DNA from: Thioalkalivibrio sp. ALJ7
Lineage (GTDB): Bacteria; Pseudomonadota; Gammaproteobacteria; Ectothiorhodospirales; Ectothiorhodospiraceae
Direction of reading: 5' to 3'
Assembly (NCBI RefSeq): GCF_000376865.1
Contig: NZ_AQXQ01000012.1
Coordinates: 806,001 to 870,000 of the forward strand
DNA: 64,000 nt
The position numbers were made by a program, and so were the translations under genes. Of this stretch, positions 1-64,000 are shown piece by piece (within the stretch, counting starts at the first letter, position 1; each line of letters starts with the position of its first letter). The notes under the pieces were generated by a model that saw nothing but the letters and a program-made list of their open reading frames with translations, was not told the DNA's origin and did not search any database.

Positions 1-479
1 CGGTACCGCACCAGACGCAAGGTCGGATGCCCTACCGCCGCGGTCATGCGGCGGACCTGGCGATTACGGCCCTCACGCAGGGTGATCGCCAGCCAGCGGG
101 TGGGTATATGGCGACGAAAGCGCACCGGCGGGTCACGTTCCGGTAGGTCGGGTGGCGCCATGCGCTCCACCTTCGCCGGGCGCGTCAGGCCGTCCTTCAA
201 TTCGACGCCGTGGCGCAGGGCCTCCAATGCCGCGTCATCGGGTTCGCCTTCGACCTGGACCCAATAGGTCTTGCTGGTCTTGTGCTTGGGCTGGGTCAGG
301 CGCGCGTTCAGACGACCGTCGTCGGTCAGGACGAGCAGGCCCTCGCTATCCCGATCCAGGCGCCCAGCCGGGTAGACGCCGGAGACATCGATGAAGTCGG
401 CCAGCGTCGGGCGCCCTTCAGGGTCGGTGAACTGGGGCAACACGCCCCAGGGCTTGTGAAAGAGGACAACCCGAGCCAT
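1..479 (-). CDS. rluE: 23S rRNA pseudouridine synthase, RluE-type (3' end beyond window)
   Basis: Reading from an ATG at 479, the frame is open to base 1, so about 159 residues are present and the C-terminus is cut off. The catalytic loop [17 protein letters not shown] is intact and contains the family's catalytic aspartate. Further on come [18 protein letters not shown] and [20 protein letters not shown], both typical of the RsuA/RluB/RluE family. There is no N-terminal S4 domain: the protein starts directly with the catalytic fold, and the GVLPQFTD segment matches the RluE branch, which modifies U2457 of 23S rRNA. It starts 12 bases after the DUF1007 gene and is probably co-transcribed with it. 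Family assignment is secure; the RluE sub-assignment is likely. Confidence 0.87.
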
Positions 480-490
480 GGCCTGTTGGG

Positions 491-1150
491 TCAGTCGCAG
501 TGCAGCGTGACGCGTTCGGCGAAATGCCGACCGAGGTCGTAATCGACGCTGGCGCCGTAATCCAACGCCATGGCGCGCGCGACCATTGCCGGATCCGGCC
601 GCGGCCGCTCGAGCCGGGTCTCGCAAGCCGCATCCACCAGTCCGGCCGCATCGACTACGCGTATGCCATGCGGCTCGCGGTGCAGAACCTCGATGAAAAA
701 GGTCGGGTCGTAGACCTTGTACTCCAGGTCGCGGGCTTTCGGATCCACGGGCTGGCTCAGCTCCAGCCGGAAGCGAAAATGCAGCAACCCCTCCTCCATC
801 GCCATGCGCGGCTCCTCGGCCGCCGCAATGCCAATGGTTTCATCGCCCGCCTTGATGTGGCTGTACCAGCGATACTCGTCCAGGTTGCCGAGGATCTCGG
901 CTGCCAGCGCCTGCAGGCGCTCCTCGGAAGTCGTGCCCTCCTGGTGTTCCTGGGCATCGTCGTACAGGTACTGCCCATAGGTGGGATCAAAGCGCCAGTT
1001 GTGATGCATGTGGGTCAGCTGCCCGTCGCGATCGCGTTCGAACGTGATCTCCAGGTCGATCCAGGCGTGGGGATGCGCCTGCAGCGTGCCCGGAAGAAGC
1101 ACCAGCAGGGCCAGCACCGCGACCATCAGGGGAGCCCAACGGCGAATCAT
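491..1150 (-). CDS. DUF1007 family exported protein
   Basis: The protein has 219 residues. It starts [20 protein letters not shown], a clear signal peptide ending around LQA, so the mature protein begins with the histidine-rich HPHAWID that marks the DUF1007 family. More histidines follow (HMHHNW). Members are periplasmic, of unknown biochemistry, and often sit beside nickel/cobalt or zinc transport genes, so metal binding is a reasonable inference; no transporter is next to it here. The ATG at 1150 overlaps the stop of the exonuclease gene by 4 bases (ATGA), showing translational coupling. A longer in-frame extension upstream exists but would lie inside the exonuclease gene and remove the signal peptide from the N-terminus. 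Confidence 0.82.
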
Positions 1151-2061
1151 GCGGTCTGCCTCGCATCTGCAGGGGTCCAGGCGCGCGCCGCCGCCAGAAG
1201 GGGGGCCTGGTAGGCCGGCGCTACGCCGAGGTCCTGCAACCACGCCCGTGCGTTCGGCTCGGGGCCCGCAGGCCCCAGCAGCTCCGGAGACGGCAAGTCC
1301 GGGATACGGTCGACGAGCCCGGTCAGTTGCCGCCAGCGGCGGAGCGCATCGGTCTGCTGGGCAATGGTCGTGGCCACCACGGGGGCGCGCCGGATATTGC
1401 AGCGGGCGACCGCCGCCGGGTCCGCCAGCACGGTGTCGAGGTCGTGCAGACGCCGCAGGATCCGGGCCGCGCTCTTCGGCCCGATGCCCTCGATCCCGGG
1501 GATGTTGTCACTGGCATCACCGGCCAGGGCCAGCATGTCCGCGACCTGCTCCGGACGCAGGCGAAAGCGCTTCTCGATGGCCCGGCGATCCAGATCAAGC
1601 CCGCGCTCGGGGTCGTGCAGACGATCCTGCTGGCCATGGATAACCTGGGTCAGGTCCTTATCCGCGCTCTTCACGTCGATCCGATACCCCGCCGCGCGCC
1701 CACTGCGGGCCAGGGTCGCGATCAGGTCGTCGGCCTCGTACTCGGGATTGGCGAACGTGGCGAAGCCGAGCCGTTCCAGCAGCTCGCGGATCCGCTCGAA
1801 CTGCTCGCGCAGCTCCGGCGGCGCCGGCGGGCGATGGGCCTTGTAGGTCGGGTCGATGCGGTGGCGAAAGCCTCGGCGCAAGCCGGTGTCGAAACAGAAG
1901 GCGACCGGCCCCGGCGCGCAGGTAGGCAGCCACTGGCAGAGCGAGTGCACCAGGCCGTGCAACGCACCACCGGGACGCCCCTGCGAATCCGCATCCAGCC
2001 CCCGCGCAAACCAGGCGCGAAACACAAAGATGCTGCTGTCGACCAGGGTCAGGGTCGGCAA
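1147..2061 (-). CDS. 5'-3' exonuclease domain protein (Xni / PolA N-terminal type)
   Basis: About 304 residues with the PIN-like 5'-3' exonuclease fold of the DNA polymerase I N-terminus, and no polymerase domain. Visible signatures are LTLVDSSIFVFRAWFA near the start, FRHRIDPTYKAHR, the acidic cluster EYEADDLIATLA, and the helix-hairpin-helix GDASDNIPGIEGIGPKSAARIL. It probably cuts flap or branched DNA during repair. The start is a judgement call: no ATG lies near the conserved N-terminus. A TTG at 2061 is preceded by TAGGTG at good spacing and gives an N-terminus that matches the family; the alternative long frame runs into mdh. It lies 25 bases after mdh and overlaps the DUF1007 gene by 4 bases. 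Confidence 0.8.
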   Translation of the reverse strand: MPTLTLVDSSIFVFRAWFARGLDADSQGRPGGALHGLVHSLCQWLPTCAPGPVAFCFDTGLRRGFRHRIDPTYKAHRPPAPPELREQFERIRELLERLGFATFANPEYEADDLIATLARSGRAAGYRIDVKSADKDLTQVIHGQQDRLHDPERGLDLDRRAIEKRFRLRPEQVADMLALAGDASDNIPGIEGIGPKSAARILRRLHDLDTVLADPAAVARCNIRRAPVVATTIAQQTDALRRWRQLTGLVDRIPDLPSPELLGPAGPEPNARAWLQDLGVAPAYQAPLLAAARAWTPADARQTA

Positions 2062-2086
2062 CCGGGCACCTACTGCCAGTCTGGAC

Positions 2087-3010
2087 TCAGGAAAGGCGTT
2101 CAAGGTCCTTCCGCACACCGGCGATAGACTGGTCAAAAGCCGCGCGCTCCTCGGCATTCAGCTCCAGCTCGATCGCGCGCTCCATGCCGCCCTGGCCCAG
2201 AATGCAGGGCACGCCCATGGCCACGTCACGCTCGTCGTATTCGCCGTCCAGCAGGGCCACGGTCGGCAGCACCCGACGGCGATCCAGGGCGATTGCCTCG
2301 ACCATCTCGGCGATCGCGGCGGCCGGGGCGCCGTAGGCGCTGGAGGTCTGTTTCAGGGCCAGGATCTCGGCCCCACCGTGGCGGGTACGCTCGACGATAT
2401 TGTCCAGCGTGGATTGATCCATGAAGTGGTGTAGCGGCACGCCATTGACCGACGAGTAGCGCAGCATCGGCACCATTGCGTCGCCATGGCCGCCCAGCAC
2501 CAAGGCCTGGATGTCATGGGTGGACAGCCCGGTCTCCAGCGCAATGAAGGCGGCCATGCGCGAGGTATCCAGCACCCCGGCCTGACCGAAAATGCGGTCG
2601 CGACTCCAGCCGGTCTTCTGCCAGGCGCGGTAGGTCAGCACGTCCACGGGATTCGACACCACCAGGATACGGCTCTGAGGGGCGTGAACCAGGATGTCCT
2701 GCAGGATGAGATCGAGGATCTCGACGTTCTTGTCCAGCACATCGGAACGCGACATCCCCGGCTTGCGCGGCAATCCGGCGGTCACGATGACCAGCTCCGA
2801 TCCCGCGATCACCGACGGCTCATGGCTGCCGCTCAGGCGAGTATCGAAGCGCAGCAGTGGCGCGGTCTCCTGAATATCCAGTGCCGCGCCCGCCGCGGCA
2901 CCCTCGCGCACATCCAGCAACGCGATCTCGCGCGCCACATCGCGGCGCGCCAGGAACTGGGCGGTGGATTCGCCGACGCGGCCGGCGCCGACTATGGCGA
3001 TCTTTTGCAT
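2087..3010 (-). CDS. mdh: malate dehydrogenase (LDH-like type)
   Basis: 307 residues. The NAD-binding motif GAGRVGESTA is at residues 8-17. The substrate loop GLPRKPGMSRSDVLDKN carries two arginines and has the malate, not lactate, pattern. Also visible are VSNPVDVLTY and the catalytic histidine in GGHGDAMVP. The enzyme interconverts malate and oxaloacetate with NAD(H) in the cytosol. It is next to malic enzyme, so the two adjacent genes cover both C4 exits from malate (oxaloacetate and pyruvate). Gap to the malic enzyme gene is 28 bases, which suggests one transcription unit. Confidence 0.93.
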   Translation of the reverse strand: MQKIAIVGAGRVGESTAQFLARRDVAREIALLDVREGAAAGAALDIQETAPLLRFDTRLSGSHEPSVIAGSELVIVTAGLPRKPGMSRSDVLDKNVEILDLILQDILVHAPQSRILVVSNPVDVLTYRAWQKTGWSRDRIFGQAGVLDTSRMAAFIALETGLSTHDIQALVLGGHGDAMVPMLRYSSVNGVPLHHFMDQSTLDNIVERTRHGGAEILALKQTSSAYGAPAAAIAEMVEAIALDRRRVLPTVALLDGEYDERDVAMGVPCILGQGGMERAIELELNAEERAAFDQSIAGVRKDLERLS

Positions 3011-3038
3011 ACGACTCCTCAGTCCTTGCTCGTGGACG

Positions 3039-4259
3039 TTACAGGCGCGCGACCCCGCTGTCCCGAGCGGCCTTGCTGATGGCGGGCGGCACGGTATCGA
3101 TCAGGCGTGGATCGAACGGCGTCGGTAGGATGTAGTGGGGGCCGAATTCCAGGGTTTCCAGACCATAGGCATCCAGCACGACCTGCGGCACCGGCTCGCG
3201 AGCCAGACCGGCCAGGGCGTGAACCGCGGCCACCAGCATCTCATCGTTGATCGTCCGGGCGCGCACATCCAGCGCACCACGAAAGATAAACGGGAAACCC
3301 AGCACGTTGTTGACCTGGTTCGGGTAGTCCGAGCGCCCGGTCGCCATGATCAGGTCGTCGCGCGTTTCCAGCGCCAGCTCCGGCCGAATCTCCGGGTCCG
3401 GGTTGGACAACGCAAAGATGACCGGTTTCGGCGCCATGGAGCGCAACATATCCGGGGTCAGCAGGTCCGGGCCGGACAGGCCAATGAAGACATCGGCATC
3501 CTGGCACGCATCGGCCAGGCTGCGCGCCTCGGTATCCACCGCGAAGATCTGCTTGTACTCGTTCAGGTCGTCGCGCTGACTGTGGATCACGCCCTTGCGA
3601 TCCACCATGAACAGGTTTCGCTTCGCCGCGCCCAGGCGGACCAGCAGCTGCATGGAGGCAATCCCGGCGGCACCGGCCCCGACGCAGACAATCTTGGCCT
3701 CGCTCAGCTTCTTGCCCTGGATTTCCAGCGCATTGACCAATCCGGCGGCGGTGATGATCGCCGTCCCGTGCTGGTCATCGTGGAAGACCGGAATATCCAG
3801 GCGCTCACTCAGACGGCGCTCGATCTCGAAACAATGCGGCGCGGCGATATCCTCGAGATTGATGCCGCCAAAGCCACCGGCAATCCGCGCCACCGTGTTG
3901 ATGAAATCCTCCGGCTGCGGCGCGTCCACCTCGATGTCATAGACATCGATATTGGCGAAGGCCTTGAACAGCACGCCCTTGCCCTCCATCACCGGCTTGG
4001 ACGCCAGCGCACCGACGTTGCCCAGCCCGAGTACGGCGGTACCATCGGTAATCACGGCGACCAGGTTGCCCTTGCCGGTATAGCGATAGGCCAGCTCCGG
4101 ATCGGCGGCAATCGCGCGCACCGGTGCGGCAACCCCCGGGGAGTAGGCCAGCGACAGGTCCTCCTGGGTCGCCGTCGGCTTGGTGACGTGGATCGCCAGT
4201 TTCCCGGCCGGGTGCTGCTCGTGGTACTCCAGCGCGCGCTGGTTGAAATCCTTGGACAT
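3039..4259 (-). CDS. maeB: malic enzyme (NAD(P)-dependent, short form without PTA domain)
   Basis: 406 residues starting at an ATG at 4259. Visible signatures: [74 protein letters not shown] (metal-binding region) and the nucleotide fold [17 protein letters not shown]. It decarboxylates malate to pyruvate. Many gammaproteobacterial MaeB proteins carry a phosphotransacetylase domain of about 330 residues at the C-terminus; this one ends shortly after the malic domains, so it is the short form. The open frame extends upstream to 4508, but that extra part is unlike the family and runs into the M48 protease gene. Confidence 0.92.
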
Positions 4260-4342
4260 AGTGTCGCGGGGCCTTTTTGTAAGACGGTGACTTGCGAAAC
4301 AGCGAGCCCCGGAGCGGCCGGCAGCCGCTCCGGAACCCAGGG

Positions 4343-5209
4343 TCAGTTGACCGGATGCGTGGGGACGGAGCCGCGGCGGGCCTCGTCGTACGCCGGCCGG
4401 AACTGATCGGCCAGCCGGGTCAACTCGCGCTGACGCGACTCCGGTGCCGGGTGCGTACTCAGAAATACCGGGTGCCGCCCGTTGGACTGAGCCGCCATCT
4501 TGCGCCACAGGCTGGCGGCCGCATCCGGATTGTATCCGGCGCGGGCGGCAAGCTCGATCCCGATGCGGTCGGCCTCGGACTCCATCTGCCGGCTATGCGG
4601 GAGCTGTACGGCGAGGGCCGCGCCGAGGGCCGCGCCAGTCAATGCGACCGCCGAACGGTCACCGGTCATCGCGTAGCCCGCCACAGCCAGATTGCTGGCC
4701 ATTGCCACCGACATTTTCTCTGCCGTGTGCGCGGACAGCGCATGCGCAATCTCGTGCCCGATGATCTGGGCGAGCTCGTCATCGGTCAGCTCCAGCTGCT
4801 CGATAATGCCCGAGTAGATCGCCATCTTGCCGCCGGCCATGGCAAACGCATTGATGGTGTCCGGGGCCTCGATCACGCGGATCTCCCAGTCCCAGTCGGC
4901 GGTTTCGGGACGATACTTGACGGCCTGCGCCACCACGCGTTCGGTAATGCCCTGGACCCGCGCGGTCATCTCCGGGTTGGCGTCCACCCGCCCTTCTTCG
5001 CGTGCCGGGGCGAGCATCTCGACATAGGCACTGCGCGAGGCATCAATCGCCTGGTTCTCGGACACCAGCATCAGCTGGGAGCGGCCGGTCACCGGGTTCG
5101 TAGTACAACCGGGGACCGCCACGGCGAGACCAGCGGCAATCACCACCGTCAGAAGCAGGGATGTCAGGCGGCCACGTCCGGTCCGCCAGGGCTTGCGAAA
5201 AGCGCGCAT
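4343..5209 (-). CDS. M48 family zinc metalloprotease, lipoprotein
   Basis: 288 residues. The N-terminal hydrophobic segment ends in the lipobox VPGC, so the protein is probably lipidated and faces the periplasm. The zinc site HEIAH lies in IGHEIAHALSAHTAEK, and the third ligand region is ESEADRIGIELAARAGY. FAMAGGKMAIYSGII precedes the site as in M48 (Oma1/BepA/YcaL/LoiP) peptidases, which handle damaged or misassembled envelope proteins. The ATG at 5209 shares its first base with the stop codon of the upstream gene (TAATG), so translation is coupled to the SNase-like gene. Confidence 0.9.
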   Translation of the reverse strand: MRAFRKPWRTGRGRLTSLLLTVVIAAGLAVAVPGCTTNPVTGRSQLMLVSENQAIDASRSAYVEMLAPAREEGRVDANPEMTARVQGITERVVAQAVKYRPETADWDWEIRVIEAPDTINAFAMAGGKMAIYSGIIEQLELTDDELAQIIGHEIAHALSAHTAEKMSVAMASNLAVAGYAMTGDRSAVALTGAALGAALAVQLPHSRQMESEADRIGIELAARAGYNPDAAASLWRKMAAQSNGRHPVFLSTHPAPESRQRELTRLADQFRPAYDEARRGSVPTHPVN

Positions 5210-6081
5210 TATTCGACCACCTCGAGATCGCGCGGATTCCGGATGCGAATCCGCAGTCGGTCTCTCCAAGGATACACCTGACCACGCACAATGACCGCCT
5301 CGCCATTCAAAGTGTCAGGTTCAAGATCCGGCCAGTGCGCGCGGTCATCCTCATGGATGAACACATCCAGCGGGCCGTCCAGTTCCAGCACCCAGTGGCG
5401 TTCCGTCGAACGCACCGAAACCACCTCGCCCTGCACTCGCAACCGCCCTGGACGCAGGGCGCCTGCGTGCCGGTCCAGGGCCATCGCAGAAAAGGCGGCA
5501 GGACGCTCCAACCAGAGTCCCCGCTGTCCCGCACGCGCCTCGGCCTCGGCGTTGTAGTAGCAGGTGTCCAGGGCGGAAGGCTGGAGACCGGGGCGGGCAA
5601 CGGCCGCGCCACTAGCGATCAGCTCACTGGCGAGCAGCGGCCCCTCGGGTAACCAGGCGTGCATATGGAGACGCCCCTGGGCATCCCGGGCCGGTCGCCC
5701 GGGACGCAGGATCAGGCGCTGGCCAGCCGCGTCGATCCGTTCGTCCAATACATCCTGCAGGTCTTCGTGCAGGCGCAGAGGTCGCATCAAGGGACTCGTC
5801 TCCGGTAATTCCGCCGCCGGGGCGAGCCCGATCAGGCGGATGCTGCGCCCATCGGCCAACTGCAGTCCATCGAAACCCTGGACCCGGTCGACCTCGACTT
5901 CCTGAAGCCCTCGCGCATCCTGGTCCGCCAGCTGGCATTGGGCCGCAACGGCCTGGGCGAACAAAAGCAGCAACCCCCCAACGCAGACGAGGGCACCCCA
6001 CAGGGCGCCCTCGTTGGGTCGGCCGCGGCCCGCCGCAGCGGCTACGCGTCCGGTCGCATCTCGCGCCGGCCGGCGCGCCAC
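5209..6081 (-). CDS. thermonuclease (SNase)-like exported protein
   Basis: About 290 residues if started from the GTG at 6081, just after rpmE; there is no ATG in a sensible place. A hydrophobic stretch GALVCVGGLLLLFAQAVAA looks like a signal peptide or anchor about 25 residues in. The middle part (IRLIGLAPAAELPE, then LIASGAAVARPGLQ, then YNAEAEARAGQRGLWL) follows the SNase order of strand, gap and C-terminal helix. The catalytic arginine and acidic pattern is not clearly conserved (RPGRPARDAQGRLHMHAWL), so nuclease activity is doubtful. The C-terminal third (VQGEVVSVRSTERHWVLEL to the end) resembles an OB-fold. The start codon is uncertain. Confidence 0.66.
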   Translation of the reverse strand: MARRPARDATGRVAAAAGRGRPNEGALWGALVCVGGLLLLFAQAVAAQCQLADQDARGLQEVEVDRVQGFDGLQLADGRSIRLIGLAPAAELPETSPLMRPLRLHEDLQDVLDERIDAAGQRLILRPGRPARDAQGRLHMHAWLPEGPLLASELIASGAAVARPGLQPSALDTCYYNAEAEARAGQRGLWLERPAAFSAMALDRHAGALRPGRLRVQGEVVSVRSTERHWVLELDGPLDVFIHEDDRAHWPDLEPDTLNGEAVIVRGQVYPWRDRLRIRIRNPRDLEVVE

Positions 6082-6085
6082 GGCT

Positions 6086-6289
6086 TCAGAATGCGAAGCG
6101 GCGGTTGAACTTGTCGACCTGGCCAGCGGTGTCAACGATCTTCTGCTTGCCGGTATAGAACGGGTGGCACTGCGAGCACACATCCACCTGCATCTCTTCG
6201 CTGGAGAGGGTGGAGCGGGTCTCGAACTGCTCCCCGCAGCTGCAGATGACCTTGACTTGGTGGTAGTTCGGATGGATATCGGCTTTCAT
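6086..6289 (-). CDS. rpmE: 50S ribosomal protein L31 (zinc-binding form)
   Basis: 67 residues starting [19 protein letters not shown]. The four zinc cysteines (CSCG and CSQC) are present, so this is the C+ paralog, which doubles as a zinc reservoir, and not the zinc-free YkgM type. The ATG at 6289 is chosen because it gives the family N-terminus. A TATAAA-like -10 lies at about 6427-6432 on the minus strand, and a perfect DnaA box (6445-6453) falls in its -35 region. Confidence 0.95.
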
Positions 6290-6665
6290 GATCGGCTCAC
6301 GCAGGTTCTGGCGAAAAGTCCGATAGGATAGCCGTGGATCACCCACCAGCGCAAGACCCATTTGCGAGCGTCTTTCGAGAGCCGTTCTGCAAAGCGGATG
6401 GCAACTCACTGAATGAACCGAGGGTTTTATAGTCCGGGACAGCCTGTGGATAACTTTGTGGACGAATTGTCGGAAGCGGAACGAACGCTGGCTCGAACGT
6501 CAAGCCCACAAGGATCAGACCAGCGCCGAACTTGAAATAAATTACTGATTTATATTCAATTAATTCTTTCCCTATTGCGCGAGAGCCGCTTTTTGGGCCG
6601 ACCACCGCAATGAGCAAGCACTTGGTACGCACTGTGCATAAACCCACGCCAACGTGCCGCACCCG
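6290..6665. other. non-coding stretch upstream of rpmE
   Basis: About 375 bases without a convincing gene. It contains the candidate rpmE promoter and two DnaA-box-like sequences near 6445-6465, then an AT-rich patch near 6530-6570. A minus-strand frame of 107 codons crosses it, but its composition and lack of a Shine-Dalgarno make it unconvincing. I see no RNA gene or terminator. Confidence 0.55.
6445..6465 (-). promoter_or_regulatory. DnaA-box pair upstream of rpmE
   Basis: On the plus strand TGTGGATAA (6445-6453) is a perfect match to the DnaA box, read as TTATCCACA on the minus strand. Three bases further TGTGGACGA (6457-6465) matches 7 of 9. The first box falls where the -35 of the putative rpmE promoter would be (TATAAA at about 6427-6432). 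The sequence match is plain; DnaA control of rpmE is inference. Confidence 0.45.
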
Positions 6666-7547
6666 TCAGTGTTTGGCGGGCTCCGGGGCAATCGCCCGGT
6701 AGATCGCCGAATAGTCAGCGTCCGCCAGCCCCTGGTCCTGCGCCTGGTCCAGAAGGTCCGCCAACAACGGTAACCACGGCCCAACCAGCTGAGCATCCTC
6801 GACCGCCCGCTCGGTCAGGCGCACATCTTTCAGCAGATGCTTGACCGGGAAGTTAGCGGACCCAAAGTCGCCGGACAGCATCTTGCCCAGCTTCTTGTCG
6901 AAGGTTGGGGCATACAGAGCGCTATCGCGCAAGATCTCCATGAAAGTCTCGACCTCCACGCCTTCGCGTCGGACAAGCGCAAGGCTCAAGGAGAACGCGG
7001 CGGTAAGACTGGCGATCAGCTGATTGAAAGCCAGCTTCAGCGCCGCCCCCTGCCCCACCGGACCGACATGCCGAGGGGTCTCGCCAAGGGCCGCCAACAC
7101 GGGCTGTGCACGGGCAAAGTCCTCATCGCTATCGGCACCCGCCATGATCAACAGGCGGCCATCCCGTGCTTCCGGGATGGAACCCAGCACCGGGGCCTCC
7201 AGGTAGCAAGCGCCGGCCGCGCGCACCCGCTTGGCCAGCGCCCGGCTCTCGGCCGGGAGGATCGTCGCCATCTGGATCACGCAGCGCCCCGATAACGACC
7301 CGGTCGGGAGAGCACCCAGCACGGCCTCGATGGCCGTTGCGTCGCTGAGCATGAGCACCAGTACATCTGCCTCCGCGACCGCCGCCGCAGGTGCGCTATG
7401 AACGGTCACTCCCTCCGTAGCCAGATCACTGGCGCGGGATACCGTGCGGTTGTACGCCACCACGGGAAATCCGGCCTGCAAAAGACGCAGGCCCATGGGT
7501 TGCCCCATGAGCCCGCATCCCAGCAGCGCCACTCGGGACGCAGCCAT
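6666..7547 (-). CDS. NAD(P)-dependent beta-hydroxyacid dehydrogenase (3-hydroxyisobutyrate dehydrogenase family)
   Basis: 293 residues. The Rossmann motif GCGLMGQPMGLRLL is at the N-terminus. The substrate loop APVLGSIPEARDGRLLIMAGAD and the helix QGAALKLAFNQLIASL, which supplies the catalytic lysine, follow in the expected order. The family includes 3-hydroxyisobutyrate, tartronate-semialdehyde, glyoxylate and succinic-semialdehyde reductases; the substrate cannot be fixed from sequence. It lies 8 bases after the BCCT transporter gene, so the pair is probably one operon and the substrate may be related to an imported solute. The frame stays open upstream inside the transporter gene; the ATG at 7547 gives the family N-terminus. 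Confidence 0.85.
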   Translation of the reverse strand: MAASRVALLGCGLMGQPMGLRLLQAGFPVVAYNRTVSRASDLATEGVTVHSAPAAAVAEADVLVLMLSDATAIEAVLGALPTGSLSGRCVIQMATILPAESRALAKRVRAAGACYLEAPVLGSIPEARDGRLLIMAGADSDEDFARAQPVLAALGETPRHVGPVGQGAALKLAFNQLIASLTAAFSLSLALVRREGVEVETFMEILRDSALYAPTFDKKLGKMLSGDFGSANFPVKHLLKDVRLTERAVEDAQLVGPWLPLLADLLDQAQDQGLADADYSAIYRAIAPEPAKH

Positions 7548-7555
7548 ATCGACTC

Positions 7556-9178
7556 CTATTTGATCTTGTCGTCGAGGTCGTCGGTATACCCGAACAGGGT
7601 ATGCGGCGGTGGCGCCTCCTTCTGATACTTGGTCGGCGTAACCGCTTCGGTCTGCTGCAGGCTCTTGTACAGCCCGATGACCATGATCAGCATCACCACC
7701 GAGAACGGCAATCCGATGCTGATCGCAGCGGCCTGCAGCGCCGCCAGCCCCCCCGCCAGCAACAGGATGGAGGCGACCACCCCCTCGAGGATGGCCCAGT
7801 ACACGCGCTGGGTGACGGTCCCGTTGCGCACGTCGCCGGAGGCCAGGGTGTCGATGACCAACGAACCGGAATCCGAGGAGGTGACAAAGAAGGTCACGAT
7901 CAGCAAGGTCGCCGCTGCCATCACCACAATCGCCAGCCAATCCCATAGCGGCATCGCCTGAAGGGTCACGAACAACGCGGTGGACACGCTCTCCGACACG
8001 GCGGCGGTCAGATCGACCACGCCGTCGAGCTCGTAGCTCATCGCGGTACCCCCGAACACGGCCAGCCAGACAAAGGCCGCGGCGGTCGGGGCCAGGAGCA
8101 CGCCGGCCACGAATTCTCGGATGGTGCGGCCACGCGACACTCGCGCAATGAACATGCCGACATACGGGGCCCAGGAGATCCACCAGCCCCAGTAGAAGAT
8201 GGTCCAGGAGGCAGCCCAGCCGGAGTCTTCAATGGTATCGGCCCACAGACTCATCTCGGGCAGGTTCTGCACATAAACGCCGGTGGATTCAACCAGCAGG
8301 CGCAGGATGAACAGCGTCGGCCCCATGATCAGCAACAGTGCGACCAGGATCGCGGCCAGCCCGATGTTGAAGTTCGACAGACGCTTGATGCCCTTGTCGA
8401 CACCCAGCGCGACCGAACCCACCGCGATCAGGGTGATGATCGCCACGAGTATGATCTGCATGGCGGTCGATTCCTCGATCCCGAACACGAAGTTCAGGCC
8501 CGAGTTGATCTGCATAACCCCGAGCCCCAGCGAGGTCGCCACACCAAACAGGGTGCCGAACAAGGCCACGACATCCACCACATGCCCCCAGGGGCCGTAG
8601 ATCCGATCCCCGATGAAGGGATACAGCGAAGAGCGGATCAGCAGCGGGAGGTTGTGGCGGTAGGCGTAATACGCCAGCGACAGGCCCACGACGATGTAGA
8701 TCGCCCAGGCATGCAGCCCCCAGTGGAAAAAGGTGTAGCGCATCGCCTCGACGGCCGCGCCACTGGTCTCGCCCTCCGCATGCGGCGGGCTCAGATAGTG
8801 GTACATCGGCTCGGCGATACTCCAGAACAGCAGCCCGATCCCCATCCCGGCGGAGAACAGCATCGAAAACCATGCGGCATAGCTGAAGCGCGGCGTCTCG
8901 AACTGGTCCCCCAGGCGCACCCCACCGTACCGGCTGAACATCAGGTACAGGGAGAACACCAGGAACACCGTTACGACCAGCATGTAGTACCAACCAAGAT
9001 ATTCCGAGATCCCGGTCTGCAGTTGTTCGAAGATCGCTTCGGCACGATCCGGGAAGATCGCCCCAAACAGCACAAACACTGCGATCACAATACTGGAGGC
9101 ATAGAAGACCGGGCTGCAGATCACGCCAAAGCCGCGAAGGCGCGTTTGCGTCAGACCGGGGGTGGACTGTTCATCCAT
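7556..9178 (-). CDS. BCCT family compatible-solute transporter
   Basis: 540 residues with about 12 membrane segments. Family marks are MGIGLLFWSIAEPMYHY (the glycine-rich TM3 region), FFHWGLHAWAIYIVVGL and GWWISWAPYVGMFIARVSRG, the BCCT signature. These carriers import glycine betaine, choline, carnitine or similar trimethylammonium solutes with Na+ or H+, which suits life in brine. The C-terminal tail is short and charged (LDDKIK), without the long regulatory extension of BetP. A candidate promoter upstream is TTGCAG, 17 bases, TACGGT. The solute is not determined. Confidence 0.93.
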   Translation of the reverse strand: MDEQSTPGLTQTRLRGFGVICSPVFYASSIVIAVFVLFGAIFPDRAEAIFEQLQTGISEYLGWYYMLVVTVFLVFSLYLMFSRYGGVRLGDQFETPRFSYAAWFSMLFSAGMGIGLLFWSIAEPMYHYLSPPHAEGETSGAAVEAMRYTFFHWGLHAWAIYIVVGLSLAYYAYRHNLPLLIRSSLYPFIGDRIYGPWGHVVDVVALFGTLFGVATSLGLGVMQINSGLNFVFGIEESTAMQIILVAIITLIAVGSVALGVDKGIKRLSNFNIGLAAILVALLLIMGPTLFILRLLVESTGVYVQNLPEMSLWADTIEDSGWAASWTIFYWGWWISWAPYVGMFIARVSRGRTIREFVAGVLLAPTAAAFVWLAVFGGTAMSYELDGVVDLTAAVSESVSTALFVTLQAMPLWDWLAIVVMAAATLLIVTFFVTSSDSGSLVIDTLASGDVRNGTVTQRVYWAILEGVVASILLLAGGLAALQAAAISIGLPFSVVMLIMVIGLYKSLQQTEAVTPTKYQKEAPPPHTLFGYTDDLDDKIK

Positions 9179-9359
9179 TCGGTTTCCCCTTGTGTTCGAG
9201 TTGCGGGCACGGGCCTGACTGCTTCTTGCCGCGAAGCTGCCTGGTGCGCGCCCGTTGGCGCGTTGCCGCTGTCAGGTGGGACATTGCCCACCGTAGCGAA
9301 AGACAGCCAGCACTGCAAAAACTGCGAAGGGCTTCACAGCCCCGCCGTATCACCCACCG

Positions 9360-9962
9360 TTAGACGCCGGGAAGCCGCGTCAAAAGCAAGGCGCGGGCCT
9401 GCCCGCCCTGGCGCTCTCGCTCGATATGCCACCCGCTTGAAACAAGAAAGTCGAGGGCGGCCTCGGCCTCAATCTCTACGTAGATCTGACTGTCGGCATG
9501 GATCCAGCCCTGCATCACCAAGGCCTCCAGCACTGGCACCACCCGATCCTGGTGGAACGGGGGGTCCACCAGAACCAAGTCATAGGGCTGCCCATCCGGC
9601 GGAGCGGCCGCCAGCAGGCGCAAGGCGTCATCGCGGCGCACCGTGACCTGTTCGGCCCTCAGCGTCTCGCAGTTGGCCTGCAACTGCGCGGCCGCACGCG
9701 CATCACGTTCCACCAACAACACCGATGCCGCCCCACGCGACGCCGCCTCCAGGCCCAGGGCCCCCGTGCCAGCGAACAGATCCAGCACGCGGGCACCAGG
9801 GAGACTGGGTTGCAGCCAGTTGAACAGGGTCTCGCGCAGGGCATCCGCGGTGGGACGCAGCCCACCCACCCCGAGCACCGGCAACCAGCGCCGCCGCCAG
9901 GCACCGCCGATGATGCGGATGCGCGCGGCGCGCCCGGCGGGGGCGCGCCTACTCCTGGCCAC
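9360..9962 (-). CDS. rsmD: 16S rRNA (guanine966-N2)-methyltransferase
   Basis: 200 residues from a GTG at 9962. IRIIGGAWRRRWLPV near the start, LRPTADALRETLFNWL, the SAM motif VLDLFAGTGALGLEAASRGA and the catalytic DPPF motif in YDLVLVDPPFHQD are all present. It methylates G966 in 16S rRNA. It overlaps the end of the preceding M16 gene by 14 bases, and the rsmD-M16-M16-ftsY arrangement is a common gammaproteobacterial neighbourhood. A small hairpin with T-run (GGGCT/AGCCC followed by a T stretch on the minus strand, about 9318-9345) may terminate it. Confidence 0.93.
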   Translation of the reverse strand: MARSRRAPAGRAARIRIIGGAWRRRWLPVLGVGGLRPTADALRETLFNWLQPSLPGARVLDLFAGTGALGLEAASRGAASVLLVERDARAAAQLQANCETLRAEQVTVRRDDALRLLAAAPPDGQPYDLVLVDPPFHQDRVVPVLEALVMQGWIHADSQIYVEIEAEAALDFLVSSGWHIERERQGGQARALLLTRLPGV

Positions 9963-11265
9963 CCACGATCACCGTGACCATCGCATCCGGATTGATGCGC
10001 TCGCGCAGGCGCTCATTCAGGTCATCCAGCTCAACCGCCTCCATGCGCTCGATGTAGCGCTCCAGGTAGTCCAGCGGCAGATCGTAGAAAGCCATCATCC
10101 CGAGCAGACTGACGATGTCGCTGTTCGAAGCCAACGACAGCGGGAAGCTGTTGACCGTGTTCTCACGCGACGCCTCCAGCTCGTCCGCATCGATTCCCTC
10201 TGCGTGCCAGCGCCGCAGTTCGTCGCGCAGGGCGTTCACCGCATCGTCCGCCTGATCCACTCCGGTTTGCATACCAATCCGGAACGGCCCTTCCACGGCC
10301 ATCGGCTGAAAGCGGCTGCTGACCGAATAGGCCAATCCGCGCTGGCTGCGGATCTCCTGGAACAGCCGCGAGGTGAATCCACCGCCACCAAAGGCGTGAT
10401 TGGCCAGGGTCAGCGCATAGTGGTCATCGTCCCCGCGGCGCAGGGCGGGCGCGCCCATATGGATGTGGGCCTGTTCCGACGGGAAGTCAATGCGCTCCTC
10501 CACCGGTTCGTCCCGTTGCGGTACGTCTGGCAGCGGATCGACTGCGGGACCCCGGGGCAGCGCCGACGAGATGCGGGCCGCGATACTCTCGGCCTGCTCG
10601 CGATCAAGGCCGCCGGTAATCGCCAGTGCGCCGTTGCCGGTCGTGTAGTGGCGCTCAAAAAACGTGCGCGCATCCCCGGGACTCAATGCCTCAAGGCTGT
10701 CCCGGTCACCCCGCGGCCAGTTGGCATAGGGGTGGCCTTCGTACATCAATTCGTAGAAGCGACGGGTGGCCACGCTGCCCGGGTCCTGGCGCTCGCGCTG
10801 GAGACCTTGCAGGGCCTGGCGCCGCGCGCGGTCAAAGTCGCTATCCGGGAAAGCCGGCGCGGCCAGGACGTCCGTCAGGGTATCCAGCGCCGCATCCATC
10901 CAGTCCGGCTCGGTCAGGCTGCGAAGGTTGATGATGGCCATATCGCGCAGCGACTGGGTGCCGAATTCGGCACCGACGGACTCGAAGCGCTCGGCCAGTT
11001 CGTCGGCATCCATATCCGCGGTACCGTGGCGCAATGCACTGCTGGTCAGCAATGCCAGGCCGCCCTGGCTCCCATCGCGCGAGGCTCCGCCGTCGAAGGT
11101 CAGGCGCAGGTCGACCATCGGCAGGTCCGGCGCCTCCACAAACAACACCCGCAACCCCTCGGTGGTCTCCCACTCTTCGATCTCGACGGCCTGGGCCGGT
11201 AGCGCCAGCGCCAGCAGAAAACCCAGGACACTCAGAACACCCGCTCGCATCATCTTGGCTCCCAT
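9949..11265 (-). CDS. M16 family peptidase-like subunit lacking the zinc site
   Basis: About 438 residues with a signal peptide (VLSVLGFLLALALPAQA). The M16 fold is recognisable (VDLRLTFDGGASRDG, then GLAYSVSSRFQP), but the place where active members carry HXXEH reads LLTSSALRHGT, so the catalytic zinc ligands are gone. It most likely pairs with the active M16 protein encoded immediately upstream, as in two-subunit M16B peptidases of the periplasm. Three ATGs (11265, 11253, 11250) are possible starts; 11265 is chosen for its GGGAGG. A GTG at 11271 would give a 4-base overlap with the partner. Confidence 0.87.
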   Translation of the reverse strand: MGAKMMRAGVLSVLGFLLALALPAQAVEIEEWETTEGLRVLFVEAPDLPMVDLRLTFDGGASRDGSQGGLALLTSSALRHGTADMDADELAERFESVGAEFGTQSLRDMAIINLRSLTEPDWMDAALDTLTDVLAAPAFPDSDFDRARRQALQGLQRERQDPGSVATRRFYELMYEGHPYANWPRGDRDSLEALSPGDARTFFERHYTTGNGALAITGGLDREQAESIAARISSALPRGPAVDPLPDVPQRDEPVEERIDFPSEQAHIHMGAPALRRGDDDHYALTLANHAFGGGGFTSRLFQEIRSQRGLAYSVSSRFQPMAVEGPFRIGMQTGVDQADDAVNALRDELRRWHAEGIDADELEASRENTVNSFPLSLASNSDIVSLLGMMAFYDLPLDYLERYIERMEAVELDDLNERLRERINPDAMVTVIVGGQE

Positions 11266-11267
11266 GA

Positions 11268-12674
11268 TCACAGACCTCCCGTGTCATCACCGTAGGCCTG
11301 CCCCGAATCGGGACGGGCCTCGCCATCCAGGGGCTGGGGGTCGAGAATGCCGACCGTGCGTTGATTGGGCACGAGGTATTCCCGTACCACGCGCTGCACA
11401 TCCTCGGCGGTAACCGCACGCACGCGTTCCACGAAACGATCACCTTCCTGCCAACCCACCCCGATGGTTTCCAGCATGCCCAGCTGGAAGGCCTGCGAAC
11501 GCACCGAATCGCGCTGGTAGATCTCTGAGGCAATCACCTGGGCCTGTACGCGCTCCAACTCACTGTCGCTGACTGGCTCGTCCTTCAGGCGCTCCACCTG
11601 CTCCAATAAGGCGGCCTCCAGGGACTCGATATCGGTATCGGCGCTGGGCACGGCCGCGATCATGAACAGGTCATCCAGGCGGCTGAACGGGCTGTAACGG
11701 GCCGACGTCGCGCCGGCCAGTTCCTCGCCACGCACGATCTCGCGGGCAAATCGCGAGGCCTCGCCGGAATCCAGAACCCCTGCCGCCACCATCAGGGCGT
11801 AGGCATCCATCGGGTCGTCCAGTGTGTTCAGGACTGGGGCCTTCCAGCCCATCATCAGGAAGGGCAGCTCGGCCGGCGCCTCCAGGGTGATGCGCCGCTC
11901 GCCTCGTTGCGGGGTCTCCGTACGCGGCTTCGTCTCGGGCAAATCTCCGGCCGGAATGTCCCCGAAATGCTCGCGCGCGGCCGCAATCACTTCCTCGGCA
12001 TCGACATCGCCGACGACCACCACGACGGCATTGTTCGGGTGGTAGTAGCGGTCATACCACGCCTGTGTGTCCGCCAGGGTGTAGGCCTCGATATCGCTCA
12101 TCCAGCCGATCACGGGAATGCCGTAGGGATGGTTGAAGAACGCGGTAGCCATCACTTGTTCACGCAAGAGCGAATTGGGCTGGTCCTCCACGCGCAGGCG
12201 GCGCTCCTCCTGCACCACGCGCAACTCCGGCTGGAACTCATCGTCCTGCAGCTTGAGGTACTGCATGCGCTCGGCCTCCATGGCCATTACCGTCTCCCAG
12301 TGATCACGGCCGATGATCTGGAAGTAGCCGGTGTAGTCGCGACCGGTAAAGGCGTTCTCGCGCCCACCCAGGCGCGAGACGATGCGCGAGAATTCGCCAG
12401 GCTCGTAGGCCTCGGTCCCACGGAACATCATGTGTTCCAGCATGTGCGAGATCCCCGTCACACCACTGTGCTCGTCGGCCGAGCCGACCCGGTACCAGAC
12501 CATATTGGCCACGACCGGGGCCCGCCGATCCTCCAACACCAATACCGTCAGGCCGTTGTCCAACGTGGCCTCAACCACGTCGGATTCCATCTCGAGCGAG
12601 TCGGCCGGGGCTACGACGGGCCAGGCGAAAGCCAGTGCGGTTGCAAGCACTGCTACTAGATCTTTACCGCGCAT
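11268..12674 (-). CDS. M16 family zinc metallopeptidase (catalytic subunit)
   Basis: 468 residues with an N-terminal signal peptide (LVAVLATALAFAWPVVAPADS). The inverted zinc motif HMLEH is intact in GISHMLEHMMFRG, and the distal glutamate region (VVQEERRLRVED) follows at the expected distance. NPYG-like HPYGIPVIGWMSDIE is also typical. It is the active partner of the M16-like protein encoded directly after it, and both probably act on peptides in the periplasm. The gene is divergent from ftsY with only 55 bases between the starts, so the promoters must be back to back. Confidence 0.92.
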   Translation of the reverse strand: MRGKDLVAVLATALAFAWPVVAPADSLEMESDVVEATLDNGLTVLVLEDRRAPVVANMVWYRVGSADEHSGVTGISHMLEHMMFRGTEAYEPGEFSRIVSRLGGRENAFTGRDYTGYFQIIGRDHWETVMAMEAERMQYLKLQDDEFQPELRVVQEERRLRVEDQPNSLLREQVMATAFFNHPYGIPVIGWMSDIEAYTLADTQAWYDRYYHPNNAVVVVVGDVDAEEVIAAAREHFGDIPAGDLPETKPRTETPQRGERRITLEAPAELPFLMMGWKAPVLNTLDDPMDAYALMVAAGVLDSGEASRFAREIVRGEELAGATSARYSPFSRLDDLFMIAAVPSADTDIESLEAALLEQVERLKDEPVSDSELERVQAQVIASEIYQRDSVRSQAFQLGMLETIGVGWQEGDRFVERVRAVTAEDVQRVVREYLVPNQRTVGILDPQPLDGEARPDSGQAYGDDTGGL

Positions 12675-12729
12675 GATTCGTGAATCCTCGTGCTAGCATT
12701 GGCGAACTCTCTACTTGACCACATTGAGC

Positions 12730-13737
12730 ATGTTCGGTTTCCGCAAGAACAAGTCCGACGACCCTGTTGCACCCGCCCCGGAAACGCCCGGGACCGAGCC
12801 GGAAAAGCCCGCCCGTGGAGGGTGGTTCCAGCGGCTGCGTCAAGGTCTGGCCAAAACCGGGCAGGCCCTGGGCGGCGACCTGGGGTCGCTGTTCCGGCGC
12901 AAAATCGACGACGAGCTTTTCGAGGAACTGGAAGAACGCCTGCTTCTTGCCGACGTTGGCCTGGATGCCACCCAGCAGATCATGGATCGTATCACCCGCG
13001 AGGTGAAGCGCGGGCAACTGGATGATGCCGAGGCCCTGATGGACGCCCTGGAGGCGGCCATGATCGAGATCCTCGAACCCGTCTCGCAGCCCTTGGAGAT
13101 TCTTGCGGCCGAGCGCCCGTTTTCGATCCTTGTGGTGGGCATCAACGGGGCCGGAAAGACCACCACCATCGGCAAGCTGGCACACCACCTCCAGGCGGAA
13201 GGACGTTCGGTGCTGCTGGCCGCGGGCGATACCTTCCGCGCCGCGGCCGTGGAACAGCTGCAGACCTGGGGCGAGCGCAACAACGTCGCGGTCATCGCCC
13301 AAGGCACCGGGGCCGACTCCGCCTCGGTGGTCTACGACGGCCTGCAGGCAGCCCAGGCCCGCGGCATCGACGTGATGGTCGCCGACACCGCCGGGCGCCT
13401 GCATACCCAGACCAACCTGATGGATGAGGTGCGCAAGGTAAAACGCGTGATGGGCCGCCTCGACGAACACGCCCCGGACGAAGTGCTACTGGTGGTCGAC
13501 GGCGGTACCGGCCAGAACGCCCTGAACCAGGCGCGCCAGTTCCACGAGGCCCTCGGCCTGACCGGAATCGTGGTCACCAAGCTCGACGGTACCGCCAAGG
13601 GCGGCGTGCTGTTCGCCCTTGCGCAGCAGCTGGGTGTGCCTGTGCGCTTTATCGGAGTCGGGGAGAAGGCGGAAGACCTGCAGGCCTTCGATGCCCGCGC
13701 CTTCGTGCGCGCCCTGCTCGGCCGCGACGGCGATTAG
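12730..13737 (+). CDS. ftsY: signal recognition particle receptor FtsY
   Basis: 335 residues. A short acidic and proline-rich A domain leads into the N domain (LRQGLAKTGQALGGDLGSLF). The G domain shows GINGAGKTTTIGKLAHHLQ (G1), DTFRAAAVEQL, DTAGRLHTQ (G3) and TKLDGTAKGG (G4). It receives ribosome-SRP complexes at the membrane for co-translational insertion. The ATG at 12730 is preferred over an upstream TTG at 12715. The ftsY-ftsE-ftsX order is the classical cell-division cluster; ftsE follows 12 bases later. Confidence 0.96.
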   Translation: MFGFRKNKSDDPVAPAPETPGTEPEKPARGGWFQRLRQGLAKTGQALGGDLGSLFRRKIDDELFEELEERLLLADVGLDATQQIMDRITREVKRGQLDDAEALMDALEAAMIEILEPVSQPLEILAAERPFSILVVGINGAGKTTTIGKLAHHLQAEGRSVLLAAGDTFRAAAVEQLQTWGERNNVAVIAQGTGADSASVVYDGLQAAQARGIDVMVADTAGRLHTQTNLMDEVRKVKRVMGRLDEHAPDEVLLVVDGGTGQNALNQARQFHEALGLTGIVVTKLDGTAKGGVLFALAQQLGVPVRFIGVGEKAEDLQAFDARAFVRALLGRDGD

Positions 13738-13749
13738 CGAGCGCTCTGG

Positions 13750-14427
13750 ATGATTCGCCTACAACGCGTCACCAAACGATTCGGCAGCGCGTCAGAGGCG
13801 CTTAGCAACGTCAGTCTTCGGGTGGACGCGGGCGCGATGGCGTTCATCACCGGCCCATCGGGTGCCGGCAAGAGCACGCTGCTGCGGCTGATCGCCGGGC
13901 TGGAACGCCCGACCCGTGGGCGTATCCAGGTCAACGGCCACGACCTGGATCGGCTCTCCAATCGGGCAATCCCCGGTTTTCGCCGCAGTATTGGACTGGT
14001 CTTCCAGGATCACCGCCTGCTGTTCGATCGCCCGGTGTTCGATAACGTTGCCCTGCCGCTCGAAATCCTCGCCTACCGCCGCCCGGAGATGCGCAAACGC
14101 GTGCGTGCCGCGCTGGACAAGGTCGGCCTGCTGCACAAGGAGGCGGTCAACCCGCGCACCCTGTCCGCAGGCGAACAGCAACGCGTCGGGATTGCGCGGG
14201 CCATTGTCCATCGCCCGGTCCTGCTGCTGGCAGACGAGCCCACCGGCAACCTCGACCCGGCGCTCTCGCGCGAGATCCTCCAGCTGTTCGATGACTTCAA
14301 CGGGGTCGGCATGACCGCGCTGATCGCCAGCCACGACCTCGGGCTGGTCGAGGGTATGGGCAAACCGATCCTGCACCTGGAGGACGGGCGCATCGAGGCC
14401 CGCGCCGCCGCGGGGCACCCGGCATGA
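13750..14427 (+). CDS. ftsE: cell division ATP-binding protein FtsE
   Basis: 225 residues of a single ABC ATPase domain: Walker A GPSGAGKST (about residues 37-45), Q-loop in GLVFQDHRLLF, signature LSAGEQQ, Walker B LLLADEPTGNLD and the switch histidine in IASHDLG. With FtsX it controls periplasmic peptidoglycan hydrolases (through EnvC or its equivalents) at the septum. The stop overlaps the ftsX start by 4 bases, so the two are translated together. Confidence 0.96.
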   Translation: MIRLQRVTKRFGSASEALSNVSLRVDAGAMAFITGPSGAGKSTLLRLIAGLERPTRGRIQVNGHDLDRLSNRAIPGFRRSIGLVFQDHRLLFDRPVFDNVALPLEILAYRRPEMRKRVRAALDKVGLLHKEAVNPRTLSAGEQQRVGIARAIVHRPVLLLADEPTGNLDPALSREILQLFDDFNGVGMTALIASHDLGLVEGMGKPILHLEDGRIEARAAAGHPA

Positions 14428-15353
14428 GACCCGGTCGGCGCGTACTCGACGCTGTGCCCGCATGGGTGGAGGCCCACCGGGATGCCGCCCGACGCAGCTT
14501 CCAACGGCGGCTCCAGGCCCCCGTGCTGAGTCTGATCAGCATCGCTGTGTTGGGCTTCATCCTGACGCTCCCAGCCTTCCTCTGGGTGTTGCTGGATAAC
14601 GCCCGCGCCCTGTCCGCACACATCGACCATGACCCGCGCATCGCCCTGTATCTGGACGATGTCGCACCGGAAACGGCCGCTGAACTGGAACGCCACCTGG
14701 AGACCGACGCGCGGGTCGAACGTTGGACCTGGATCGACGCCGACGAAGCCCTGGAACGCTATCGCGAGGGCCTGTCCGACCCCGGCCTGCTGGACTGGCT
14801 GGATACGAACCCTTTGCCCGATGTGATCGATGTCGTGCCGGCCTCTGCCGACCCGGCAACGGTGACGGCATTGCGCGAGGAACTCGAAGCACTCGCGCCC
14901 AACGCAACCGTGATCAGCGACGACGAGTGGGTGCGCCAGCTGAACAGCCTGCACCAGGTGGGCCTGCGTATCCTGACCGTGGTGGGCGCCCTGCTTGGGC
15001 TGGGGGCCGTGCTGATCCTGGCCCTCGCGACCGCGTCGGAGTTGCGCGAACGCCGGGAGGAGATTGCCATCTCGCGCATCAGCGGGGCGACCCACCGATT
15101 CCTCCGTCGTCCATCGCTGTACGGCGGCCTGCTCACCGGCTTCGGGGGCGGCGTCTTTGCGGGCATCCTGCTGCTGGTCGGCATTGCCCTAAGTCGTGCG
15201 CCCCTGGAACAGGCTGCGGCGGCGTTCGCACTCGAGTTCGAACTTGGCTTGCCCGGAGCAAGCCATTTGTTGTCGCTCATGCTGGCCGGCCTTTTCCTCG
15301 GCTGGCTGGGTGCCCGTCTGGGAAGCGGCCACGCCCTGCGCGACGCACCGTAG
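14424..15353 (+). CDS. ftsX: cell division protein FtsX
   Basis: 309 residues with the FtsX plan: one N-terminal membrane segment (LISIAVLGFILTLPAFLWVLL), a large extracytoplasmic loop (about residues 60-170, with LYLDDVAPETAAELE and WIDADEAL), then three C-terminal membrane segments. RISGATHRFLRRPSLYGGLL, just after the second segment, is the family's conserved cytoplasmic stretch. It is the membrane partner of FtsE, whose gene it overlaps by 4 bases. Confidence 0.95.
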   Translation: MRPGRRVLDAVPAWVEAHRDAARRSFQRRLQAPVLSLISIAVLGFILTLPAFLWVLLDNARALSAHIDHDPRIALYLDDVAPETAAELERHLETDARVERWTWIDADEALERYREGLSDPGLLDWLDTNPLPDVIDVVPASADPATVTALREELEALAPNATVISDDEWVRQLNSLHQVGLRILTVVGALLGLGAVLILALATASELRERREEIAISRISGATHRFLRRPSLYGGLLTGFGGGVFAGILLLVGIALSRAPLEQAAAAFALEFELGLPGASHLLSLMLAGLFLGWLGARLGSGHALRDAP

Positions 15354-15395
15354 GGACAATTCGACCCGGCCCAACGGCCGGAACTTTTACAGGGT

Positions 15396-15422
15396 TTAGC
15401 ACTCCTACGCACAGACTGCTAA
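15396..15422 (+). promoter_or_regulatory. CIRCE element (HrcA operator) upstream of rpoH
   Basis: The sequence reads TTAGCACTC, nine bases, then GACTGCTAA. The CIRCE consensus is TTAGCACTC-N9-GAGTGCTAA, so the left arm matches 9 of 9 and the right arm 8 of 9 with exactly the canonical spacer. It ends 33 bases before the rpoH ATG at 15456. CIRCE is the binding site of the heat-shock repressor HrcA, usually in front of groES-groEL or hrcA-grpE-dnaK. The match is directly visible; HrcA control of rpoH is inference. Confidence 0.85.
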
Positions 15423-15455
15423 TCTAGAGCCATGAATCGGGAGGAAACACCACGC

Positions 15456-16322
<867 letters not shown>

Positions 16323-16370
16323 CGTCTCCGCGCAGCGCTAAAGCAGAGGGCATTAGAGCCCGAACGAAAA

Positions 16371-16399
16371 AGGCCCCGGCAAATGCCGGGGCCTTTTTG
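16371..16399. terminator. bidirectional terminator between rpoH and the cco operon end
   Basis: A perfect 10-bp stem (AGGCCCCGGC, loop AAAT, GCCGGGGCCT) is followed by TTTTTG on the plus strand and by TTTTTCG on the minus strand. It can end both rpoH and the minus-strand cco transcript. Confidence 0.9.
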
Positions 16400-16448
16400 T
16401 TGCCGGACATCGGGCCTACTCACCCGACCCGGCCGGAATCCTCCTGGC

Positions 16449-16550
16449 TCAGCCGAACAGGATCACCGAAAAGAAGCTGATCCAGGACCAGATGATCAGG
16501 CCCGCCGTGAACGTCAACGGGAAGTTTGAAAAGGTAAACCACTCGCGCAT
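16449..16550 (-). CDS. 33-residue single-pass membrane peptide at the end of the cco operon
   Basis: Reads MREWFTFSNF, then PLTFTAGLIIWSWISFFSVI, then LFG and a TGA stop. One hydrophobic helix spans about residues 11-32, preceded by a short N-terminus with a charged MREW. A Shine-Dalgarno GAGGG sits 7 bases before the ATG, and the gene lies 79 bases after ccoS, inside the transcription unit that ends at the terminator at 16371-16399. I do not recognise a named family. Position and size suggest a small accessory subunit or assembly peptide of the cbb3 oxidase; that is inference. It is shorter than usual gene-calling cut-offs. Confidence 0.62.
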   Translation of the reverse strand: MREWFTFSNFPLTFTAGLIIWSWISFFSVILFG

Positions 16551-16629
16551 CTCGCAGCCCTCGGAATGTTCCTAACAGAATTAGGCAAAGGGTAAGCCGC
16601 GCTGCGGCGCGACGCAAGTTCGACCGAGG

Positions 16630-16851
16630 TCAGCGCTTGGTCTTTTCGTGGCCTCCATCCTCTTCCGGACGCTCCGGCGAATCCGACTGGGAGCCGGTCG
16701 GAATACGGGGATCGTCGTCGTCCATCAGGATGCGGTGGGCAGGCCCCTGGAGATCGTCGTACTGACCCGAGCGGATCGCCCAGAACAGAACAAGCCCAAC
16801 CACCAGGGCAAACAGCATGGCGAGCGGGATCAGCAGGTACAGGATCGTCAT
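16630..16851 (-). CDS. ccoS: cbb3 oxidase maturation protein CcoS
   Basis: 73 residues: one membrane segment (ILYLLIPLAMLFALVVGLVLFW) followed by AIRSGQYDDLQGPAHRILMDDDDP, the CcoS signature. The tail after about residue 50 is hydrophilic and variable. CcoS is needed to insert haem b and CuB into the catalytic subunit of cbb3 oxidase. It follows ccoI by 30 bases, as in other ccoGHIS clusters. Confidence 0.93.
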   Translation of the reverse strand: MTILYLLIPLAMLFALVVGLVLFWAIRSGQYDDLQGPAHRILMDDDDPRIPTGSQSDSPERPEEDGGHEKTKR

Positions 16852-16881
16852 CCGATCAGTGTAACCCCCTGCGTGGTGGCC

Positions 16882-19425
16882 TTAAACCGGGGGCGCGCCA
16901 CGTTCTGATGCCGGGACCGGAGCGCTACTGGAAACGGTAGCTGAATCCTCACGGGGCGGTCGAAGGCGCAACGCATTGCCCACCACCAACAACGAACTGA
17001 GCGACATGCCCAGTGCCGCAAGCCAGGGAGTCAGCAAGCCGGACGCCGCCACCGGGAGCGCCAGGGCGTTATAGCCGATTGCCCAGGCGATATTCTGATG
17101 GATGACGCGCTGTGTGTGGCGCGCCTGATCCAGGGCCTGGGGTAACTGCTCCAGCCGGTCCGACAGCAGGACGAGGTCGGCCTGGTTCTGGGCCAGTTGC
17201 GTGCCGCCACCCATAGCCAGCGACACGTCGGCGCCTGCCAGCACCGGGGCATCGTTGATACCTTCACCGGCCATGAGTACCACCCGGCCCTCGGCCTGAC
17301 GAGCGCGCACGTAGGCCAGCTTATCCTCGGGCGCCAATCCACCCACAGCGTCGAGAATCCCCATCTGTGCTGCGAAGGCCTGCGCGGCCTCCGGGCGGTC
17401 GCCGGTCAACAGGACCACCCCTAGCCCGCGGGCCTGCAGGTCCGTGATCAGGGCGCGCGCATCCGGGCGGGGGGTATCCGCCAGCCAGAATAGAGCCACT
17501 GGCTGGTCATCAACCACGAGCCAAACAGGGCTCGCCAAAGGAAAGCCCTCCGGCGGCGAGGGGGGCGCGGCAGGGTCCTGCGGGAGCATCGTGCTGCCCC
17601 CGATGGCGACGCGGTGGCCGTGGATCTGACCCGTCAGGCCCTGACCGGGAAGGTTGTGGACGTTGGTCGCGACGGGGCCGGTCCCGTCTGCGATACCCAC
17701 AATGGCCCGAGCCAGTGGGTGTTCGGAGTGCCCCTCCAGCGCCGCGGCCCAATCCAACCAGGAGCCTGCATCCGGGGGGGGCTGCAGATCGGCACGGGCC
17801 ACCAGGCGGGGTTGCCCCAGGGTCAAGGTCCCGGTTTTGTCCAGGCACACCAGGTCGACTCGGGGCAGGGCCTCCAGGGCGCGTCCTCGAGTGACCAGCA
17901 TGCCCAGGCGCGACAGGGCACCCGTGGTCGCGGTCAGCGCGACCGGGGTGGCCAGAGCCAGCGCACAGGGGCAGGTCGCGACCAGCATGGCGACCATGAC
18001 CCACAAGGCCCGCGACGGGTCGATCCAGGCATACCAGACCACCCCGGCCAAGGCGGTCAACAGCAACACGACGCCCACAAACCAGCCCGTGCCGGCCTCG
18101 GCAACTCGGGCCATGCGGGGCTTCTCGGTCTGGGCGCGGTCGAGCAGACGCTGGATCGCGGCCAAGGTGGTTTCGGCTCCGACGCGCTCGGCTTCGATCA
18201 GTAGCGGACCGTCGACATTGACGGCGCCACCGGTGACACGCTCACCGGGGCGCACCGGGTGCGGTTCAGGTTCGCCCGTTAACAGGGCTTGGTTCACCGT
18301 GGACTCCCCCTCGCACACCACACCATCGGTAGGTATGGTCTCGCCGGGTCGCACGCGGAGGGTGTCGCCTGGAACCAGCTCGCCCACCGGTACGGCTTCG
18401 AAGCGGCCGTCGGCAATCCGACGGCTGGCGATGGCCGGAACCAGGCGATCCAGGCGATCGATGGCGTGAGAGGCGCGCTGGCGCGCGATCAGCTCGAGGT
18501 AGCGACTGGTCAGCAGGAAGAACACGAACATCACCACGGATTCGAAGTAGACGTGTTCGCCGGTGCCGAGGATGACCGCGTACAGGCTGGCCAGATAGGT
18601 CGCGATGATGGCCAGACTGACCGGGACGTCCATCCCCAGTTGGCGATGCCGCAGATCGCGCCAGGCGCTCTGGTAGAACGGGATTGCGGAGTAGAAGACG
18701 ACCGGCGTGGTGAGGGCAGCCGCCACCCAACGCATGAACTGGAGCAGGTCTTCGTGTTCGGTGTCCTCGGCGCCCAGCCACAGAGCCACGGCCAGCATCA
18801 TCACCTGCATCATGCCCAGCGCGGCCACCGCAATCCGCCGCAGGGCCAGACCACGTTCACGCGCGATGGCCTGCTCGCGCGTGCCCGGGTCGTAGGGGTG
18901 GGCGTGATAGCCGATGTCGCGGATCGCCTTCAGGATGTCGGACAGGGCGATGCGCTCCGGGTCCCACATGACCTGGGCCCGGTGGGTGGAGTAGTTGACG
19001 CGAAAGCTCTCCACACCCGGCAACGCCTGCACGTGGCGTTCATTCAGCCAGACACAGGCAGCACACGTGATGCCTTCCAGCATCAGCGCCGCCTCGCGAC
19101 GGTCATTGCCGGCGCCGGCGGACACGACGAACTGCTGCTGCACGCCGGGATGGTCGAACAGCTCGAGTTCGCGCAACTCGTCGGGGATTAGGGGGCTACC
19201 GCTCTCGGCGGGCGGGGCGTCGCGATGATGGTAGTAGGCGCCCAGTCCGCGCTCAATGATGGCGCCGGCGACCGCCTGACACCCTGGGCAACAAGTGGGC
19301 CGCTCGCGGCCCTCGAAGGTGACGGCATAATCGGCCCCGGGCGGAACCTCGAGGCCACAGTGGAAGCAATGTGCGCGATCGGCCGCGGACGATGCCGGGC
19401 CCTGCGACTCGGACGCGTGCGCCAC
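16882..19425 (-). CDS. ccoI: copper-translocating P-type ATPase CcoI/FixI
   Basis: 847 residues. The N-terminus carries a cysteine-rich ferredoxin-like part (CFHCGLEV and CCPGCQAV), then a heavy-metal domain with GITCAACVWLNE. The membrane region contains the CPC copper site (ATCPCALALATP). The phosphorylation motif DKTGTLT, the HP motif in SEHPLARAI and the hinge GEGINDAPVLAGADVS are intact. CcoI delivers copper for the CuB centre of cbb3 oxidase. The double cysteine-rich N-terminus is typical of the CcoI branch as opposed to CopA. It lies 17 bases after the fixH-like gene. Confidence 0.95.
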   Translation of the reverse strand: MAHASESQGPASSAADRAHCFHCGLEVPPGADYAVTFEGRERPTCCPGCQAVAGAIIERGLGAYYHHRDAPPAESGSPLIPDELRELELFDHPGVQQQFVVSAGAGNDRREAALMLEGITCAACVWLNERHVQALPGVESFRVNYSTHRAQVMWDPERIALSDILKAIRDIGYHAHPYDPGTREQAIARERGLALRRIAVAALGMMQVMMLAVALWLGAEDTEHEDLLQFMRWVAAALTTPVVFYSAIPFYQSAWRDLRHRQLGMDVPVSLAIIATYLASLYAVILGTGEHVYFESVVMFVFFLLTSRYLELIARQRASHAIDRLDRLVPAIASRRIADGRFEAVPVGELVPGDTLRVRPGETIPTDGVVCEGESTVNQALLTGEPEPHPVRPGERVTGGAVNVDGPLLIEAERVGAETTLAAIQRLLDRAQTEKPRMARVAEAGTGWFVGVVLLLTALAGVVWYAWIDPSRALWVMVAMLVATCPCALALATPVALTATTGALSRLGMLVTRGRALEALPRVDLVCLDKTGTLTLGQPRLVARADLQPPPDAGSWLDWAAALEGHSEHPLARAIVGIADGTGPVATNVHNLPGQGLTGQIHGHRVAIGGSTMLPQDPAAPPSPPEGFPLASPVWLVVDDQPVALFWLADTPRPDARALITDLQARGLGVVLLTGDRPEAAQAFAAQMGILDAVGGLAPEDKLAYVRARQAEGRVVLMAGEGINDAPVLAGADVSLAMGGGTQLAQNQADLVLLSDRLEQLPQALDQARHTQRVIHQNIAWAIGYNALALPVAASGLLTPWLAALGMSLSSLLVVGNALRLRPPREDSATVSSSAPVPASERGAPPV

Positions 19426-19442
19426 GGCGAAAGGGCGTTCGT

Positions 19443-20276
19443 TCAGCCGGAGCGGCCGCTACGCACACGGGTGCGGGCCTGTTGCTCGAGCAGTTCCCCG
19501 TCGTGAACGACCTGATAGCGCAAGTCCCAACGGCCCGGTGCCGGCAGCGCGACTTCGACCTGGTAGAGACCGTCCCCCATCGCCTGCATCTCGAAGGTCT
19601 GATCGCGGCGTTCGTCGGCCAACCACATGAACAGGCCCCGGACCTGGGCATCATTGATCGGGTCACCCTCGGCATCGCGTACCTCGACCTGAAGGGTCGC
19701 GGTCTCGCCCTCGGTGGGGCGCTCCAACCAACCCTGACGGACCTGCCAACCCTTCTGCCGTTGTTCCAGAAGTTCGGAGACCCGATGCACCGCGAGGGCC
19801 TGCTTGCGGCTCTCCATCCCCGCCACGGTGCCAGGGAACCCGGAGGTGACTTGTTCCGCCCGGTTTTCCGGTTCGGGCAGGATGGAGCCGATGAACTGCT
19901 GCGGCATCCCGTTATGTGCCAGCGTAATCAGAACCGCCTGGACCGACGCCACAATGGTGAAGAAGCCGACCAGCACGAGCGGAGCCCAATGCAGGCGCCC
20001 GATCTTGGCCTTGCCCCCGTTCTCGGCCTCCGCCTCTTTCTGGGTGAAGACGATCCCGAGACCGTAGGGAACAATGATGTACAAGGCGAGATGAATCGCG
20101 AAGACATCCGCGCCCTGCCAGGTCAGGATCGAGTAGGGGATGAACACGAAGAACATCAAGGCCACCACCACCGCCGAGGTGCTATAGGCCTTGAGGCGAG
20201 TGAAGCGATAGATCAGGGCGAACAGCAAGGCCAGTACGGCGCTGCCAACCCCCAGGGTGATGACGAGATTGCTCAT
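19443..20276 (-). CDS. ccoH: FixH/CcoH family protein with extra N-terminal membrane domain
   Basis: 277 residues, clearly longer than usual FixH/CcoH proteins. The N-terminal 85 residues hold three membrane segments (VITLGVGSAVLALLFALIYRF, STSAVVVALMFFVFIPYSIL, then HLALYIIVPYGLGIVF). After a charged linker comes the FixH part: a membrane segment (WAPLVLVGFFTIVASVQAVLI) and a soluble beta-rich domain ending PAPGRWDLRYQVVHDGE. CcoH stabilises the assembling cbb3 complex. The position between ccoG and ccoI fits. The extra helices are an unusual fusion or extension. Confidence 0.85.
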   Translation of the reverse strand: MSNLVITLGVGSAVLALLFALIYRFTRLKAYSTSAVVVALMFFVFIPYSILTWQGADVFAIHLALYIIVPYGLGIVFTQKEAEAENGGKAKIGRLHWAPLVLVGFFTIVASVQAVLITLAHNGMPQQFIGSILPEPENRAEQVTSGFPGTVAGMESRKQALAVHRVSELLEQRQKGWQVRQGWLERPTEGETATLQVEVRDAEGDPINDAQVRGLFMWLADERRDQTFEMQAMGDGLYQVEVALPAPGRWDLRYQVVHDGELLEQQARTRVRSGRSG

Positions 20277-20303
20277 AATGGTTTCTTCGTTTCCTGCGAT
20301 TTA

Positions 20304-20320
20304 GCAACCTAGAGGGTTGC
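20304..20320 (-). repeat. small hairpin in front of the fixH-like gene
   Basis: GCAACC, five bases, GGTTGC: a perfect 6-bp inverted repeat about 28 bases before the start of the fixH-like gene. It has no T-run, so it is more likely a processing or translation-control hairpin than a terminator. Confidence 0.4.
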
Positions 20321-20387
20321 ATGACATTGCGTCAAATCCGCCAGCATGATTGCTGTTTCTGCGGCCGGCGGCCCGGAGGCCGATTCG

Positions 20388-21788
20388 TTACCGATGACTG
20401 AACTGCGAGTTCACCTCGAGCGGTTCGATGTAGCCATCTCGATCCGTGATCACAAACCGGAAGGGTTTCGGCGACGGCGTGCCGTCCGGCACGTCATACC
20501 GCACCCGCGCGACCACGGTCAGGCGTTCGCCCGGCTCAAGGCGGATGATCTCGACCTGTCCCAGGTCCAGTTCGGCCCCGTCCAGACCGGCCAGCCCGAT
20601 CTCGAAATCCAGCTCGCGGTCAGCCGTGTTGTTCAGCCGAATCTCGTAACCGTTCTGGGTGCGCCCATCGGACATCTGGACATAGAGAGGCTGGCGAACC
20701 TGGTTCACGTTGGCATCCACCGGCGGGCGGCCGAGGATACTGCCGACGAGTGCGACGATCACGATCAGCACCGCGGCCCCATAGCCAAGTGTCTTGCCCT
20801 TGAGCAGGCGGGTCTTGCCCCCCTCCTGCTCGCGCTCGGACGTGTAGGCGATCAGCCCACGCGGCCAGCCCTGCTTGTCCATGATGGTGTCACAGGCATC
20901 GATGCACAGCGCACAGTGGATGCACTGGACCTGGAGCCCGTCACGGATATCAATGCCGGTCGGGCAAACCTGGACGCAGTAGCCACAATCGATGCAGTCG
21001 CCGACCCCGGCCGCCTGGCGTTCTTCGCGCGTCTTCAAGCCCGCCTTCACCTTGGCCCGGCCTGCGGTGCCCTCGCCGCGCCCATCGTCATAGGACACGA
21101 TCATGGTGTCGCGATCGAACATCACACTCTGGAAACGGGCATAGGGGCACATAAAGGTGCACACCTGCTCCCGCGCCAGGCCCGCGAAGGTATAGGTCGT
21201 CGCGGTCAGGATGCCTGCGGTGACATAGGCGGCGTAGACGGCCTGGCCGGTAAAAAAGTCGGCCACAATCGAAGGTGCATTCCCCCAGTAGAGGACAAAC
21301 CCAAGCCCGGTGGAAAAGGCCACCAGGAGCCAGGAGAGGTGTGTCAGGCCGTACTTGAAGACCTTCTCGCCGTTCCAGGGCTGTTTAGCCAGGCGCAGGC
21401 GGGCCGGACGCTCACCCTGGATCTTGCGTTCCAGCCACATAAAGACATCGGTCCACAAGGTCTGAAAGCAGAAATAGCCACAAAACACACGACCGGCCAC
21501 CCCCGTCACAAAGAACAGCAACAAGGCGGCGAGCACCAGAAAACCGGCCAGCCAGAAGATGTCCTGCGGATAGACCACGAGGTCGAAGATGTGGAACTGA
21601 CGCCCCGGGATATCAAACAGGACCGCCTGGTCGGGGCCGTACTCGCGTTCCCAGCGAATCCAGGGCAGCCCGAAAAAGACGCCGTAGGCGAGCAGCAGAA
21701 TACCCGTCTTCAGATTGCGAAAACGCCCCTTGACCGATCGCGGGTGGATCGGGACGCGCGCCTCGTACAACGGCTGGGCCTGGGACAT
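20388..21788 (-). CDS. ccoG: cbb3 oxidase accessory protein CcoG (RdxA/FixG)
   Basis: 466 residues. Several membrane segments in the first 220 residues carry FCGYFCFQTLWTDVFMWLE and CTFMCPYARFQSVMFD. Two 4Fe-4S motifs follow: CIDCGYCVQVCPTGIDIRDG and CIHCALCIDACDTIMDK. The C-terminal part is an immunoglobulin-like domain (GYEIRLNNTADRELDFEI). CcoG is a cupric reductase that readies copper for the cbb3 oxidase. The ATG at 21788 is used; a TTG directly before it is the alternative. Confidence 0.95.
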   Translation of the reverse strand: MSQAQPLYEARVPIHPRSVKGRFRNLKTGILLLAYGVFFGLPWIRWEREYGPDQAVLFDIPGRQFHIFDLVVYPQDIFWLAGFLVLAALLLFFVTGVAGRVFCGYFCFQTLWTDVFMWLERKIQGERPARLRLAKQPWNGEKVFKYGLTHLSWLLVAFSTGLGFVLYWGNAPSIVADFFTGQAVYAAYVTAGILTATTYTFAGLAREQVCTFMCPYARFQSVMFDRDTMIVSYDDGRGEGTAGRAKVKAGLKTREERQAAGVGDCIDCGYCVQVCPTGIDIRDGLQVQCIHCALCIDACDTIMDKQGWPRGLIAYTSEREQEGGKTRLLKGKTLGYGAAVLIVIVALVGSILGRPPVDANVNQVRQPLYVQMSDGRTQNGYEIRLNNTADRELDFEIGLAGLDGAELDLGQVEIIRLEPGERLTVVARVRYDVPDGTPSPKPFRFVITDRDGYIEPLEVNSQFSHR

Positions 21789-21968
21789 CAAAACCTCCCG
21801 GAGGTTAATCCGGCAGCGTGGGGCAAGATCCAGCCTTGCCCGCGGGTACGGTTCCTTGCAACAAAACAGGGGTGCCTCCGGGCGTCAATCCTGCCCGTTG
21901 GACACCCCTTTAAAGATCTGCGGCAGGCCGCCGGCCCTGGCGCCAGCCGCCGGGTCTGAAGTCCCCGC

Positions 21969-22901
21969 TTACTGACCACCGCCCAACGAGTGGACATAGG
22001 CCGTCAACATCTTGATCTCCGCTTCCGACAGGCGATCGGCAAAGGCGGGCATCTCGCGCTGGGCTCCGTCACGGACGAAGTTGGCAACCAGGCGCTGACG
22101 CTCGCTGTCGCTCTCTGCGCCACGCACGTCAACCAGACCCCAGAGGTCATTGGTCAGGTTGGGCGCGCCCTGAGAACTCAGGCCCTGGGCGTCCATGCCG
22201 TGGCACTGGAAGCACCCGCCATCGGAGCCGGTGAAGATCCGTTCGCCGGCATCGGCATCATCCTGGTCGACACTGTAGTCGTTCAGGGACAGCACGTAGG
22301 CGGCAACCTGGTTCAGCTGGTCACTGTTCAGGGTGTCACGGTAACCCGGCATGTAACCCAGACGGCCCTGGCGCAGGGTTTCTTCGATCTGGTCAACGGT
22401 CCCGCCCCACTTCCAATGGTCATTGCGCAGGTTCGGGTACTGCCCAACCACACCGGCGCCGCCCACCTGGTGACAAGCGGCACACCAGGTCCCGAAGGAA
22501 CCCTGGGCGTAGGCGTTCACGAAACTCATGCTGTCGGCATCCGCCAGGATGGTTTCATAGTCCTGGCCGGCGACCTGCTCCAGCATCTCGCGCTGACGCA
22601 CGGCATAGGTACCGGTCTGCATGTCCTTGGCCAACAGCGCACGCGTATTCCAGTGCATGGTGCGTTCTTCACCACCCTGTTCGAAGGTGATGGTGTTAAA
22701 GCCCTTGGTGAAGCTGTCACCAATCGGCCAGGCCGGGTAGATCAGCCAGTACACCAGCGCGAACACCACCGTGGCGTAGAAGCCCCACAGCCACCAGCGC
22801 GGGAGCGGGTTGTTATATTCCTGAAGGTCCCCGTCCCAGACGTGCCCAGTGGTCTCGACCTGGTTCTTCTGGTCCTTATCGCGGTTGTCCTGTGTGCTCA
22901 T
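21969..22901 (-). CDS. ccoP: cbb3 oxidase dihaem cytochrome c subunit CcoP
   Basis: 310 residues. One membrane segment (WWLWGFYATVVFALVYWLIYPAW) follows the conserved VWDGDLQEYNNPLPRWW. Two haem-c sites are present, CAACHQVGG and CFQCHGMDAQG, with later methionines (GYMPGY, EMPAFADRLSE) as possible sixth ligands. CcoP passes electrons from soluble cytochromes into CcoO and CcoN. Its start overlaps the ccoQ stop by 4 bases. Confidence 0.96.
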   Translation of the reverse strand: MSTQDNRDKDQKNQVETTGHVWDGDLQEYNNPLPRWWLWGFYATVVFALVYWLIYPAWPIGDSFTKGFNTITFEQGGEERTMHWNTRALLAKDMQTGTYAVRQREMLEQVAGQDYETILADADSMSFVNAYAQGSFGTWCAACHQVGGAGVVGQYPNLRNDHWKWGGTVDQIEETLRQGRLGYMPGYRDTLNSDQLNQVAAYVLSLNDYSVDQDDADAGERIFTGSDGGCFQCHGMDAQGLSSQGAPNLTNDLWGLVDVRGAESDSERQRLVANFVRDGAQREMPAFADRLSEAEIKMLTAYVHSLGGGQ

Positions 22902-23116
22902 TGCTCGTCACTCTCGGTTTTGTCACGCCGGGCCACGGGCTCCCGATGTGAATCATCGTCATCCAGAGGAATGTAGCGATACGTCTCGAACTTCTGGGCG
23001 CGGCGACGATTGGAAAACAGGAAGATCACCACACCGATAAAGGTGCTCATGAACAGCAACAGCGCGACGATCTTGCTGTTGCCCATGTCCGTAATCCATT
23101 CCCAAAGTCCCATCAT
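22898..23116 (-). CDS. ccoQ: cbb3 oxidase small subunit CcoQ/FixQ
   Basis: 72 residues: one membrane helix (KIVALLLFMSTFIGVVIFLF) followed by a basic SNRRRAQKFETYRYIPLDDDD, which is the CcoQ pattern. It stabilises the CcoP-CcoNO association. It sits between ccoO and ccoP, 18 bases after ccoO, and overlaps ccoP by 4 bases. Confidence 0.93.
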   Translation of the reverse strand: MMGLWEWITDMGNSKIVALLLFMSTFIGVVIFLFSNRRRAQKFETYRYIPLDDDDSHREPVARRDKTESDEQ

Positions 23117-23134
23117 TGTGGCGCCCGCTCCTCC

Positions 23135-23869
23135 TTACCGGAATTCGGCAAAGTGCCCGTCGTCGTATGCGCTGAAGTCGACCATGGTCCCGAGGACCTG
23201 GAGATAGGCGACGATCGCATCCATCTCCGTGATGGTGCCGGGGTTACCGTCAAAGTTCTCGGCCTGAGCCTGGCCAACCAGGTTGTCCTCGGCGTCGCGA
23301 ATATCGAACATCCGGGCGTGTTCCGCACCGAACCGCTCGACGTTGGCCTCGTATTCCTCGTCGGTGAGCGAGTACGGCACACCAACCCGCTTCAGCGCGA
23401 TCATCCGCGCTTCGATGTCGGAGTAGTTCAGCGGCGTCGTCGCCAGCCAGGGGTAGCCCGGCATAATCGACTCCGGCACCAGAGACTGCGGGTCAATCAG
23501 ATGCTGGACCTGCCATTCGTTGGAGTATTTGCCACCCACACGGGCCAGGTCCGGACCGGTGCGCTTGGAGCCCCACTGGAACGGATGGTCGTACTGCGAT
23601 TCGGCCGCCAGCGAGTAGTGGCCATAGCGCAGCATCTCGTCACGGAACGGGCGCACCATCTGCGAATGGCAGGTGTAGCAACCTTCGCGGACGTAGATAT
23701 CACGCCCGCGCTGCTCCAGCGGGGTGTACGGGCGGACACCGTCCACTTCTTCGATCGTGTCGTCGATGTAGAACAGCGGCACGATCTCGACCAGGCCGCC
23801 GACGCTGATCACCGCAAGGGTGAGGATGATCAGCAGGCCGGCATTGGTTTCAACGCTTTCATGCTTCAT
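23135..23869 (-). CDS. ccoO: cbb3 oxidase monohaem cytochrome c subunit CcoO
   Basis: 244 residues. The N-terminal anchor ([22 protein letters not shown]) precedes the haem-c site [12 protein letters not shown] in the conserved [16 protein letters not shown] context. SIMPGYPWL supplies the likely methionine ligand. CcoO receives electrons from CcoP and passes them to CcoN. It follows ccoN by 19 bases. Confidence 0.96.
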
Positions 23870-23888
23870 GGATCTAGTCTCTCCCTAA

Positions 23889-25373
23889 TCAGGCCGTGCG
23901 GGCTTCGGCGGACGCGGCCTGGGCCTCGCGGGCCTCGGCCTTGATGCCCGAGCGAACGGTCATCGCGATGTTGAACGCCATGATCAGCATGCCGGCGAGG
24001 AAGAACCCGCCACCGATGGCGCGCACCACGTACGGCTTGTGCAGGAACACCACCGACTCGGTGAAGGTGTAGGCCAGGTTCCCGTACTGGTCAAAGGCGC
24101 GCAGCATCAGGCCCTGACCAATACCGGCCACCCACATCGCGGTGATGTACAGCACGATCCCGATGGTCGCCAGGAAGAAGTGTACGTACACCAGCTTCAG
24201 GCTGAAGAGGTTTACGTTCCACAGCCGCGGGATCAGGTGGTACAGGGAGCCGAAGGTGATCATGGCCACCCAGCCCAGCGCGCCCGAGTGCACGTGGCCC
24301 ACAGTCCAGTCGGTGTAGTGGGACAGCGCGTTGACGCTCTTCAGGGACATCATCGGACCTTCGAAGGTCGACATGCCGTAGAAGGCCAGCGCGGTGATCA
24401 GGAACAGCATGATCGGGTCGGTACGCAGCTTATCCCAGGCGCCCGACAGGGTCATGATGCCGTTGATCATGCCACCCCAGGAGGGCAGCAGCAGCAGGAT
24501 GGAGAAGGTCGCCGCCAAGGTGGACACCCAGTCCGGCAGGGCCGTCCAGTGCAGGTGGTGCGCACCCACCCACATGTACAGGAAGACCAGCGCCCAGAAG
24601 TGGATGATGGACAGCTTGTACGAGTAGATCGGACGTCCGGCCTGCTTCGGCACGAAGTAGTACATCATCCCCAGGAAGGCCGCGGTCAGGAAGAAGCCCA
24701 CCGCATTATGGCCATACCACCACTGAGTCATCGCATCCTGCACCCCGGAGAAAATGGAGTAGGAGTGTGGATGGAACAGGCCCACCGGGACCTGGATGTT
24801 GTTGAAGATGTGCAGCAAAGCAGTGGCCAGGATGAAGGCCATGAAGAACCAGTTCGCGACATAGATGTGCGGCTGGTTACGGCGCAGCAGGGTCATCAGG
24901 AAGACCATGAAATAGGCCACCCAGACGACCAGGATGATGATGTCGATCTGCCAGTTGAACTCGGCGTACTCGCGGCCCTGGGTGATCCCCATCATGTAGG
25001 TGATCACGCCCAGGATCAGCGCCAGGTTCCACCCGTAGAAGGTGAAGCTCGCCATGGAGTCACTCCACAGGCGCGTCTGGCAGGTTCGCTGAACGATGTA
25101 GTAAGAGGTGGCAAACAGCGCATTACCCCCGAACCCGAAGATCACGGCCGAGGTATGGACCGGGCGGAAACGCCCAAAGGTGATCTGCGCGATATCGAAG
25201 TTCAGGAACGGGAACGCCAGCTGCGAAGCGATCCAGACGCCCGCCGCCATGCCAAACACACCCCAGAGGATGGCGGCAATGGCGAACCGCTTGATGATCG
25301 CGTAGTTGTACTGCTCGGAAGTCGCGACTGACGCTGCGGGTGCGGCACCCGCCGTAGTGGCTGCTTGTGACAT
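23889..25373 (-). CDS. ccoN: cbb3-type cytochrome c oxidase catalytic subunit CcoN
   Basis: 494 residues and about 12 membrane helices. Ligands visible include histidines in [16 protein letters not shown], in [17 protein letters not shown] (CuB histidine and the helix-7 tyrosine region), in [11 protein letters not shown], and in [16 protein letters not shown] (haem ligands). It reduces oxygen with high affinity and pumps protons. It heads the operon ccoNOQPGHIS. The ATG at 25373 gives the normal N-terminus. An FNR/ANR box lies about 200 bases upstream, which fits induction under low oxygen. Confidence 0.97.
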
Positions 25374-25517
25374 GACTTTTCCACCTTGCTGCGGGGAACA
25401 CGGATGTCCCGATCGTTCGGGGGCGTGAACTCTACCCCATTCCGGGCCCACAAAAAACCAATACCGCCTATCTCACTCGGATATTAAGCGCGATCAGCGG
25501 AACTTTTGACCAGAGCA

Positions 25518-25581
25518 AGAATACATTCTTCATGCGCGCGCAGGCGAGGCCTGCGGGTCGGAAAGATTTGATCCAGATCAA
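25518..25581 (-). promoter_or_regulatory. FNR/ANR box and candidate promoter of the cco operon
   Basis: TTGATCCAGATCAA at 25568-25581 is a perfect match to the FNR/ANR consensus TTGAT-N4-ATCAA. Downstream on the minus strand a -10-like TATTCT (25523-25518) would put transcription start near 25511, about 63 bases from the box centre, close to the class I (-61.5) position. The box overlaps the last bases of bioC. The box is a direct match; the exact promoter is a guess. Confidence 0.75.
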
Positions 25582-26450
25582 CGAACCGGCTGCACCGGTA
25601 TCACGCGACCCGCGGGACGCGACGGCGGCGGTGCATCCGGCACCCAGGCATGGCCATAGACCACCTCCCAAGTCGCCGGCAGACGCCCGTCAACGCCGAA
25701 CGCCTGCGCGTAGGCCTCGGCCACGGCGCGCAGACGACGAGGACCGAATAATCCGGGGGAGCGCCCGGACAGGGCGTTGCGCACCCCAACACCGCGCAAG
25801 TCGCGGATCAACCCGTTGAGATCCGGATAGGTCAGGGTCAGCGCCTCCTGATCCATCACCGGGTCGGCAAAACCGGCCCGCACCAGGGCATCGCCGATGT
25901 CGTGCATATCCATAAACGCGTTTACATGCGTGCCCGTCCCGCCATCGACCGCAGCGAAGGCCGCGCGCAGCTCGCGCAGGGTGTCCGGACCAAAGGTGGT
26001 GAACATCCACAAGCCACCCGGGCGCAGGATACGCCGCGCCTCGGCGAAGGCCTGATCCAGACTCGCGCACCACTGCAGGGCCGAACTGGAGATCGCGAGA
26101 TCGAACGAATGCTCCGCCAACGGTAATGCTTCGAGGTCCGCACAGACGACCCGGGGCCGCCGCAGCCAGCGGCCGCGGCGGCGCGCCCGGGCCACCATCG
26201 TCGGGGCAAAATCCACACCGGTCAGGCGCGCCCCGCGATAGCGGCGGCTCAGGTGGTCCAGGGCCTCGCCGGTACCACAACCGAGATCGACGATCTGCTC
26301 CGGCTCCATGCGGATCCAGTCGAGCCGACCCAGCATGCGGTCCTGCACCTCCCGCTGCAGGACCGCATGCTCCTCGTAGGTCGCCGCCGCGCGGGCAAAA
26401 CCCGCGCGCACGCGCGCCTTGTCGAGATTGAATCCTTCGGGTTGGCTCAT
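25578..26450 (-). CDS. bioC: malonyl-ACP O-methyltransferase BioC
   Basis: 290 residues. FARAAATYEEHAVLQREVQDRM near the start is the BioC hallmark. The SAM motifs are VDLGCGTGEALDHL and VVCADLEALPL, and LAISSSALQWCASLDQAF and FTTFGPDTLRELRAAF are also typical. It methylates malonyl-ACP to prime pimeloyl synthesis for biotin. The ATG at 26450 overlaps the stop of bioH by 4 bases. The frame stays open upstream but that part lies in bioH. Confidence 0.93.
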   Translation of the reverse strand: MSQPEGFNLDKARVRAGFARAAATYEEHAVLQREVQDRMLGRLDWIRMEPEQIVDLGCGTGEALDHLSRRYRGARLTGVDFAPTMVARARRRGRWLRRPRVVCADLEALPLAEHSFDLAISSSALQWCASLDQAFAEARRILRPGGLWMFTTFGPDTLRELRAAFAAVDGGTGTHVNAFMDMHDIGDALVRAGFADPVMDQEALTLTYPDLNGLIRDLRGVGVRNALSGRSPGLFGPRRLRAVAEAYAQAFGVDGRLPATWEVVYGHAWVPDAPPPSRPAGRVIPVQPVR

Positions 26451-27271
26451 GCCGGCTCCTTGGTGCCGCAATCGGACAAAAATTCGGAGATAAATCCGGC
26501 CAGTGGCTCCGGCCGCTGGAACCACTCGGCGTGGCCGCCCGGCCCGCGGCCGATCCGGGCATCCGGTCGCAATTTCTGAAGGGACGCCTCGACGGCCGCT
26601 GGCACCAGCGCATCCCCGGCCTCCAGCCACGCCCCCACGGGCGCCTCCACATCCGCCCAGGCGGAGCGCAGATCGGACCGTTCCAGCAGGGTCAGCCCGG
26701 CCTCCAGCCCATCGGGCGCCGCCGGGTTGGCCTGCAACTGGGCGGTCAGAGTGCGGGCGAGCGAGGCCGCATCCAGGCTGCCGCGGGCGCAGAGCATCGC
26801 CAGGCGGCGTTCAAGCCGGCGACGGTCACCCCGCAGCGCCGTCCGGAAATCCTCCAGCTCGGCCCACGGCAGGGCAGCCGGCCAATCGCCACCCCGCGCA
26901 AAGCGCGGCGTGGAACCAATCAGCAGTACGCCCTGCGGGCCCGCCCACTGACGGGCCGCCGCCAGCGCGACCAGCCCACCCAAGGACCAGCCGACCCAGA
27001 CCGGGCACACCACCTCCGATGGCAGAGACCCGATCAGGGCCGCCGCCGAACGCTCGACATCGGCCAACGCCTCGCCATCACCGGCCGCACCATGCCCAGG
27101 GAGATCCGGGGCCAGCACACGCGTCGCAGCCGGAAGGGCTGCGCGTAAAGGTGCCCACGCCGCGCCGGAGAAACCCCAGCCATGCAACAGCACCAACGTC
27201 GGCGCGCCACCCGGCGAATGTCCCCCGCCCATCTCAGCGCCCTGAACGGCGGCCACCAGCTTGCGTATCAT
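26447..27271 (-). CDS. bioH: pimeloyl-ACP methyl ester carboxylesterase BioH
   Basis: 274 residues of an alpha/beta hydrolase. The oxyanion segment is LLHGWGFSGAAW, the nucleophile elbow GWSLGG holds the catalytic serine, an aspartate lies in EAGDALVP, and the catalytic histidine is in GGHAEWFQRPE. BioH removes the methyl group that BioC adds and ends the pimeloyl cycle. Its fusion-like coupling to bioC (4-base overlap) supports the assignment. bioF, bioA, bioB and bioD are not in the window. Confidence 0.92.
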   Translation of the reverse strand: MIRKLVAAVQGAEMGGGHSPGGAPTLVLLHGWGFSGAAWAPLRAALPAATRVLAPDLPGHGAAGDGEALADVERSAAALIGSLPSEVVCPVWVGWSLGGLVALAAARQWAGPQGVLLIGSTPRFARGGDWPAALPWAELEDFRTALRGDRRRLERRLAMLCARGSLDAASLARTLTAQLQANPAAPDGLEAGLTLLERSDLRSAWADVEAPVGAWLEAGDALVPAAVEASLQKLRPDARIGRGPGGHAEWFQRPEPLAGFISEFLSDCGTKEPA

Positions 27272-27315
27272 GTGCGGCCGAATCCTCTCGACCCGCGCAG
27301 GCAGGCTGACCGCTC

Positions 27316-27933
27316 ATGGGCATTACAATCGGCATCATCATCGCGTACCTGTTGGGGTCGCTTTCCACGGCCATCCTGGTCAGCAACCTGCTGCGCCTGC
27401 CGGACCCGCGCACCACCGGTTCGAAGAACCCCGGCGCCACCAACGTGCTGCGCTCCGGGGGCAAAACGGCGGCCATCATCACGCTCATCGGGGATGTCGG
27501 CAAGGGCTGGCTACCCGTATTTGTGGCCCTGCAATTGGACCTGTTCCCCGGCTGGGCGATCGGACTGATCGGCCTGGCCGCCTTTCTGGGGCACGTGTTC
27601 CCGGTGTACTACCGCCTCCAGGGCGGCAAGGGCGTGGCCACGGCGCTGGGCGTCATCCTCGCCTTCAACCCGCTGGCCGGCGGCCTGGTCCTGCTGACCT
27701 GGTTGCTGGTCGCGGCCATCTGGCGCTATTCGTCACTGGCTGCGCTGGTCGCCGCGGGCATGGCACCGGTGTACACGGTGTTCTTGGGCATGGATCACTG
27801 GATCAGCGCCGCGGTCGCCCTGATGAGCGTGATCCTGTTCATCCGCCACGACAGCAACATCCGGCGTCTGATGCGCGGGGAGGAGTCCCGCATCGGCAAG
27901 AAGGACAAATCCGCGGCTTCGACCAACGACTGA
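27316..27933 (+). CDS. plsY: glycerol-3-phosphate acyltransferase PlsY
   Basis: 205 residues with about five membrane segments. Motifs include YLLGSLSTAILVS, RTTGSKNPGATNVLR-type DPRTTGSKNPGATNVLRSGG, and FPVYYRLQGGKGVATALGV. It transfers acyl groups from acyl phosphate to glycerol-3-phosphate, the first step of phospholipid synthesis. It is divergent from bioH with 44 bases between starts and convergent with tsaD. Confidence 0.95.
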   Translation: MGITIGIIIAYLLGSLSTAILVSNLLRLPDPRTTGSKNPGATNVLRSGGKTAAIITLIGDVGKGWLPVFVALQLDLFPGWAIGLIGLAAFLGHVFPVYYRLQGGKGVATALGVILAFNPLAGGLVLLTWLLVAAIWRYSSLAALVAAGMAPVYTVFLGMDHWISAAVALMSVILFIRHDSNIRRLMRGEESRIGKKDKSAASTND

Positions 27934-27945
27934 CGGCCGCGGCGG

Positions 27946-28965
27946 CTACGCGCCCGGCGCCGTCAGCTCTGCCAGCGGCCAGCGGGCCCGCGCCGCCACC
28001 ACGGGAGCCGTCGTCTCTGCGACCGCCCCGGCCTGAAGTCGGCGCAGCCCCGCCAGCGCGATCATCGCGCCGTTGTCGGTGCAGAACTCCGGACGCGGGA
28101 AATACACCGGCACGCCCTGGCGCTGCGCCATCGCCTGCAGGCCGGCGCGCAACGTAGTGTTTGCGGCCACGCCACCCGCCACCACCAGCGCGGGGGCCCC
28201 GCTTTGTTCCAGCCCTCGGCGGGTCTTCTCCACCAAGGTGTCGGTGACCGCCCCCTCGAAGGCGCGGGCAACATCCTCCGCCCGGTAGACCTGCTTCTTC
28301 AGCGCGGTCAGCACCGCGGTTTTCAGCCCGGAGAAACTCATGTCCAGACCCGGACGATCCAGCATCGGGCGCGGCAGACGCAGGGCATCGGCGGCTCCCT
28401 GTTCCGCCAGGCGTGCCAGCGCGGGACCCCCCGGATAACCCAGCCCCAGTAGCTTGGCCGTCTTGTCGAAGGCCTCGCCGGCGGCATCGTCGATACTCTC
28501 GCCAATCAAGTCATAGTCGCCCAGCGCGCGGGCATGGATCAGCTGGGTGTGCCCACCGGAGACCTGTAGCACCAGGAACGGGAAGTCCAGGCCGGCATCT
28601 TCCAGAAACGGTGCTAGCAGATGGCCCTCCAGGTGGTGCACCGCCAGCGCCGGGATATCCCAGCCCCAGGCAAGCGCACGAGCGACCGAGGCCCCAGTCA
28701 GCAGCGCGCCCAGCAACCCCGGGCCACCGGTGTAGGCCACTGCATCCAGGTCGTGACCGTCCACACCCGCCTCGTCCAGCACTGCGCGCACCAGCGGCAA
28801 CAAACGGCGGATGTGGTCGCGCGAGGCGAGCTCCGGCACCACGCCCCCGTAGATCGCGTGCAGATCCGTCTGGCTGTATAGCCGGTGCGCAAGCAGGCCC
28901 TGATCCGCGTCGATCAGCGCCACGCCCGTCTCGTCACAGGAGGTCTCGATACCCAGTACTTTCAT
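27946..28965 (-). CDS. tsaD: tRNA N6-adenosine threonylcarbamoyltransferase TsaD
   Basis: 339 residues starting [17 protein letters not shown]. The metal site HHLEGH and the ASKHA motifs [13 protein letters not shown] and [13 protein letters not shown] are present. TsaD completes the t6A modification at position 37 of ANN-decoding tRNAs. The ATG at 28965 is chosen because it opens with the invariant family N-terminus. plsY-tsaD convergence is a known neighbourhood. Confidence 0.96.
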
Positions 28966-29041
28966 GGCTGCAGCATGCCGCCGTTCCGAGCGGGAACCAA
29001 GCAGCCCTTGTGGTGCCATGTACTTGAAACCCGGGCGGCCC

Positions 29042-30241
29042 TCACAACCGGCCCCGTCGATCCGGAATCGCCGTCAACGGCAGGTGCGAGCAACCCCGGC
29101 CCAGGGCCATCATCTGGAAGCGCTCGCCCATCTCCCCCGGCAGGGTCAGCATGCGCACGGCCTGGGCGGCCTGCATGGTCAGACGCGCGTCCTCCCCGCT
29201 GCCCACACGGGCCTCGAAGCGCTGCGGCAGTCCGGCACCCAGCAGGAACTCGCCCTGCCCGGCGTAGGCGAGCACGTCGAGAGCCGCACCCGCCGCGGCC
29301 TCGGCCACGCCAGTGAAGTCCACGCTGGCTGTCAGATCCATCAGGCCGGGGTGCGCGAGCGGGTCCTGGATCATCTGCTGGCGGTAGTAGCCCACCAGAG
29401 TCCCCTGGTGGCGTTCGGGGGCATAGTAGGCGGCACGTGGAAAACCGTAATCGACGATCACGGCCACCCCTTGCGCGAGACAATCGGCGAGCGCGCCGAC
29501 CCACGCGCGTTGCGCGGGCCGCCACTCGGACAGATAGCCCTCGGGCCACGGGCCGTACTCGGCCTGCAAGTGCGCCACCGGCTCGGCCAGGGCCGGCGGA
29601 GCCGGTCGCTCGGCCAGGCCCAGATCCCCACCCACGCCGGTCGTCACCCCGACCTGCCAGACCCGCCCCTCGCGCCAGCGAAATAGCTCCACCGGCAAGG
29701 CGTCCAGCACCTCGTTGGCCAGCACCACGCCGCGCACCGGGGCATCGGGCAAGGTGTCCAGCCAGGCGACGCGGGCATACTCTTGCGGCGTGAGCGTGGC
29801 TTCCAGGTGCGCCTGCTGGCGGGCGCGCAGGTCCGGGCTCACCTCAATGATCCAGTAGCGCTCCCAGTCGACGCCCTGCTCACGCAACGTGGCAATAAAA
29901 TCGCCCGCCAATCGGCCACTCCCAGCCCCAAATTCGAGCATGGTTCCGTGCCCGCCAAGGTCGTCACGCAACACGGGGGCCAACCACGTGGCCAGGGTTT
30001 CCCCAAACAAGGGAGAGAGCTCCGGCGCTGTTACAAAGTCGCCGCCCTCGCCCAGCTTGTGCGCGCCGTTCACGTAATAGCCCAGGCCTGGCGCATACAA
30101 CGCGGCCTGCATGTAATCGAGAAACGGGAGGAACCCGTCGCCCGCCGCGATACTCTCTTTCAGGGAGGCCTGCAGGCGTTCGGCGATCGCGGCGGCGACC
30201 GGATCGTCGGGGGCGTTTGTGCTAGGTTTCGGCGGCATCAT
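29042..30241 (-). CDS. MidA/NDUFAF7-type SAM-dependent methyltransferase
   Basis: About 399 residues. [20 protein letters not shown] and [20 protein letters not shown] open the domain, [15 protein letters not shown] is the SAM motif, and [15 protein letters not shown] and [11 protein letters not shown] follow. In mitochondria the homologue dimethylates an arginine of complex I subunit NDUFS2; in bacteria the substrate is mostly not established. Two adjacent ATGs (30241, 30238) are possible. The start overlaps the folM start on the other strand. Confidence 0.87.
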
Positions 30242-31046
30242 GGCGACGAATGGTACCAACCCGGGGGCAGACGTGACGCAGGCGCAGTCCGACAGCAGGG
30301 ATACGGCCCCCGACGGAGCACCCGTGGTGCTGGTCACGGGGGCGGCCCGCCGCGTGGGCGCGACCATTGCGCGCGTGCTGCACGCGGCCGGACTGCGGGT
30401 GCTGATCCATTATCGCGGATCGCACTCGGATGCCGATGCCCTGGCTGGCGAACTCAACGGCGACCGCCCCGACAGCGCCCGCACTCTGCAGGCCGACCTT
30501 CTGGACCTGGACGCCATCGAACGCCTGGCGCGCGACGCCGTGGACGCATGGGGCCGCCTCGACTTCCTGGTCAACAACGCCTCGACCTTTTATCCGACCG
30601 CCGTGGGCGCCATCACGCCACAGGCCTGGGATGACCTGATGGGGTCCAACCTGCGGGCCCCGACCTTCCTGATCCAGGCCTGCCACCAGGCGCTGCGGCA
30701 CCAGCGCGGGGCCGTTGTGAACATCGTCGACATCCACGCCCTGCGCCCACTGAAGGGCTACCCGGTGTATTCCGCCGCCAAGGCTGGGCTATGGGCCCTG
30801 ACCCAGGCCTACGCCCGCGAGTTGGGACCGGATGTGCGGGTCAACGGCGTCGCCCCCGGCGCGATCCTCGCGCCGGAAGATGCCACCAACGCCGGCACCC
30901 ACGAGGCGATGATTGAACGCACCGCCCTCAAGCGCGAGGGGAGTCCGGAGGATATCGCCCGCACCGTGCGTTTCCTGCTGCTGGACGCGCCGTACATCAC
31001 CGGCCAGATCATCCCGGTGGACGGTGGGCGCTCGGCTTCGCAGTAG
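30240..31046 (+). CDS. folM: short-chain dehydrogenase, pteridine/dihydromonapterin reductase type
   Basis: 268 residues. VVLVTGAARRVGATIARVLH is the nucleotide site with the ARRVG form that marks pteridine reductases. LVNNASTFYPT, the YSAAK catalytic pair (Y and K, about residues 178-182) and ALTQAYARELGPDVRVNGVAPGAIL follow. It probably reduces dihydrofolate or dihydromonapterin with NADPH. The first 28 residues are hydrophilic and unlike the family, so an internal start is possible. The ATG overlaps the start of the MidA-type gene on the opposite strand. Confidence 0.83.
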   Translation: MATNGTNPGADVTQAQSDSRDTAPDGAPVVLVTGAARRVGATIARVLHAAGLRVLIHYRGSHSDADALAGELNGDRPDSARTLQADLLDLDAIERLARDAVDAWGRLDFLVNNASTFYPTAVGAITPQAWDDLMGSNLRAPTFLIQACHQALRHQRGAVVNIVDIHALRPLKGYPVYSAAKAGLWALTQAYARELGPDVRVNGVAPGAILAPEDATNAGTHEAMIERTALKREGSPEDIARTVRFLLLDAPYITGQIIPVDGGRSASQ

Positions 31047-31109
31047 CCGCGACCCCGGCCGGACGCGCTACACTGGTCCCATCAAGAATTTGCGCCAGGA
31101 GAGTGCCGC

Positions 31110-31370
31110 ATGATCGATCCCAAACGCTTCGACGACCTCGCCCGCCGCATCACCGAGAGCCTGCCAGAGTCGGTGCGTCACGTGCAGGAAGACGTGCAGC
31201 GCCAGGTCCGCTCGTCCCTGCAAAGCGGCTTCGAACGCATGGACCTGGTGACCAGCGAGGACTTCGATATCCAGGTCGCACTGCTCGAGCGCACCCGCGA
31301 ACGCCTGGCCGAACTCGAGGCCCGGGTCGCTTTACTGGAAGCTCAAGCAAGCGACAAAAGCGAATCGTAA
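31110..31370 (+). CDS. ubiK: ubiquinone biosynthesis accessory factor UbiK (BMFP family)
   Basis: 86 residues. MIDPKRFDDLARRITESLP is the family start; the second half (FDIQVALLERTRERLAELEARVALLE) is a coiled coil. UbiK works with UbiJ in aerobic ubiquinone synthesis. AGGAGA lies before the ATG. The following gene is comM/yifB, a common arrangement. Confidence 0.9.
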   Translation: MIDPKRFDDLARRITESLPESVRHVQEDVQRQVRSSLQSGFERMDLVTSEDFDIQVALLERTRERLAELEARVALLEAQASDKSES

Positions 31371-31430
31371 CGTCCACCTGAATCCCCGCGCCGGGCACGG
31401 ACCGCCCGGCCACAGAACGGAGGGGCAAGG

Positions 31431-32936
31431 ATGCCCATTGCCATCGCCTACGCCCGCGCGCTCGACGGAATCCACGCGCCGCTGGTCACCATCGAGACTC
31501 ACCTGGCCAACGGGCTGCCCGCCTTCCAGATCGTCGGCCTGCCCGAGGCCGCGGTACGCGAAAGCCGCGACCGCGTGCGCGCCGCGATCCAGACCAGTGG
31601 CTTCGAATTCCCCCGCCGACGCATCACCGTCAACCTGGCCCCCGCCGACCTGCCGAAGGATGGCGGACGCTTCGATCTCGGGATCGCACTTGGCATCCTC
31701 GCCGCCAGCCAGCAGGTCCCGCTGGAGAGCCTCGCCCAACACGAATTCCTGGGCGAGCTGGGGCTGGACGGCCAGCTGCGGCCGGTCGGCGGAACCCTGA
31801 CTGCAGGGCTCGCGGCCGCCGATGCGGAACGCACCCTGATCGTCAGTCCGGAGGACGGAGCCGAAGCGGCGCTGGCGAGCCGCACGCGCGTGCTGACCGG
31901 CCACCATCTCACCGAGGTCTGCTCTCACCTTGCCGGTCGATCCGCCCTTCCGGCCGCGCGCACGCCTGACGCGACCCCGCCCACGCATCCGGATCTCGCC
32001 GACGTCCGCGGCCAGCATCAGGCCCGTCGGGCACTGGAGATCGCAGCGGCCGGAGGACATCACCTGCTGATGGTGGGACCGCCCGGGAGCGGCAAGTCCA
32101 TGCTGGCCGCCCGCATCCCCGGCATCCTGCCCCCAATGGACGAGGGCGAGGCCCTGGAGACCGCCGCGATCCACAGCCTGCGCGGCAGTACCCATCTGCG
32201 CGGGGACTGGCGGGCACGGCCGTTTCGCTCGCCCCACCACACGGCCTCGGGCGTGGCGCTGGTCGGAGGGGGCAGCACTCCACGTCCCGGCGAGATCTCG
32301 CTGGCCCATCAGGGCGTGCTGTTCCTGGACGAGCTAACGGAGTTTGACCGCTCGGTGCTGGACGTGCTGCGCGAGCCATTGGAGACGGGCGTCATCCACA
32401 TCTCGCGCGCGGCGCGTCAGGCCGAATTTCCGGCTCGCTTCCAGCTAGTAGGAGCGATGAACCCCTGCCCACAGGGGTTCGACTGCGACCTAGCCGAACG
32501 CTGCGAATGCACACCGGAGCAGCGCACACGCCACCGCAAGCGCCTGTCGGCCCCACTACTGGACCGCATCGATCTCGCGATCGAGGTCCCCCGCATTCCG
32601 CCCGCGGAGCTGGCCAGCTCGAACGAACCCTGCGAAGGCTCGGCAAGTGTGGCGGCGCGCGTCGCCCGAGCGCGAGCGGTACAAAACGAGCGCCAGGGCC
32701 GACTCAACAGCACGCTGGACGGCACGGCGCTGGATCGTTACGCCCAGCTACAGCGCACCGACCGACAACTGCTGGATACGGCAGCCGAACGATTCCGCCT
32801 CTCCGCACGCGCCTACCACCGCATCCTGCGTGTCGCCCGCAGCATCGCCGACCTCAACGACGCCCAAGCGATCACAACATCCCACCTGACCGAGGCCCTT
32901 TGCTACCGAGCCCTGGACCATTGGCGCACGCAATAA
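31431..32936 (+). CDS. comM: YifB/ComM family Mg chelatase-like AAA+ ATPase
   Basis: 501 residues. The N-terminal Lon-protease-like fold (LPAFQIVGLPEAAVRESRDRVRAAI and RRITVNLAPADLPKDG) is followed by the ATPase with Walker A GPPGSGKSMLAARIPGILPP, RPFRSPHHTAS, FLDELTEF (Walker B) and GAMNPCPQGFDCD. ComM is a hexameric helicase that promotes branch migration during natural transformation. GGAGGGG precedes the ATG. Confidence 0.93.
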   Translation: MPIAIAYARALDGIHAPLVTIETHLANGLPAFQIVGLPEAAVRESRDRVRAAIQTSGFEFPRRRITVNLAPADLPKDGGRFDLGIALGILAASQQVPLESLAQHEFLGELGLDGQLRPVGGTLTAGLAAADAERTLIVSPEDGAEAALASRTRVLTGHHLTEVCSHLAGRSALPAARTPDATPPTHPDLADVRGQHQARRALEIAAAGGHHLLMVGPPGSGKSMLAARIPGILPPMDEGEALETAAIHSLRGSTHLRGDWRARPFRSPHHTASGVALVGGGSTPRPGEISLAHQGVLFLDELTEFDRSVLDVLREPLETGVIHISRAARQAEFPARFQLVGAMNPCPQGFDCDLAERCECTPEQRTRHRKRLSAPLLDRIDLAIEVPRIPPAELASSNEPCEGSASVAARVARARAVQNERQGRLNSTLDGTALDRYAQLQRTDRQLLDTAAERFRLSARAYHRILRVARSIADLNDAQAITTSHLTEALCYRALDHWRTQ

Positions 32937-32949
32937 GCACCCCAGCAAA

Positions 32950-32986
32950 AAGAAAGCCCCGCGCGGGCTGAACCCGGGCGGGGCTT
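32950..32986 (-). terminator. terminator of the dihaem cytochrome c gene
   Basis: AAGCCCCGC (32954-32962) pairs with GCGGGGCTT (32978-32986). On the minus strand the stem is followed by TTCTTTTT, so it ends the cytochrome gene. There is no T-run on the plus strand. Confidence 0.85.
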
Positions 32987-33010
32987 CGGTACTGAGATTA
33001 GCGACGCCAA

Positions 33011-33895
33011 TCAGTCTTCGAAGGTCGCCACGTAGACCGCCAGGTCCGCGATGTCTTCATCCGAAAGGTTCGCGGCATTCGGCGCCATCAGGGCCGTCCG
33101 GTCACCCACCGTCTCGCCGGCACGGTAACGCACCAGCTTATCGGCGATGTATTCCGCATCACGACCGGCCAGCGCCGGGAACACCGGGGTACCCTGGCCC
33201 TGGGCACCATGGCAGGCGACACAGGTGTTATAGCGAGACTGGCCACGCTCGACATCACCCTCGTCGACGGCGATTGCGGCAACGGCTTCCGCTTCTTCTT
33301 CGGCGGCCGCTTCACCCGCTTCGGTGGTCTCGACCGGCTCGTCGCCCTCGGCGGCCGCCGCCTCATCACCATTGCCGTTGCCATTACCGTTGTCATCGGT
33401 GGCGGGCTCGTGATCATGTTCCACACCGGCCTCATCCAGCATGAAGGCCACAACGTCCTGCACCTGTTCGTCGCTCAAGCTCGAATCACCACCACGGGCC
33501 GGCATCGCGCCAATCCCATTGATGGAGTTTTCGAACAGCCCCTCCAGACCCTTCTCGTTCAGGCGATTGCTCCACTCGTCGGTGTCATCCTTGAGCGGGG
33601 CGCCGGAGGCGCCGCTATCATGGCAGGCCGCGCAGACGTTGGAGTAGATATCACCCGGGCTCAGATCGTCCGCTTCCTCGGCTGCATCCACCCGACCGGA
33701 AGTGACCTGACCGATCGGGGCGATGCGCTGAGCGATCCGCTCCTCGCTAACGGTCTCGGGCTGGGAGACCTGCAAACCGGCGAGCCAGCCGGCCAGGTGC
33801 GACACCAGGAAAAGGACCGTGGCCAACAGCGCCAGCGACGCGATAAACAGCAACACCTTGTTCCCGGTGTCCATCTTGATCGGTTGATTTGCCAC
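33011..33895 (-). CDS. membrane-anchored dihaem cytochrome c with acidic linker
   Basis: 294 residues from a GTG preceded by GGAGGGAGA. One membrane helix (about residues 14-40) anchors it with the bulk in the periplasm. Two haem sites are present: CAACH at about 88-92 and CVACH at about 225. Each domain is of the c5/c4 size with a likely methionine ligand (IGAMPARGG and ALMAPNAANLSD). The two domains are joined by a linker of about 60 residues made almost only of E, D, A, N and G. It probably carries electrons towards the cbb3 oxidase. The extreme acidity suits a high-salt periplasm. Confidence 0.9.
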   Translation of the reverse strand: MANQPIKMDTGNKVLLFIASLALLATVLFLVSHLAGWLAGLQVSQPETVSEERIAQRIAPIGQVTSGRVDAAEEADDLSPGDIYSNVCAACHDSGASGAPLKDDTDEWSNRLNEKGLEGLFENSINGIGAMPARGGDSSLSDEQVQDVVAFMLDEAGVEHDHEPATDDNGNGNGNGDEAAAAEGDEPVETTEAGEAAAEEEAEAVAAIAVDEGDVERGQSRYNTCVACHGAQGQGTPVFPALAGRDAEYIADKLVRYRAGETVGDRTALMAPNAANLSDEDIADLAVYVATFED

Positions 33896-34079
33896 TTCTC
33901 TCCCTCCGAGATTCCGGCCATTCGTGGCCTTGTGGTGTGCTTATCTGAAAGCGTGCGCGCAAGACGCGCAAATCGGGCGCAGAGTATAGGGCATCGAACA
34001 GAGCACGACCACAAACCTAGCGCGGCGGTCAAATATGGCTGGACGCACCGAAGTACGCGCCCGTATCATTGCAGACCTT

Positions 34080-34156
34080 GCGCCCGTAGCTCAGCTGGAT
34101 AGAGTACTGCCCTCCGAAGGCAGGGGTCGCAGGTTCGAATCCTGCCGGGCGCGCCA
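34080..34156 (+). tRNA. tRNA-Arg (anticodon CCG)
   Basis: 77 bases including an encoded CCA. The acceptor arms GCGCCCG (34080-34086) and CGGGCGC (34146-34152) pair perfectly. The D arm contains AGCTCAGCTGGATAGAGT, the anticodon stem-loop is CTGCC CTCCGAA GGCAG with anticodon CCG, and the T loop is GGTTCGAATCC. Confidence 0.97.
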
Positions 34157-34196
34157 TTACGCAGAAAGGGACCCTCGTGGTCCCTTTCTGCGTAAT
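34156..34196 (+). terminator. 18-bp perfect hairpin directly after tRNA-Arg
   Basis: ATTACGCAGAAAGGGACC pairs without mismatch with GGTCCCTTTCTGCGTAAT across a 5-base loop (CTCGT). It begins at the last base of the tRNA CCA. No T-run follows, although the descending arm contains CCCTTTCTG. It is probably the tRNA terminator or a 3'-processing hairpin; its length and perfection are unusual for either. Confidence 0.65.
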
Positions 34197-34298
34197 GGGG
34201 TAGCGAAGGGTCCGATTCGAGCCCCCAGTCCGCACCATTCGCTACGCGCGATCGCCGCGCGCCCAGCCGCAAACTCGCCTCCCGAAAACACCGCGGTG

Positions 34299-34340
34299 TT
34301 GATCCAGATCAATCGATGGTTTGTATCCCGAGGCTAGCGT
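34299..34340 (+). promoter_or_regulatory. FNR/ANR box and class II promoter of the 44-residue membrane peptide gene
   Basis: TTGATCCAGATCAA at 34299-34312 is the same 14-mer as the cco box at 25568-25581. A weak -10-like TAGCGT lies at 34335-34340, which would put the box near -41.5 relative to a start near 34347, the class II position. The gene ATG follows at 34378. The box is a direct match; control by FNR/ANR is inference. Confidence 0.72.
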
Positions 34341-34377
34341 CGAAGGTGACAGACAGGCAAACGAAGGAGGATCTGTC

Positions 34378-34512
34378 ATGCTCACCGAAATCATGTTTCA
34401 GTCGCCGATCGGCATCCTCACGATCATCACCCTGCTGGGGATTGTCGCGTTCTTCGCCTACGTGGGGTATTTCATCGTTCACGGCATGCACGAAGACGAC
34501 AAGTCCCATTAA
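34378..34512 (+). CDS. 44-residue single-pass membrane peptide, FNR-box controlled
   Basis: MLTEIMFQSPIGILTIITLL, then GIVAFFAYVGYFIVHGMHED, then DKSH. One helix spans about residues 11-35, with a charged C-terminal tail. AAGGAGG at ideal spacing supports translation. The FQSPIG...GYF pattern loosely recalls DUF3149-type peptides and also the small CcoM subunit described for Pseudomonas stutzeri cbb3 oxidase; neither can be confirmed by eye. It shares an identical FNR/ANR box with the cco operon, so a role in low-oxygen respiration is a reasonable inference. A perfect palindromic terminator follows. Confidence 0.72.
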   Translation: MLTEIMFQSPIGILTIITLLGIVAFFAYVGYFIVHGMHEDDKSH

Positions 34513-34570
34513 CGCAAGGCGTCAGGGCAACGGGGGCCTCTCGACCCGGACTTGGTGCTGACCCAAAAGC

Positions 34571-34602
34571 AAGAAGCCCCGGGCAGCTGCCCGGGGCTTC
34601 TT
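34571..34602. terminator. bidirectional palindromic terminator
   Basis: AAGAAGCCCCGGGCAG is followed at once by its exact complement CTGCCCGGGGCTTCTT. T-rich flanks exist on both strands (GGTCTTTC on plus, GCTTTTGG on minus). It separates the 44-residue peptide gene from the convergent soeC. Confidence 0.88.
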
Positions 34603-34618
34603 GGTCTTTCAGGGTCGG

Positions 34619-35671
34619 TCAGGAGCCCGAACCCCCAGGCGTGTCGCCCAGGCGCCAGCCGGGCCCTTTCTCGCCGGCACCGGCGGTTTCCGGAACTTCC
34701 GGTCCGTCGCTGGCGGGCTGGGTCAGCGGGCTGGTGCAGTTCGGGGCACCGTGATACAGGCGCACGACATGCTTGGCCTCGGCAAAGAACAGCCAGCGTT
34801 CCATGCCAATCCCGATCAGGCTCGAGATCGCGGCCAGCCAGGCGACGGCCTCCGGGGCACCAGACAGGATCGACGCGAAGACCAGTACCGGGGCGATGAA
34901 GCCAAGCAGGAAGACCCCCATCTTGATGTTGTCGATGGTGTCCTTGCGCGGGTCATAGCCGAACTCGTCGGTCAGGAAGGTGCCGGCGGTGTGGCCGGTA
35001 TCCAGCAGACGCACGGTTGCACGGTTGAAGGTGGTCGCGGTGTTGATGGTCGGGCCGTTCACACGCGAGATCCAGAAGTAGTAGATCCCCTTCAGCAGGG
35101 CCGCCGCGACCAGCGCCACCATGGCAACGCCAGCGTGCATGGAGGTGGCATTGCCGAACACGCTGGCGATGGCCGCAAACAGCGTGGTACCGGTGGCGAT
35201 GCCAAGCATGATGTAGTTGGCCGGCGTCAACGCAGTGTTCCACTGACGGATCGTCTTCAGACAGCCATAGATCATGCCGGTGGAGAACAGGGTAATCACG
35301 GCCAGCAGTGCAGCCAGGACGCCTGCGACGGCTGCCAGCGGACCGACAGCTGGCCCTTGCAACAGCACGCCCAGGGCGTAGATCCCGGCAAAGGGGTAGA
35401 ACAGCACCGCGAACACCGCCTCGCGGGACAGCCAGGAGGTCTTGAAGCGCATGAACGAACGCCAGGCGTTCTTCTTGTTCGCCAGGTGCCCGGTGGAAAG
35501 CAGCAGGCCAAGCGTGATCATGCCCATGGCCACGCCACCGTGCACGAGCAGTTCACCGTGGCTCATCGCCGGGCCGATACCCGCCAGGTGGAAGGCCGCC
35601 AGCAGGATGAACAGGCCGTAGCCCGCGCCCGAGATGACGGTAAAAAGAATGACGGAAAATGCTGGATGCAT
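34619..35671 (-). CDS. soeC: sulfite dehydrogenase membrane subunit SoeC (DmsC/NrfD-like), first set
   Basis: 350 residues and about eight membrane segments. It starts MHPAFSVILFTVISGAGYGL, as does the second copy at 60291. FKTSWLSREAVFAVLFYPFAG is the conserved inner loop. It belongs to the DmsC family and should anchor SoeAB on the cytoplasmic side and hand electrons to quinone. The C-terminus carries an extra hydrophilic, proline- and glycine-rich tail of about 40 residues (from about NCTSPLTQPASDGPE) that the second copy lacks. Confidence 0.9.
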   Translation of the reverse strand: MHPAFSVILFTVISGAGYGLFILLAAFHLAGIGPAMSHGELLVHGGVAMGMITLGLLLSTGHLANKKNAWRSFMRFKTSWLSREAVFAVLFYPFAGIYALGVLLQGPAVGPLAAVAGVLAALLAVITLFSTGMIYGCLKTIRQWNTALTPANYIMLGIATGTTLFAAIASVFGNATSMHAGVAMVALVAAALLKGIYYFWISRVNGPTINTATTFNRATVRLLDTGHTAGTFLTDEFGYDPRKDTIDNIKMGVFLLGFIAPVLVFASILSGAPEAVAWLAAISSLIGIGMERWLFFAEAKHVVRLYHGAPNCTSPLTQPASDGPEVPETAGAGEKGPGWRLGDTPGGSGS

Positions 35672-35697
35672 AACGAATTCTCCCGATCGGGCCGCGC

Positions 35698-36393
35698 TTA
35701 GCGCGCGACCATCTTGTTGACCCAGTCCTTCACCGAGGTGACCAGCCGATTGGCTCGCACATCGTCGGTGGGGATCGGTCGGGTGATACGCGGCGGCAGA
35801 TACGTGTTGACCGGCTTGTAGCCCAGCTCCGGCATCTGCTTGACTCCCCCGCGTTCGCGCACCAAACGGCTGACCTCGGAGTTGGCGTCATCGAAGTCCC
35901 CGAAGAAGCGCGCATGCGCCGGGCAGGTGATCACGCAGGCGGGCTGACGCTCTTCCGGCGGCAGCTGCTGGTCGTAGATGCGGTCCACACACAGCGTGCA
36001 CTTCTTCATCACGCCGTCTTCGCGGTCCAGCTCCCGCGCGCCATAGGGGCAAGCCCAAGCGCAGTAGTTGCAACCCATGCACTTGTCCTGGTCGACCAGC
36101 ACGATTCCGTCTTCCGGGCGCTTGTAGGAGGCGCCGGTGGGGCAGACATTCACGCAGTCGGCATGCTGGCAGTGCATGCAGGACATCGGGATGTTCACGG
36201 TCTTGTTGTTGGGGTAGTCACCCACCTCGTAGTGGCGGATGCGGTTGAACCACACCCCCGACGGGTCCTCGCCATAGGGGCGATAGTCGGTCAGCGCGCC
36301 GGTGGTGCCACTGGTGTTCCACTGCTTACAGGCCACCGCGCAGGCGTGACAGCCAACGCAGGTATCCATGTCGATTACGAGTCCAAGTCGCAT
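35698..36393 (-). CDS. soeB: sulfite dehydrogenase iron-sulfur subunit SoeB, first set
   Basis: 231 residues with four 4Fe-4S cysteine groups: CVGCHACAVACKQWN, CMHCQHADCVNVCPTGAS, CMGCNYCAWACPYGA, and CTLCVDRIYDQQ continuing to PACVITCP. It wires the molybdenum subunit to SoeC. There is no signal peptide or twin-arginine motif, in keeping with cytoplasmic location. It follows soeA by 69 bases and precedes soeC by 26. Confidence 0.92.
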   Translation of the reverse strand: MRLGLVIDMDTCVGCHACAVACKQWNTSGTTGALTDYRPYGEDPSGVWFNRIRHYEVGDYPNNKTVNIPMSCMHCQHADCVNVCPTGASYKRPEDGIVLVDQDKCMGCNYCAWACPYGARELDREDGVMKKCTLCVDRIYDQQLPPEERQPACVITCPAHARFFGDFDDANSEVSRLVRERGGVKQMPELGYKPVNTYLPPRITRPIPTDDVRANRLVTSVKDWVNKMVAR

Positions 36394-36462
36394 ATCAGGT
36401 ACTCCTCAAATTTCTCTAGGGCCGCTGGCTACAGCCGGCGGCAGGTCCCTTGTCCGGCGTGG

Positions 36463-39378
36463 CTACTTTTCTTCGTCCAGCGAGCCGCGGGTCAGGACAT
36501 CGCGAATGGAACGATTCAGGTGCACCGGCTTGTGCGTGGAATAACGCAACTGGTCCGGGGCCTCGGTCATGCCCGGGGCCGGCTTGATCGTCTCGAACTC
36601 GGGCAAGGAACCCTGTTCGTCCGGTTCCGGCGCATCGACCGGGGTTATCTTGACCTTCAGGTCGTACCACGCGGCCTGCCCGGTTACCGGATCGGAGTTG
36701 GTGATCGCATCGATCGCGTCGCCCTTCTTCGGCAGCAACTCGCTGATCAGATGGTTCATCAGGAAGCCCTTGTTGGACTCGTTCGCGTCCGGCTTCAGGC
36801 CCCAGGCGCCCTTCTGCTTACCGATCGCGTTCCAGGTCCAGACGGTGCCGGGTTCGCAACCCTCCATCAGCTTCACCTGCACGCGGATCTTGCCGTTGTG
36901 CGATTCCATCCACACCCAGGACATGTCCTCGATGCCCATGGACTCCGCCCTGCCGCGGTTCATGTACAGGTAGTTCTGAGCGCAGATCTGGCGCAGCCAG
37001 GCGTTCTGCGAGTCCCAGGAGTGGTACATGAACATCGGACGCTGGTTGACCGCGTAGAACGGGTACTCGTCCTCGTCGATACGCGTCTGCTCCAGCGGCT
37101 TGTGCCAGATCGGTAGCGGATCGAAGAACTGCGTCAGACGATCCTTGTGTTCCTGCTTGGTCGGCTGCGGGCCGTCATACAGGCCCTGGCCGGCCAGCTT
37201 GAAGCGCTGCTGGGTCTCGGAGTAGAGCTCGATGGTGATGGGATCGGTCTTGCCCACCCAGCCGGCGTGCTTGGCCAGCTCCAGGTAGTCCTTGTTCGCA
37301 TAGCGATAGAACTGCTGGTTCGGCGCCAGGTGGTACATGAAGAACCCCTGGTTCTCGATGTACGCCTCCCACTGCTTCGGGTTCGGCTCGCCGCGCAGGT
37401 GGGTCTGGCCATCCTTACCGCGATAGCCGGACAGAAAGCCGATGCCCGGCTCCTTCTCGTAGTTGACGATGAAGTCCTTGTAATCCGAGAACTTGCGGCT
37501 GCCGTCGTCCTTGGTGAACGCCGGGAACTTCAGGCGACCCGCCAGCTCGACCATGACTTCCTGCCACGGGCGCACATCGCGGTCGACCTCAAGGATCGGG
37601 TGGCGGATGGAGTCCGCCGCCGCGGCCGGCTCGGAGATCGGGCGGTCCAGCATGGAGATGGTGTCGTAGCGCTCTAGATAAGTCGTGTCCGGGAGCACCA
37701 GATCGGCGAAGTTGACCGTCTCCGAATGGAACGCGTCGGCGACCACCAGGAACGGGATCTTGTACTCGCCGTTCTCGTCCTTCGCCCGCAGCATGTCCAT
37801 CACTTCGGCGGTGTTCATGGAGGAGTTCCACGACATGTTCGCCATAAAGAAGATGAGCGTGTCGATCGGGTAAGGGTCACCGTTGACCGCATTGGTCACG
37901 ACCATATGCATCAGGCCGTGGTTCGAGATCGGCGCATCCCAGGAGAAGGCCTTGTCGATGCGCAGCGGGTTGCCGTCGTCATCAATGACCAGGTCCTCCG
38001 GCGCAGTCGGGAAACCAAGCGGCGGGCTCTTCAGCGGGGTGTTCGGCGCGCACTCCTTGGCCGGCTTGATGCCCGGCGGGACGTGCTTCGGATACGGCGG
38101 CTTGGCCAGGTGGCCGCCAGGGCAGTCGACCGAGCCCAGCATGATCTGCAGCAGGTGAATCGCGCGGCAGGTCTGGAAGCCATTGGAGTGCGCGGAGATG
38201 CCGCGCATCGCGTGCATGGACACCGGGCGCCCGAACACCTTGTCGTGCTTGCGGCCCCAGGAGTCGGTCCACTCGATGTCGAGTTCGATGGTTTCCTTGA
38301 AGGCGACGTGCGCCATCTCCAGCGCCAGGCGCTCGGTCTGGTCGGCCGGCACACCGGTAACCTTGGCGGTGTTCTCCGGGGAGTACTCGTCGCTCAGGTA
38401 GCGCTCGGCCAGGACGGTCATCACGGTCTTGACCGGACGGCCGTCGGGGGCGGTGTACTCACCGAACAGGGCCGGCTTGATATCCACCTGGGTGCCGTCG
38501 ACAAACGCCTCCTGTTCCAGCTCCCAGACCAGCGGATTGCCGTTCTCGCCACGCAGGATCAGGCCGTCGCCCTTCTGCCCCGGGGTCTGCACCACCAGCT
38601 GGGTGGCGTTGGTGTAGCGCACCAGGAAGTCCCAGTCGAACTGGTCGTTCTTCAAGAGCACGTGCAGCATCGACAGCGCGAACAGACCGTCGGTACCGGG
38701 CTTGATGCCCACCCACTCGTCGGCGATCGCCTGGTAACCAGTGCGCACCGGGTTGATGGCGACGAACTTGCCGCCGCTGCGCTTGAGCTTTTCCAGCCCG
38801 ATCTTGATCGGGTTGGAGGCATGGTCTTCGGCCACGCCCCAGAGCATGTGGTACTTGGTGCGGTCCCAGTCCGGATCGCCGAATTCCCAGAAGGCAAAGC
38901 CCGTGGTGTACAGGCCACCAGTGGCCATGTTCACCGAGCAGAAGCCGCCGTGGGCCGCCCAGTTGTAGGTGCCGAACTGGGTCGCCCACAGGCCGGTCAG
39001 GGCCTGCATCTGGTCGCGGCCGGTAAAGAACGCCAGCTTGCGTGGGTCAGTCTCGCGGATCTTCTGCAGGCGCGTGGACAGCATGTCCAGGGCCTCGTCC
39101 CAGGAGATCGGCTCGAACTCGCCGGCGCCGCGCTCGGTGCCCGGCTTGCGGCGCATCGGCTGACGCAGGCGCGCCGGAGACTGCTGCTTCATGATCCCGG
39201 CGTTGCCCTTGGCACAGAGCACGCCCTTGTTGATCGGGTGATGCCGGTTCCCCTGGATATAGCGGACCTTGTTGTCCTCCACGGTAACCTTGATGCCGCA
39301 ACGGCAGGCACACATGTAGCAGGTCGTGTACTTGATCTCCTGCTGACTGTGGTTCTCAAATTCGGGCAAGGCACTCAT
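36463..39378 (-). CDS. soeA: sulfite dehydrogenase molybdopterin subunit SoeA, first set
   Basis: 971 residues, molybdopterin guanine dinucleotide oxidoreductase. The N-terminal 4Fe-4S site uses C20, C23, C27 and C55 (TTCYMCACRCG and VLCAKGNAG). FFTGRDQMQALTGLWATQFG and HGGFCSVNMA, the latter with the probable Mo ligand cysteine, follow. No twin-arginine signal is present, so the enzyme is cytoplasmic, unlike thiosulfate or polysulfide reductases; this and the apr/sat context argue for SoeA, which oxidises sulfite to sulfate. It is divergent from moaA. The alternative is another family II molybdoenzyme such as a reductase. Confidence 0.9.
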   Translation of the reverse strand: MSALPEFENHSQQEIKYTTCYMCACRCGIKVTVEDNKVRYIQGNRHHPINKGVLCAKGNAGIMKQQSPARLRQPMRRKPGTERGAGEFEPISWDEALDMLSTRLQKIRETDPRKLAFFTGRDQMQALTGLWATQFGTYNWAAHGGFCSVNMATGGLYTTGFAFWEFGDPDWDRTKYHMLWGVAEDHASNPIKIGLEKLKRSGGKFVAINPVRTGYQAIADEWVGIKPGTDGLFALSMLHVLLKNDQFDWDFLVRYTNATQLVVQTPGQKGDGLILRGENGNPLVWELEQEAFVDGTQVDIKPALFGEYTAPDGRPVKTVMTVLAERYLSDEYSPENTAKVTGVPADQTERLALEMAHVAFKETIELDIEWTDSWGRKHDKVFGRPVSMHAMRGISAHSNGFQTCRAIHLLQIMLGSVDCPGGHLAKPPYPKHVPPGIKPAKECAPNTPLKSPPLGFPTAPEDLVIDDDGNPLRIDKAFSWDAPISNHGLMHMVVTNAVNGDPYPIDTLIFFMANMSWNSSMNTAEVMDMLRAKDENGEYKIPFLVVADAFHSETVNFADLVLPDTTYLERYDTISMLDRPISEPAAAADSIRHPILEVDRDVRPWQEVMVELAGRLKFPAFTKDDGSRKFSDYKDFIVNYEKEPGIGFLSGYRGKDGQTHLRGEPNPKQWEAYIENQGFFMYHLAPNQQFYRYANKDYLELAKHAGWVGKTDPITIELYSETQQRFKLAGQGLYDGPQPTKQEHKDRLTQFFDPLPIWHKPLEQTRIDEDEYPFYAVNQRPMFMYHSWDSQNAWLRQICAQNYLYMNRGRAESMGIEDMSWVWMESHNGKIRVQVKLMEGCEPGTVWTWNAIGKQKGAWGLKPDANESNKGFLMNHLISELLPKKGDAIDAITNSDPVTGQAAWYDLKVKITPVDAPEPDEQGSLPEFETIKPAPGMTEAPDQLRYSTHKPVHLNRSIRDVLTRGSLDEEK

Positions 39379-39605
39379 TCAGGCGACCCCATAGATCATT
39401 GTTTGCTTATTCACGGGATAGTCTGGCCATAAAGGGGCCTTTTGAACAACGAAAAGTTCTTATCCATAAATAAGTGATATTAATCTGCAATAGAACAAGT
39501 TTATTGTATCAATGAATCTGGGGCCTTGTTGTGGCGTTCCCGGAAAAATGGTCTACGATGTGTCTCATGAAACATATCGCCCCGATCAGCAGGACGGATG
39601 CCGCC
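39379..39605. promoter_or_regulatory. divergent AT-rich promoter region between soeA and moaA
   Basis: About 225 bases, much richer in A+T than its surroundings, especially 39460-39520. It must hold promoters for soeABC (minus) and moaA (plus). I could not fix a convincing -35/-10 pair by eye, and I see no match to the molybdenum-cofactor riboswitch or an FNR box. Confidence 0.55.
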
Positions 39606-40610
39606 ATGGAACAACCCCTCAAGGAAGAGAACGCCCTGGTCGATGCCTTCGGCCGCCGCATCGAATACGTCCGTCTCTCGGTTACCGATCGCTGCGACCT
39701 GCGCTGCTTCTACTGCATGCCCAAGGGCTTTCGCGACTTCGAGGAGCCCGAACACTGGCTCAGCTTCGAGGAGATCGAACGTGTGATGAGGGCCTTCGGG
39801 CGGCTCGGCACCCGCCGCGTACGCCTGACCGGTGGCGAGCCGCTGGTGCGCAAGAACCTACCGGACCTGGCCGCGCGCCTGAACGCCCTGCCCGGCATCG
39901 ACGACATCTCGCTGTCCACCAATGCCACGCGCATGGCGCGCCATGCCCAGGAGCTGAAGGATGCCGGCGTGGCCCGCATCAACGTCAGCCTCGATTCGCT
40001 CAAGCCGGAGGTCTTCAAGGAGATCACCGGCGGCAAGCTGGAGAAGGTCCTGGACGGGCTAATGGCCTCCAAGGCCGCCGGCCTGAACCCGATCAAGATC
40101 AACATGGTCGTGATGGGCGGGATCAACGAGCCAGAAGTCGAAGACATGGTCGAGTTCTGCATCGAGCATGGCTTCACCCTGCGCTTCATCGAGACCATGC
40201 CGATGGGCGACACCGGCCGCCAGGCGAAAGAAGGCCACTACGTAAACCTGCAAGACGTACGCGCCCGGCTGGAGCCGCGCTACAACCTGGTCCCCGGCGT
40301 GATGCCGGGCGGCGGCCCGGCGCGCTACATGCAGATCCCGGATAGCGACGTACGCATCGGCTTCATCACGCCGATCTCGCAGCACTTCTGCGACACCTGC
40401 AACCGCGTGCGCTTGTCCGTCGACGGCACCATCTACACCTGCCTGGGCAACGAGCACAGCCTGAACCTGCGCCCCTACCTGCGCGAAGGCTGTACCGACT
40501 CGGAACTAGAAGACCTGGTGGTGCAAGCCATCAACCTGAAGCCGGAGCGCCACGAGTTCTCCGAACGCCCGGAAAAGGTCCTGCGCTTCATGTCCATGAC
40601 CGGCGGTTGA
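39606..40610 (+). CDS. moaA: GTP 3',8-cyclase MoaA
   Basis: 334 residues from the ATG at 39606. The radical-SAM site is CDLRCFYCMP, followed by LTGGEPLVRKNL and NVSLDSLKPEVF. The C-terminal cluster cysteines are in FCDTCNRVRLSVDG and YTCLGNE, and the tail ends in the double glycine (MTGG) needed for activity. It carries out the first step of molybdenum cofactor synthesis. Placement back-to-back with soeABC suggests matched cofactor supply. Upstream in-frame ATGs at 39558 and 39567 are possible but lack support. Confidence 0.95.
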   Translation: MEQPLKEENALVDAFGRRIEYVRLSVTDRCDLRCFYCMPKGFRDFEEPEHWLSFEEIERVMRAFGRLGTRRVRLTGGEPLVRKNLPDLAARLNALPGIDDISLSTNATRMARHAQELKDAGVARINVSLDSLKPEVFKEITGGKLEKVLDGLMASKAAGLNPIKINMVVMGGINEPEVEDMVEFCIEHGFTLRFIETMPMGDTGRQAKEGHYVNLQDVRARLEPRYNLVPGVMPGGGPARYMQIPDSDVRIGFITPISQHFCDTCNRVRLSVDGTIYTCLGNEHSLNLRPYLREGCTDSELEDLVVQAINLKPERHEFSERPEKVLRFMSMTGG

Positions 40611-40640
40611 CGACTCCCGAGCTGCTCACCCACCGGGCCC

Positions 40641-40676
40641 GTCATCGCGAGGCGCTCAGCGCCGTGGCGATCTTCC
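40641..40676. repeat. degenerate single-arm copy of the GTCATTGCGAGG repeat
   Basis: GTCATCGCGAGGCGCTCAGC then GCCGTGGCGATCTTCC resembles one arm of the inverted-repeat elements at 43136-43253 and 44122-44295 (GTCATTGCGAGGAGG...GTGGCAATCTCC), with several changes. No second arm is present. Confidence 0.5.
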
Positions 40677-40705
40677 AGCCCCTGTTCCGCTATTCGTAGG
40701 AGCTC

Positions 40706-40756
40706 AGCCCCTGAGCGATGGGGCTTGATCAGCGCCCCATCGCTCAGGGGCTGACC
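40706..40756. repeat. 21-bp perfect inverted repeat
   Basis: The arm at 40706-40726 (TCAGCCCCTGAGC...) is exactly complementary to 40736-40756, with a 9-base loop. It lies between the convergent moaA and stress-protein genes. No T-run follows; it may be a transcription-blocking hairpin or a REP-like element. Confidence 0.75.
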
Positions 40757-40807
40757 GGCTGCACATCCGAGACCCCACCCCCGCGAGAGCATTCCGCAGG
40801 AACAAGA

Positions 40808-40831
40808 AAGGCCCGCTGGAAAGCGGGCCTT
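40808..40831 (-). terminator. terminator of the universal stress protein gene
   Basis: AAGGCCCGCT, loop GGAA, AGCGGGCCTT. On the minus strand the stem is followed by TCTTGTT. It may also stop moaA read-through. Confidence 0.8.
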
Positions 40832-40856
40832 CTGCGTGTCGGGATTGCGGGTTGGC

Positions 40857-41345
40857 TCAGTCGACCGCGCCCTCCGGCGGCAGCTTCTCCTTCATCGAGT
40901 CGGACAGCGGCACATCGTGCACCACCAGCACCGGGAGACGGGCATGGCGCACCAGCCACTCGGTGGCGGAGCCGGTCAGCATGTTGGAGATCTGGCTGCG
41001 CCCGCGCGTACCCATCACGATCATGTCCGCGCCCCATTCCTCGGCATGGCGGGAGATCTCCTCCGCGGCGCTGCCGAACACAATCGCCACTTCGTCACCC
41101 TCCTCGGCCCATTGCTGCAGCTGCGCACGCACCTGCTCCTCCGCCGAGTCGCGCATCGACTTCGCATTCAGGGGCGAGCTCCCGGCACCACTGAACGCAC
41201 CCGCCGCGCTGGATTTGGCCACCTCGGCGGGCTTCATCACGTACAGCAGCCGCTTCGTCGCCCCCGGGCAATGCTGCCGGGCCACGGCCAGGGCCGCGGC
41301 AGAGGCGGGCGAGAAGTCGACGGCGATGATGACGCGCTGCAGCAT
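40857..41345 (-). CDS. universal stress protein, UspA family
   Basis: 162 residues of one Usp domain. IIAVDFSPASAAALAVA opens the fold; the ATP-loop GTRGRSQISNMLTGSATEWLVRHARLPVLVV matches the nucleotide-binding G-2x-G-9x-G(S/T) pattern, so it is likely an ATP-binding member. Function in vivo is unknown. The ATG at 41345 (MLQRVIIAVD) is preferred to an upstream TTG. Own terminator downstream. Confidence 0.9.
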   Translation of the reverse strand: MLQRVIIAVDFSPASAAALAVARQHCPGATKRLLYVMKPAEVAKSSAAGAFSGAGSSPLNAKSMRDSAEEQVRAQLQQWAEEGDEVAIVFGSAAEEISRHAEEWGADMIVMGTRGRSQISNMLTGSATEWLVRHARLPVLVVHDVPLSDSMKEKLPPEGAVD

Positions 41346-41570
41346 GAAGATCCCCAATTGAACGCATGGAAGAGCCCCGGCAAAGGCTTGAGCGGGGCGG
41401 CAAACTTCAGGACGGGCTTATGAAGTGCTAGACTTTGCCGCCTTTCCTGGCGGTTTCAGTCTGTACCGGCATTGAACCGCTTGCAACCGCGCCATCCACT
41501 GGTGGCAACCGGGCCCGGCTACTTCGCACAAGTCTCTGGTACCTGTTCGTTCACCCGTTGATCCCGACGC

Positions 41571-43115
41571 ATGTCGGCTTCGGCGCGCATGGGTATTGGG
41601 GACCATATCGTGCAGCAGACCCTACAAGACTTCCTGTCCCGCCAGCGCAAGATCTGGTTGTTCAATGTGCGCGGAGACCTGATTGCCGGGATCGTGGTCG
41701 CGCTGGCCCTGATCCCGGAGGCGATCGCGTTTTCCATTATCGCCGGGGTGGACCCGAGCGTGGGCTTGTACGCGTCCTTCACCATGGCGGTGGTGATCGC
41801 CTTCGCCGGAGGGCGCCCCGGGATGATCTCGGCCGCGACCGGGGCCATGGCCCTGCTGATGGTGACACTCATCGCCGAGCACGGACTGCAGTACCTGCTG
41901 GCCGCGACCATCCTGACCGGGATCATCCAGATCCTGTTCGCGTGGGCCAAGCTCGCGCGCTACATGATGTTCATACCGCGCACGGTGCTCGTCGGCTTCG
42001 TGAATGCGCTGGCGATCCTGATCTTCCTGTCGCAGGTGCCCTACCTGGTGGACGGCGACACCACCATGTGGGCGCTGGTCACCGCCGGGCTGATCATCCT
42101 CTACGGCCTGCCGATGATCCCGGGCTACCCGAAGCTGCTGCCGCCGCCGCTGGTCGCGATCGTCGTGCTCAGCGTCGTGGTCTACTTCATGGGGCTGCCG
42201 ACCCTGGAGGTCGGCGACATGGGCGAGCTTCCGGACGGCCTGCCGGTGTTCCTGTTCCCGGACATCCCGCTGAACTGGGAGACCCTGCAGATCATCTTCC
42301 CGACCGCCTTCGCCCTGGCGATCGTCGGCCTGCTGGAGTCGCTGCTGACCGCCTCCATCCTCGACGACCTGACCGACACGCCGTCGGGCAAGAACCGCGA
42401 GGCCCAGGGCCAGGGCATCGCCAATGTCGTCACCGGCTGCTTCGGCGGCATGGCGGGCTGCGCGATGATTGGCCAGTCGGTGATCAACATCAAGTCCGGG
42501 GGGCTGGGGCGCTTGTCCACGCTGTCGGCGGGGATCTTCCTGCTGATCTTCATCGTGTTCCTCGGCGACCTGGTCTCGATGATCCCGATGGCCGCGCTGG
42601 TCGCGGTGATGATCATGGTCTCCATCGCCACCTTCGACTGGGGCTCGCTGACCACCCTGCACAAGCTGCCGCGCACCGACGCCACCGTGCTAATCGTGAC
42701 CGTTGGCACCACCGTGATCACCCACGACCTGTCGCTGGGCGTGTTCGCCGGCGTGCTGCTCTCGGCGATCTTCTTCGCGCGCAAGATGGTCAAGGCGGTC
42801 GAGGTCACCAGTGCGCTGTCGGAGGACGGCCGGACGCGCATCTACACCGTGCGCGGCCAGCTGTTCTTTGTCGCCGTGGACAAGTTCATCGACAGCTTCG
42901 ACTACCGCGAGGGCATCCATCACATCGAGATCGACCTGACCCGCGCCTCGCTGTGGGACAGCTCGGCGGTGGCCGCCATCGACAAGGTCGTCGGCAAGTT
43001 CCGCCGCAACGGCATGGAGGTCGCGGTGAAGGCCCCGCGCGGTGAAAGCGGCGAACTGCACGACAAGCTGGCCCTGCACGACAAGGGCGCCGACCTGGGG
43101 CCGGGCGGGCACTGA
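41571..43115 (+). CDS. SulP family anion transporter with STAS domain
   Basis: 514 residues. About 11-12 membrane segments begin with [33 protein letters not shown], the SulP signature; [20 protein letters not shown] is a second conserved block. The C-terminal STAS domain (about residues 420-500, [17 protein letters not shown]) has the conserved [16 protein letters not shown] helix. Bacterial SulP proteins carry sulfate, bicarbonate or dicarboxylates; here sulfate or bicarbonate fits an autotrophic sulfur oxidiser, but the ion cannot be read from sequence. The start is uncertain (ATG 41571, ATG 41589 or GTG 41610). Confidence 0.9.
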
Positions 43116-43135
43116 CCCCGCCGTTCGCCTTCGGG

Positions 43136-43253
43136 GCCGTCATTGCGAGGAGCCGAAGGCGACGCGGCAACCTCCATCCGGAGCCATCGAATCCCGAGTC
43201 GGTTCCAGCTTTCGGAGGTTGCCGCGTCGGCTTCGCCTCCTCGCAATGACGGC
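43136..43253. repeat. inverted-repeat element 1 (GTCATTGCGAGG family)
   Basis: Arms of 40 bases at 43136-43175 and 43214-43253 match in 38 of 40 positions as an inverted repeat, with a 38-base centre. The two differences are paired (GCCGAAGGC against GGCGAAGCC). It fills the gap between the SulP gene and the rhomboid gene. No transposase is nearby. Confidence 0.85.
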
Positions 43254-43318
43254 GCTGGTACCAGCGCCTGGGGACTGGAGAGATTGGACCGCACGCCGGG
43301 GCGTGGCAGGCTAGGCGC

Positions 43319-44047
43319 ATGATGAACCTTCGCCGGCCGGCACCCCCGACCGATCCCAGGGCCGAACGCGAGCGCATTCGACGCGCCCTGACGTGGCCCA
43401 TGCTCGGGGCCGGCATCCTGATCGCGATCCATGCCCTGCAGGAGCTGACCGGCGGGGATTGGGCTCGCTTGGGCATTCTGCCGCGCGACGCGGTGGGCGC
43501 ACTGGGTATCATCACCTCGCCGCTGATCCACGGCTCCTGGGGACATCTGCTGGCCAACGTGCCCACCCTCTGGGTGCTCGGCATGCTCACCCTCTATGGA
43601 TTCCCTCGCGCCACGCGCGTGGCGGTCCCGTTGATCTGGCTGATGGGTGGCCTCGGCGTCTGGCTCTTCGCCCGCGAAGGCCTGCACATCGGGGCCTCGG
43701 GCCTGACGCACGGCCTGATGTTCTTTGCCGTAGTTATTGGCATTCGTCGGCGCGACGCGCTGTCCATCGCGCTCGCCATCATCATCCTGTTCCTCTACGG
43801 CAGCATGATCTGGGGCGTATTCCCCAGCGCGCCCCGGGTCTCATTCGAGGCGCACCTGTTCGGCGCCGTGGTCGGTGCGATCTGCGGCTGGTTCTTGTAC
43901 CGGCGCGACCCGCTACCGCCCGCGCGACGGCCCTCCTGGGAGGAGGACGACGGGACGGATCCGGAGACCCTGCGCAAAATCGAGCAGGGGCGACTGGACG
44001 AGATCGAGCCGAAAGAACCGCTGGAGGGGCCCGGGCGTCGCGACTAG
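43319..44047 (+). CDS. rhomboid family intramembrane serine protease
   Basis: 242 residues with six membrane segments. HGSWGHLLANVPTLWVLG is the conserved HxxxN region, the catalytic serine is in GASGLTHGL, and the catalytic histidine in FEAHLFGAVVGAICGW. Both active residues are intact. The last 50 residues are charged and cytoplasmic (WEEDDGTDPETLRKIEQG). Substrate unknown. Confidence 0.9.
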   Translation: MMNLRRPAPPTDPRAERERIRRALTWPMLGAGILIAIHALQELTGGDWARLGILPRDAVGALGIITSPLIHGSWGHLLANVPTLWVLGMLTLYGFPRATRVAVPLIWLMGGLGVWLFAREGLHIGASGLTHGLMFFAVVIGIRRRDALSIALAIIILFLYGSMIWGVFPSAPRVSFEAHLFGAVVGAICGWFLYRRDPLPPARRPSWEEDDGTDPETLRKIEQGRLDEIEPKEPLEGPGRRD

Positions 44048-44121
44048 CCGAACACCCGTCCTTAATGCAGCTCGCGTCGGTCGGGGCATCCCGCGACGTA
44101 GCGGCGACGGCCCCTCTTCAT

Positions 44122-44295
44122 GGCACCGTCATTGCGAGGAGGCGAAGCCGACGTGGCAATCTCCGAACGCTGGCAACGCGGTGCTTCCGGAGGGAGATTA
44201 CTCGCTGCGCTCGCCCTTCGGGCCGGCCTGCGGCCGTTCAACGCGCTTCGCGCCTTTGTGCCACGTCGGCTCCGCCTCCTCGCAATGACGGTGCC
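44122..44295. repeat. inverted-repeat element 2 (GTCATTGCGAGG family)
   Basis: Left arm GGCACCGTCATTGCGAGGAG... (44122-44158) and right arm ending ...CTCGCAATGACGGTGCC (44258-44295) are nearly exact inverted copies, about 36-37 bases with one change. The centre is about 100 bases and unlike that of element 1. It fills the gap between the convergent rhomboid and TonB-receptor genes. Confidence 0.85.
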
Positions 44296-44318
44296 GGCGT
44301 CCGACGTAGTGGTGCGCG

Positions 44319-46409
44319 TTAACGCCCGAAGGTCATGCGCATGCCGGCCATCAGAGTCAGGCCCGGGGCCGGCTCGTAGTAGCGTCGATTGCCGTCATTG
44401 ATACGGATGTTGTCGACGTTGTCGGCGTCCAGCAGGTTGTTTGCGGCCACGAAGGCCTCGACATGGGTGCTGCCATCTTGCCAGTGGCGGCCCGCGCGCA
44501 GGTTCAGCGTGGTCTGCCCGCCCACGCGTTCATTGTTGACATCGTTCACGTAACGTCCGCCGGTATATAACGCATCGATGGTGAGAAAGTAGGACCCCTG
44601 GCGCCAGTCGGCCTCCACGAACAGCTGTTCACGCGGCAGGCCGGGCAGCCGATTGCCATCCCGCCGCTCGCCCTGCTGGTCCACGAAATCGCGATAGCGG
44701 AAGTCGTTCAGGCTGAGTGCGCTGGACAGCGTCCACTGGTCTGTCGCGGACCAGTCGACCGCGAGTTCGAAGCCGTTGCGCGCGGTGCGGCCGGCGTTGG
44801 TGTAGAACGTGCGACCGTCCACGTTGGGCTCCTCGAACGGGGCGATCTCGTCGCGCACGCGGGTCGCATAGACCGAGGCATCCCAGGCCAGGCGACCGGT
44901 CTCGCGGCGGATCCCGACCTCGATGCTGCGCGCCCGTTGGGGGTCGAGACCGTCGTTGAATCCGCCCCCGCCTTCGGGGTTCGCGAACTCGGTGAAGGTC
45001 GGCGTCTCGAAGTTGGTGGCCACGTTCACGTAGGCCCGGTAGTCCGGCTGGAAGTGCCAGATCAGCCCCGCCATAGCGCTGGTCTCGCGGAAGGTCCGCG
45101 CATCGGAGCGATCCGGTTCGCCCACCCGCTCGGAGAAATGGTCATCGATGGACATGCGGATACGGTCGTGGCGCGCGCCGAGCACCATGTTCCAGTCCGA
45201 CCCCAGTGCGGTGTCGGTCTGCACGAACACCCCGCGCGAACGGGCGCGCTCGCGCTGGTCCAGCGCGAGGTCGTCGATCGAGGGGGTGCCGGCGGGACAG
45301 TTCGCCTGCCCCTGAATATCCGTGCAGCGCCGGGTGCGGTCGTCGCGCTGTTCCTCCAGGTCGATCCCGGTCAGCACTCGGGTCGGCCCGATGTCCTGCT
45401 CGTACTGGGCGTTGAGGCCATAGAAATCCCGCTCGTAGGCCACCCGCGAGTCGCCGGGGAACGGCAATTGCTGCGCGTAGTCGCGCTGGGTCCAGAAGCC
45501 GCCGAGGCGAAGCTCGCCGGGGCCGAGCGACTGTTCCCACTGTAGGCCCGTGGTGAGCTGCTCGGCTTCCTGAGTGCTGTCCAGGGCCGTGGCCAGCGGC
45601 GCGGCCGCGCGGCGGTTCTGGCGCATCTCCTCGCGCGTGAGCCCGCCGGGGTCATCGGTGCGTGGCGCGTCCAAGTAGCGCAGGTGGAAGTTGAGCGTTC
45701 CGGCCTCCAGCTCCGAGGCGGTATGCAGGCGCAGATAGCGCTTCTCGGCGGTGGACTGGTCGCGGTAGCCGTCGATGGCGAAGTCGTGGGCGGTCAGGGA
45801 GTAGCGGTGGGTGCCGTGATCCTGCTCGGCGATGGCCTCGGCGCGGCGATAGCCGTAGCTGCCCAGCAGCACCCCGCCGCCAAAGCCACGCGGGTCGCGC
45901 CCGTCGCGGGTGCGTGCCGAGATCACGCCACCGGAGGCATTGCCGTACAGCGCCGCGCTGGGCCCGCGCAGCACCTCGATGTCGCGCAGGTTCAACAGGT
46001 CGATCGTATCCACCTGTGACTGGCCGTCCGGCGTGGTCTCGGGGATCCCGTCCTGCAGGATACGCAGCCCGCGCACGCCGAACGGTGCGCGCGAGCCGAA
46101 GCCGCGGATGGAGATGCGCGCGTCCTGCGCGAAGTTGTAGCGATTCTGGGCGAACAGTCCGGGCACACGGTTCAGCGACTCGTCCAGCTGCAGGCCCTGG
46201 CGCCCCTCGGTCGCCTGGCGCTCGTCGACCCGCGAGACCGCGGCCGGCAAATCCGCCAGCGGTGTAGCCAAGCGCGGTGCGGTGACCGTGACCTCCACGG
46301 GATCTAATACTGGTGGTTGGTCCTCGGCTGGCGCCTGCGCCGGGCTCAGCAGCAGAGCCGCAACCGCGATGGGCGCCGATCGAGGGGCCATCCACTGAGA
46401 TCGTCGCAT
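44319..46409 (-). CDS. TonB-dependent outer-membrane receptor
   Basis: 696 residues. A signal peptide (IAVAALLLSPAQAPA) is followed by DPVEVTVTAPRLATPLADLP (TonB-box region), the plug domain (ARISIRGFGSRAPFGVRGLRILQDGIPETTPDGQ, IEVLRGPSAALYGNASGGVI) and a beta barrel. It imports an unidentified ligand such as a siderophore or metal complex. AGGAGGGAGG before the ATG at 46409 is a very strong ribosome site. The last residues are MRMTFGR: the usual terminal aromatic residue is displaced by GR. No TonB, ExbB or ABC genes are adjacent. Confidence 0.9.
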   Translation of the reverse strand: MRRSQWMAPRSAPIAVAALLLSPAQAPAEDQPPVLDPVEVTVTAPRLATPLADLPAAVSRVDERQATEGRQGLQLDESLNRVPGLFAQNRYNFAQDARISIRGFGSRAPFGVRGLRILQDGIPETTPDGQSQVDTIDLLNLRDIEVLRGPSAALYGNASGGVISARTRDGRDPRGFGGGVLLGSYGYRRAEAIAEQDHGTHRYSLTAHDFAIDGYRDQSTAEKRYLRLHTASELEAGTLNFHLRYLDAPRTDDPGGLTREEMRQNRRAAAPLATALDSTQEAEQLTTGLQWEQSLGPGELRLGGFWTQRDYAQQLPFPGDSRVAYERDFYGLNAQYEQDIGPTRVLTGIDLEEQRDDRTRRCTDIQGQANCPAGTPSIDDLALDQRERARSRGVFVQTDTALGSDWNMVLGARHDRIRMSIDDHFSERVGEPDRSDARTFRETSAMAGLIWHFQPDYRAYVNVATNFETPTFTEFANPEGGGGFNDGLDPQRARSIEVGIRRETGRLAWDASVYATRVRDEIAPFEEPNVDGRTFYTNAGRTARNGFELAVDWSATDQWTLSSALSLNDFRYRDFVDQQGERRDGNRLPGLPREQLFVEADWRQGSYFLTIDALYTGGRYVNDVNNERVGGQTTLNLRAGRHWQDGSTHVEAFVAANNLLDADNVDNIRINDGNRRYYEPAPGLTLMAGMRMTFGR

Positions 46410-46523
46410 TGCCAACCTCCCTCCTGCCGCCCCCGCAAAGGGTGCGATTCGTCGGCCACACCCCGTCCTTAGGAGGACTCGCGGACGTCCGAGGGGTTCC
46501 CGTTAGCCCAAGTCTCCTATTTA

Positions 46524-46534
46524 CAACAGTGTTG
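46524..46534. promoter_or_regulatory. CAACA-G-TGTTG palindrome between TonB receptor and porin
   Basis: A perfect 5-1-5 palindrome lies about 115 bases from the receptor start and 120 from the porin start, in the divergent promoter region. It could be an operator. It does not match a Fur box. Low confidence because a palindrome of this size can arise by chance. Confidence 0.3.
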
Positions 46535-46654
46535 CCATTTAACGCGATCTTCATAGCCGCTTAACCGGAACGTCACGCCGCCTCCCCATGCTTGCGTCCT
46601 GTCGGTACACCCCCGTGTCCCGCCAAATTTCGCAATGCAAACAGGGAGAACCTC

Positions 46655-47674
46655 ATGAACCGCAAGCACCTTCTGACCAGCCTGATCGCCGCCGGCCTGC
46701 TCGCCCCGGCCATCGCCACCGCCGACTGGACCCTCTACGGCCGTGCCCATGTTTCCGCCGACGTCCTTGACGACGGCGCGGACTACAACGAATTCAACGT
46801 TTCGAGTAACTCCAGCCGCCTGGGCTTCCGTGGCGAGCGCGAGTTCCGAGAACAACTCGTTGGCGTGTTCCAGATCGAACAGCAGATCGACTTCGATACC
46901 GATGGGACGGACTTCGCCACGCGCGACACCTTTGTGGGCCTGAAAGGTTCCGACTGGGGCATGCTGCGCGTCGGCAAGTTCGACACGCCTTTCAAGCGCG
47001 CGCGTGGCCCTGCGAATTTCTTTGGCGACCAGGTCGGCGACATGCGTAACCTGACGCGTTCGGCGGCCCAGACCGGTCGGTTCGACGAGCGTTTCCGCAA
47101 CAGCATCCATTACCAAACCCCCAGCTTCGGTGGCCTGACCTGGAACATTCAGTACTCGAACGAGACTGAAGGGGCCACTACGGTCGACGGCGCCGACAAC
47201 AAGGCTTACTCGACCTCACTGAATTTGAACATGGGGGACCTGACCGGCGCCCTGGCCTACGAGAAACAGGAAGACGGTGACGTTAATCCGGACGCCTGGC
47301 GTCTGGCGGTCGGCTACCGCATCACGCCGACCTTCCGGATGGGCGCCTTCTACCAGAACTCCGAGACGGTAAACGGTGACGACGCCGACATTTACGGTCT
47401 GGGCGGTCAGTTCCGCCTGACCCCGAGCATGTACCTGAACGGCCACGTCTTCCAGCTGGATTCCGATCTGGATGACGCCGACGCCACCATGTACGCGCTG
47501 GGTCTCGAGTATCGCCTGGATAGCGATCTGCGCTTCTACGGCAACATCGCCATGGTCGACAACGATGACACCTCGGCCCTGACGCCATGGGGTGCCGCAC
47601 GCACCTCCGGTCCGAGTGGCGCCGCAGGTGAAAACGCCTCCGCGTTCTCGATTGGGATGCGTTACGACTTCTGA
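46655..47674 (+). CDS. outer-membrane porin (Gram-negative Porin_4 type)
   Basis: 339 residues. The signal peptide is KHLLTSLIAAGLLAPAIATA and the mature protein begins DWTLYGRAHVSADV. Alternating beta strands, RLGFRGEREFREQLVGVFQIEQQ, the L3-like segment GDMRNLTRS and the terminal phenylalanine (IGMRYDF) fit a trimeric general porin. Many acidic residues are exposed, in keeping with salt adaptation. AGGGAGAA precedes the ATG. A terminator follows. Confidence 0.92.
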   Translation: MNRKHLLTSLIAAGLLAPAIATADWTLYGRAHVSADVLDDGADYNEFNVSSNSSRLGFRGEREFREQLVGVFQIEQQIDFDTDGTDFATRDTFVGLKGSDWGMLRVGKFDTPFKRARGPANFFGDQVGDMRNLTRSAAQTGRFDERFRNSIHYQTPSFGGLTWNIQYSNETEGATTVDGADNKAYSTSLNLNMGDLTGALAYEKQEDGDVNPDAWRLAVGYRITPTFRMGAFYQNSETVNGDDADIYGLGGQFRLTPSMYLNGHVFQLDSDLDDADATMYALGLEYRLDSDLRFYGNIAMVDNDDTSALTPWGAARTSGPSGAAGENASAFSIGMRYDF

Positions 47675-48206
47675 TCGTGCACCACCGGGGCCGGCGGCCA
47701 GGACCGCCCGCCCCGTTCACCAAGCCCCGCCGGTCTACGCCCCGGTGGGGCTTTTTTCTGTCGGGAGCACAGGGCCTCAAAAGGCGATTCGTAAGCCATT
47801 GCTTTCTTCGGCAAGCCGGACACGATGCGGCCCAGGACCTCCGGCCGCAAGGTTGTCCGCCCGGCCATGGACAGGTTGCCCAAATCGAATTCGGCTTCGT
47901 CAGGAAGGGGAGAGCTGCAGCCCGCGGCGAGCGTCACGCGGTTTACGAGCGCATTCCGTTGCTGTGACCTCGGCGATCCGTGCCGCAGGTTTGGGGGAGG
48001 TGCCTAGCTGGGGACTATTAAAATGGTCAGTGCCATCGATACCGCTGGACTTGCGTATATCCCACCAAACAAGCGGAGGCGACACATACAACGCAGGCCA
48101 CCGTCGTGGGCAACTCGGTACCGAAGGGACAACCCACCCGCGCGCCTGTCGAGCTATGCCTGCCCGTGCATCCATGACGGGTTCAGCTGATCAGGTCGCA
48201 TAGAAA
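47675..48206. other. gene-poor stretch after the porin
   Basis: It begins with the porin terminator. The rest, to about 48206, has several frames of 60 to 200 codons on both strands, none with a ribosome site, family motif or sensible amino-acid composition. I see no RNA gene; a decayed gene cannot be excluded. Confidence 0.5.
47723..47758 (+). terminator. porin terminator
   Basis: AAGCCCCGCCGG pairs with CCGGTGGGGCTT (one G-T pair) across an 8-base loop and is followed by TTTT within GGGGCTTTTTT. Confidence 0.9.
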
Positions 48207-48239
48207 CGGCCGCGCAAGCGACTCGCGGTTGCGCGGCCG
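48207..48239 (-). terminator. hairpin after the 54-residue gene of the apr locus
   Basis: CGGCCGCGCAA (from 48207) pairs with TTGCGCGGCCG (to 48239), with an inner GCG/CGC. On the minus strand it is followed by TTTCTATG. Probably the end of the apr operon. Confidence 0.7.
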
Positions 48240-48245
48240 GTACGA

Positions 48246-48410
48246 TTACGGGCGCTTAGGGGTCTGGTATTCGGCCTCTTTCTGGAAGGGTTCCCAGATG
48301 GTTTCGTAGCCCACGTAGCCCTTTTCGTTGGGCGGAAGCTGCCGAGTAGTCAGGAACTGGGACTTGCCATCCGGCACTTCGGGCTTCTTCTTGTCGGTTG
48401 GTGCACTCAT
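48246..48410 (-). CDS. 54-residue hydrophilic protein, apr locus
   Basis: MSAPTDKKKPEVPDGKSQFL, then TTRQLPPNEKGYVGYETIWE, then PFQKEAEYQTPKRP and a TAA stop. It is soluble, without cysteines or a signal, and rich in lysine, proline and aromatic residues. GAGGTG lies 5 bases before the ATG and a hairpin follows the stop, so it looks like a real last gene of the apr unit. I do not recognise a family. It may bind one of the Apr or FKBP proteins; that is inference from position only. Confidence 0.65.
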   Translation of the reverse strand: MSAPTDKKKPEVPDGKSQFLTTRQLPPNEKGYVGYETIWEPFQKEAEYQTPKRP

Positions 48411-48568
48411 GCTTCACCTCGTCTCGATGAAAGAGGGGGAAGGGAATTACCGGCGTCAGCCCCCCAAATTGCTGACAGGTGTTTGTGTCGGTGCTTGCGC
48501 CATTTCACTGGCCGCCGCATGCGCAAACACTTCACGCGCACAGTCGCCTTGGCCAGACTTTGTTCGGC

Positions 48569-49117
48569 CTACGGATTCCCGTTGACCATGTCGATGGGCA
48601 CTGCCTTTCCGGTGTCGATATCCGGGCCGGTTTCCACCTTGCCGCCGTGTGCGATTTCCTCGTCGGAGGCATCCCGAACCAGGGTGATATCCAGCTTGAA
48701 GATGACTTCCCGTCCACACAGCGGATTGTTGCCGTCAATGGTGACCGTGCTTTCATCGACGCGAGTCACCAGGAAACTCTTGGTCTGGCCCCGGTCATTC
48801 TCCATCAGGATGGCGGTGCCGACCTCGCGGTATTCCTCGGGGACATTCTCAATGTAGTCCGTAATCACCAGGGACTCGTCGCGCGGGCCGTAGATGGCGT
48901 TGCAGTCGATCGGCACCTCAATGGTGTCACCCTGTGCACGACCCTCGAGTTCCGACATGACCTGGGGGGACAGGATCTCGTTGACCCCGTGGACGTAGCC
49001 GAGCGGAAACTCGACGGCGGTCAGGACCTCACCGGACTTCTGGTCGATGACCTTGTAGGTCAGTTCGACGTACTGGTTGGCCTGGATCACGTTCTTTGTC
49101 ATTGCCAATTCCGTCAT
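48569..49117 (-). CDS. SlyD-like FKBP-type peptidyl-prolyl isomerase, apr locus
   Basis: About 182 residues. VELTYKVIDQKSGEVL opens an FKBP fold, FPLGYVHGVNEILSPQVMSELEGRAQGDTIEVPI matches the SlyD active region (LHG-x-LIPGLE in SlyD), and YGPRDESLVI with the following GTAILMENDRGQTKSFLVTRV is the insert-in-flap chaperone part. It lacks the His/Cys-rich nickel tail of E. coli SlyD; the tail is acidic instead. The start is at 49117 or 49102. Encoded two genes after aprA, it may help fold or metallate the APS reductase. Confidence 0.82.
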   Translation of the reverse strand: MTELAMTKNVIQANQYVELTYKVIDQKSGEVLTAVEFPLGYVHGVNEILSPQVMSELEGRAQGDTIEVPIDCNAIYGPRDESLVITDYIENVPEEYREVGTAILMENDRGQTKSFLVTRVDESTVTIDGNNPLCGREVIFKLDITLVRDASDEEIAHGGKVETGPDIDTGKAVPIDMVNGNP

Positions 49118-49118
49118 A

Positions 49119-49511
49119 TCAAAAAATGGACGCGCCGAAGATTCGCATTTCGCCTTCTTCGTAGCCGAGGACCATGCGCCCCAGCCATTCGCCTTCCTTC
49201 TTGGTACTGCGGACCCGGTACAGGACGGTGACATGCTCGCCGCGACGGATCATGCCGAGGTAGTCCCAATCGTCGCTGAGGCTACGGGTCAATTCGCTCT
49301 GTGCGAACTGCTTGCCCACTTCGACTTCGTTCAGACCAAACAGGAGGTTATAAGAGAACTTGCGCACGAAGTTCCCGAACTGCCCCTTGTTGGAATACTT
49401 GATGAGATCGCTCCACATGGGGTGGGCAACCTCGAGAATCTCTTCGTCGGAGTGATCGATGATATTCATCGAAGTCTCCGGCAGTGCCTGTGCATCGGCT
49501 GTGTTGTTCAT
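49119..49511 (-). CDS. unrecognised 130-residue protein, apr locus
   Basis: Soluble, about 130 residues (116 if the ATG at 49469, which has GGAGA at good spacing, is the start). It contains EEILEVAHPMWSDLIKYSNK, GQFGNFVRKFSYNLLFGLNE and the C-terminal GEWLGRMVLGYEEGEMRIFG. The two-part pattern of N-terminal helices followed by beta strands could be a small alpha+beta barrel-like fold, but I do not recognise the family. It lies between aprA and the SlyD-like gene, whose start it nearly touches, so it belongs to the apr unit. Confidence 0.72.
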   Translation of the reverse strand: MNNTADAQALPETSMNIIDHSDEEILEVAHPMWSDLIKYSNKGQFGNFVRKFSYNLLFGLNEVEVGKQFAQSELTRSLSDDWDYLGMIRRGEHVTVLYRVRSTKKEGEWLGRMVLGYEEGEMRIFGASIF

Positions 49512-49590
49512 GTTGGAAAAGCTCCCGGATGTGGCGGTTGAAAAAGAAGACCAACGCGCTCGCCCGTTGGTCTTCGCTGCTTCCGGCAGT

Positions 49591-49620
49591 CGTGACGGGG
49601 TCATTGCCGACCCCGTCACG
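49591..49620 (-). terminator. 12-bp perfect hairpin immediately after aprA
   Basis: CGTGACGGGGTC (49591-49602) pairs with GACCCCGTCACG (49609-49620). It starts 9 bases after the aprA stop and has no T-run, so it looks like a stabilising or attenuating hairpin that would favour aprMBA over the downstream genes. Confidence 0.65.
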
Positions 49621-49628
49621 TTAACACC

Positions 49629-51530
49629 CTAGGCCTCTTCCTTCTCGGCCTTCTTGGCGGGGGCTTCGTCCGTATCGACAAGGTGATAGCACGGCGCCTT
49701 CTCCATGGTGTACTCGCCGGTCTTGGGATCACGGCGGGATACGGTGAGGTGGTGCCAGTTCTTGTCGTCGAGCTTCATGTAGTCACCGCGATAGTAGTAT
49801 CCCGGCCAACGCGTTTCCTTACGGAACAGCGTGTGATGGAAGACGCTCTCGGCCGTACGGAAACGGTGCTTGAGTTCCCAGGCACGCAACAGCTCGTGGA
49901 TATCCTCCGCGGCCAGCTTTTCCAGGTCCTCTTCGAGGATATGCATCTTCTTCAGGCCGATATTGAGCAGCTTTTCGTTGGTCATGTAGCTGACCGTCAC
50001 GCCACCGCAGTACTCGTCCATCATCTTTTGCAGACGGTCGAGACCCTGGCGCGGGTTGATGTAGTTCGGGTTGACCGAACCCGCGACGACCTCGTTGCGG
50101 TAGACCTTGTAATGCTCGAGCGGCTTGTAGATCTCGTCCTTCAGCTTGTTGACCTGAGAGTCGGAGACCCGGATGCCGTCGGCCTTGCCATCGTCGATGT
50201 ACTTGCAAGCGGCCTTCGCCGCCAGACGGCCCTCGGTGAACGAGCCCGAGGAGAACGCGTGCGGCGTACCACCCACGGCATCGCCGGCACCGAACAAGCC
50301 TTCGACGCTGGTCATTCGGTTGTAACCCCAGAAGTACTCGGGCGGGGAGACATCTTCAGGGCCGGAGCACCACGCGCCGCAACCGGTGGCGTGCGAACCC
50401 ATCACGTAGGGCTCGGAGGTGGTCAACTCGGGGTTCTCGTTCTTGGGGTCGACGTCGGTCGCGGCCCACAGGACGGCCTGGCCGACGGTCATGCCGAGGA
50501 AGTTCTCCCAGCCCACCTCTTCTAGATGTGGATCCTGGAAAGCCTCCATGGTGATCATGTGGATCGGGCCACGGCCGGCGTTCACCTCGCTGAGGAAGGC
50601 GTGGTTGCGCAGGCAGGTCGGGATCGGACGATGGGTCGCGTGCGACAGCTCCGGATCCAGGTATTCCTTGCCGACCATTTCCTGCAGCTGCGGCCACCAC
50701 TTGGACTCGTACTCTTCCCCGACGCAGTTCTGGGTACGGGTCTTGAGGTGCAGGAAGTAGGCACCGACCGGGCCGTAACCGTCCTTGAAACGGGCCAGCA
50801 CGATGCGGTTTTCCATCTGGGTCATCTTGGCGCCGGCGTTGATCAGCAGGCCATAGGCAGAGCCGGAAGACCACGGCGCGTACCAGACGCGACCCGCACC
50901 TTCGCCCACCGAACGCGGCTTGAAGATCATCGATGCGCCGCCCGCGGCGACCACGACCGACTTCGACTTGAATACGTGGTAGTCACCCGTGCGGACGTTG
51001 AAGCCGACGGCACCGGCCACCCGGTTTTCCTTGGATTCGTCCATCAACAGATGGGTGACACAGATGCGGTTGTAGATCTTGTCGGCAGACTTTTTCGCGG
51101 CCTCGGCGACGATCGGCTTGTAGGATTCGCCGTGGATCATGATCTGCCAGCGACCTTCACGCTGATAGGCGCCGGTCTTGGGATCGCGCATCAGCGGCAG
51201 GCCCCACTCTTCGAACTGGTGCACCGTGGAATCCACGTGGCGCGCCATGTCGAACAGCAGGTCCTCGCGCACCATGCCCATAAGGTCGATGCGGGCGTAG
51301 CGGACATGGTCCTCGGGGTTGTTCTCACCCCAGCGGGTGCCCATGTAGCAATTGATCGCATACAGGCCCTGGGCCACGGCGCCGGAACGGTCGATGTTGG
51401 CCTTTTCGGCAATCACGACTCGCTTGTCCTGGCCCCAGTACCGGGCTTCCCAAGCTGCGCCCGTGCCGCCCAACCCGGCGCCACAGACGAGAATGTCGAT
51501 GTTGTCTTCGACGACTGTCTTATAGGCCAT
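49629..51530 (-). CDS. aprA: adenylylsulfate (APS) reductase alpha subunit AprA
   Basis: 633 residues, flavoprotein. DILVCGAGLGGTGAAWEARYWG is the FAD-binding start, VVVAAGGASMIFKPRSVGEGAGRVWYAPWSSGSAY is the AprA-specific active-site stretch, and GLFGAGDAVGGTPHAFSSGSFTEGRLAA is the second flavin motif. In sulfur oxidisers it joins AMP to sulfite to form APS, releasing electrons. The C-terminus is lysine- and glutamate-rich (KKAEKEEA). The start overlaps the aprB stop by one base. Confidence 0.97.
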   Translation of the reverse strand: MAYKTVVEDNIDILVCGAGLGGTGAAWEARYWGQDKRVVIAEKANIDRSGAVAQGLYAINCYMGTRWGENNPEDHVRYARIDLMGMVREDLLFDMARHVDSTVHQFEEWGLPLMRDPKTGAYQREGRWQIMIHGESYKPIVAEAAKKSADKIYNRICVTHLLMDESKENRVAGAVGFNVRTGDYHVFKSKSVVVAAGGASMIFKPRSVGEGAGRVWYAPWSSGSAYGLLINAGAKMTQMENRIVLARFKDGYGPVGAYFLHLKTRTQNCVGEEYESKWWPQLQEMVGKEYLDPELSHATHRPIPTCLRNHAFLSEVNAGRGPIHMITMEAFQDPHLEEVGWENFLGMTVGQAVLWAATDVDPKNENPELTTSEPYVMGSHATGCGAWCSGPEDVSPPEYFWGYNRMTSVEGLFGAGDAVGGTPHAFSSGSFTEGRLAAKAACKYIDDGKADGIRVSDSQVNKLKDEIYKPLEHYKVYRNEVVAGSVNPNYINPRQGLDRLQKMMDEYCGGVTVSYMTNEKLLNIGLKKMHILEEDLEKLAAEDIHELLRAWELKHRFRTAESVFHHTLFRKETRWPGYYYRGDYMKLDDKNWHHLTVSRRDPKTGEYTMEKAPCYHLVDTDEAPAKKAEKEEA

Positions 51531-52009
51531 CAGTAATACACCCCTTCTTTCAGTTTGAGACCCGCGGCCTCCAGCGTGTGCAGGCCCCCCTCATCCATGC
51601 GGATGTACTTCGGCTCGTTGAACAGCAGCTGGCTGTCCCGCATCGACTTGTCTGGGCCGGGCACGTCCGACAATTGTGGAATGTGCTTGCCCCAGGGCTT
51701 GGTCGTAATGGGAGACAGGAAATTCTTCTCGCGGCCATCGCGGAACTTGATCCGCCACGCGATGGTGCCCCGCTCCTCGTCGCGATGGACGCGGACGCTG
51801 TGCCCCAGCGGCGCGAAGTCGGCATAGCCACGCACGTCGATGGCGTGCTGCGGGCAGGCCTTCACGCAGGAGTAGCACTCCCAGCACATGTTGGGCTCGA
51901 TGTTGTAGGCGCGACGCGTGGTCTCGTCGATGTGCATGATGTCCGACGGGCAGATATCCACGCAGTAGCCACAGCCGTCACAACGGGTCATGTATACGAA
52001 AGTTGGCAT
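51530..52009 (-). CDS. aprB: APS reductase beta subunit AprB
   Basis: 159 residues. Two 4Fe-4S sites are present: CDGCGYCVDICPSD and CWECYSCVKACPQH. The C-terminal tail from about residue 100 (SPITTKPWGKHIPQLSDVPG onwards) wraps around AprA in known structures. It passes electrons from the AprA flavin onwards, here probably to AprM. Confidence 0.96.
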   Translation of the reverse strand: MPTFVYMTRCDGCGYCVDICPSDIMHIDETTRRAYNIEPNMCWECYSCVKACPQHAIDVRGYADFAPLGHSVRVHRDEERGTIAWRIKFRDGREKNFLSPITTKPWGKHIPQLSDVPGPDKSMRDSQLLFNEPKYIRMDEGGLHTLEAAGLKLKEGVYY

Positions 52010-52047
52010 GGTTGTCCTCGTTCGATGCTGATGTTCGGGTGAATGGC

Positions 52048-52875
52048 TTAGTAGTGGTGCGGCGGTTCGCGCTTGATACCCAGCCCCATCTCCATCGGCG
52101 CGTCACGCAGCAGTTCCATCGAGTGACGCTTTTGCTGCTCCGGATCGTCGCGCGAGAGGGTCGGCAGGTTCTCGGCGGAACCATCGGCCTTGGTGAGACG
52201 CTTCTGATAGGCCGCAGCGGGCTTGAAGAACATGTGCGCGAACTTGGACCAGTAGACCGATGCGAACAGGGTCGTAGTAGCCGCAAGGAACAGGGCGAAG
52301 AACAGCCAGCCGAGTGCGCCACCCTGGGTCAGCGACCACAGGATGCCAAAGGTGGCCATGCCCAGAAGCGAGAGGATGAACAGGTCGGCCCGCACCAGCT
52401 GATACCAGCGACGCCCCTCTGCGGAGACATCGACGCGGATGAAGAACCAGAACCAGTAACCACCAAAGGCCAGCGACAGCGCACCCAGATGCCACAACAG
52501 CGACGTAACCGGAGCGGCGGTCGCGGCCGGCTGGGCGAAGATCAGGATGGCCGAGGTGATCACGAACACCAGGAAGCCGTACATGATGAACAGGTGGGAG
52601 ATACGGCGCTGAGGGTTGTCGAATTCACCGGCGGTGATGACTTCCTTACCGATGGTCTTCAGCGCCAGCGAGAATTTCTCGCCACCGTCCACGGAGCGCG
52701 TGGCGTTCTGCTGGGCCTTTTTGGAGTTTTCGAAAAAGTACTTGGCACTCTTCTTGTGCATCATGTCGAAGATCGTGCCGGCGGCCACCAGGACGACCAT
52801 GAGCACGACGTACACTTGCATGGCGGACGGTGGAATGACCGCGGCGAGTTCGGCGAAGGGATTGGTAGTGATCAC
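52048..52875 (-). CDS. aprM: AprM membrane protein, putative electron acceptor of AprBA
   Basis: About 275 residues from a GTG at 52875 placed 9 bases after AGGAGG. About five or six membrane segments (MQVYVVLMVVLVAAGTIF, SHLFIMYGFLVFVITSAILIF, SLLWHLGALSLAFGGYWFWFF, LFILSLLGMATFGILW, GWLFFALFLAATTTLFASVYW). Histidines at SHLF and LWH could bind haem b. The gene order aprM-aprB-aprA is that of Allochromatium and other AprM-type sulfur oxidisers, which use AprM in place of QmoABC. A TTG at 52902 is the longer alternative start. Confidence 0.9.
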   Translation of the reverse strand: MITTNPFAELAAVIPPSAMQVYVVLMVVLVAAGTIFDMMHKKSAKYFFENSKKAQQNATRSVDGGEKFSLALKTIGKEVITAGEFDNPQRRISHLFIMYGFLVFVITSAILIFAQPAATAAPVTSLLWHLGALSLAFGGYWFWFFIRVDVSAEGRRWYQLVRADLFILSLLGMATFGILWSLTQGGALGWLFFALFLAATTTLFASVYWSKFAHMFFKPAAAYQKRLTKADGSAENLPTLSRDDPEQQKRHSMELLRDAPMEMGLGIKREPPHHY

Positions 52876-53378
52876 GGTGTCTGGCCTCCTTGGTGTGTCC
52901 AATTAGCACAACGAGTCTGTGTCATAGCTAATTTCGCTTCAAATCAATCTTACCTGTCACAACATAAGATTAATGAATGGGGCGATATCCTTATTTATGG
53001 GTTCGCTAATTTAGAACATTATTAACGCCGAATATTAGGCCTTCGTCGACCATGCGGGCTCGGGTTGAGTTTAGAGATTGCAAGAAAACACATCCTGCCA
53101 GAATTCGCGACCGCCAGAAGAATACCGAAGGGGCCGCACAGGCGTTGAGAAACACGGAAGCGGGGGTAAAACCGGGACTGGGGTCTTGCGGTTGGGTCAA
53201 ATGGGCCGATCTAAAACCCGGCGCTTTATGGACTATCTTGTGCTACGTTCTGGATCGGCGAAGCGACACGCCCGGCCTTTAGATCGGCGTGGCTGCTTGC
53301 GAAACAAACACAACAAAAGGCGGCCATGTCCGCCCAACCCTTACGCCCACATCCAGCGTCGGCAGGAGAAAAAGCCCC
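52876..53378. promoter_or_regulatory. divergent promoter and leader region between aprM and sat
   Basis: About 500 bases. The apr-side half (52900-53050) is AT-rich and the sat-side half is GC-rich. On the sat side TTGCGG, 18 bases, TCTAAA is a possible promoter. GCCGATCTAAA (53205-53215) and TTTAGATCGGC (53278-53288) form an exact 11-bp inverted repeat with a 62-base spacer. The plus-strand frame crossing this stretch does not look like a gene. Confidence 0.5.
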
Positions 53379-54572
53379 ATGATCAAACCACACGGTGCAG
53401 ACACCCTGAAGCCCCTGTTTGTCTACGACCCCGAACAACATCACGCCCTGATGCAGGAGGCGGAAAACCTCCCCTCGGTGATGATCAGCTCGGCCGCCGC
53501 GGGCAACGCGGTGATGATGGGCGGGGGATATTTCACCCCGCTGACCGGCTTCATGAATGTCGCCGACGCCATGAGCTGTGCCGAGAACATGCGGACCACC
53601 AGCGGCCTGTTCTTCCCGGTGCCGGTCGTCAACCTGATCGAGAACGCCGACGCCATCCGCGGAGCCAAGCGGGTCGCCCTACGCGACCCCAACATGGAGG
53701 GCAATCCGGTCCTGGCCATCCAGGACGTCGAGGCGATCGAAGAGTTCTCGCCGGAACAAATGGAGACCATGACCCAGAAGGTCTATGGCACGACCGACCG
53801 CGAACACCCGGGTGTCGACGCCTTCAACAGCGCCGGCCGCATCTGCGTCTCCGGGCCGATTCAGGTCCTGCACTTTTCCTATTTCCAGGACGACTTCCCG
53901 GATACCTTCCGCACTGCGGTCGAGATCCGCAACGAGATCGCGGAACGTGGCTGGAATACGGTGGTGGCATTCCAGACCCGTAACCCGATGCACCGCGCCC
54001 ACGAAGAGCTCTGCCGCATGGCGATGGAGCAGATTGGGGCCGACGGCGTGGTGATCCACATGCTGCTGGGCAAGCTCAAGCCCGGCGACATTCCGGCGCC
54101 GGTGCGCGATGCCGCCATCCGCAAGATGGCCGAGATCTACTTCCCGCCGAACACCGTGATGATTACCGGTTACGGCTTCGACATGCTCTACGCAGGCCCG
54201 CGGGAGGCGGTTCTGCACGCCCTCTTCCGTCAGAACATGGGAGCCACGCATTTCATCATCGGGCGTGATCACGCCGGGGTCGGGGATTACTACGGGCCAT
54301 TCGACGCCCAGACCATCTTCGATACCGAGGTACCGGACGACGCCCTGGAGATCGAGATCTTCCGCGCCGACCACACGGCCTACTCGAAGAAGCTCAACCG
54401 GGTCGTGATGATGTGCGACGCGCCCGACCACGCCAAGGAAGACTTTGTCCTCCTGTCCGGGACCAAGGTGCGTGAGATGCTGGGCCGTGGCGAGGCACCC
54501 CCGCAGGAATTCTCCCGCCCCGAAGTGGCGGAGATCCTGATGGACTACTACCAGCAGCTCAACCAGAAGTAG
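53379..54572 (+). CDS. sat: sulfate adenylyltransferase (ATP sulfurylase), dissimilatory type
   Basis: 397 residues. VVAFQTRNPMHRAHEEL holds the QxRNP and HxxH motifs that bind ATP and APS, and IIGRDHAGVGDYYGPFDAQ is the second conserved block. It converts APS and pyrophosphate to ATP and sulfate, the energy-yielding last step of the Apr pathway. The ATG at 53379 follows CAGGAGAA. It is divergent from aprMBA across a 500-base shared region, so the two steps can be co-regulated. A bidirectional terminator follows. Confidence 0.96.
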   Translation: MIKPHGADTLKPLFVYDPEQHHALMQEAENLPSVMISSAAAGNAVMMGGGYFTPLTGFMNVADAMSCAENMRTTSGLFFPVPVVNLIENADAIRGAKRVALRDPNMEGNPVLAIQDVEAIEEFSPEQMETMTQKVYGTTDREHPGVDAFNSAGRICVSGPIQVLHFSYFQDDFPDTFRTAVEIRNEIAERGWNTVVAFQTRNPMHRAHEELCRMAMEQIGADGVVIHMLLGKLKPGDIPAPVRDAAIRKMAEIYFPPNTVMITGYGFDMLYAGPREAVLHALFRQNMGATHFIIGRDHAGVGDYYGPFDAQTIFDTEVPDDALEIEIFRADHTAYSKKLNRVVMMCDAPDHAKEDFVLLSGTKVREMLGRGEAPPQEFSRPEVAEILMDYYQQLNQK

Positions 54573-54637
54573 AGGGCGGTTAGGGGCTAAGCCCGGAACG
54601 GGCCGGCCCCGTCTCCAAGGCGCCGATCAAACGAAAA

Positions 54638-54682
54638 ACCGCCAAGGCCGGCCGGAACGGACCGCCTTGGCGGTAATTTTTT
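54638..54682. terminator. bidirectional terminator between sat and the CBS gene
   Basis: ACCGCCAAGGC (54638-54648) pairs with GCCTTGGCGGT (54664-54674), followed by AATTTTTT on the plus strand; the minus strand also shows TTTTTCG after the stem. Confidence 0.9.
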
Positions 54683-54684
54683 GG

Positions 54685-55287
54685 TTAGTACGCCTTGGTC
54701 AGCGCGGACTGAATCTGCGCAAAGGTCCGGGCAACGTCGAAGGTCTGGACCTCCAGCCCTAACTGACGGCCGATCTGAGTCGCCGAGAATATCCCCCGAA
54801 TGCAGGTCTCCCCGGTCTCCGGATTGGTCTGACCCACCAGCGCGTGCTGTCGCCCCCAGTTCTTCAGGGTCGCGATGATGTCACCTACGTCGGCCCGCAT
54901 CACCCGATGCATGTCGAGCAGGTCAATATCCTCCACGGGGGCCATCAGGTCGCGGACCCGGAGATCCTCATGCTTCATGCCCCGCTCGTTCACCATCTGG
55001 ATCGGGCGCTCGCCCTGGGTATCGCGCGCCGTGATCAGGCCGCGGACGCGCGACTCGTCGACCACAACCAGCAAGCGGACGCCCTTGGCGATCATCTCCT
55101 CGGTCGCTTGACCCAGCGTCGCATCGGGCCCAATGGTGGCGACCGGAACCTTGCGAAAATCGGTCATCACACAAAGCGCCGAGGAGGCCATCGTCACCTG
55201 AGGCGCCTCTTCGGTCACCTGCTGCAGGCCGGTTCCGAGGTTGGCCTTGTGGGAAGGCAGGGGCTTGTGCGGGCTTTCTGCGGTCAT
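54685..55287 (-). CDS. tandem CBS-domain protein
   Basis: 200 residues. Two CBS domains: about 47-100 (KVPVATIGPDATLGQATEEMIAKGVRLLVVVDESRVRGLITARD) and about 112-195 (VRDLMAPVEDIDLLDMHRVMRADVGDIIATLKNWGRQHALV). Stand-alone CBS pairs bind adenine nucleotides. Its place beside sat (which handles AMP-derived APS and ATP) makes nucleotide sensing in sulfur metabolism an attractive guess, not more. The first 35 residues are hydrophilic and unrelated. Confidence 0.85.
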   Translation of the reverse strand: MTAESPHKPLPSHKANLGTGLQQVTEEAPQVTMASSALCVMTDFRKVPVATIGPDATLGQATEEMIAKGVRLLVVVDESRVRGLITARDTQGERPIQMVNERGMKHEDLRVRDLMAPVEDIDLLDMHRVMRADVGDIIATLKNWGRQHALVGQTNPETGETCIRGIFSATQIGRQLGLEVQTFDVARTFAQIQSALTKAY

Positions 55288-55422
55288 CGTGCTCTCTCCA
55301 TCCAGGGAAGGTCCCTAAGACGATGCACTGCTTGGCGTCTGCGGACAAGCCAAAATCTGACCCGCGAATTAACGAGCGCACCATTCCAGGGCCTCAGCCC
55401 CAGGGTGAAGTCCGCCAAGGGC

Positions 55423-55965
55423 TCACATCCGAGCCGCGACCACACTCGATTCTTCCGGCGTAGTCCGGATCTCGAAGGCCATGCTGTCCAGGTCGCCAAT
55501 GGCCCAGGTCGCCTCGGGCGCACCGAGCCCCGCCACCGTCCCGGGATTTACCAGCCAGGTCGAGCCATTCTGGACATGAGGCTGCTGTCGGATCTCGGTT
55601 TCGTGACTGTGACCGCAACAGACCAGATCGTAGTCACCCGTGCATGCCATCGCGTGGGCATGGTGAGGGTAGTGAGTGACAAAGATGCGCCGCCCGCCCA
55701 GGGTGATCGAGGCATCCTGCCCGTAGTAGGTCAGCAGGCCATCGGACTGGTGGGCAATGCGCGAGATCGCCACCGGATCACCCAGGTTATTGCCATGCAC
55801 CGCGTGGATCGGAATACCGAGCTTCAGCGAGGCGCGCAGGGTATTCCCGCCAATCAGGTCACCGCAGTGGATCGCCACCTCGGCCCCTTCGGCAATACCG
55901 GCCTCGATCGCCCGCGCCAGCATAGGGCCGCGGTCATGGCTGTCGGAAACAATACATACCTTCAT
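55423..55965 (-). CDS. YfcE/MJ0936-type metallophosphoesterase
   Basis: 180 residues. The five calcineurin-like motifs are present: SDSHD, HCGDLIG, GNNLGD (in place of GNCD), THYPHHAH and GHSHE, followed by LVNPGTV. It binds two metal ions (usually Mn) and cleaves phosphodiesters; the natural substrate of the family is uncertain. The ATG at 55965 gives MKVCIVSDSHD, the family start. Confidence 0.9.
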   Translation of the reverse strand: MKVCIVSDSHDRGPMLARAIEAGIAEGAEVAIHCGDLIGGNTLRASLKLGIPIHAVHGNNLGDPVAISRIAHQSDGLLTYYGQDASITLGGRRIFVTHYPHHAHAMACTGDYDLVCCGHSHETEIRQQPHVQNGSTWLVNPGTVAGLGAPEATWAIGDLDSMAFEIRTTPEESSVVAARM

Positions 55966-56380
55966 AGGATTCGCAGACCTTTTTGTCGTCGATCGGGTTG
56001 ATTTGTGATGCCTACTGCATGAACCGCCACAGGAGCGTTGACCCGCGTTTTCGGGATCGATGACCAACCAGCTGGCTTCCGTAATTTAATCACATTCTAA
56101 TTGAAGACTGCCTTCACGCACGAGTCGATTTTACTTGCTGACAATCCGCGGCGAGCAAAGGGCGTTCGAGCTTCATTACCGAACCCTAATGCCGCAAATC
56201 TGCCTATTTTAATCAAGAATGGCCGCGTTAATTTACCCGCGTCTCTCGTCACAATCGGGATGATCGAAGTGTCTTGTGTCGGTCACCCCGGAACTGCATA
56301 GTGGGGGCAACCCTGTGAGAACGCGACAGGGGGAAACAATTATATCGTGATTGTCTAAACCATTAAGGCGCTAACGATTT
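55966..56380. promoter_or_regulatory. AT-rich upstream region of the second soeABC set
   Basis: About 415 bases without a gene, distinctly richer in A+T than the rest of the window between about 56080 and 56380. It must carry the soeA promoter of the second set and that of the phosphoesterase. I see no FNR box and no clear -35/-10 pair. A 66-codon TTG frame is not convincing. Confidence 0.5.
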
Positions 56381-59242
56381 ATGGCACAGACCCCCTCGCA
56401 GGAAATCAAGAACACCACTTGTTACATGTGCGCCTGCCGTTGCGGCATCCGGGTGCACTTGCGGGATGGGGAGGTTCGCTACATCGATGGCAACCCCGAC
56501 CACCCGATCAACGAAGGCGTGATCTGCGCGAAAGGTGCCTCCGGCATCATGAAGCAGCACTCGCCGGCACGCCTGACCCAGCCACTGCGCCGCAAGGCGG
56601 GCGCCGAACGCGGCGATGGCGAATTCGAGCCGATCTCCTGGGAGGAGACCTTCGAAATCCTCTCCGAACGCCTCGGCCACATCCGCGAGACCGACCCGAA
56701 ACGCTTTGCCCTGTTCACCGGACGCGACCAGATGCAGGCGCTGACCGGCCTGTTCGCCAAGCAGTTCGGCACCCCCAACTACGCGGCCCACGGCGGCTTC
56801 TGCTCGGTCAACATGGCCGCCGGCATGATCTACACCATCGGTGGCTCGTTCTGGGAGTTCGGTGGGCCCGATCTCGAACGCTCCAAACTGTTCGTGATGA
56901 TCGGCACCGCCGAGGATCACCACTCCAACCCGCTGAAGGTCGCGATCTCGAAATTCAAGCGCCAGGGCGGACGCTTCATCTCCATCAACCCGGTGCGCAC
57001 GGGCTATTCTGCGATCGCCGACGAATGGGTCCCGATTCGTCCGGGCACCGACGGCGCCCTGCTGCTGGCTCTGATCCACGAGATCATGAACAAGGGGCTG
57101 TACGACCGCGATTTCCTGGTCCGCTACAGCAACGCCGGCCAGCTGGTAAACATGGACGAGGACAGCGATGCCTTCGGCATGTTCCTGCGCGAGGAAGCAC
57201 CGCCGGAAGAAGGCTGTTACGACGCACAGAACCAGCTCTGGTGGGACCGCAAGACGGGCCGCCCGGTAACGACCCATACCCCAGGCGCCGACCCGTACCT
57301 GCTGGGTGAGTTCACCCTGCAAGACGGCACCCGCACCAAACCCTCGTTCCAGCTGTTGCAGGATCGGGTCGCCGAATACACCCCCGAATGGGCCGAACGG
57401 ATCACCGGCATCTCGGCCAAGGATATCCGCCGCCTGGCCCATGAAATGGGTGTAACGGCTCGCGATCAGCGCATCGAACTTCCGATCGCCTGGACCGATT
57501 CCTGGGGCGAGGAACACGAGTCGGTGACCGGTAACCCGGTCTCCTTCCACGCGATGCGCGGCCTGGCCGCGCACTCGAACGGCTTTCACACGATCCGCTC
57601 GCTATCGATCCTGATGTCCCTGCTGGGCACAATCGACCGGCCTGGCGGTTTCCGCCACAAAGCCCCGTTCCCACGCCCGATTCCGCCCTGTGCGCGCACC
57701 CCGAAGGGGCCGGAAGGCGTACAGCCCGGCAAGCCGCTGGACGGCATGGTACTCGGCTGGCCGGCCAGCCCGGACGATCTGTTCGTGGACGACAAGGGCG
57801 AGCCCGTGCGCCTCGACAAGGCCTTCTCCTGGGAGTACCCGTTGGCCGTGCACGGCATGATGCACAACGCGATCACCAACGCCTGGCGCGGGGATCCCTA
57901 CCCGATCGACACCCTGCTGATCTTCATGGCCAACATGGCGTGGAACTCGACCATGAATACGGAAGAGGTCCGCAAGATGCTGAACGACAAGGACGACAAC
58001 GGGGAATACAAGATCCCGTTCCTGGTCGTGGCGGATGCCTTCCAGTCCGAGATGACGGCGTTCGCCGACCTGATCCTGCCGGACACCACTTATCTCGAGC
58101 GCCACGACGTGATGTCCATGCTGGACCGTCCGATCTCCGAGTTCGACGGGCCGGTGGACTCGGTGCGCATTCCCGTCGTCCCGCCCAAGGGCGAGTGCAA
58201 GCCGTTCCAGGAGGTGCTGATCGAACTCGGCTCGCGCCTGAAGCTGCCGGCATTCGTGAACGACAAGGGCGAACGCAAGTTCCGCGACTACCCCGACTTC
58301 GTCGTCAACTACGAGACCGAACCGGGCTCCGGCATCGGCTTCCTGGCCGGCTGGCGCGGCAAGGGCGGGGAGAAGTCCCTGCGCGGCGAACCGAACCCCA
58401 ACCAGTGGGAGATGTACGCCCAGAACAACTGCGTGTTCCAGTACGAGCTGCCGCGCAGCTACCAGTACATGCGCAACTGGAACAAGGGGTATCTGGAGTG
58501 GTCTCAGCGCAACCGCATCACGCGCTTTGGCGAGCCGATCCTGATCCACCTCTACTCCGAGGTGCTAATGAAGTTCCGCGCCGCCGCCCAAGGCAAGGGC
58601 CCCTCGCGCAAGGCGCCGGCCCACCTGGCCAAGCGTGTCGAGACCTTCTTCGACCCGCTACCGTTCTACTACGACCCGCTGGAATACCAGTCCACCAACA
58701 AGCACACCTACCCGCTAGCCGCGATCACGCAACGGCCGATGGCGATGTACCACTCCTGGGACTCCCAGAATGCCTGGCTGCGTCAGATCCACGCGCACAA
58801 CGTGCTGTACGTCAATTCACGTACCGCCAAGGCGGCCGGGATCCACGACGAAGACTGGATCTGGGTGGAAAGTCAGTGGGGCCGGGTGCGCTGTATGGCC
58901 AAGTACTCGGAAGCGGTCGAGCCCGGCACGGTCTGGACCTGGAACGCGATCGGCAAGGCCGCAGGCGCCTGGAACCTGACGCCGAAAGCGAACGAGTCGC
59001 GCAAGGGTTTCCTGCTGAATCACCTGATCTCCGAGGAGCTCCCGGGCGATGAAGGCCCGATCTCCAACTCCGACCCGGTGACCGGCCAGGCCGCCTGGTA
59101 CGACGTACGCGTTCGCATCTACAAGGCCGAAGAAGGGGAGCCGAAGGAGACTTCGCCCCAGTTCAAGTCCCTCAAACCCTATCCCGGCCAATCCACACGG
59201 GCTCGTGTAGTGAACTTCTTTGCGGGCCTGGGGAAACGCTGA
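56381..59242 (+). CDS. soeA: sulfite dehydrogenase molybdopterin subunit SoeA, second set
   Basis: 953 residues. The 4Fe-4S site uses C14, C17, C21 and C49 (NTTCYMCACRCG and VICAKGASG). LFTGRDQMQALTGLFAKQFG and HGGFCSVNMAAGMIYTIGG follow, matching the first copy (36463-39378) block by block; the C-terminal NSDPVTGQAAWYDVRV is also shared. No twin-arginine signal, so it is cytoplasmic. It heads a second soeABC set in the opposite orientation. Whether the two sets share substrate is not clear. No strong Shine-Dalgarno precedes the ATG. Confidence 0.9.
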   Translation: MAQTPSQEIKNTTCYMCACRCGIRVHLRDGEVRYIDGNPDHPINEGVICAKGASGIMKQHSPARLTQPLRRKAGAERGDGEFEPISWEETFEILSERLGHIRETDPKRFALFTGRDQMQALTGLFAKQFGTPNYAAHGGFCSVNMAAGMIYTIGGSFWEFGGPDLERSKLFVMIGTAEDHHSNPLKVAISKFKRQGGRFISINPVRTGYSAIADEWVPIRPGTDGALLLALIHEIMNKGLYDRDFLVRYSNAGQLVNMDEDSDAFGMFLREEAPPEEGCYDAQNQLWWDRKTGRPVTTHTPGADPYLLGEFTLQDGTRTKPSFQLLQDRVAEYTPEWAERITGISAKDIRRLAHEMGVTARDQRIELPIAWTDSWGEEHESVTGNPVSFHAMRGLAAHSNGFHTIRSLSILMSLLGTIDRPGGFRHKAPFPRPIPPCARTPKGPEGVQPGKPLDGMVLGWPASPDDLFVDDKGEPVRLDKAFSWEYPLAVHGMMHNAITNAWRGDPYPIDTLLIFMANMAWNSTMNTEEVRKMLNDKDDNGEYKIPFLVVADAFQSEMTAFADLILPDTTYLERHDVMSMLDRPISEFDGPVDSVRIPVVPPKGECKPFQEVLIELGSRLKLPAFVNDKGERKFRDYPDFVVNYETEPGSGIGFLAGWRGKGGEKSLRGEPNPNQWEMYAQNNCVFQYELPRSYQYMRNWNKGYLEWSQRNRITRFGEPILIHLYSEVLMKFRAAAQGKGPSRKAPAHLAKRVETFFDPLPFYYDPLEYQSTNKHTYPLAAITQRPMAMYHSWDSQNAWLRQIHAHNVLYVNSRTAKAAGIHDEDWIWVESQWGRVRCMAKYSEAVEPGTVWTWNAIGKAAGAWNLTPKANESRKGFLLNHLISEELPGDEGPISNSDPVTGQAAWYDVRVRIYKAEEGEPKETSPQFKSLKPYPGQSTRARVVNFFAGLGKR

Positions 59243-59260
59243 ACAATGTACACACTCGCG

Positions 59261-59363
59261 TTGGCACCCCAGGGTTTCCGAGACAAGGCGCGGTGCGCAG
59301 CCGGTAGTGGTTCTACCGGCAAGGGCCGCAACGCAGGATCGGGGAACCTGGGGTACCAACCCC
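59261..59363 (+). other. long structured element between soeA and soeB (second set)
   Basis: Bases 59261-59281 pair with 59339-59359 over 21 positions with two mismatches and two G-T pairs. Inside lies a perfect 8-bp hairpin (GCCGGTAG 59300-59307, CTACCGGC 59313-59320). The right arm can instead form a local hairpin GGGGT/ACCCC (59350-59363), so two folds compete. It could be a regulatory RNA leader of soeB, a processing site or an inverted-repeat remnant. I match it to no known riboswitch class. Confidence 0.55.
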
Positions 59364-59447
59364 ACAAACCATTGAAAAGCAGGGGCTCGGCCGCCCGTCG
59401 TTATCAGAAACGGGCATGCGCACGGCGTTGCGGCTCCCTTATGCAGA

Positions 59448-59466
59448 GTGACTGCACGGCAGTCAC
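59448..59466 (+). repeat. perfect hairpin before soeB (second set)
   Basis: GTGACTGC, loop ACG, GCAGTCAC. It lies 75 bases before the soeB start and after the long structured element, with no T-run. Confidence 0.55.
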
Positions 59467-59541
59467 CGCGCCTTGTTCGCACGCAAAAGCGACTCGAGCG
59501 CGAGTGCGCACATTGTGCAGTGTTCCCCCAGGAGGCAAGAA

Positions 59542-60273
59542 ATGACCCAACTCGCCCTCGTCATCGATCTCAACGTATGCGTGGGCTGCCACGCCTGCGT
59601 CACCAGCTGCAAGGAATGGAACACCTCCGGCGATGCCGGCCCGCTGGTCGACCAGAACCCCTACGATGCGGACCCGACCGGTACCTTCTTCAACCGAGTG
59701 CAGAGTTTCGAAGTCGGTGAGTACCCGAACACCGAGACGGTGCACTTTCCCAAGTCCTGTCTGCACTGCGAGGAACCACCCTGCGTGCCCGTCTGCCCGA
59801 CCGGGGCGTCCTACAAGCGCGAGTCGGACGGTATCGTGCTGGTCGACTACGACAAGTGCATCGGCTGCAAGTATTGCTCCTGGGCCTGCCCCTACGGCGT
59901 GCGCGAAGTGGATGCCGAAAGCAAGGTGATGACCAAGTGCACGCTGTGCGTAGACCGCATTTATAACGAGGAGCTGCCGGAATGGGACCGCAAGCCGGCC
60001 TGCGTACGCGCCTGTCCGACGAATGCGCGGTTGTACGGCGACATCCATGACCCCGAGTCGGTGGTCTCGAAGGCGATACGCGAGGCGGGGGGCTACCAAC
60101 TGATGCCCGAATGGGGCAGCAAGCCGGCCAATCACTACCTGCCGCGACGCAAGACCCAACTCACGATCCGCGAGGACGAGGTGGAACGCGCTGACAATCC
60201 GCTCAAGATTGACAGCCAGCTACCCAAGCCCGGACAGGAAGAACCCTCTCTCGACGACGTCACCAGCTGGTAA
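59542..60273 (+). CDS. soeB: sulfite dehydrogenase iron-sulfur subunit SoeB, second set
   Basis: 243 residues with four 4Fe-4S groups: CVGCHACVTSCKEWN, CLHCEEPPCVPVCPTGAS, CIGCKYCSWACPYGV, and CTLCVDRIYNEE continuing to PACVRACP. It matches the first SoeB over most of its length, with a longer C-terminal tail. AGGAGG before the ATG is strong. The gap from soeA is 299 bases, unusually large for subunits of one enzyme, and holds the structured element described separately. Confidence 0.92.
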   Translation: MTQLALVIDLNVCVGCHACVTSCKEWNTSGDAGPLVDQNPYDADPTGTFFNRVQSFEVGEYPNTETVHFPKSCLHCEEPPCVPVCPTGASYKRESDGIVLVDYDKCIGCKYCSWACPYGVREVDAESKVMTKCTLCVDRIYNEELPEWDRKPACVRACPTNARLYGDIHDPESVVSKAIREAGGYQLMPEWGSKPANHYLPRRKTQLTIREDEVERADNPLKIDSQLPKPGQEEPSLDDVTSW

Positions 60274-60290
60274 TCAGGGACGAACAGACT

Positions 60291-61274
60291 ATGCATCCTG
60301 CCTTCTCGGTTATTTTCCTCACCACCCTGATCGGGGCCGGCCAGGGCCTGTTCCTGGCGCTGTTTGGTGCCGAGGCCCTGGGCCTGCTGGGGGTGCTGCC
60401 GGCCCCCAGTTCCGAATTCCTGGCGCTGGGGTCCGTACTCGCCCTGGTATTCCTGGTGCTCGGCCTGGTCGCCTCGTTCTTCCACCTGGGGCGTCCGGAA
60501 CGTGCCTGGCGCACGGCCACCAAGTGGCGCACCTCTTGGCTATCGCGCGAGGTGATTGTGCTGCCCGCATTCATGGGCCTCGTGTTCCTGTATGGGGCCG
60601 CCCACTGGTTCGGGGTCAACCCGGCCCTCGGCACACTGCCGGGTGAATACCCGATCCTGGCCACCATGCTGCTTGGGTCCCTCGGGGCACTACTCGCGGT
60701 CGTGCTGTATGTCACCACGGCGATGATCTACGCCTGCATCAAGTTCCTGCAGGAGTGGCACTCGCCACTGACCGTGGTCAACTACACGGTTCTCGGCGCC
60801 GCCTCCGGATTCACCCTGGCGGCCGCCTATTCGGCCTGGGCCGGCGTACCCCTGGTGACGTTCACGGCAACCATAGCGGTCGTTCTGACCCTGCTGGGAC
60901 TGGCCACCCGGGTCGCGTCGCTCGTACGCAACTCGCGCATCAAGGCCAAATCCACCGTACAAACCGCGATCGGCGTGAAGCATCCGAGGATCCAGCAGAA
61001 GTCCCAGGGCTTTATGGGCGGGTCGTTCAACACCCGGGAGTTCTTCCACCACATGTCGGCGGCGTTCCTGCGAGCCATGAAGTGGATCTTCCTGCTCGGG
61101 GCATTCGTGATCCCGGCTCTGCTGCTGGCCATCGTCCTCGTGACGCGTATCGACCCCGTCGGCGTCCTCATCGCCGCCTTCGTGATCCAGTATCTGGGAT
61201 TGGTCGCGGAACGGTGGTTCTTCTTCGCGCAGGCGAATCATCCGCAAAACATCTATTACCAGTCAGTCGGCTGA
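60291..61274 (+). CDS. soeC: sulfite dehydrogenase membrane subunit SoeC, second set
   Basis: 327 residues and about eight membrane segments, starting MHPAFSVIFLTTLIGAGQGL. TKWRTSWLSREVIVLPAFMG is the conserved DmsC-type loop. It ends near the last helix (RWFFFAQANHPQNIYYQSVG) without the extended tail of the first copy. It should pass electrons from SoeAB to quinone. It follows soeB by 17 bases and is followed by a terminator. Confidence 0.9.
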   Translation: MHPAFSVIFLTTLIGAGQGLFLALFGAEALGLLGVLPAPSSEFLALGSVLALVFLVLGLVASFFHLGRPERAWRTATKWRTSWLSREVIVLPAFMGLVFLYGAAHWFGVNPALGTLPGEYPILATMLLGSLGALLAVVLYVTTAMIYACIKFLQEWHSPLTVVNYTVLGAASGFTLAAAYSAWAGVPLVTFTATIAVVLTLLGLATRVASLVRNSRIKAKSTVQTAIGVKHPRIQQKSQGFMGGSFNTREFFHHMSAAFLRAMKWIFLLGAFVIPALLLAIVLVTRIDPVGVLIAAFVIQYLGLVAERWFFFAQANHPQNIYYQSVG

Positions 61275-61281
61275 AACCTTG

Positions 61282-61307
61282 CGAGGGGCGAATTCATTCG
61301 CCCCTCG
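61282..61307 (+). terminator. hairpin after soeC (second set)
   Basis: CGAGGGGCGAA, loop TTCA, TTCGCCCCTCG: a perfect 11-bp stem between the convergent soeC and the 391-residue gene. Only TTA follows, so the T-run is weak. Confidence 0.75.
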
Positions 61308-61327
61308 TTACCAACCTCGCACCGCCT

Positions 61328-63302
<1,975 letters not shown>

Positions 63303-63345
63303 ACCCACGCCGGGGGACGCTGAAAGGCGCCGCCCTGGAAGCAAT

Positions 63346-63380
63346 CAGGCCCGCCCGGAAAGCCGGGCGGGCCTGTTGCG
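63346..63380. terminator. terminator between adk and the phosphofructokinase gene
   Basis: CAGGCCCGCCCGG, loop AAAG, CCGGGCGGGCCTG: a perfect 13-bp stem (63346-63358 with 63363-63375), followed by TTGCG. The T-run is short. Confidence 0.8.
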
Positions 63381-63441
63381 TTACGGGTACTGCGTTACAG
63401 GGTCAGCCGTACCAGGCGACCCGTCTCCTGCCTTTACTGCG

Positions 63442-64000
63442 CTAGCGACCCAACACCTTGGTCACCTTGTTCTGTCGCAGACGGTAGGCATCCGGCATAC
63501 CGGAACCCAGCAGAGGCCGCAGGTACATGCGGAAGGCATCGGTAACATCGGTGCCAGAGGCATCGATAAACTCGTCCGGCATCACCTTGGTCTTGCCCGC
63601 CACGGCCTCCAATGGGACGTATTCGTAGTCCACCGAGTAAAAGCCGGTGCGCTTGATCGCCACCGAGCCGTCCCGGCCTTCCCACATCGCGAACTGCACG
63701 GCCTTCTCGCCCACCTCACGGGCCTCGCGCTGGTCGACGTCCGAGACGCAGCCAATGAACGCCCGCTGCAGATAACCGAAGGTATCCCCGCGCACGCGTT
63801 TCACGCCGAGCTTGTCGCGGATCTCGCCACACAGCATGTCGGCCAGGGCACCGGTACCCGAGAGCTGCACATTGCCGTGCGCGTCCTTCTCGACATCCTT
63901 GGCCAGCTTGGTCGCGATGGGTTCGTCATTAGCATCGTGGATGCCTTCACTGACCGCAATCACGCAACGGCCGTAGCGGTCCATGGTCGCCTTCACATCC
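63442..64000 (-). CDS. pyrophosphate-dependent 6-phosphofructokinase (N-terminal part beyond window)
   Basis: The C-terminal 186 residues are visible; the gene begins outside the window. LGVKRVRGDTFGYLQRAFIG and VSDVDQREAREVGEKAVQFA are characteristic of the PPi-using PfkA group of methylotrophs and autotrophs, and GSVAIKRTGFYSVDYEYVPLEAVAG continues the domain. The enzyme phosphorylates fructose 6-phosphate reversibly with pyrophosphate and may also act on sedoheptulose 7-phosphate or ribulose 5-phosphate. Assignment is to the family; PPi use is inferred from the sequence group. Confidence 0.85.
   Translation of the reverse strand, partial: DVKATMDRYGRCVIAVSEGIHDANDEPIATKLAKDVEKDAHGNVQLSGTGALADMLCGEIRDKLGVKRVRGDTFGYLQRAFIGCVSDVDQREAREVGEKAVQFAMWEGRDGSVAIKRTGFYSVDYEYVPLEAVAGKTKVMPDEFIDASGTDVTDAFRMYLRPLLGSGMPDAYRLRQNKVTKVLGR

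Follow-up and report, generated by a model that had tools for sequence, protein, structure and literature searches.

The window analysed here, a 64,000-nucleotide stretch of the Thioalkalivibrio sp. ALJ7 assembly (2.71 Mb, 99.93% complete), carries the genes ftsY, ftsE, ftsX and rpoH in that order. ftsY, ftsE and rpoH scored above their profile cut-offs (for rpoH, TIGR02392 with 382.6 bits against 323.1); FtsX is the best family for the ftsX frame, yet the match stays below its cut-off (215 versus 255 bits). Between the end of the ftsX frame (15353) and rpoH, which encodes sigma-32, lies a CIRCE element, together with the following features:

15380..15386, forward strand: GGAACTT, sigma-E type -35 element, read from the sequence and conserved at a fixed distance from CIRCE
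15396..15422, forward strand: CIRCE element (candidate HrcA operator), 17/18 consensus positions with N9 spacer, kept in relatives and tracking hrcA
15396..15401, forward strand: TTAGCA, candidate sigma-70 -35 element (4/6), separated by a putative 18-base spacer from its -10
15403..15407, forward strand: TCCTA, sigma-E type -10 element, N16 from the -35, from the sequence and the class alignment
15417..15425, forward strand: TGCTAATCT, candidate extended -10 of a sigma-70 promoter over the CIRCE right arm, weak here
15440..15444, forward strand: GGAGG, likely ribosome-binding site of rpoH, read from the sequence
15456..16322, forward strand: rpoH, sigma-32, 288 aa, from profile match and open reading frame

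The rpoH start at 15456, after GGAGG, is likelier than one at the in-frame ATG at 15432. The latter would make RpoH 8 residues longer (296 aa) and has the same position as the predicted sigma-70 start. Past rpoH, a long GC hairpin between A and T runs (16367-16398) is, on inspection by eye, plainly a terminator; it is missing from the output of the terminator scan, perhaps since its T run is base-paired in the stem.

Relative to the consensus used, TTAGCACTC-N9-GAGTGCTAA, the element is composed of the left arm TTAGCACTC (9/9), the spacer CTACGCACA of exactly 9 bases and the right arm GACTGCTAA (8/9, with GAC for GAG), and the rpoH ATG follows 33 bases past its end. The initial annotation had described a near-perfect CIRCE element on these grounds, and both direct reading and shuffled controls bear it out. 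In 100 dinucleotide shuffles of the window the pattern gave 0 matches, and the 64-kb window itself contains no second place matching CIRCE at ≤3 mismatches. A chance match was ruled out as the source of the element, as none of the 100 shuffles matched and resampled leaders reached ≥15/18 in 1 of 4440.

The HrcA reading of this element had been proposed together with a search of the complete genome for hrcA and further CIRCE sites, and both are there. One intact hrcA, of 352 aa, was identified in the assembly (PF01628, E 2.0e-67; TIGR00331, 327 bits) and is adjoined by grpE. A scan of the whole assembly for CIRCE at ≤3 mismatches returned three places, in the leaders of groES, rpoH and hrcA, and a reversed control pattern returned 0 in the same scan. 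The candidate operator before groES stands 62 bases upstream with one mismatch, while the one before hrcA, about 6 bases from the ATG (L003 1501-1527), has three mismatches and is the poorest of the three. Across the genus, the operator outside rpoH (the groES one in the window's genome, L001 1501-1527) has one arm recurrently changed, to TTAGCACCC or TTAGCAGCC; the rpoH operator, unlike it, varies in the right arm (GAC for GAG).

In its 9-N9-9 palindrome and its spacing the element resembles the CIRCE operators of groESL and hrcA-grpE-dnaK, with candidate groES and hrcA sites in the same genome. It differs from them in its target, the sigma-32 gene, and in its position over a predicted sigma-E promoter. 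CIRCE normally controls groESL or hrcA-grpE-dnaK, as the initial annotation had remarked; a precedent at rpoH is found in Geobacter sulfurreducens, where CIRCE was predicted directly before rpoH, at position -51 (PMC545781, Table 8). G. sulfurreducens is of another lineage, Table 8 of PMC545781 lists rpoH for this species only, and in the accessible parts of that report no sigma-E promoter is mentioned with the site.

Conservation of the element was examined at three levels. Among relatives, an RpoH search over 58 genomes, the window's own among them, yielded 56 leaders to read; in G028 (58% complete) and G054 the matches are no better than those of other sigma factors. CIRCE with 16-18 of 18 positions stands directly before rpoH in all 29 leaders of the genus (own included) and all 7 from the family's other genera; for the rest of the class the figure in this 56-leader set is 14/20. 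Lack of an hrcA gene and loss of the element from close relatives had been named as the two grounds for giving up the HrcA reading; neither was observed, hrcA being intact and the element being kept in 36/36.

The second level was a class sample of 158 genomes, drawn evenly and ≥90% complete, of which 147 have rpoH at E ≤ 1e-60 (11 dropped); 148 leaders were read, one genome having two copies. hrcA was detected in 115 of the 158 genomes, the matches in G097 and G151 being partial. CIRCE at ≥15/18 was found in 104 class leaders, and all 18 positions are kept in 53/148. Over the 147 genomes the element precedes rpoH in 99/108 with hrcA versus 5/39 without (Fisher p 8e-20; 8e-20 to 4e-8 over thresholds 14 to 18), p-values that are too small, as the sampled genomes are related and not independent. 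Nine genomes have hrcA but no element at rpoH (G049, G062, G072, G100, G134, G141, G168, G171, and G191), and in the leader of G072 only the right CIRCE half is left, as read by eye. The element is present without a detected hrcA in five (G052, G103, G119, G148, and G155); hrcA and the element occur together in G185, a member of the genus of G052. Within one family, G048 has hrcA as well as the element and G184 has neither, a contrast in the expected direction. The rpoH leader of hrcA-bearing G134 (L099) has a palindrome resembling CIRCE whose spacer is 8 bases long. G068 has two rpoH copies (L115 and L133), with CIRCE at 17/18 in one leader and 10/18 in the other.

Beyond the class, 60 other genomes of the phylum were searched, 56 of them with an rpoH match at E ≤ 1e-50, and CIRCE with ≤1 mismatch was located 44 to 79 bases before rpoH in 6/60 (coordinates compared by eye). 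These six (G201, G209, G212, G215, G231, and G247) all belong to family f156. An element peculiar to one genome or family was rejected as a description, as it is common class-wide, and its class-wide conservation is tied to hrcA. As read from these leaders, the arrangement is common in sampled hrcA-bearing gamma- and betaproteobacteria and absent from E. coli. Since the presence of CIRCE before rpoH tracks hrcA, repression of rpoH by HrcA is probably an old, common trait and not a local oddity.

The site might still be one that HrcA binds to little effect, weak or a relic beside that of groESL, with rpoH governed chiefly at the levels of translation and protein stability. Sigma-32 control in E. 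coli is largely post-transcriptional, which would fit such a reading, as would the one mismatch here and the right arm that is imperfect in 20/29 genomes of the genus and perfect in 9/29. In nitrogen-starved Xylella fastidiosa, hrcA rose four-fold, groESL fell and rpoH rose two-fold (PMC3224663; PMC11764788); a rise of rpoH alongside induced hrcA is unexpected under simple HrcA repression and also speaks for a weak site, Xylella being compared by expression alone and from the portions of these reports at hand. However, the left arm is perfect in 29/29 genomes of the genus, the element is conserved class-wide, and the rpoH site equals the groES site (17/18 each) and exceeds the hrcA site (15/18). 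The RNA from 15414 to 15560 does not fold unusually (z 1.03), so that no thermometer of its own is apparent. Thermometer-like RNA was rejected on this fold value and on the lack of an Rfam match in 15300-15700. We regard a site of little consequence as unlikely.

When the 104 CIRCE-bearing class leaders were aligned on the element, three further conserved stretches appeared: GGAACTT, spanning -16 to -10 relative to CIRCE, an A in the spacer, and AT past the right arm. The first two together give GGAACTT-N16-TCTAA, the form of a sigma-E promoter. In the window the predicted promoter is GGAACTT-N16-TCCTA (15380-15407), which agrees with a GGAACTT -35, a spacing of about N16 and a TCnnA -10. Its TCCTA starts with the two final bases of CIRCE's left arm and continues over three spacer bases, and on this reading of the sequence CIRCE overlaps the predicted -10. 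The initial annotation, correct as to the CIRCE site, had missed the promoter beneath the operator. Among the 104 leaders GGAAC is found at -16 in 37, at -17 in 8 and at -15 in 3, against a background of 0.1 per offset, and in the genus it lies exactly at -16 from CIRCE in 28/29 genomes. The A at spacer position 3 is present in 80/104, the commonest -10 sequences being TCTAA (26) and TCTCA (18).

This signature follows rpoE. GAAC at -14 to -16 was found in 68 of the 90 operator-bearing leaders with rpoE over the cut-off versus 0 of the 14 others (p 5e-8), one of the 14, from G149, being counted as without rpoE for a match below the cut-off; it is absent in 22 of the 90. The A completing the sigma-E -10 accompanies GAAC in 63/68 leaders versus 17/36 without GAAC (p 4e-7). 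At 20 CIRCE sites not before rpoH, picked among the matches listed (18 from the window's family and 2 from G055), GAAC occurs at that distance in 0/20 in either orientation. A search of named species genomes for GGAAC-N11-perfect CIRCE, with no condition on rpoH, gave at least 118 loci, and 111 of those are then followed by rpoH as called by tblastn at E < 1e-5; among the matches listed, the rpoH-linked loci include Deefgea, Azoarcus, Thiobacillus, Ferrovum, Alcanivorax, Silanimonas, Granulosicoccus, and Thioalkalivibrio. Seven listed loci have no rpoH call. In two of them the sequence ends 88 and 156 bases past the site, with a frame start that resembles RpoH by eye; of the other five, also judged by eye, one precedes a GroES-like frame, one an HrcA-like frame, and three nothing recognised. 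rpoE is present in the window's genome (TIGR02939, 310.5 bits). Two observations count against sigma-E: the 22 leaders without GAAC, and the rpoE leaders, used to check the local sigma-E consensus. Only 6/31 of the latter have the motif, each time with N16 (the null gave a mean of 0.8 and a maximum of 4), and it was not found in the rpoE leader of the window's own genome. At rpoH itself the sigma-E promoter signature is tied to rpoE, and we infer transcription of rpoH by sigma-E.

The same composite stretch can be compared with the rpoH leader of E. coli MG1655, where GAACTT-N16-TCTGA, with the N16 spacing of the window, is what we take to be rpoH P3. The E. coli RpoE -35 is GGAACTT, and rpoH P3 is the promoter through which RpoE was found (PMC8103513); P3 is described as a sigma-E/AlgU promoter of rpoH in E. 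coli and Pseudomonas aeruginosa (PMC8103513, PMC13104619), as stated in the sections of these papers at hand. No CIRCE was found in the MG1655 rpoH leader (best 10/18), and the HrcA profile search gave no match in E. coli, one of 14 control genomes. A sigma-E promoter, predicted in the window, precedes rpoH in both E. coli and the window. Sigma-E control of rpoH has been shown experimentally outside the enterics in Bordetella bronchiseptica, where SigE transcribes the rpoH (fam) promoter in vitro (PMC3490749); B. bronchiseptica is compared here by this published promoter transcription alone, and the accessible text of the report does not mention HrcA or CIRCE.

With respect to prior work on such sites, the likeliest earlier report would be the 2003 study of Permina and Gelfand on beta-, gamma- and epsilonproteobacteria. 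Apart from PMC545781, no report of CIRCE before rpoH was found in the literature searched, in so far as its text was accessible; Permina and Gelfand 2003 and RegPrecise may contain such sites. The same literature, with these two sources outside the search, yielded no account of a CIRCE and sigma-E composite at rpoH. Given the Geobacter precedent, we thus see here a known kind of operator on a little-recognised target, in a composite architecture that we did not find described.

A sigma-70 promoter may also be read at rpoH, from TTAGCA over 18 bases to TGCTAATCT, and this is the weaker reading next to the sigma-E one. The hexamer of TGCTAATCT matches TGnTATAAT in 3/6, and a consensus scan of 15340-16420 found no sigma-70 promoter at threshold. 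The AT just past the right arm gives TGCTAAAAT in 37 and TGCTAATAT in 17 class leaders (54/104), which are nearer the consensus. With two putative promoters so placed, the palindrome itself could be a by-product of a sigma-E promoter and an extended -10 sigma-70 promoter that overlap, with no repressor site at all. In its favour, -10 elements coincide both with the tail of the left arm and with the right arm. Among the 44 leaders that lack CIRCE, a TGCTA-type -10 persists in 8 (null mean 0.6) and a promoter of loosely defined sigma-E type in 10 (null mean 1.1). The promoters would, however, need neither the outer TTAGCAC nor GAGTG, all 18 positions of the palindrome persist in those 53 leaders, and the whole palindrome goes with hrcA, so that we hold a mere by-product to be highly improbable. 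The element as promoter sequence only was rejected, the palindrome tracking hrcA over the class sample.

In Bacillus, transcripts that include CIRCE can fold its repeats into a stem, and the inverted repeat could accordingly act as a hairpin in the leader RNA of rpoH. One pair of such a stem is lost to the right-arm mismatch, no Rfam match or unusual downstream fold was found in the leader as given above, and both promoters have their predicted starts within or beyond the repeat, which their transcripts would therefore not contain in full. A role as hairpin is extremely improbable.

We consider it likely that the element functions as an HrcA operator and that rpoH is repressed through it; binding, repression, transcription by sigma-E, the transcription starts and the physiology are what we infer from comparative sequence data. 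Control of sigma-32 by HrcA, as first suggested for this locus, is supported at that level by the intact hrcA, the 36/36 leaders of the family and the tracking of hrcA over 147 genomes. Speaking against it are the nine hrcA-bearing genomes that lack the element at rpoH, the five that have it with no hrcA detected, the right arm, mismatched here and often imperfect in the genus, and the Xylella expression changes. In unstressed cells, active HrcA folded by GroEL would sit on 15396-15422 and cover the -10 region and predicted start (near 15412-15414) of the sigma-E promoter, as well as the weaker sigma-70 promoter, and with the promoter covered little sigma-32 mRNA would, we propose, be made. 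Heat or unfolded protein would titrate GroEL, whereupon HrcA would unfold and depart and rpoH would be transcribed, most strongly when envelope stress frees sigma-E too. Sigma-32 would then raise the chaperones, with groESL and hrcA-grpE freed simultaneously, and recovery of GroEL would restore HrcA and close the loop. In Caulobacter the folding of HrcA is maintained by GroEL, according to the portion of the report available (PMC8119881); with GroEL keeping HrcA folded in this manner, a shortage of GroEL would open rpoH, groESL and hrcA-grpE together.

At the level of the class, we lean slightly towards a history in which ancestral Gammaproteobacteria, with the betaproteobacteria counted among them, had a two-signal gate at the rpoH promoter, opened by sigma-E from the envelope and shut by HrcA reporting on GroEL within one 45-base stretch, and in which E. 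coli rpoH P3 is a remnant after loss of hrcA and the operator. Teaching accounts of the bacterial heat-shock response usually present one of two systems, sigma-32 from E. coli or HrcA/CIRCE from Bacillus. In 104/147 sampled rpoH-bearing genomes of the class, a candidate HrcA operator lies on the sigma-32 gene itself, and in 68 of these 104 a sigma-E -35 motif is located just upstream. If functional, the path from HrcA to sigma-32 would link the two heat-shock regulators. If the two-signal gate is true, one site would connect the heat-shock regulon with envelope stress and chaperonin load, and, with P3 as its remnant, the textbook sigma-32 circuit of E. coli would be a derived form without HrcA.
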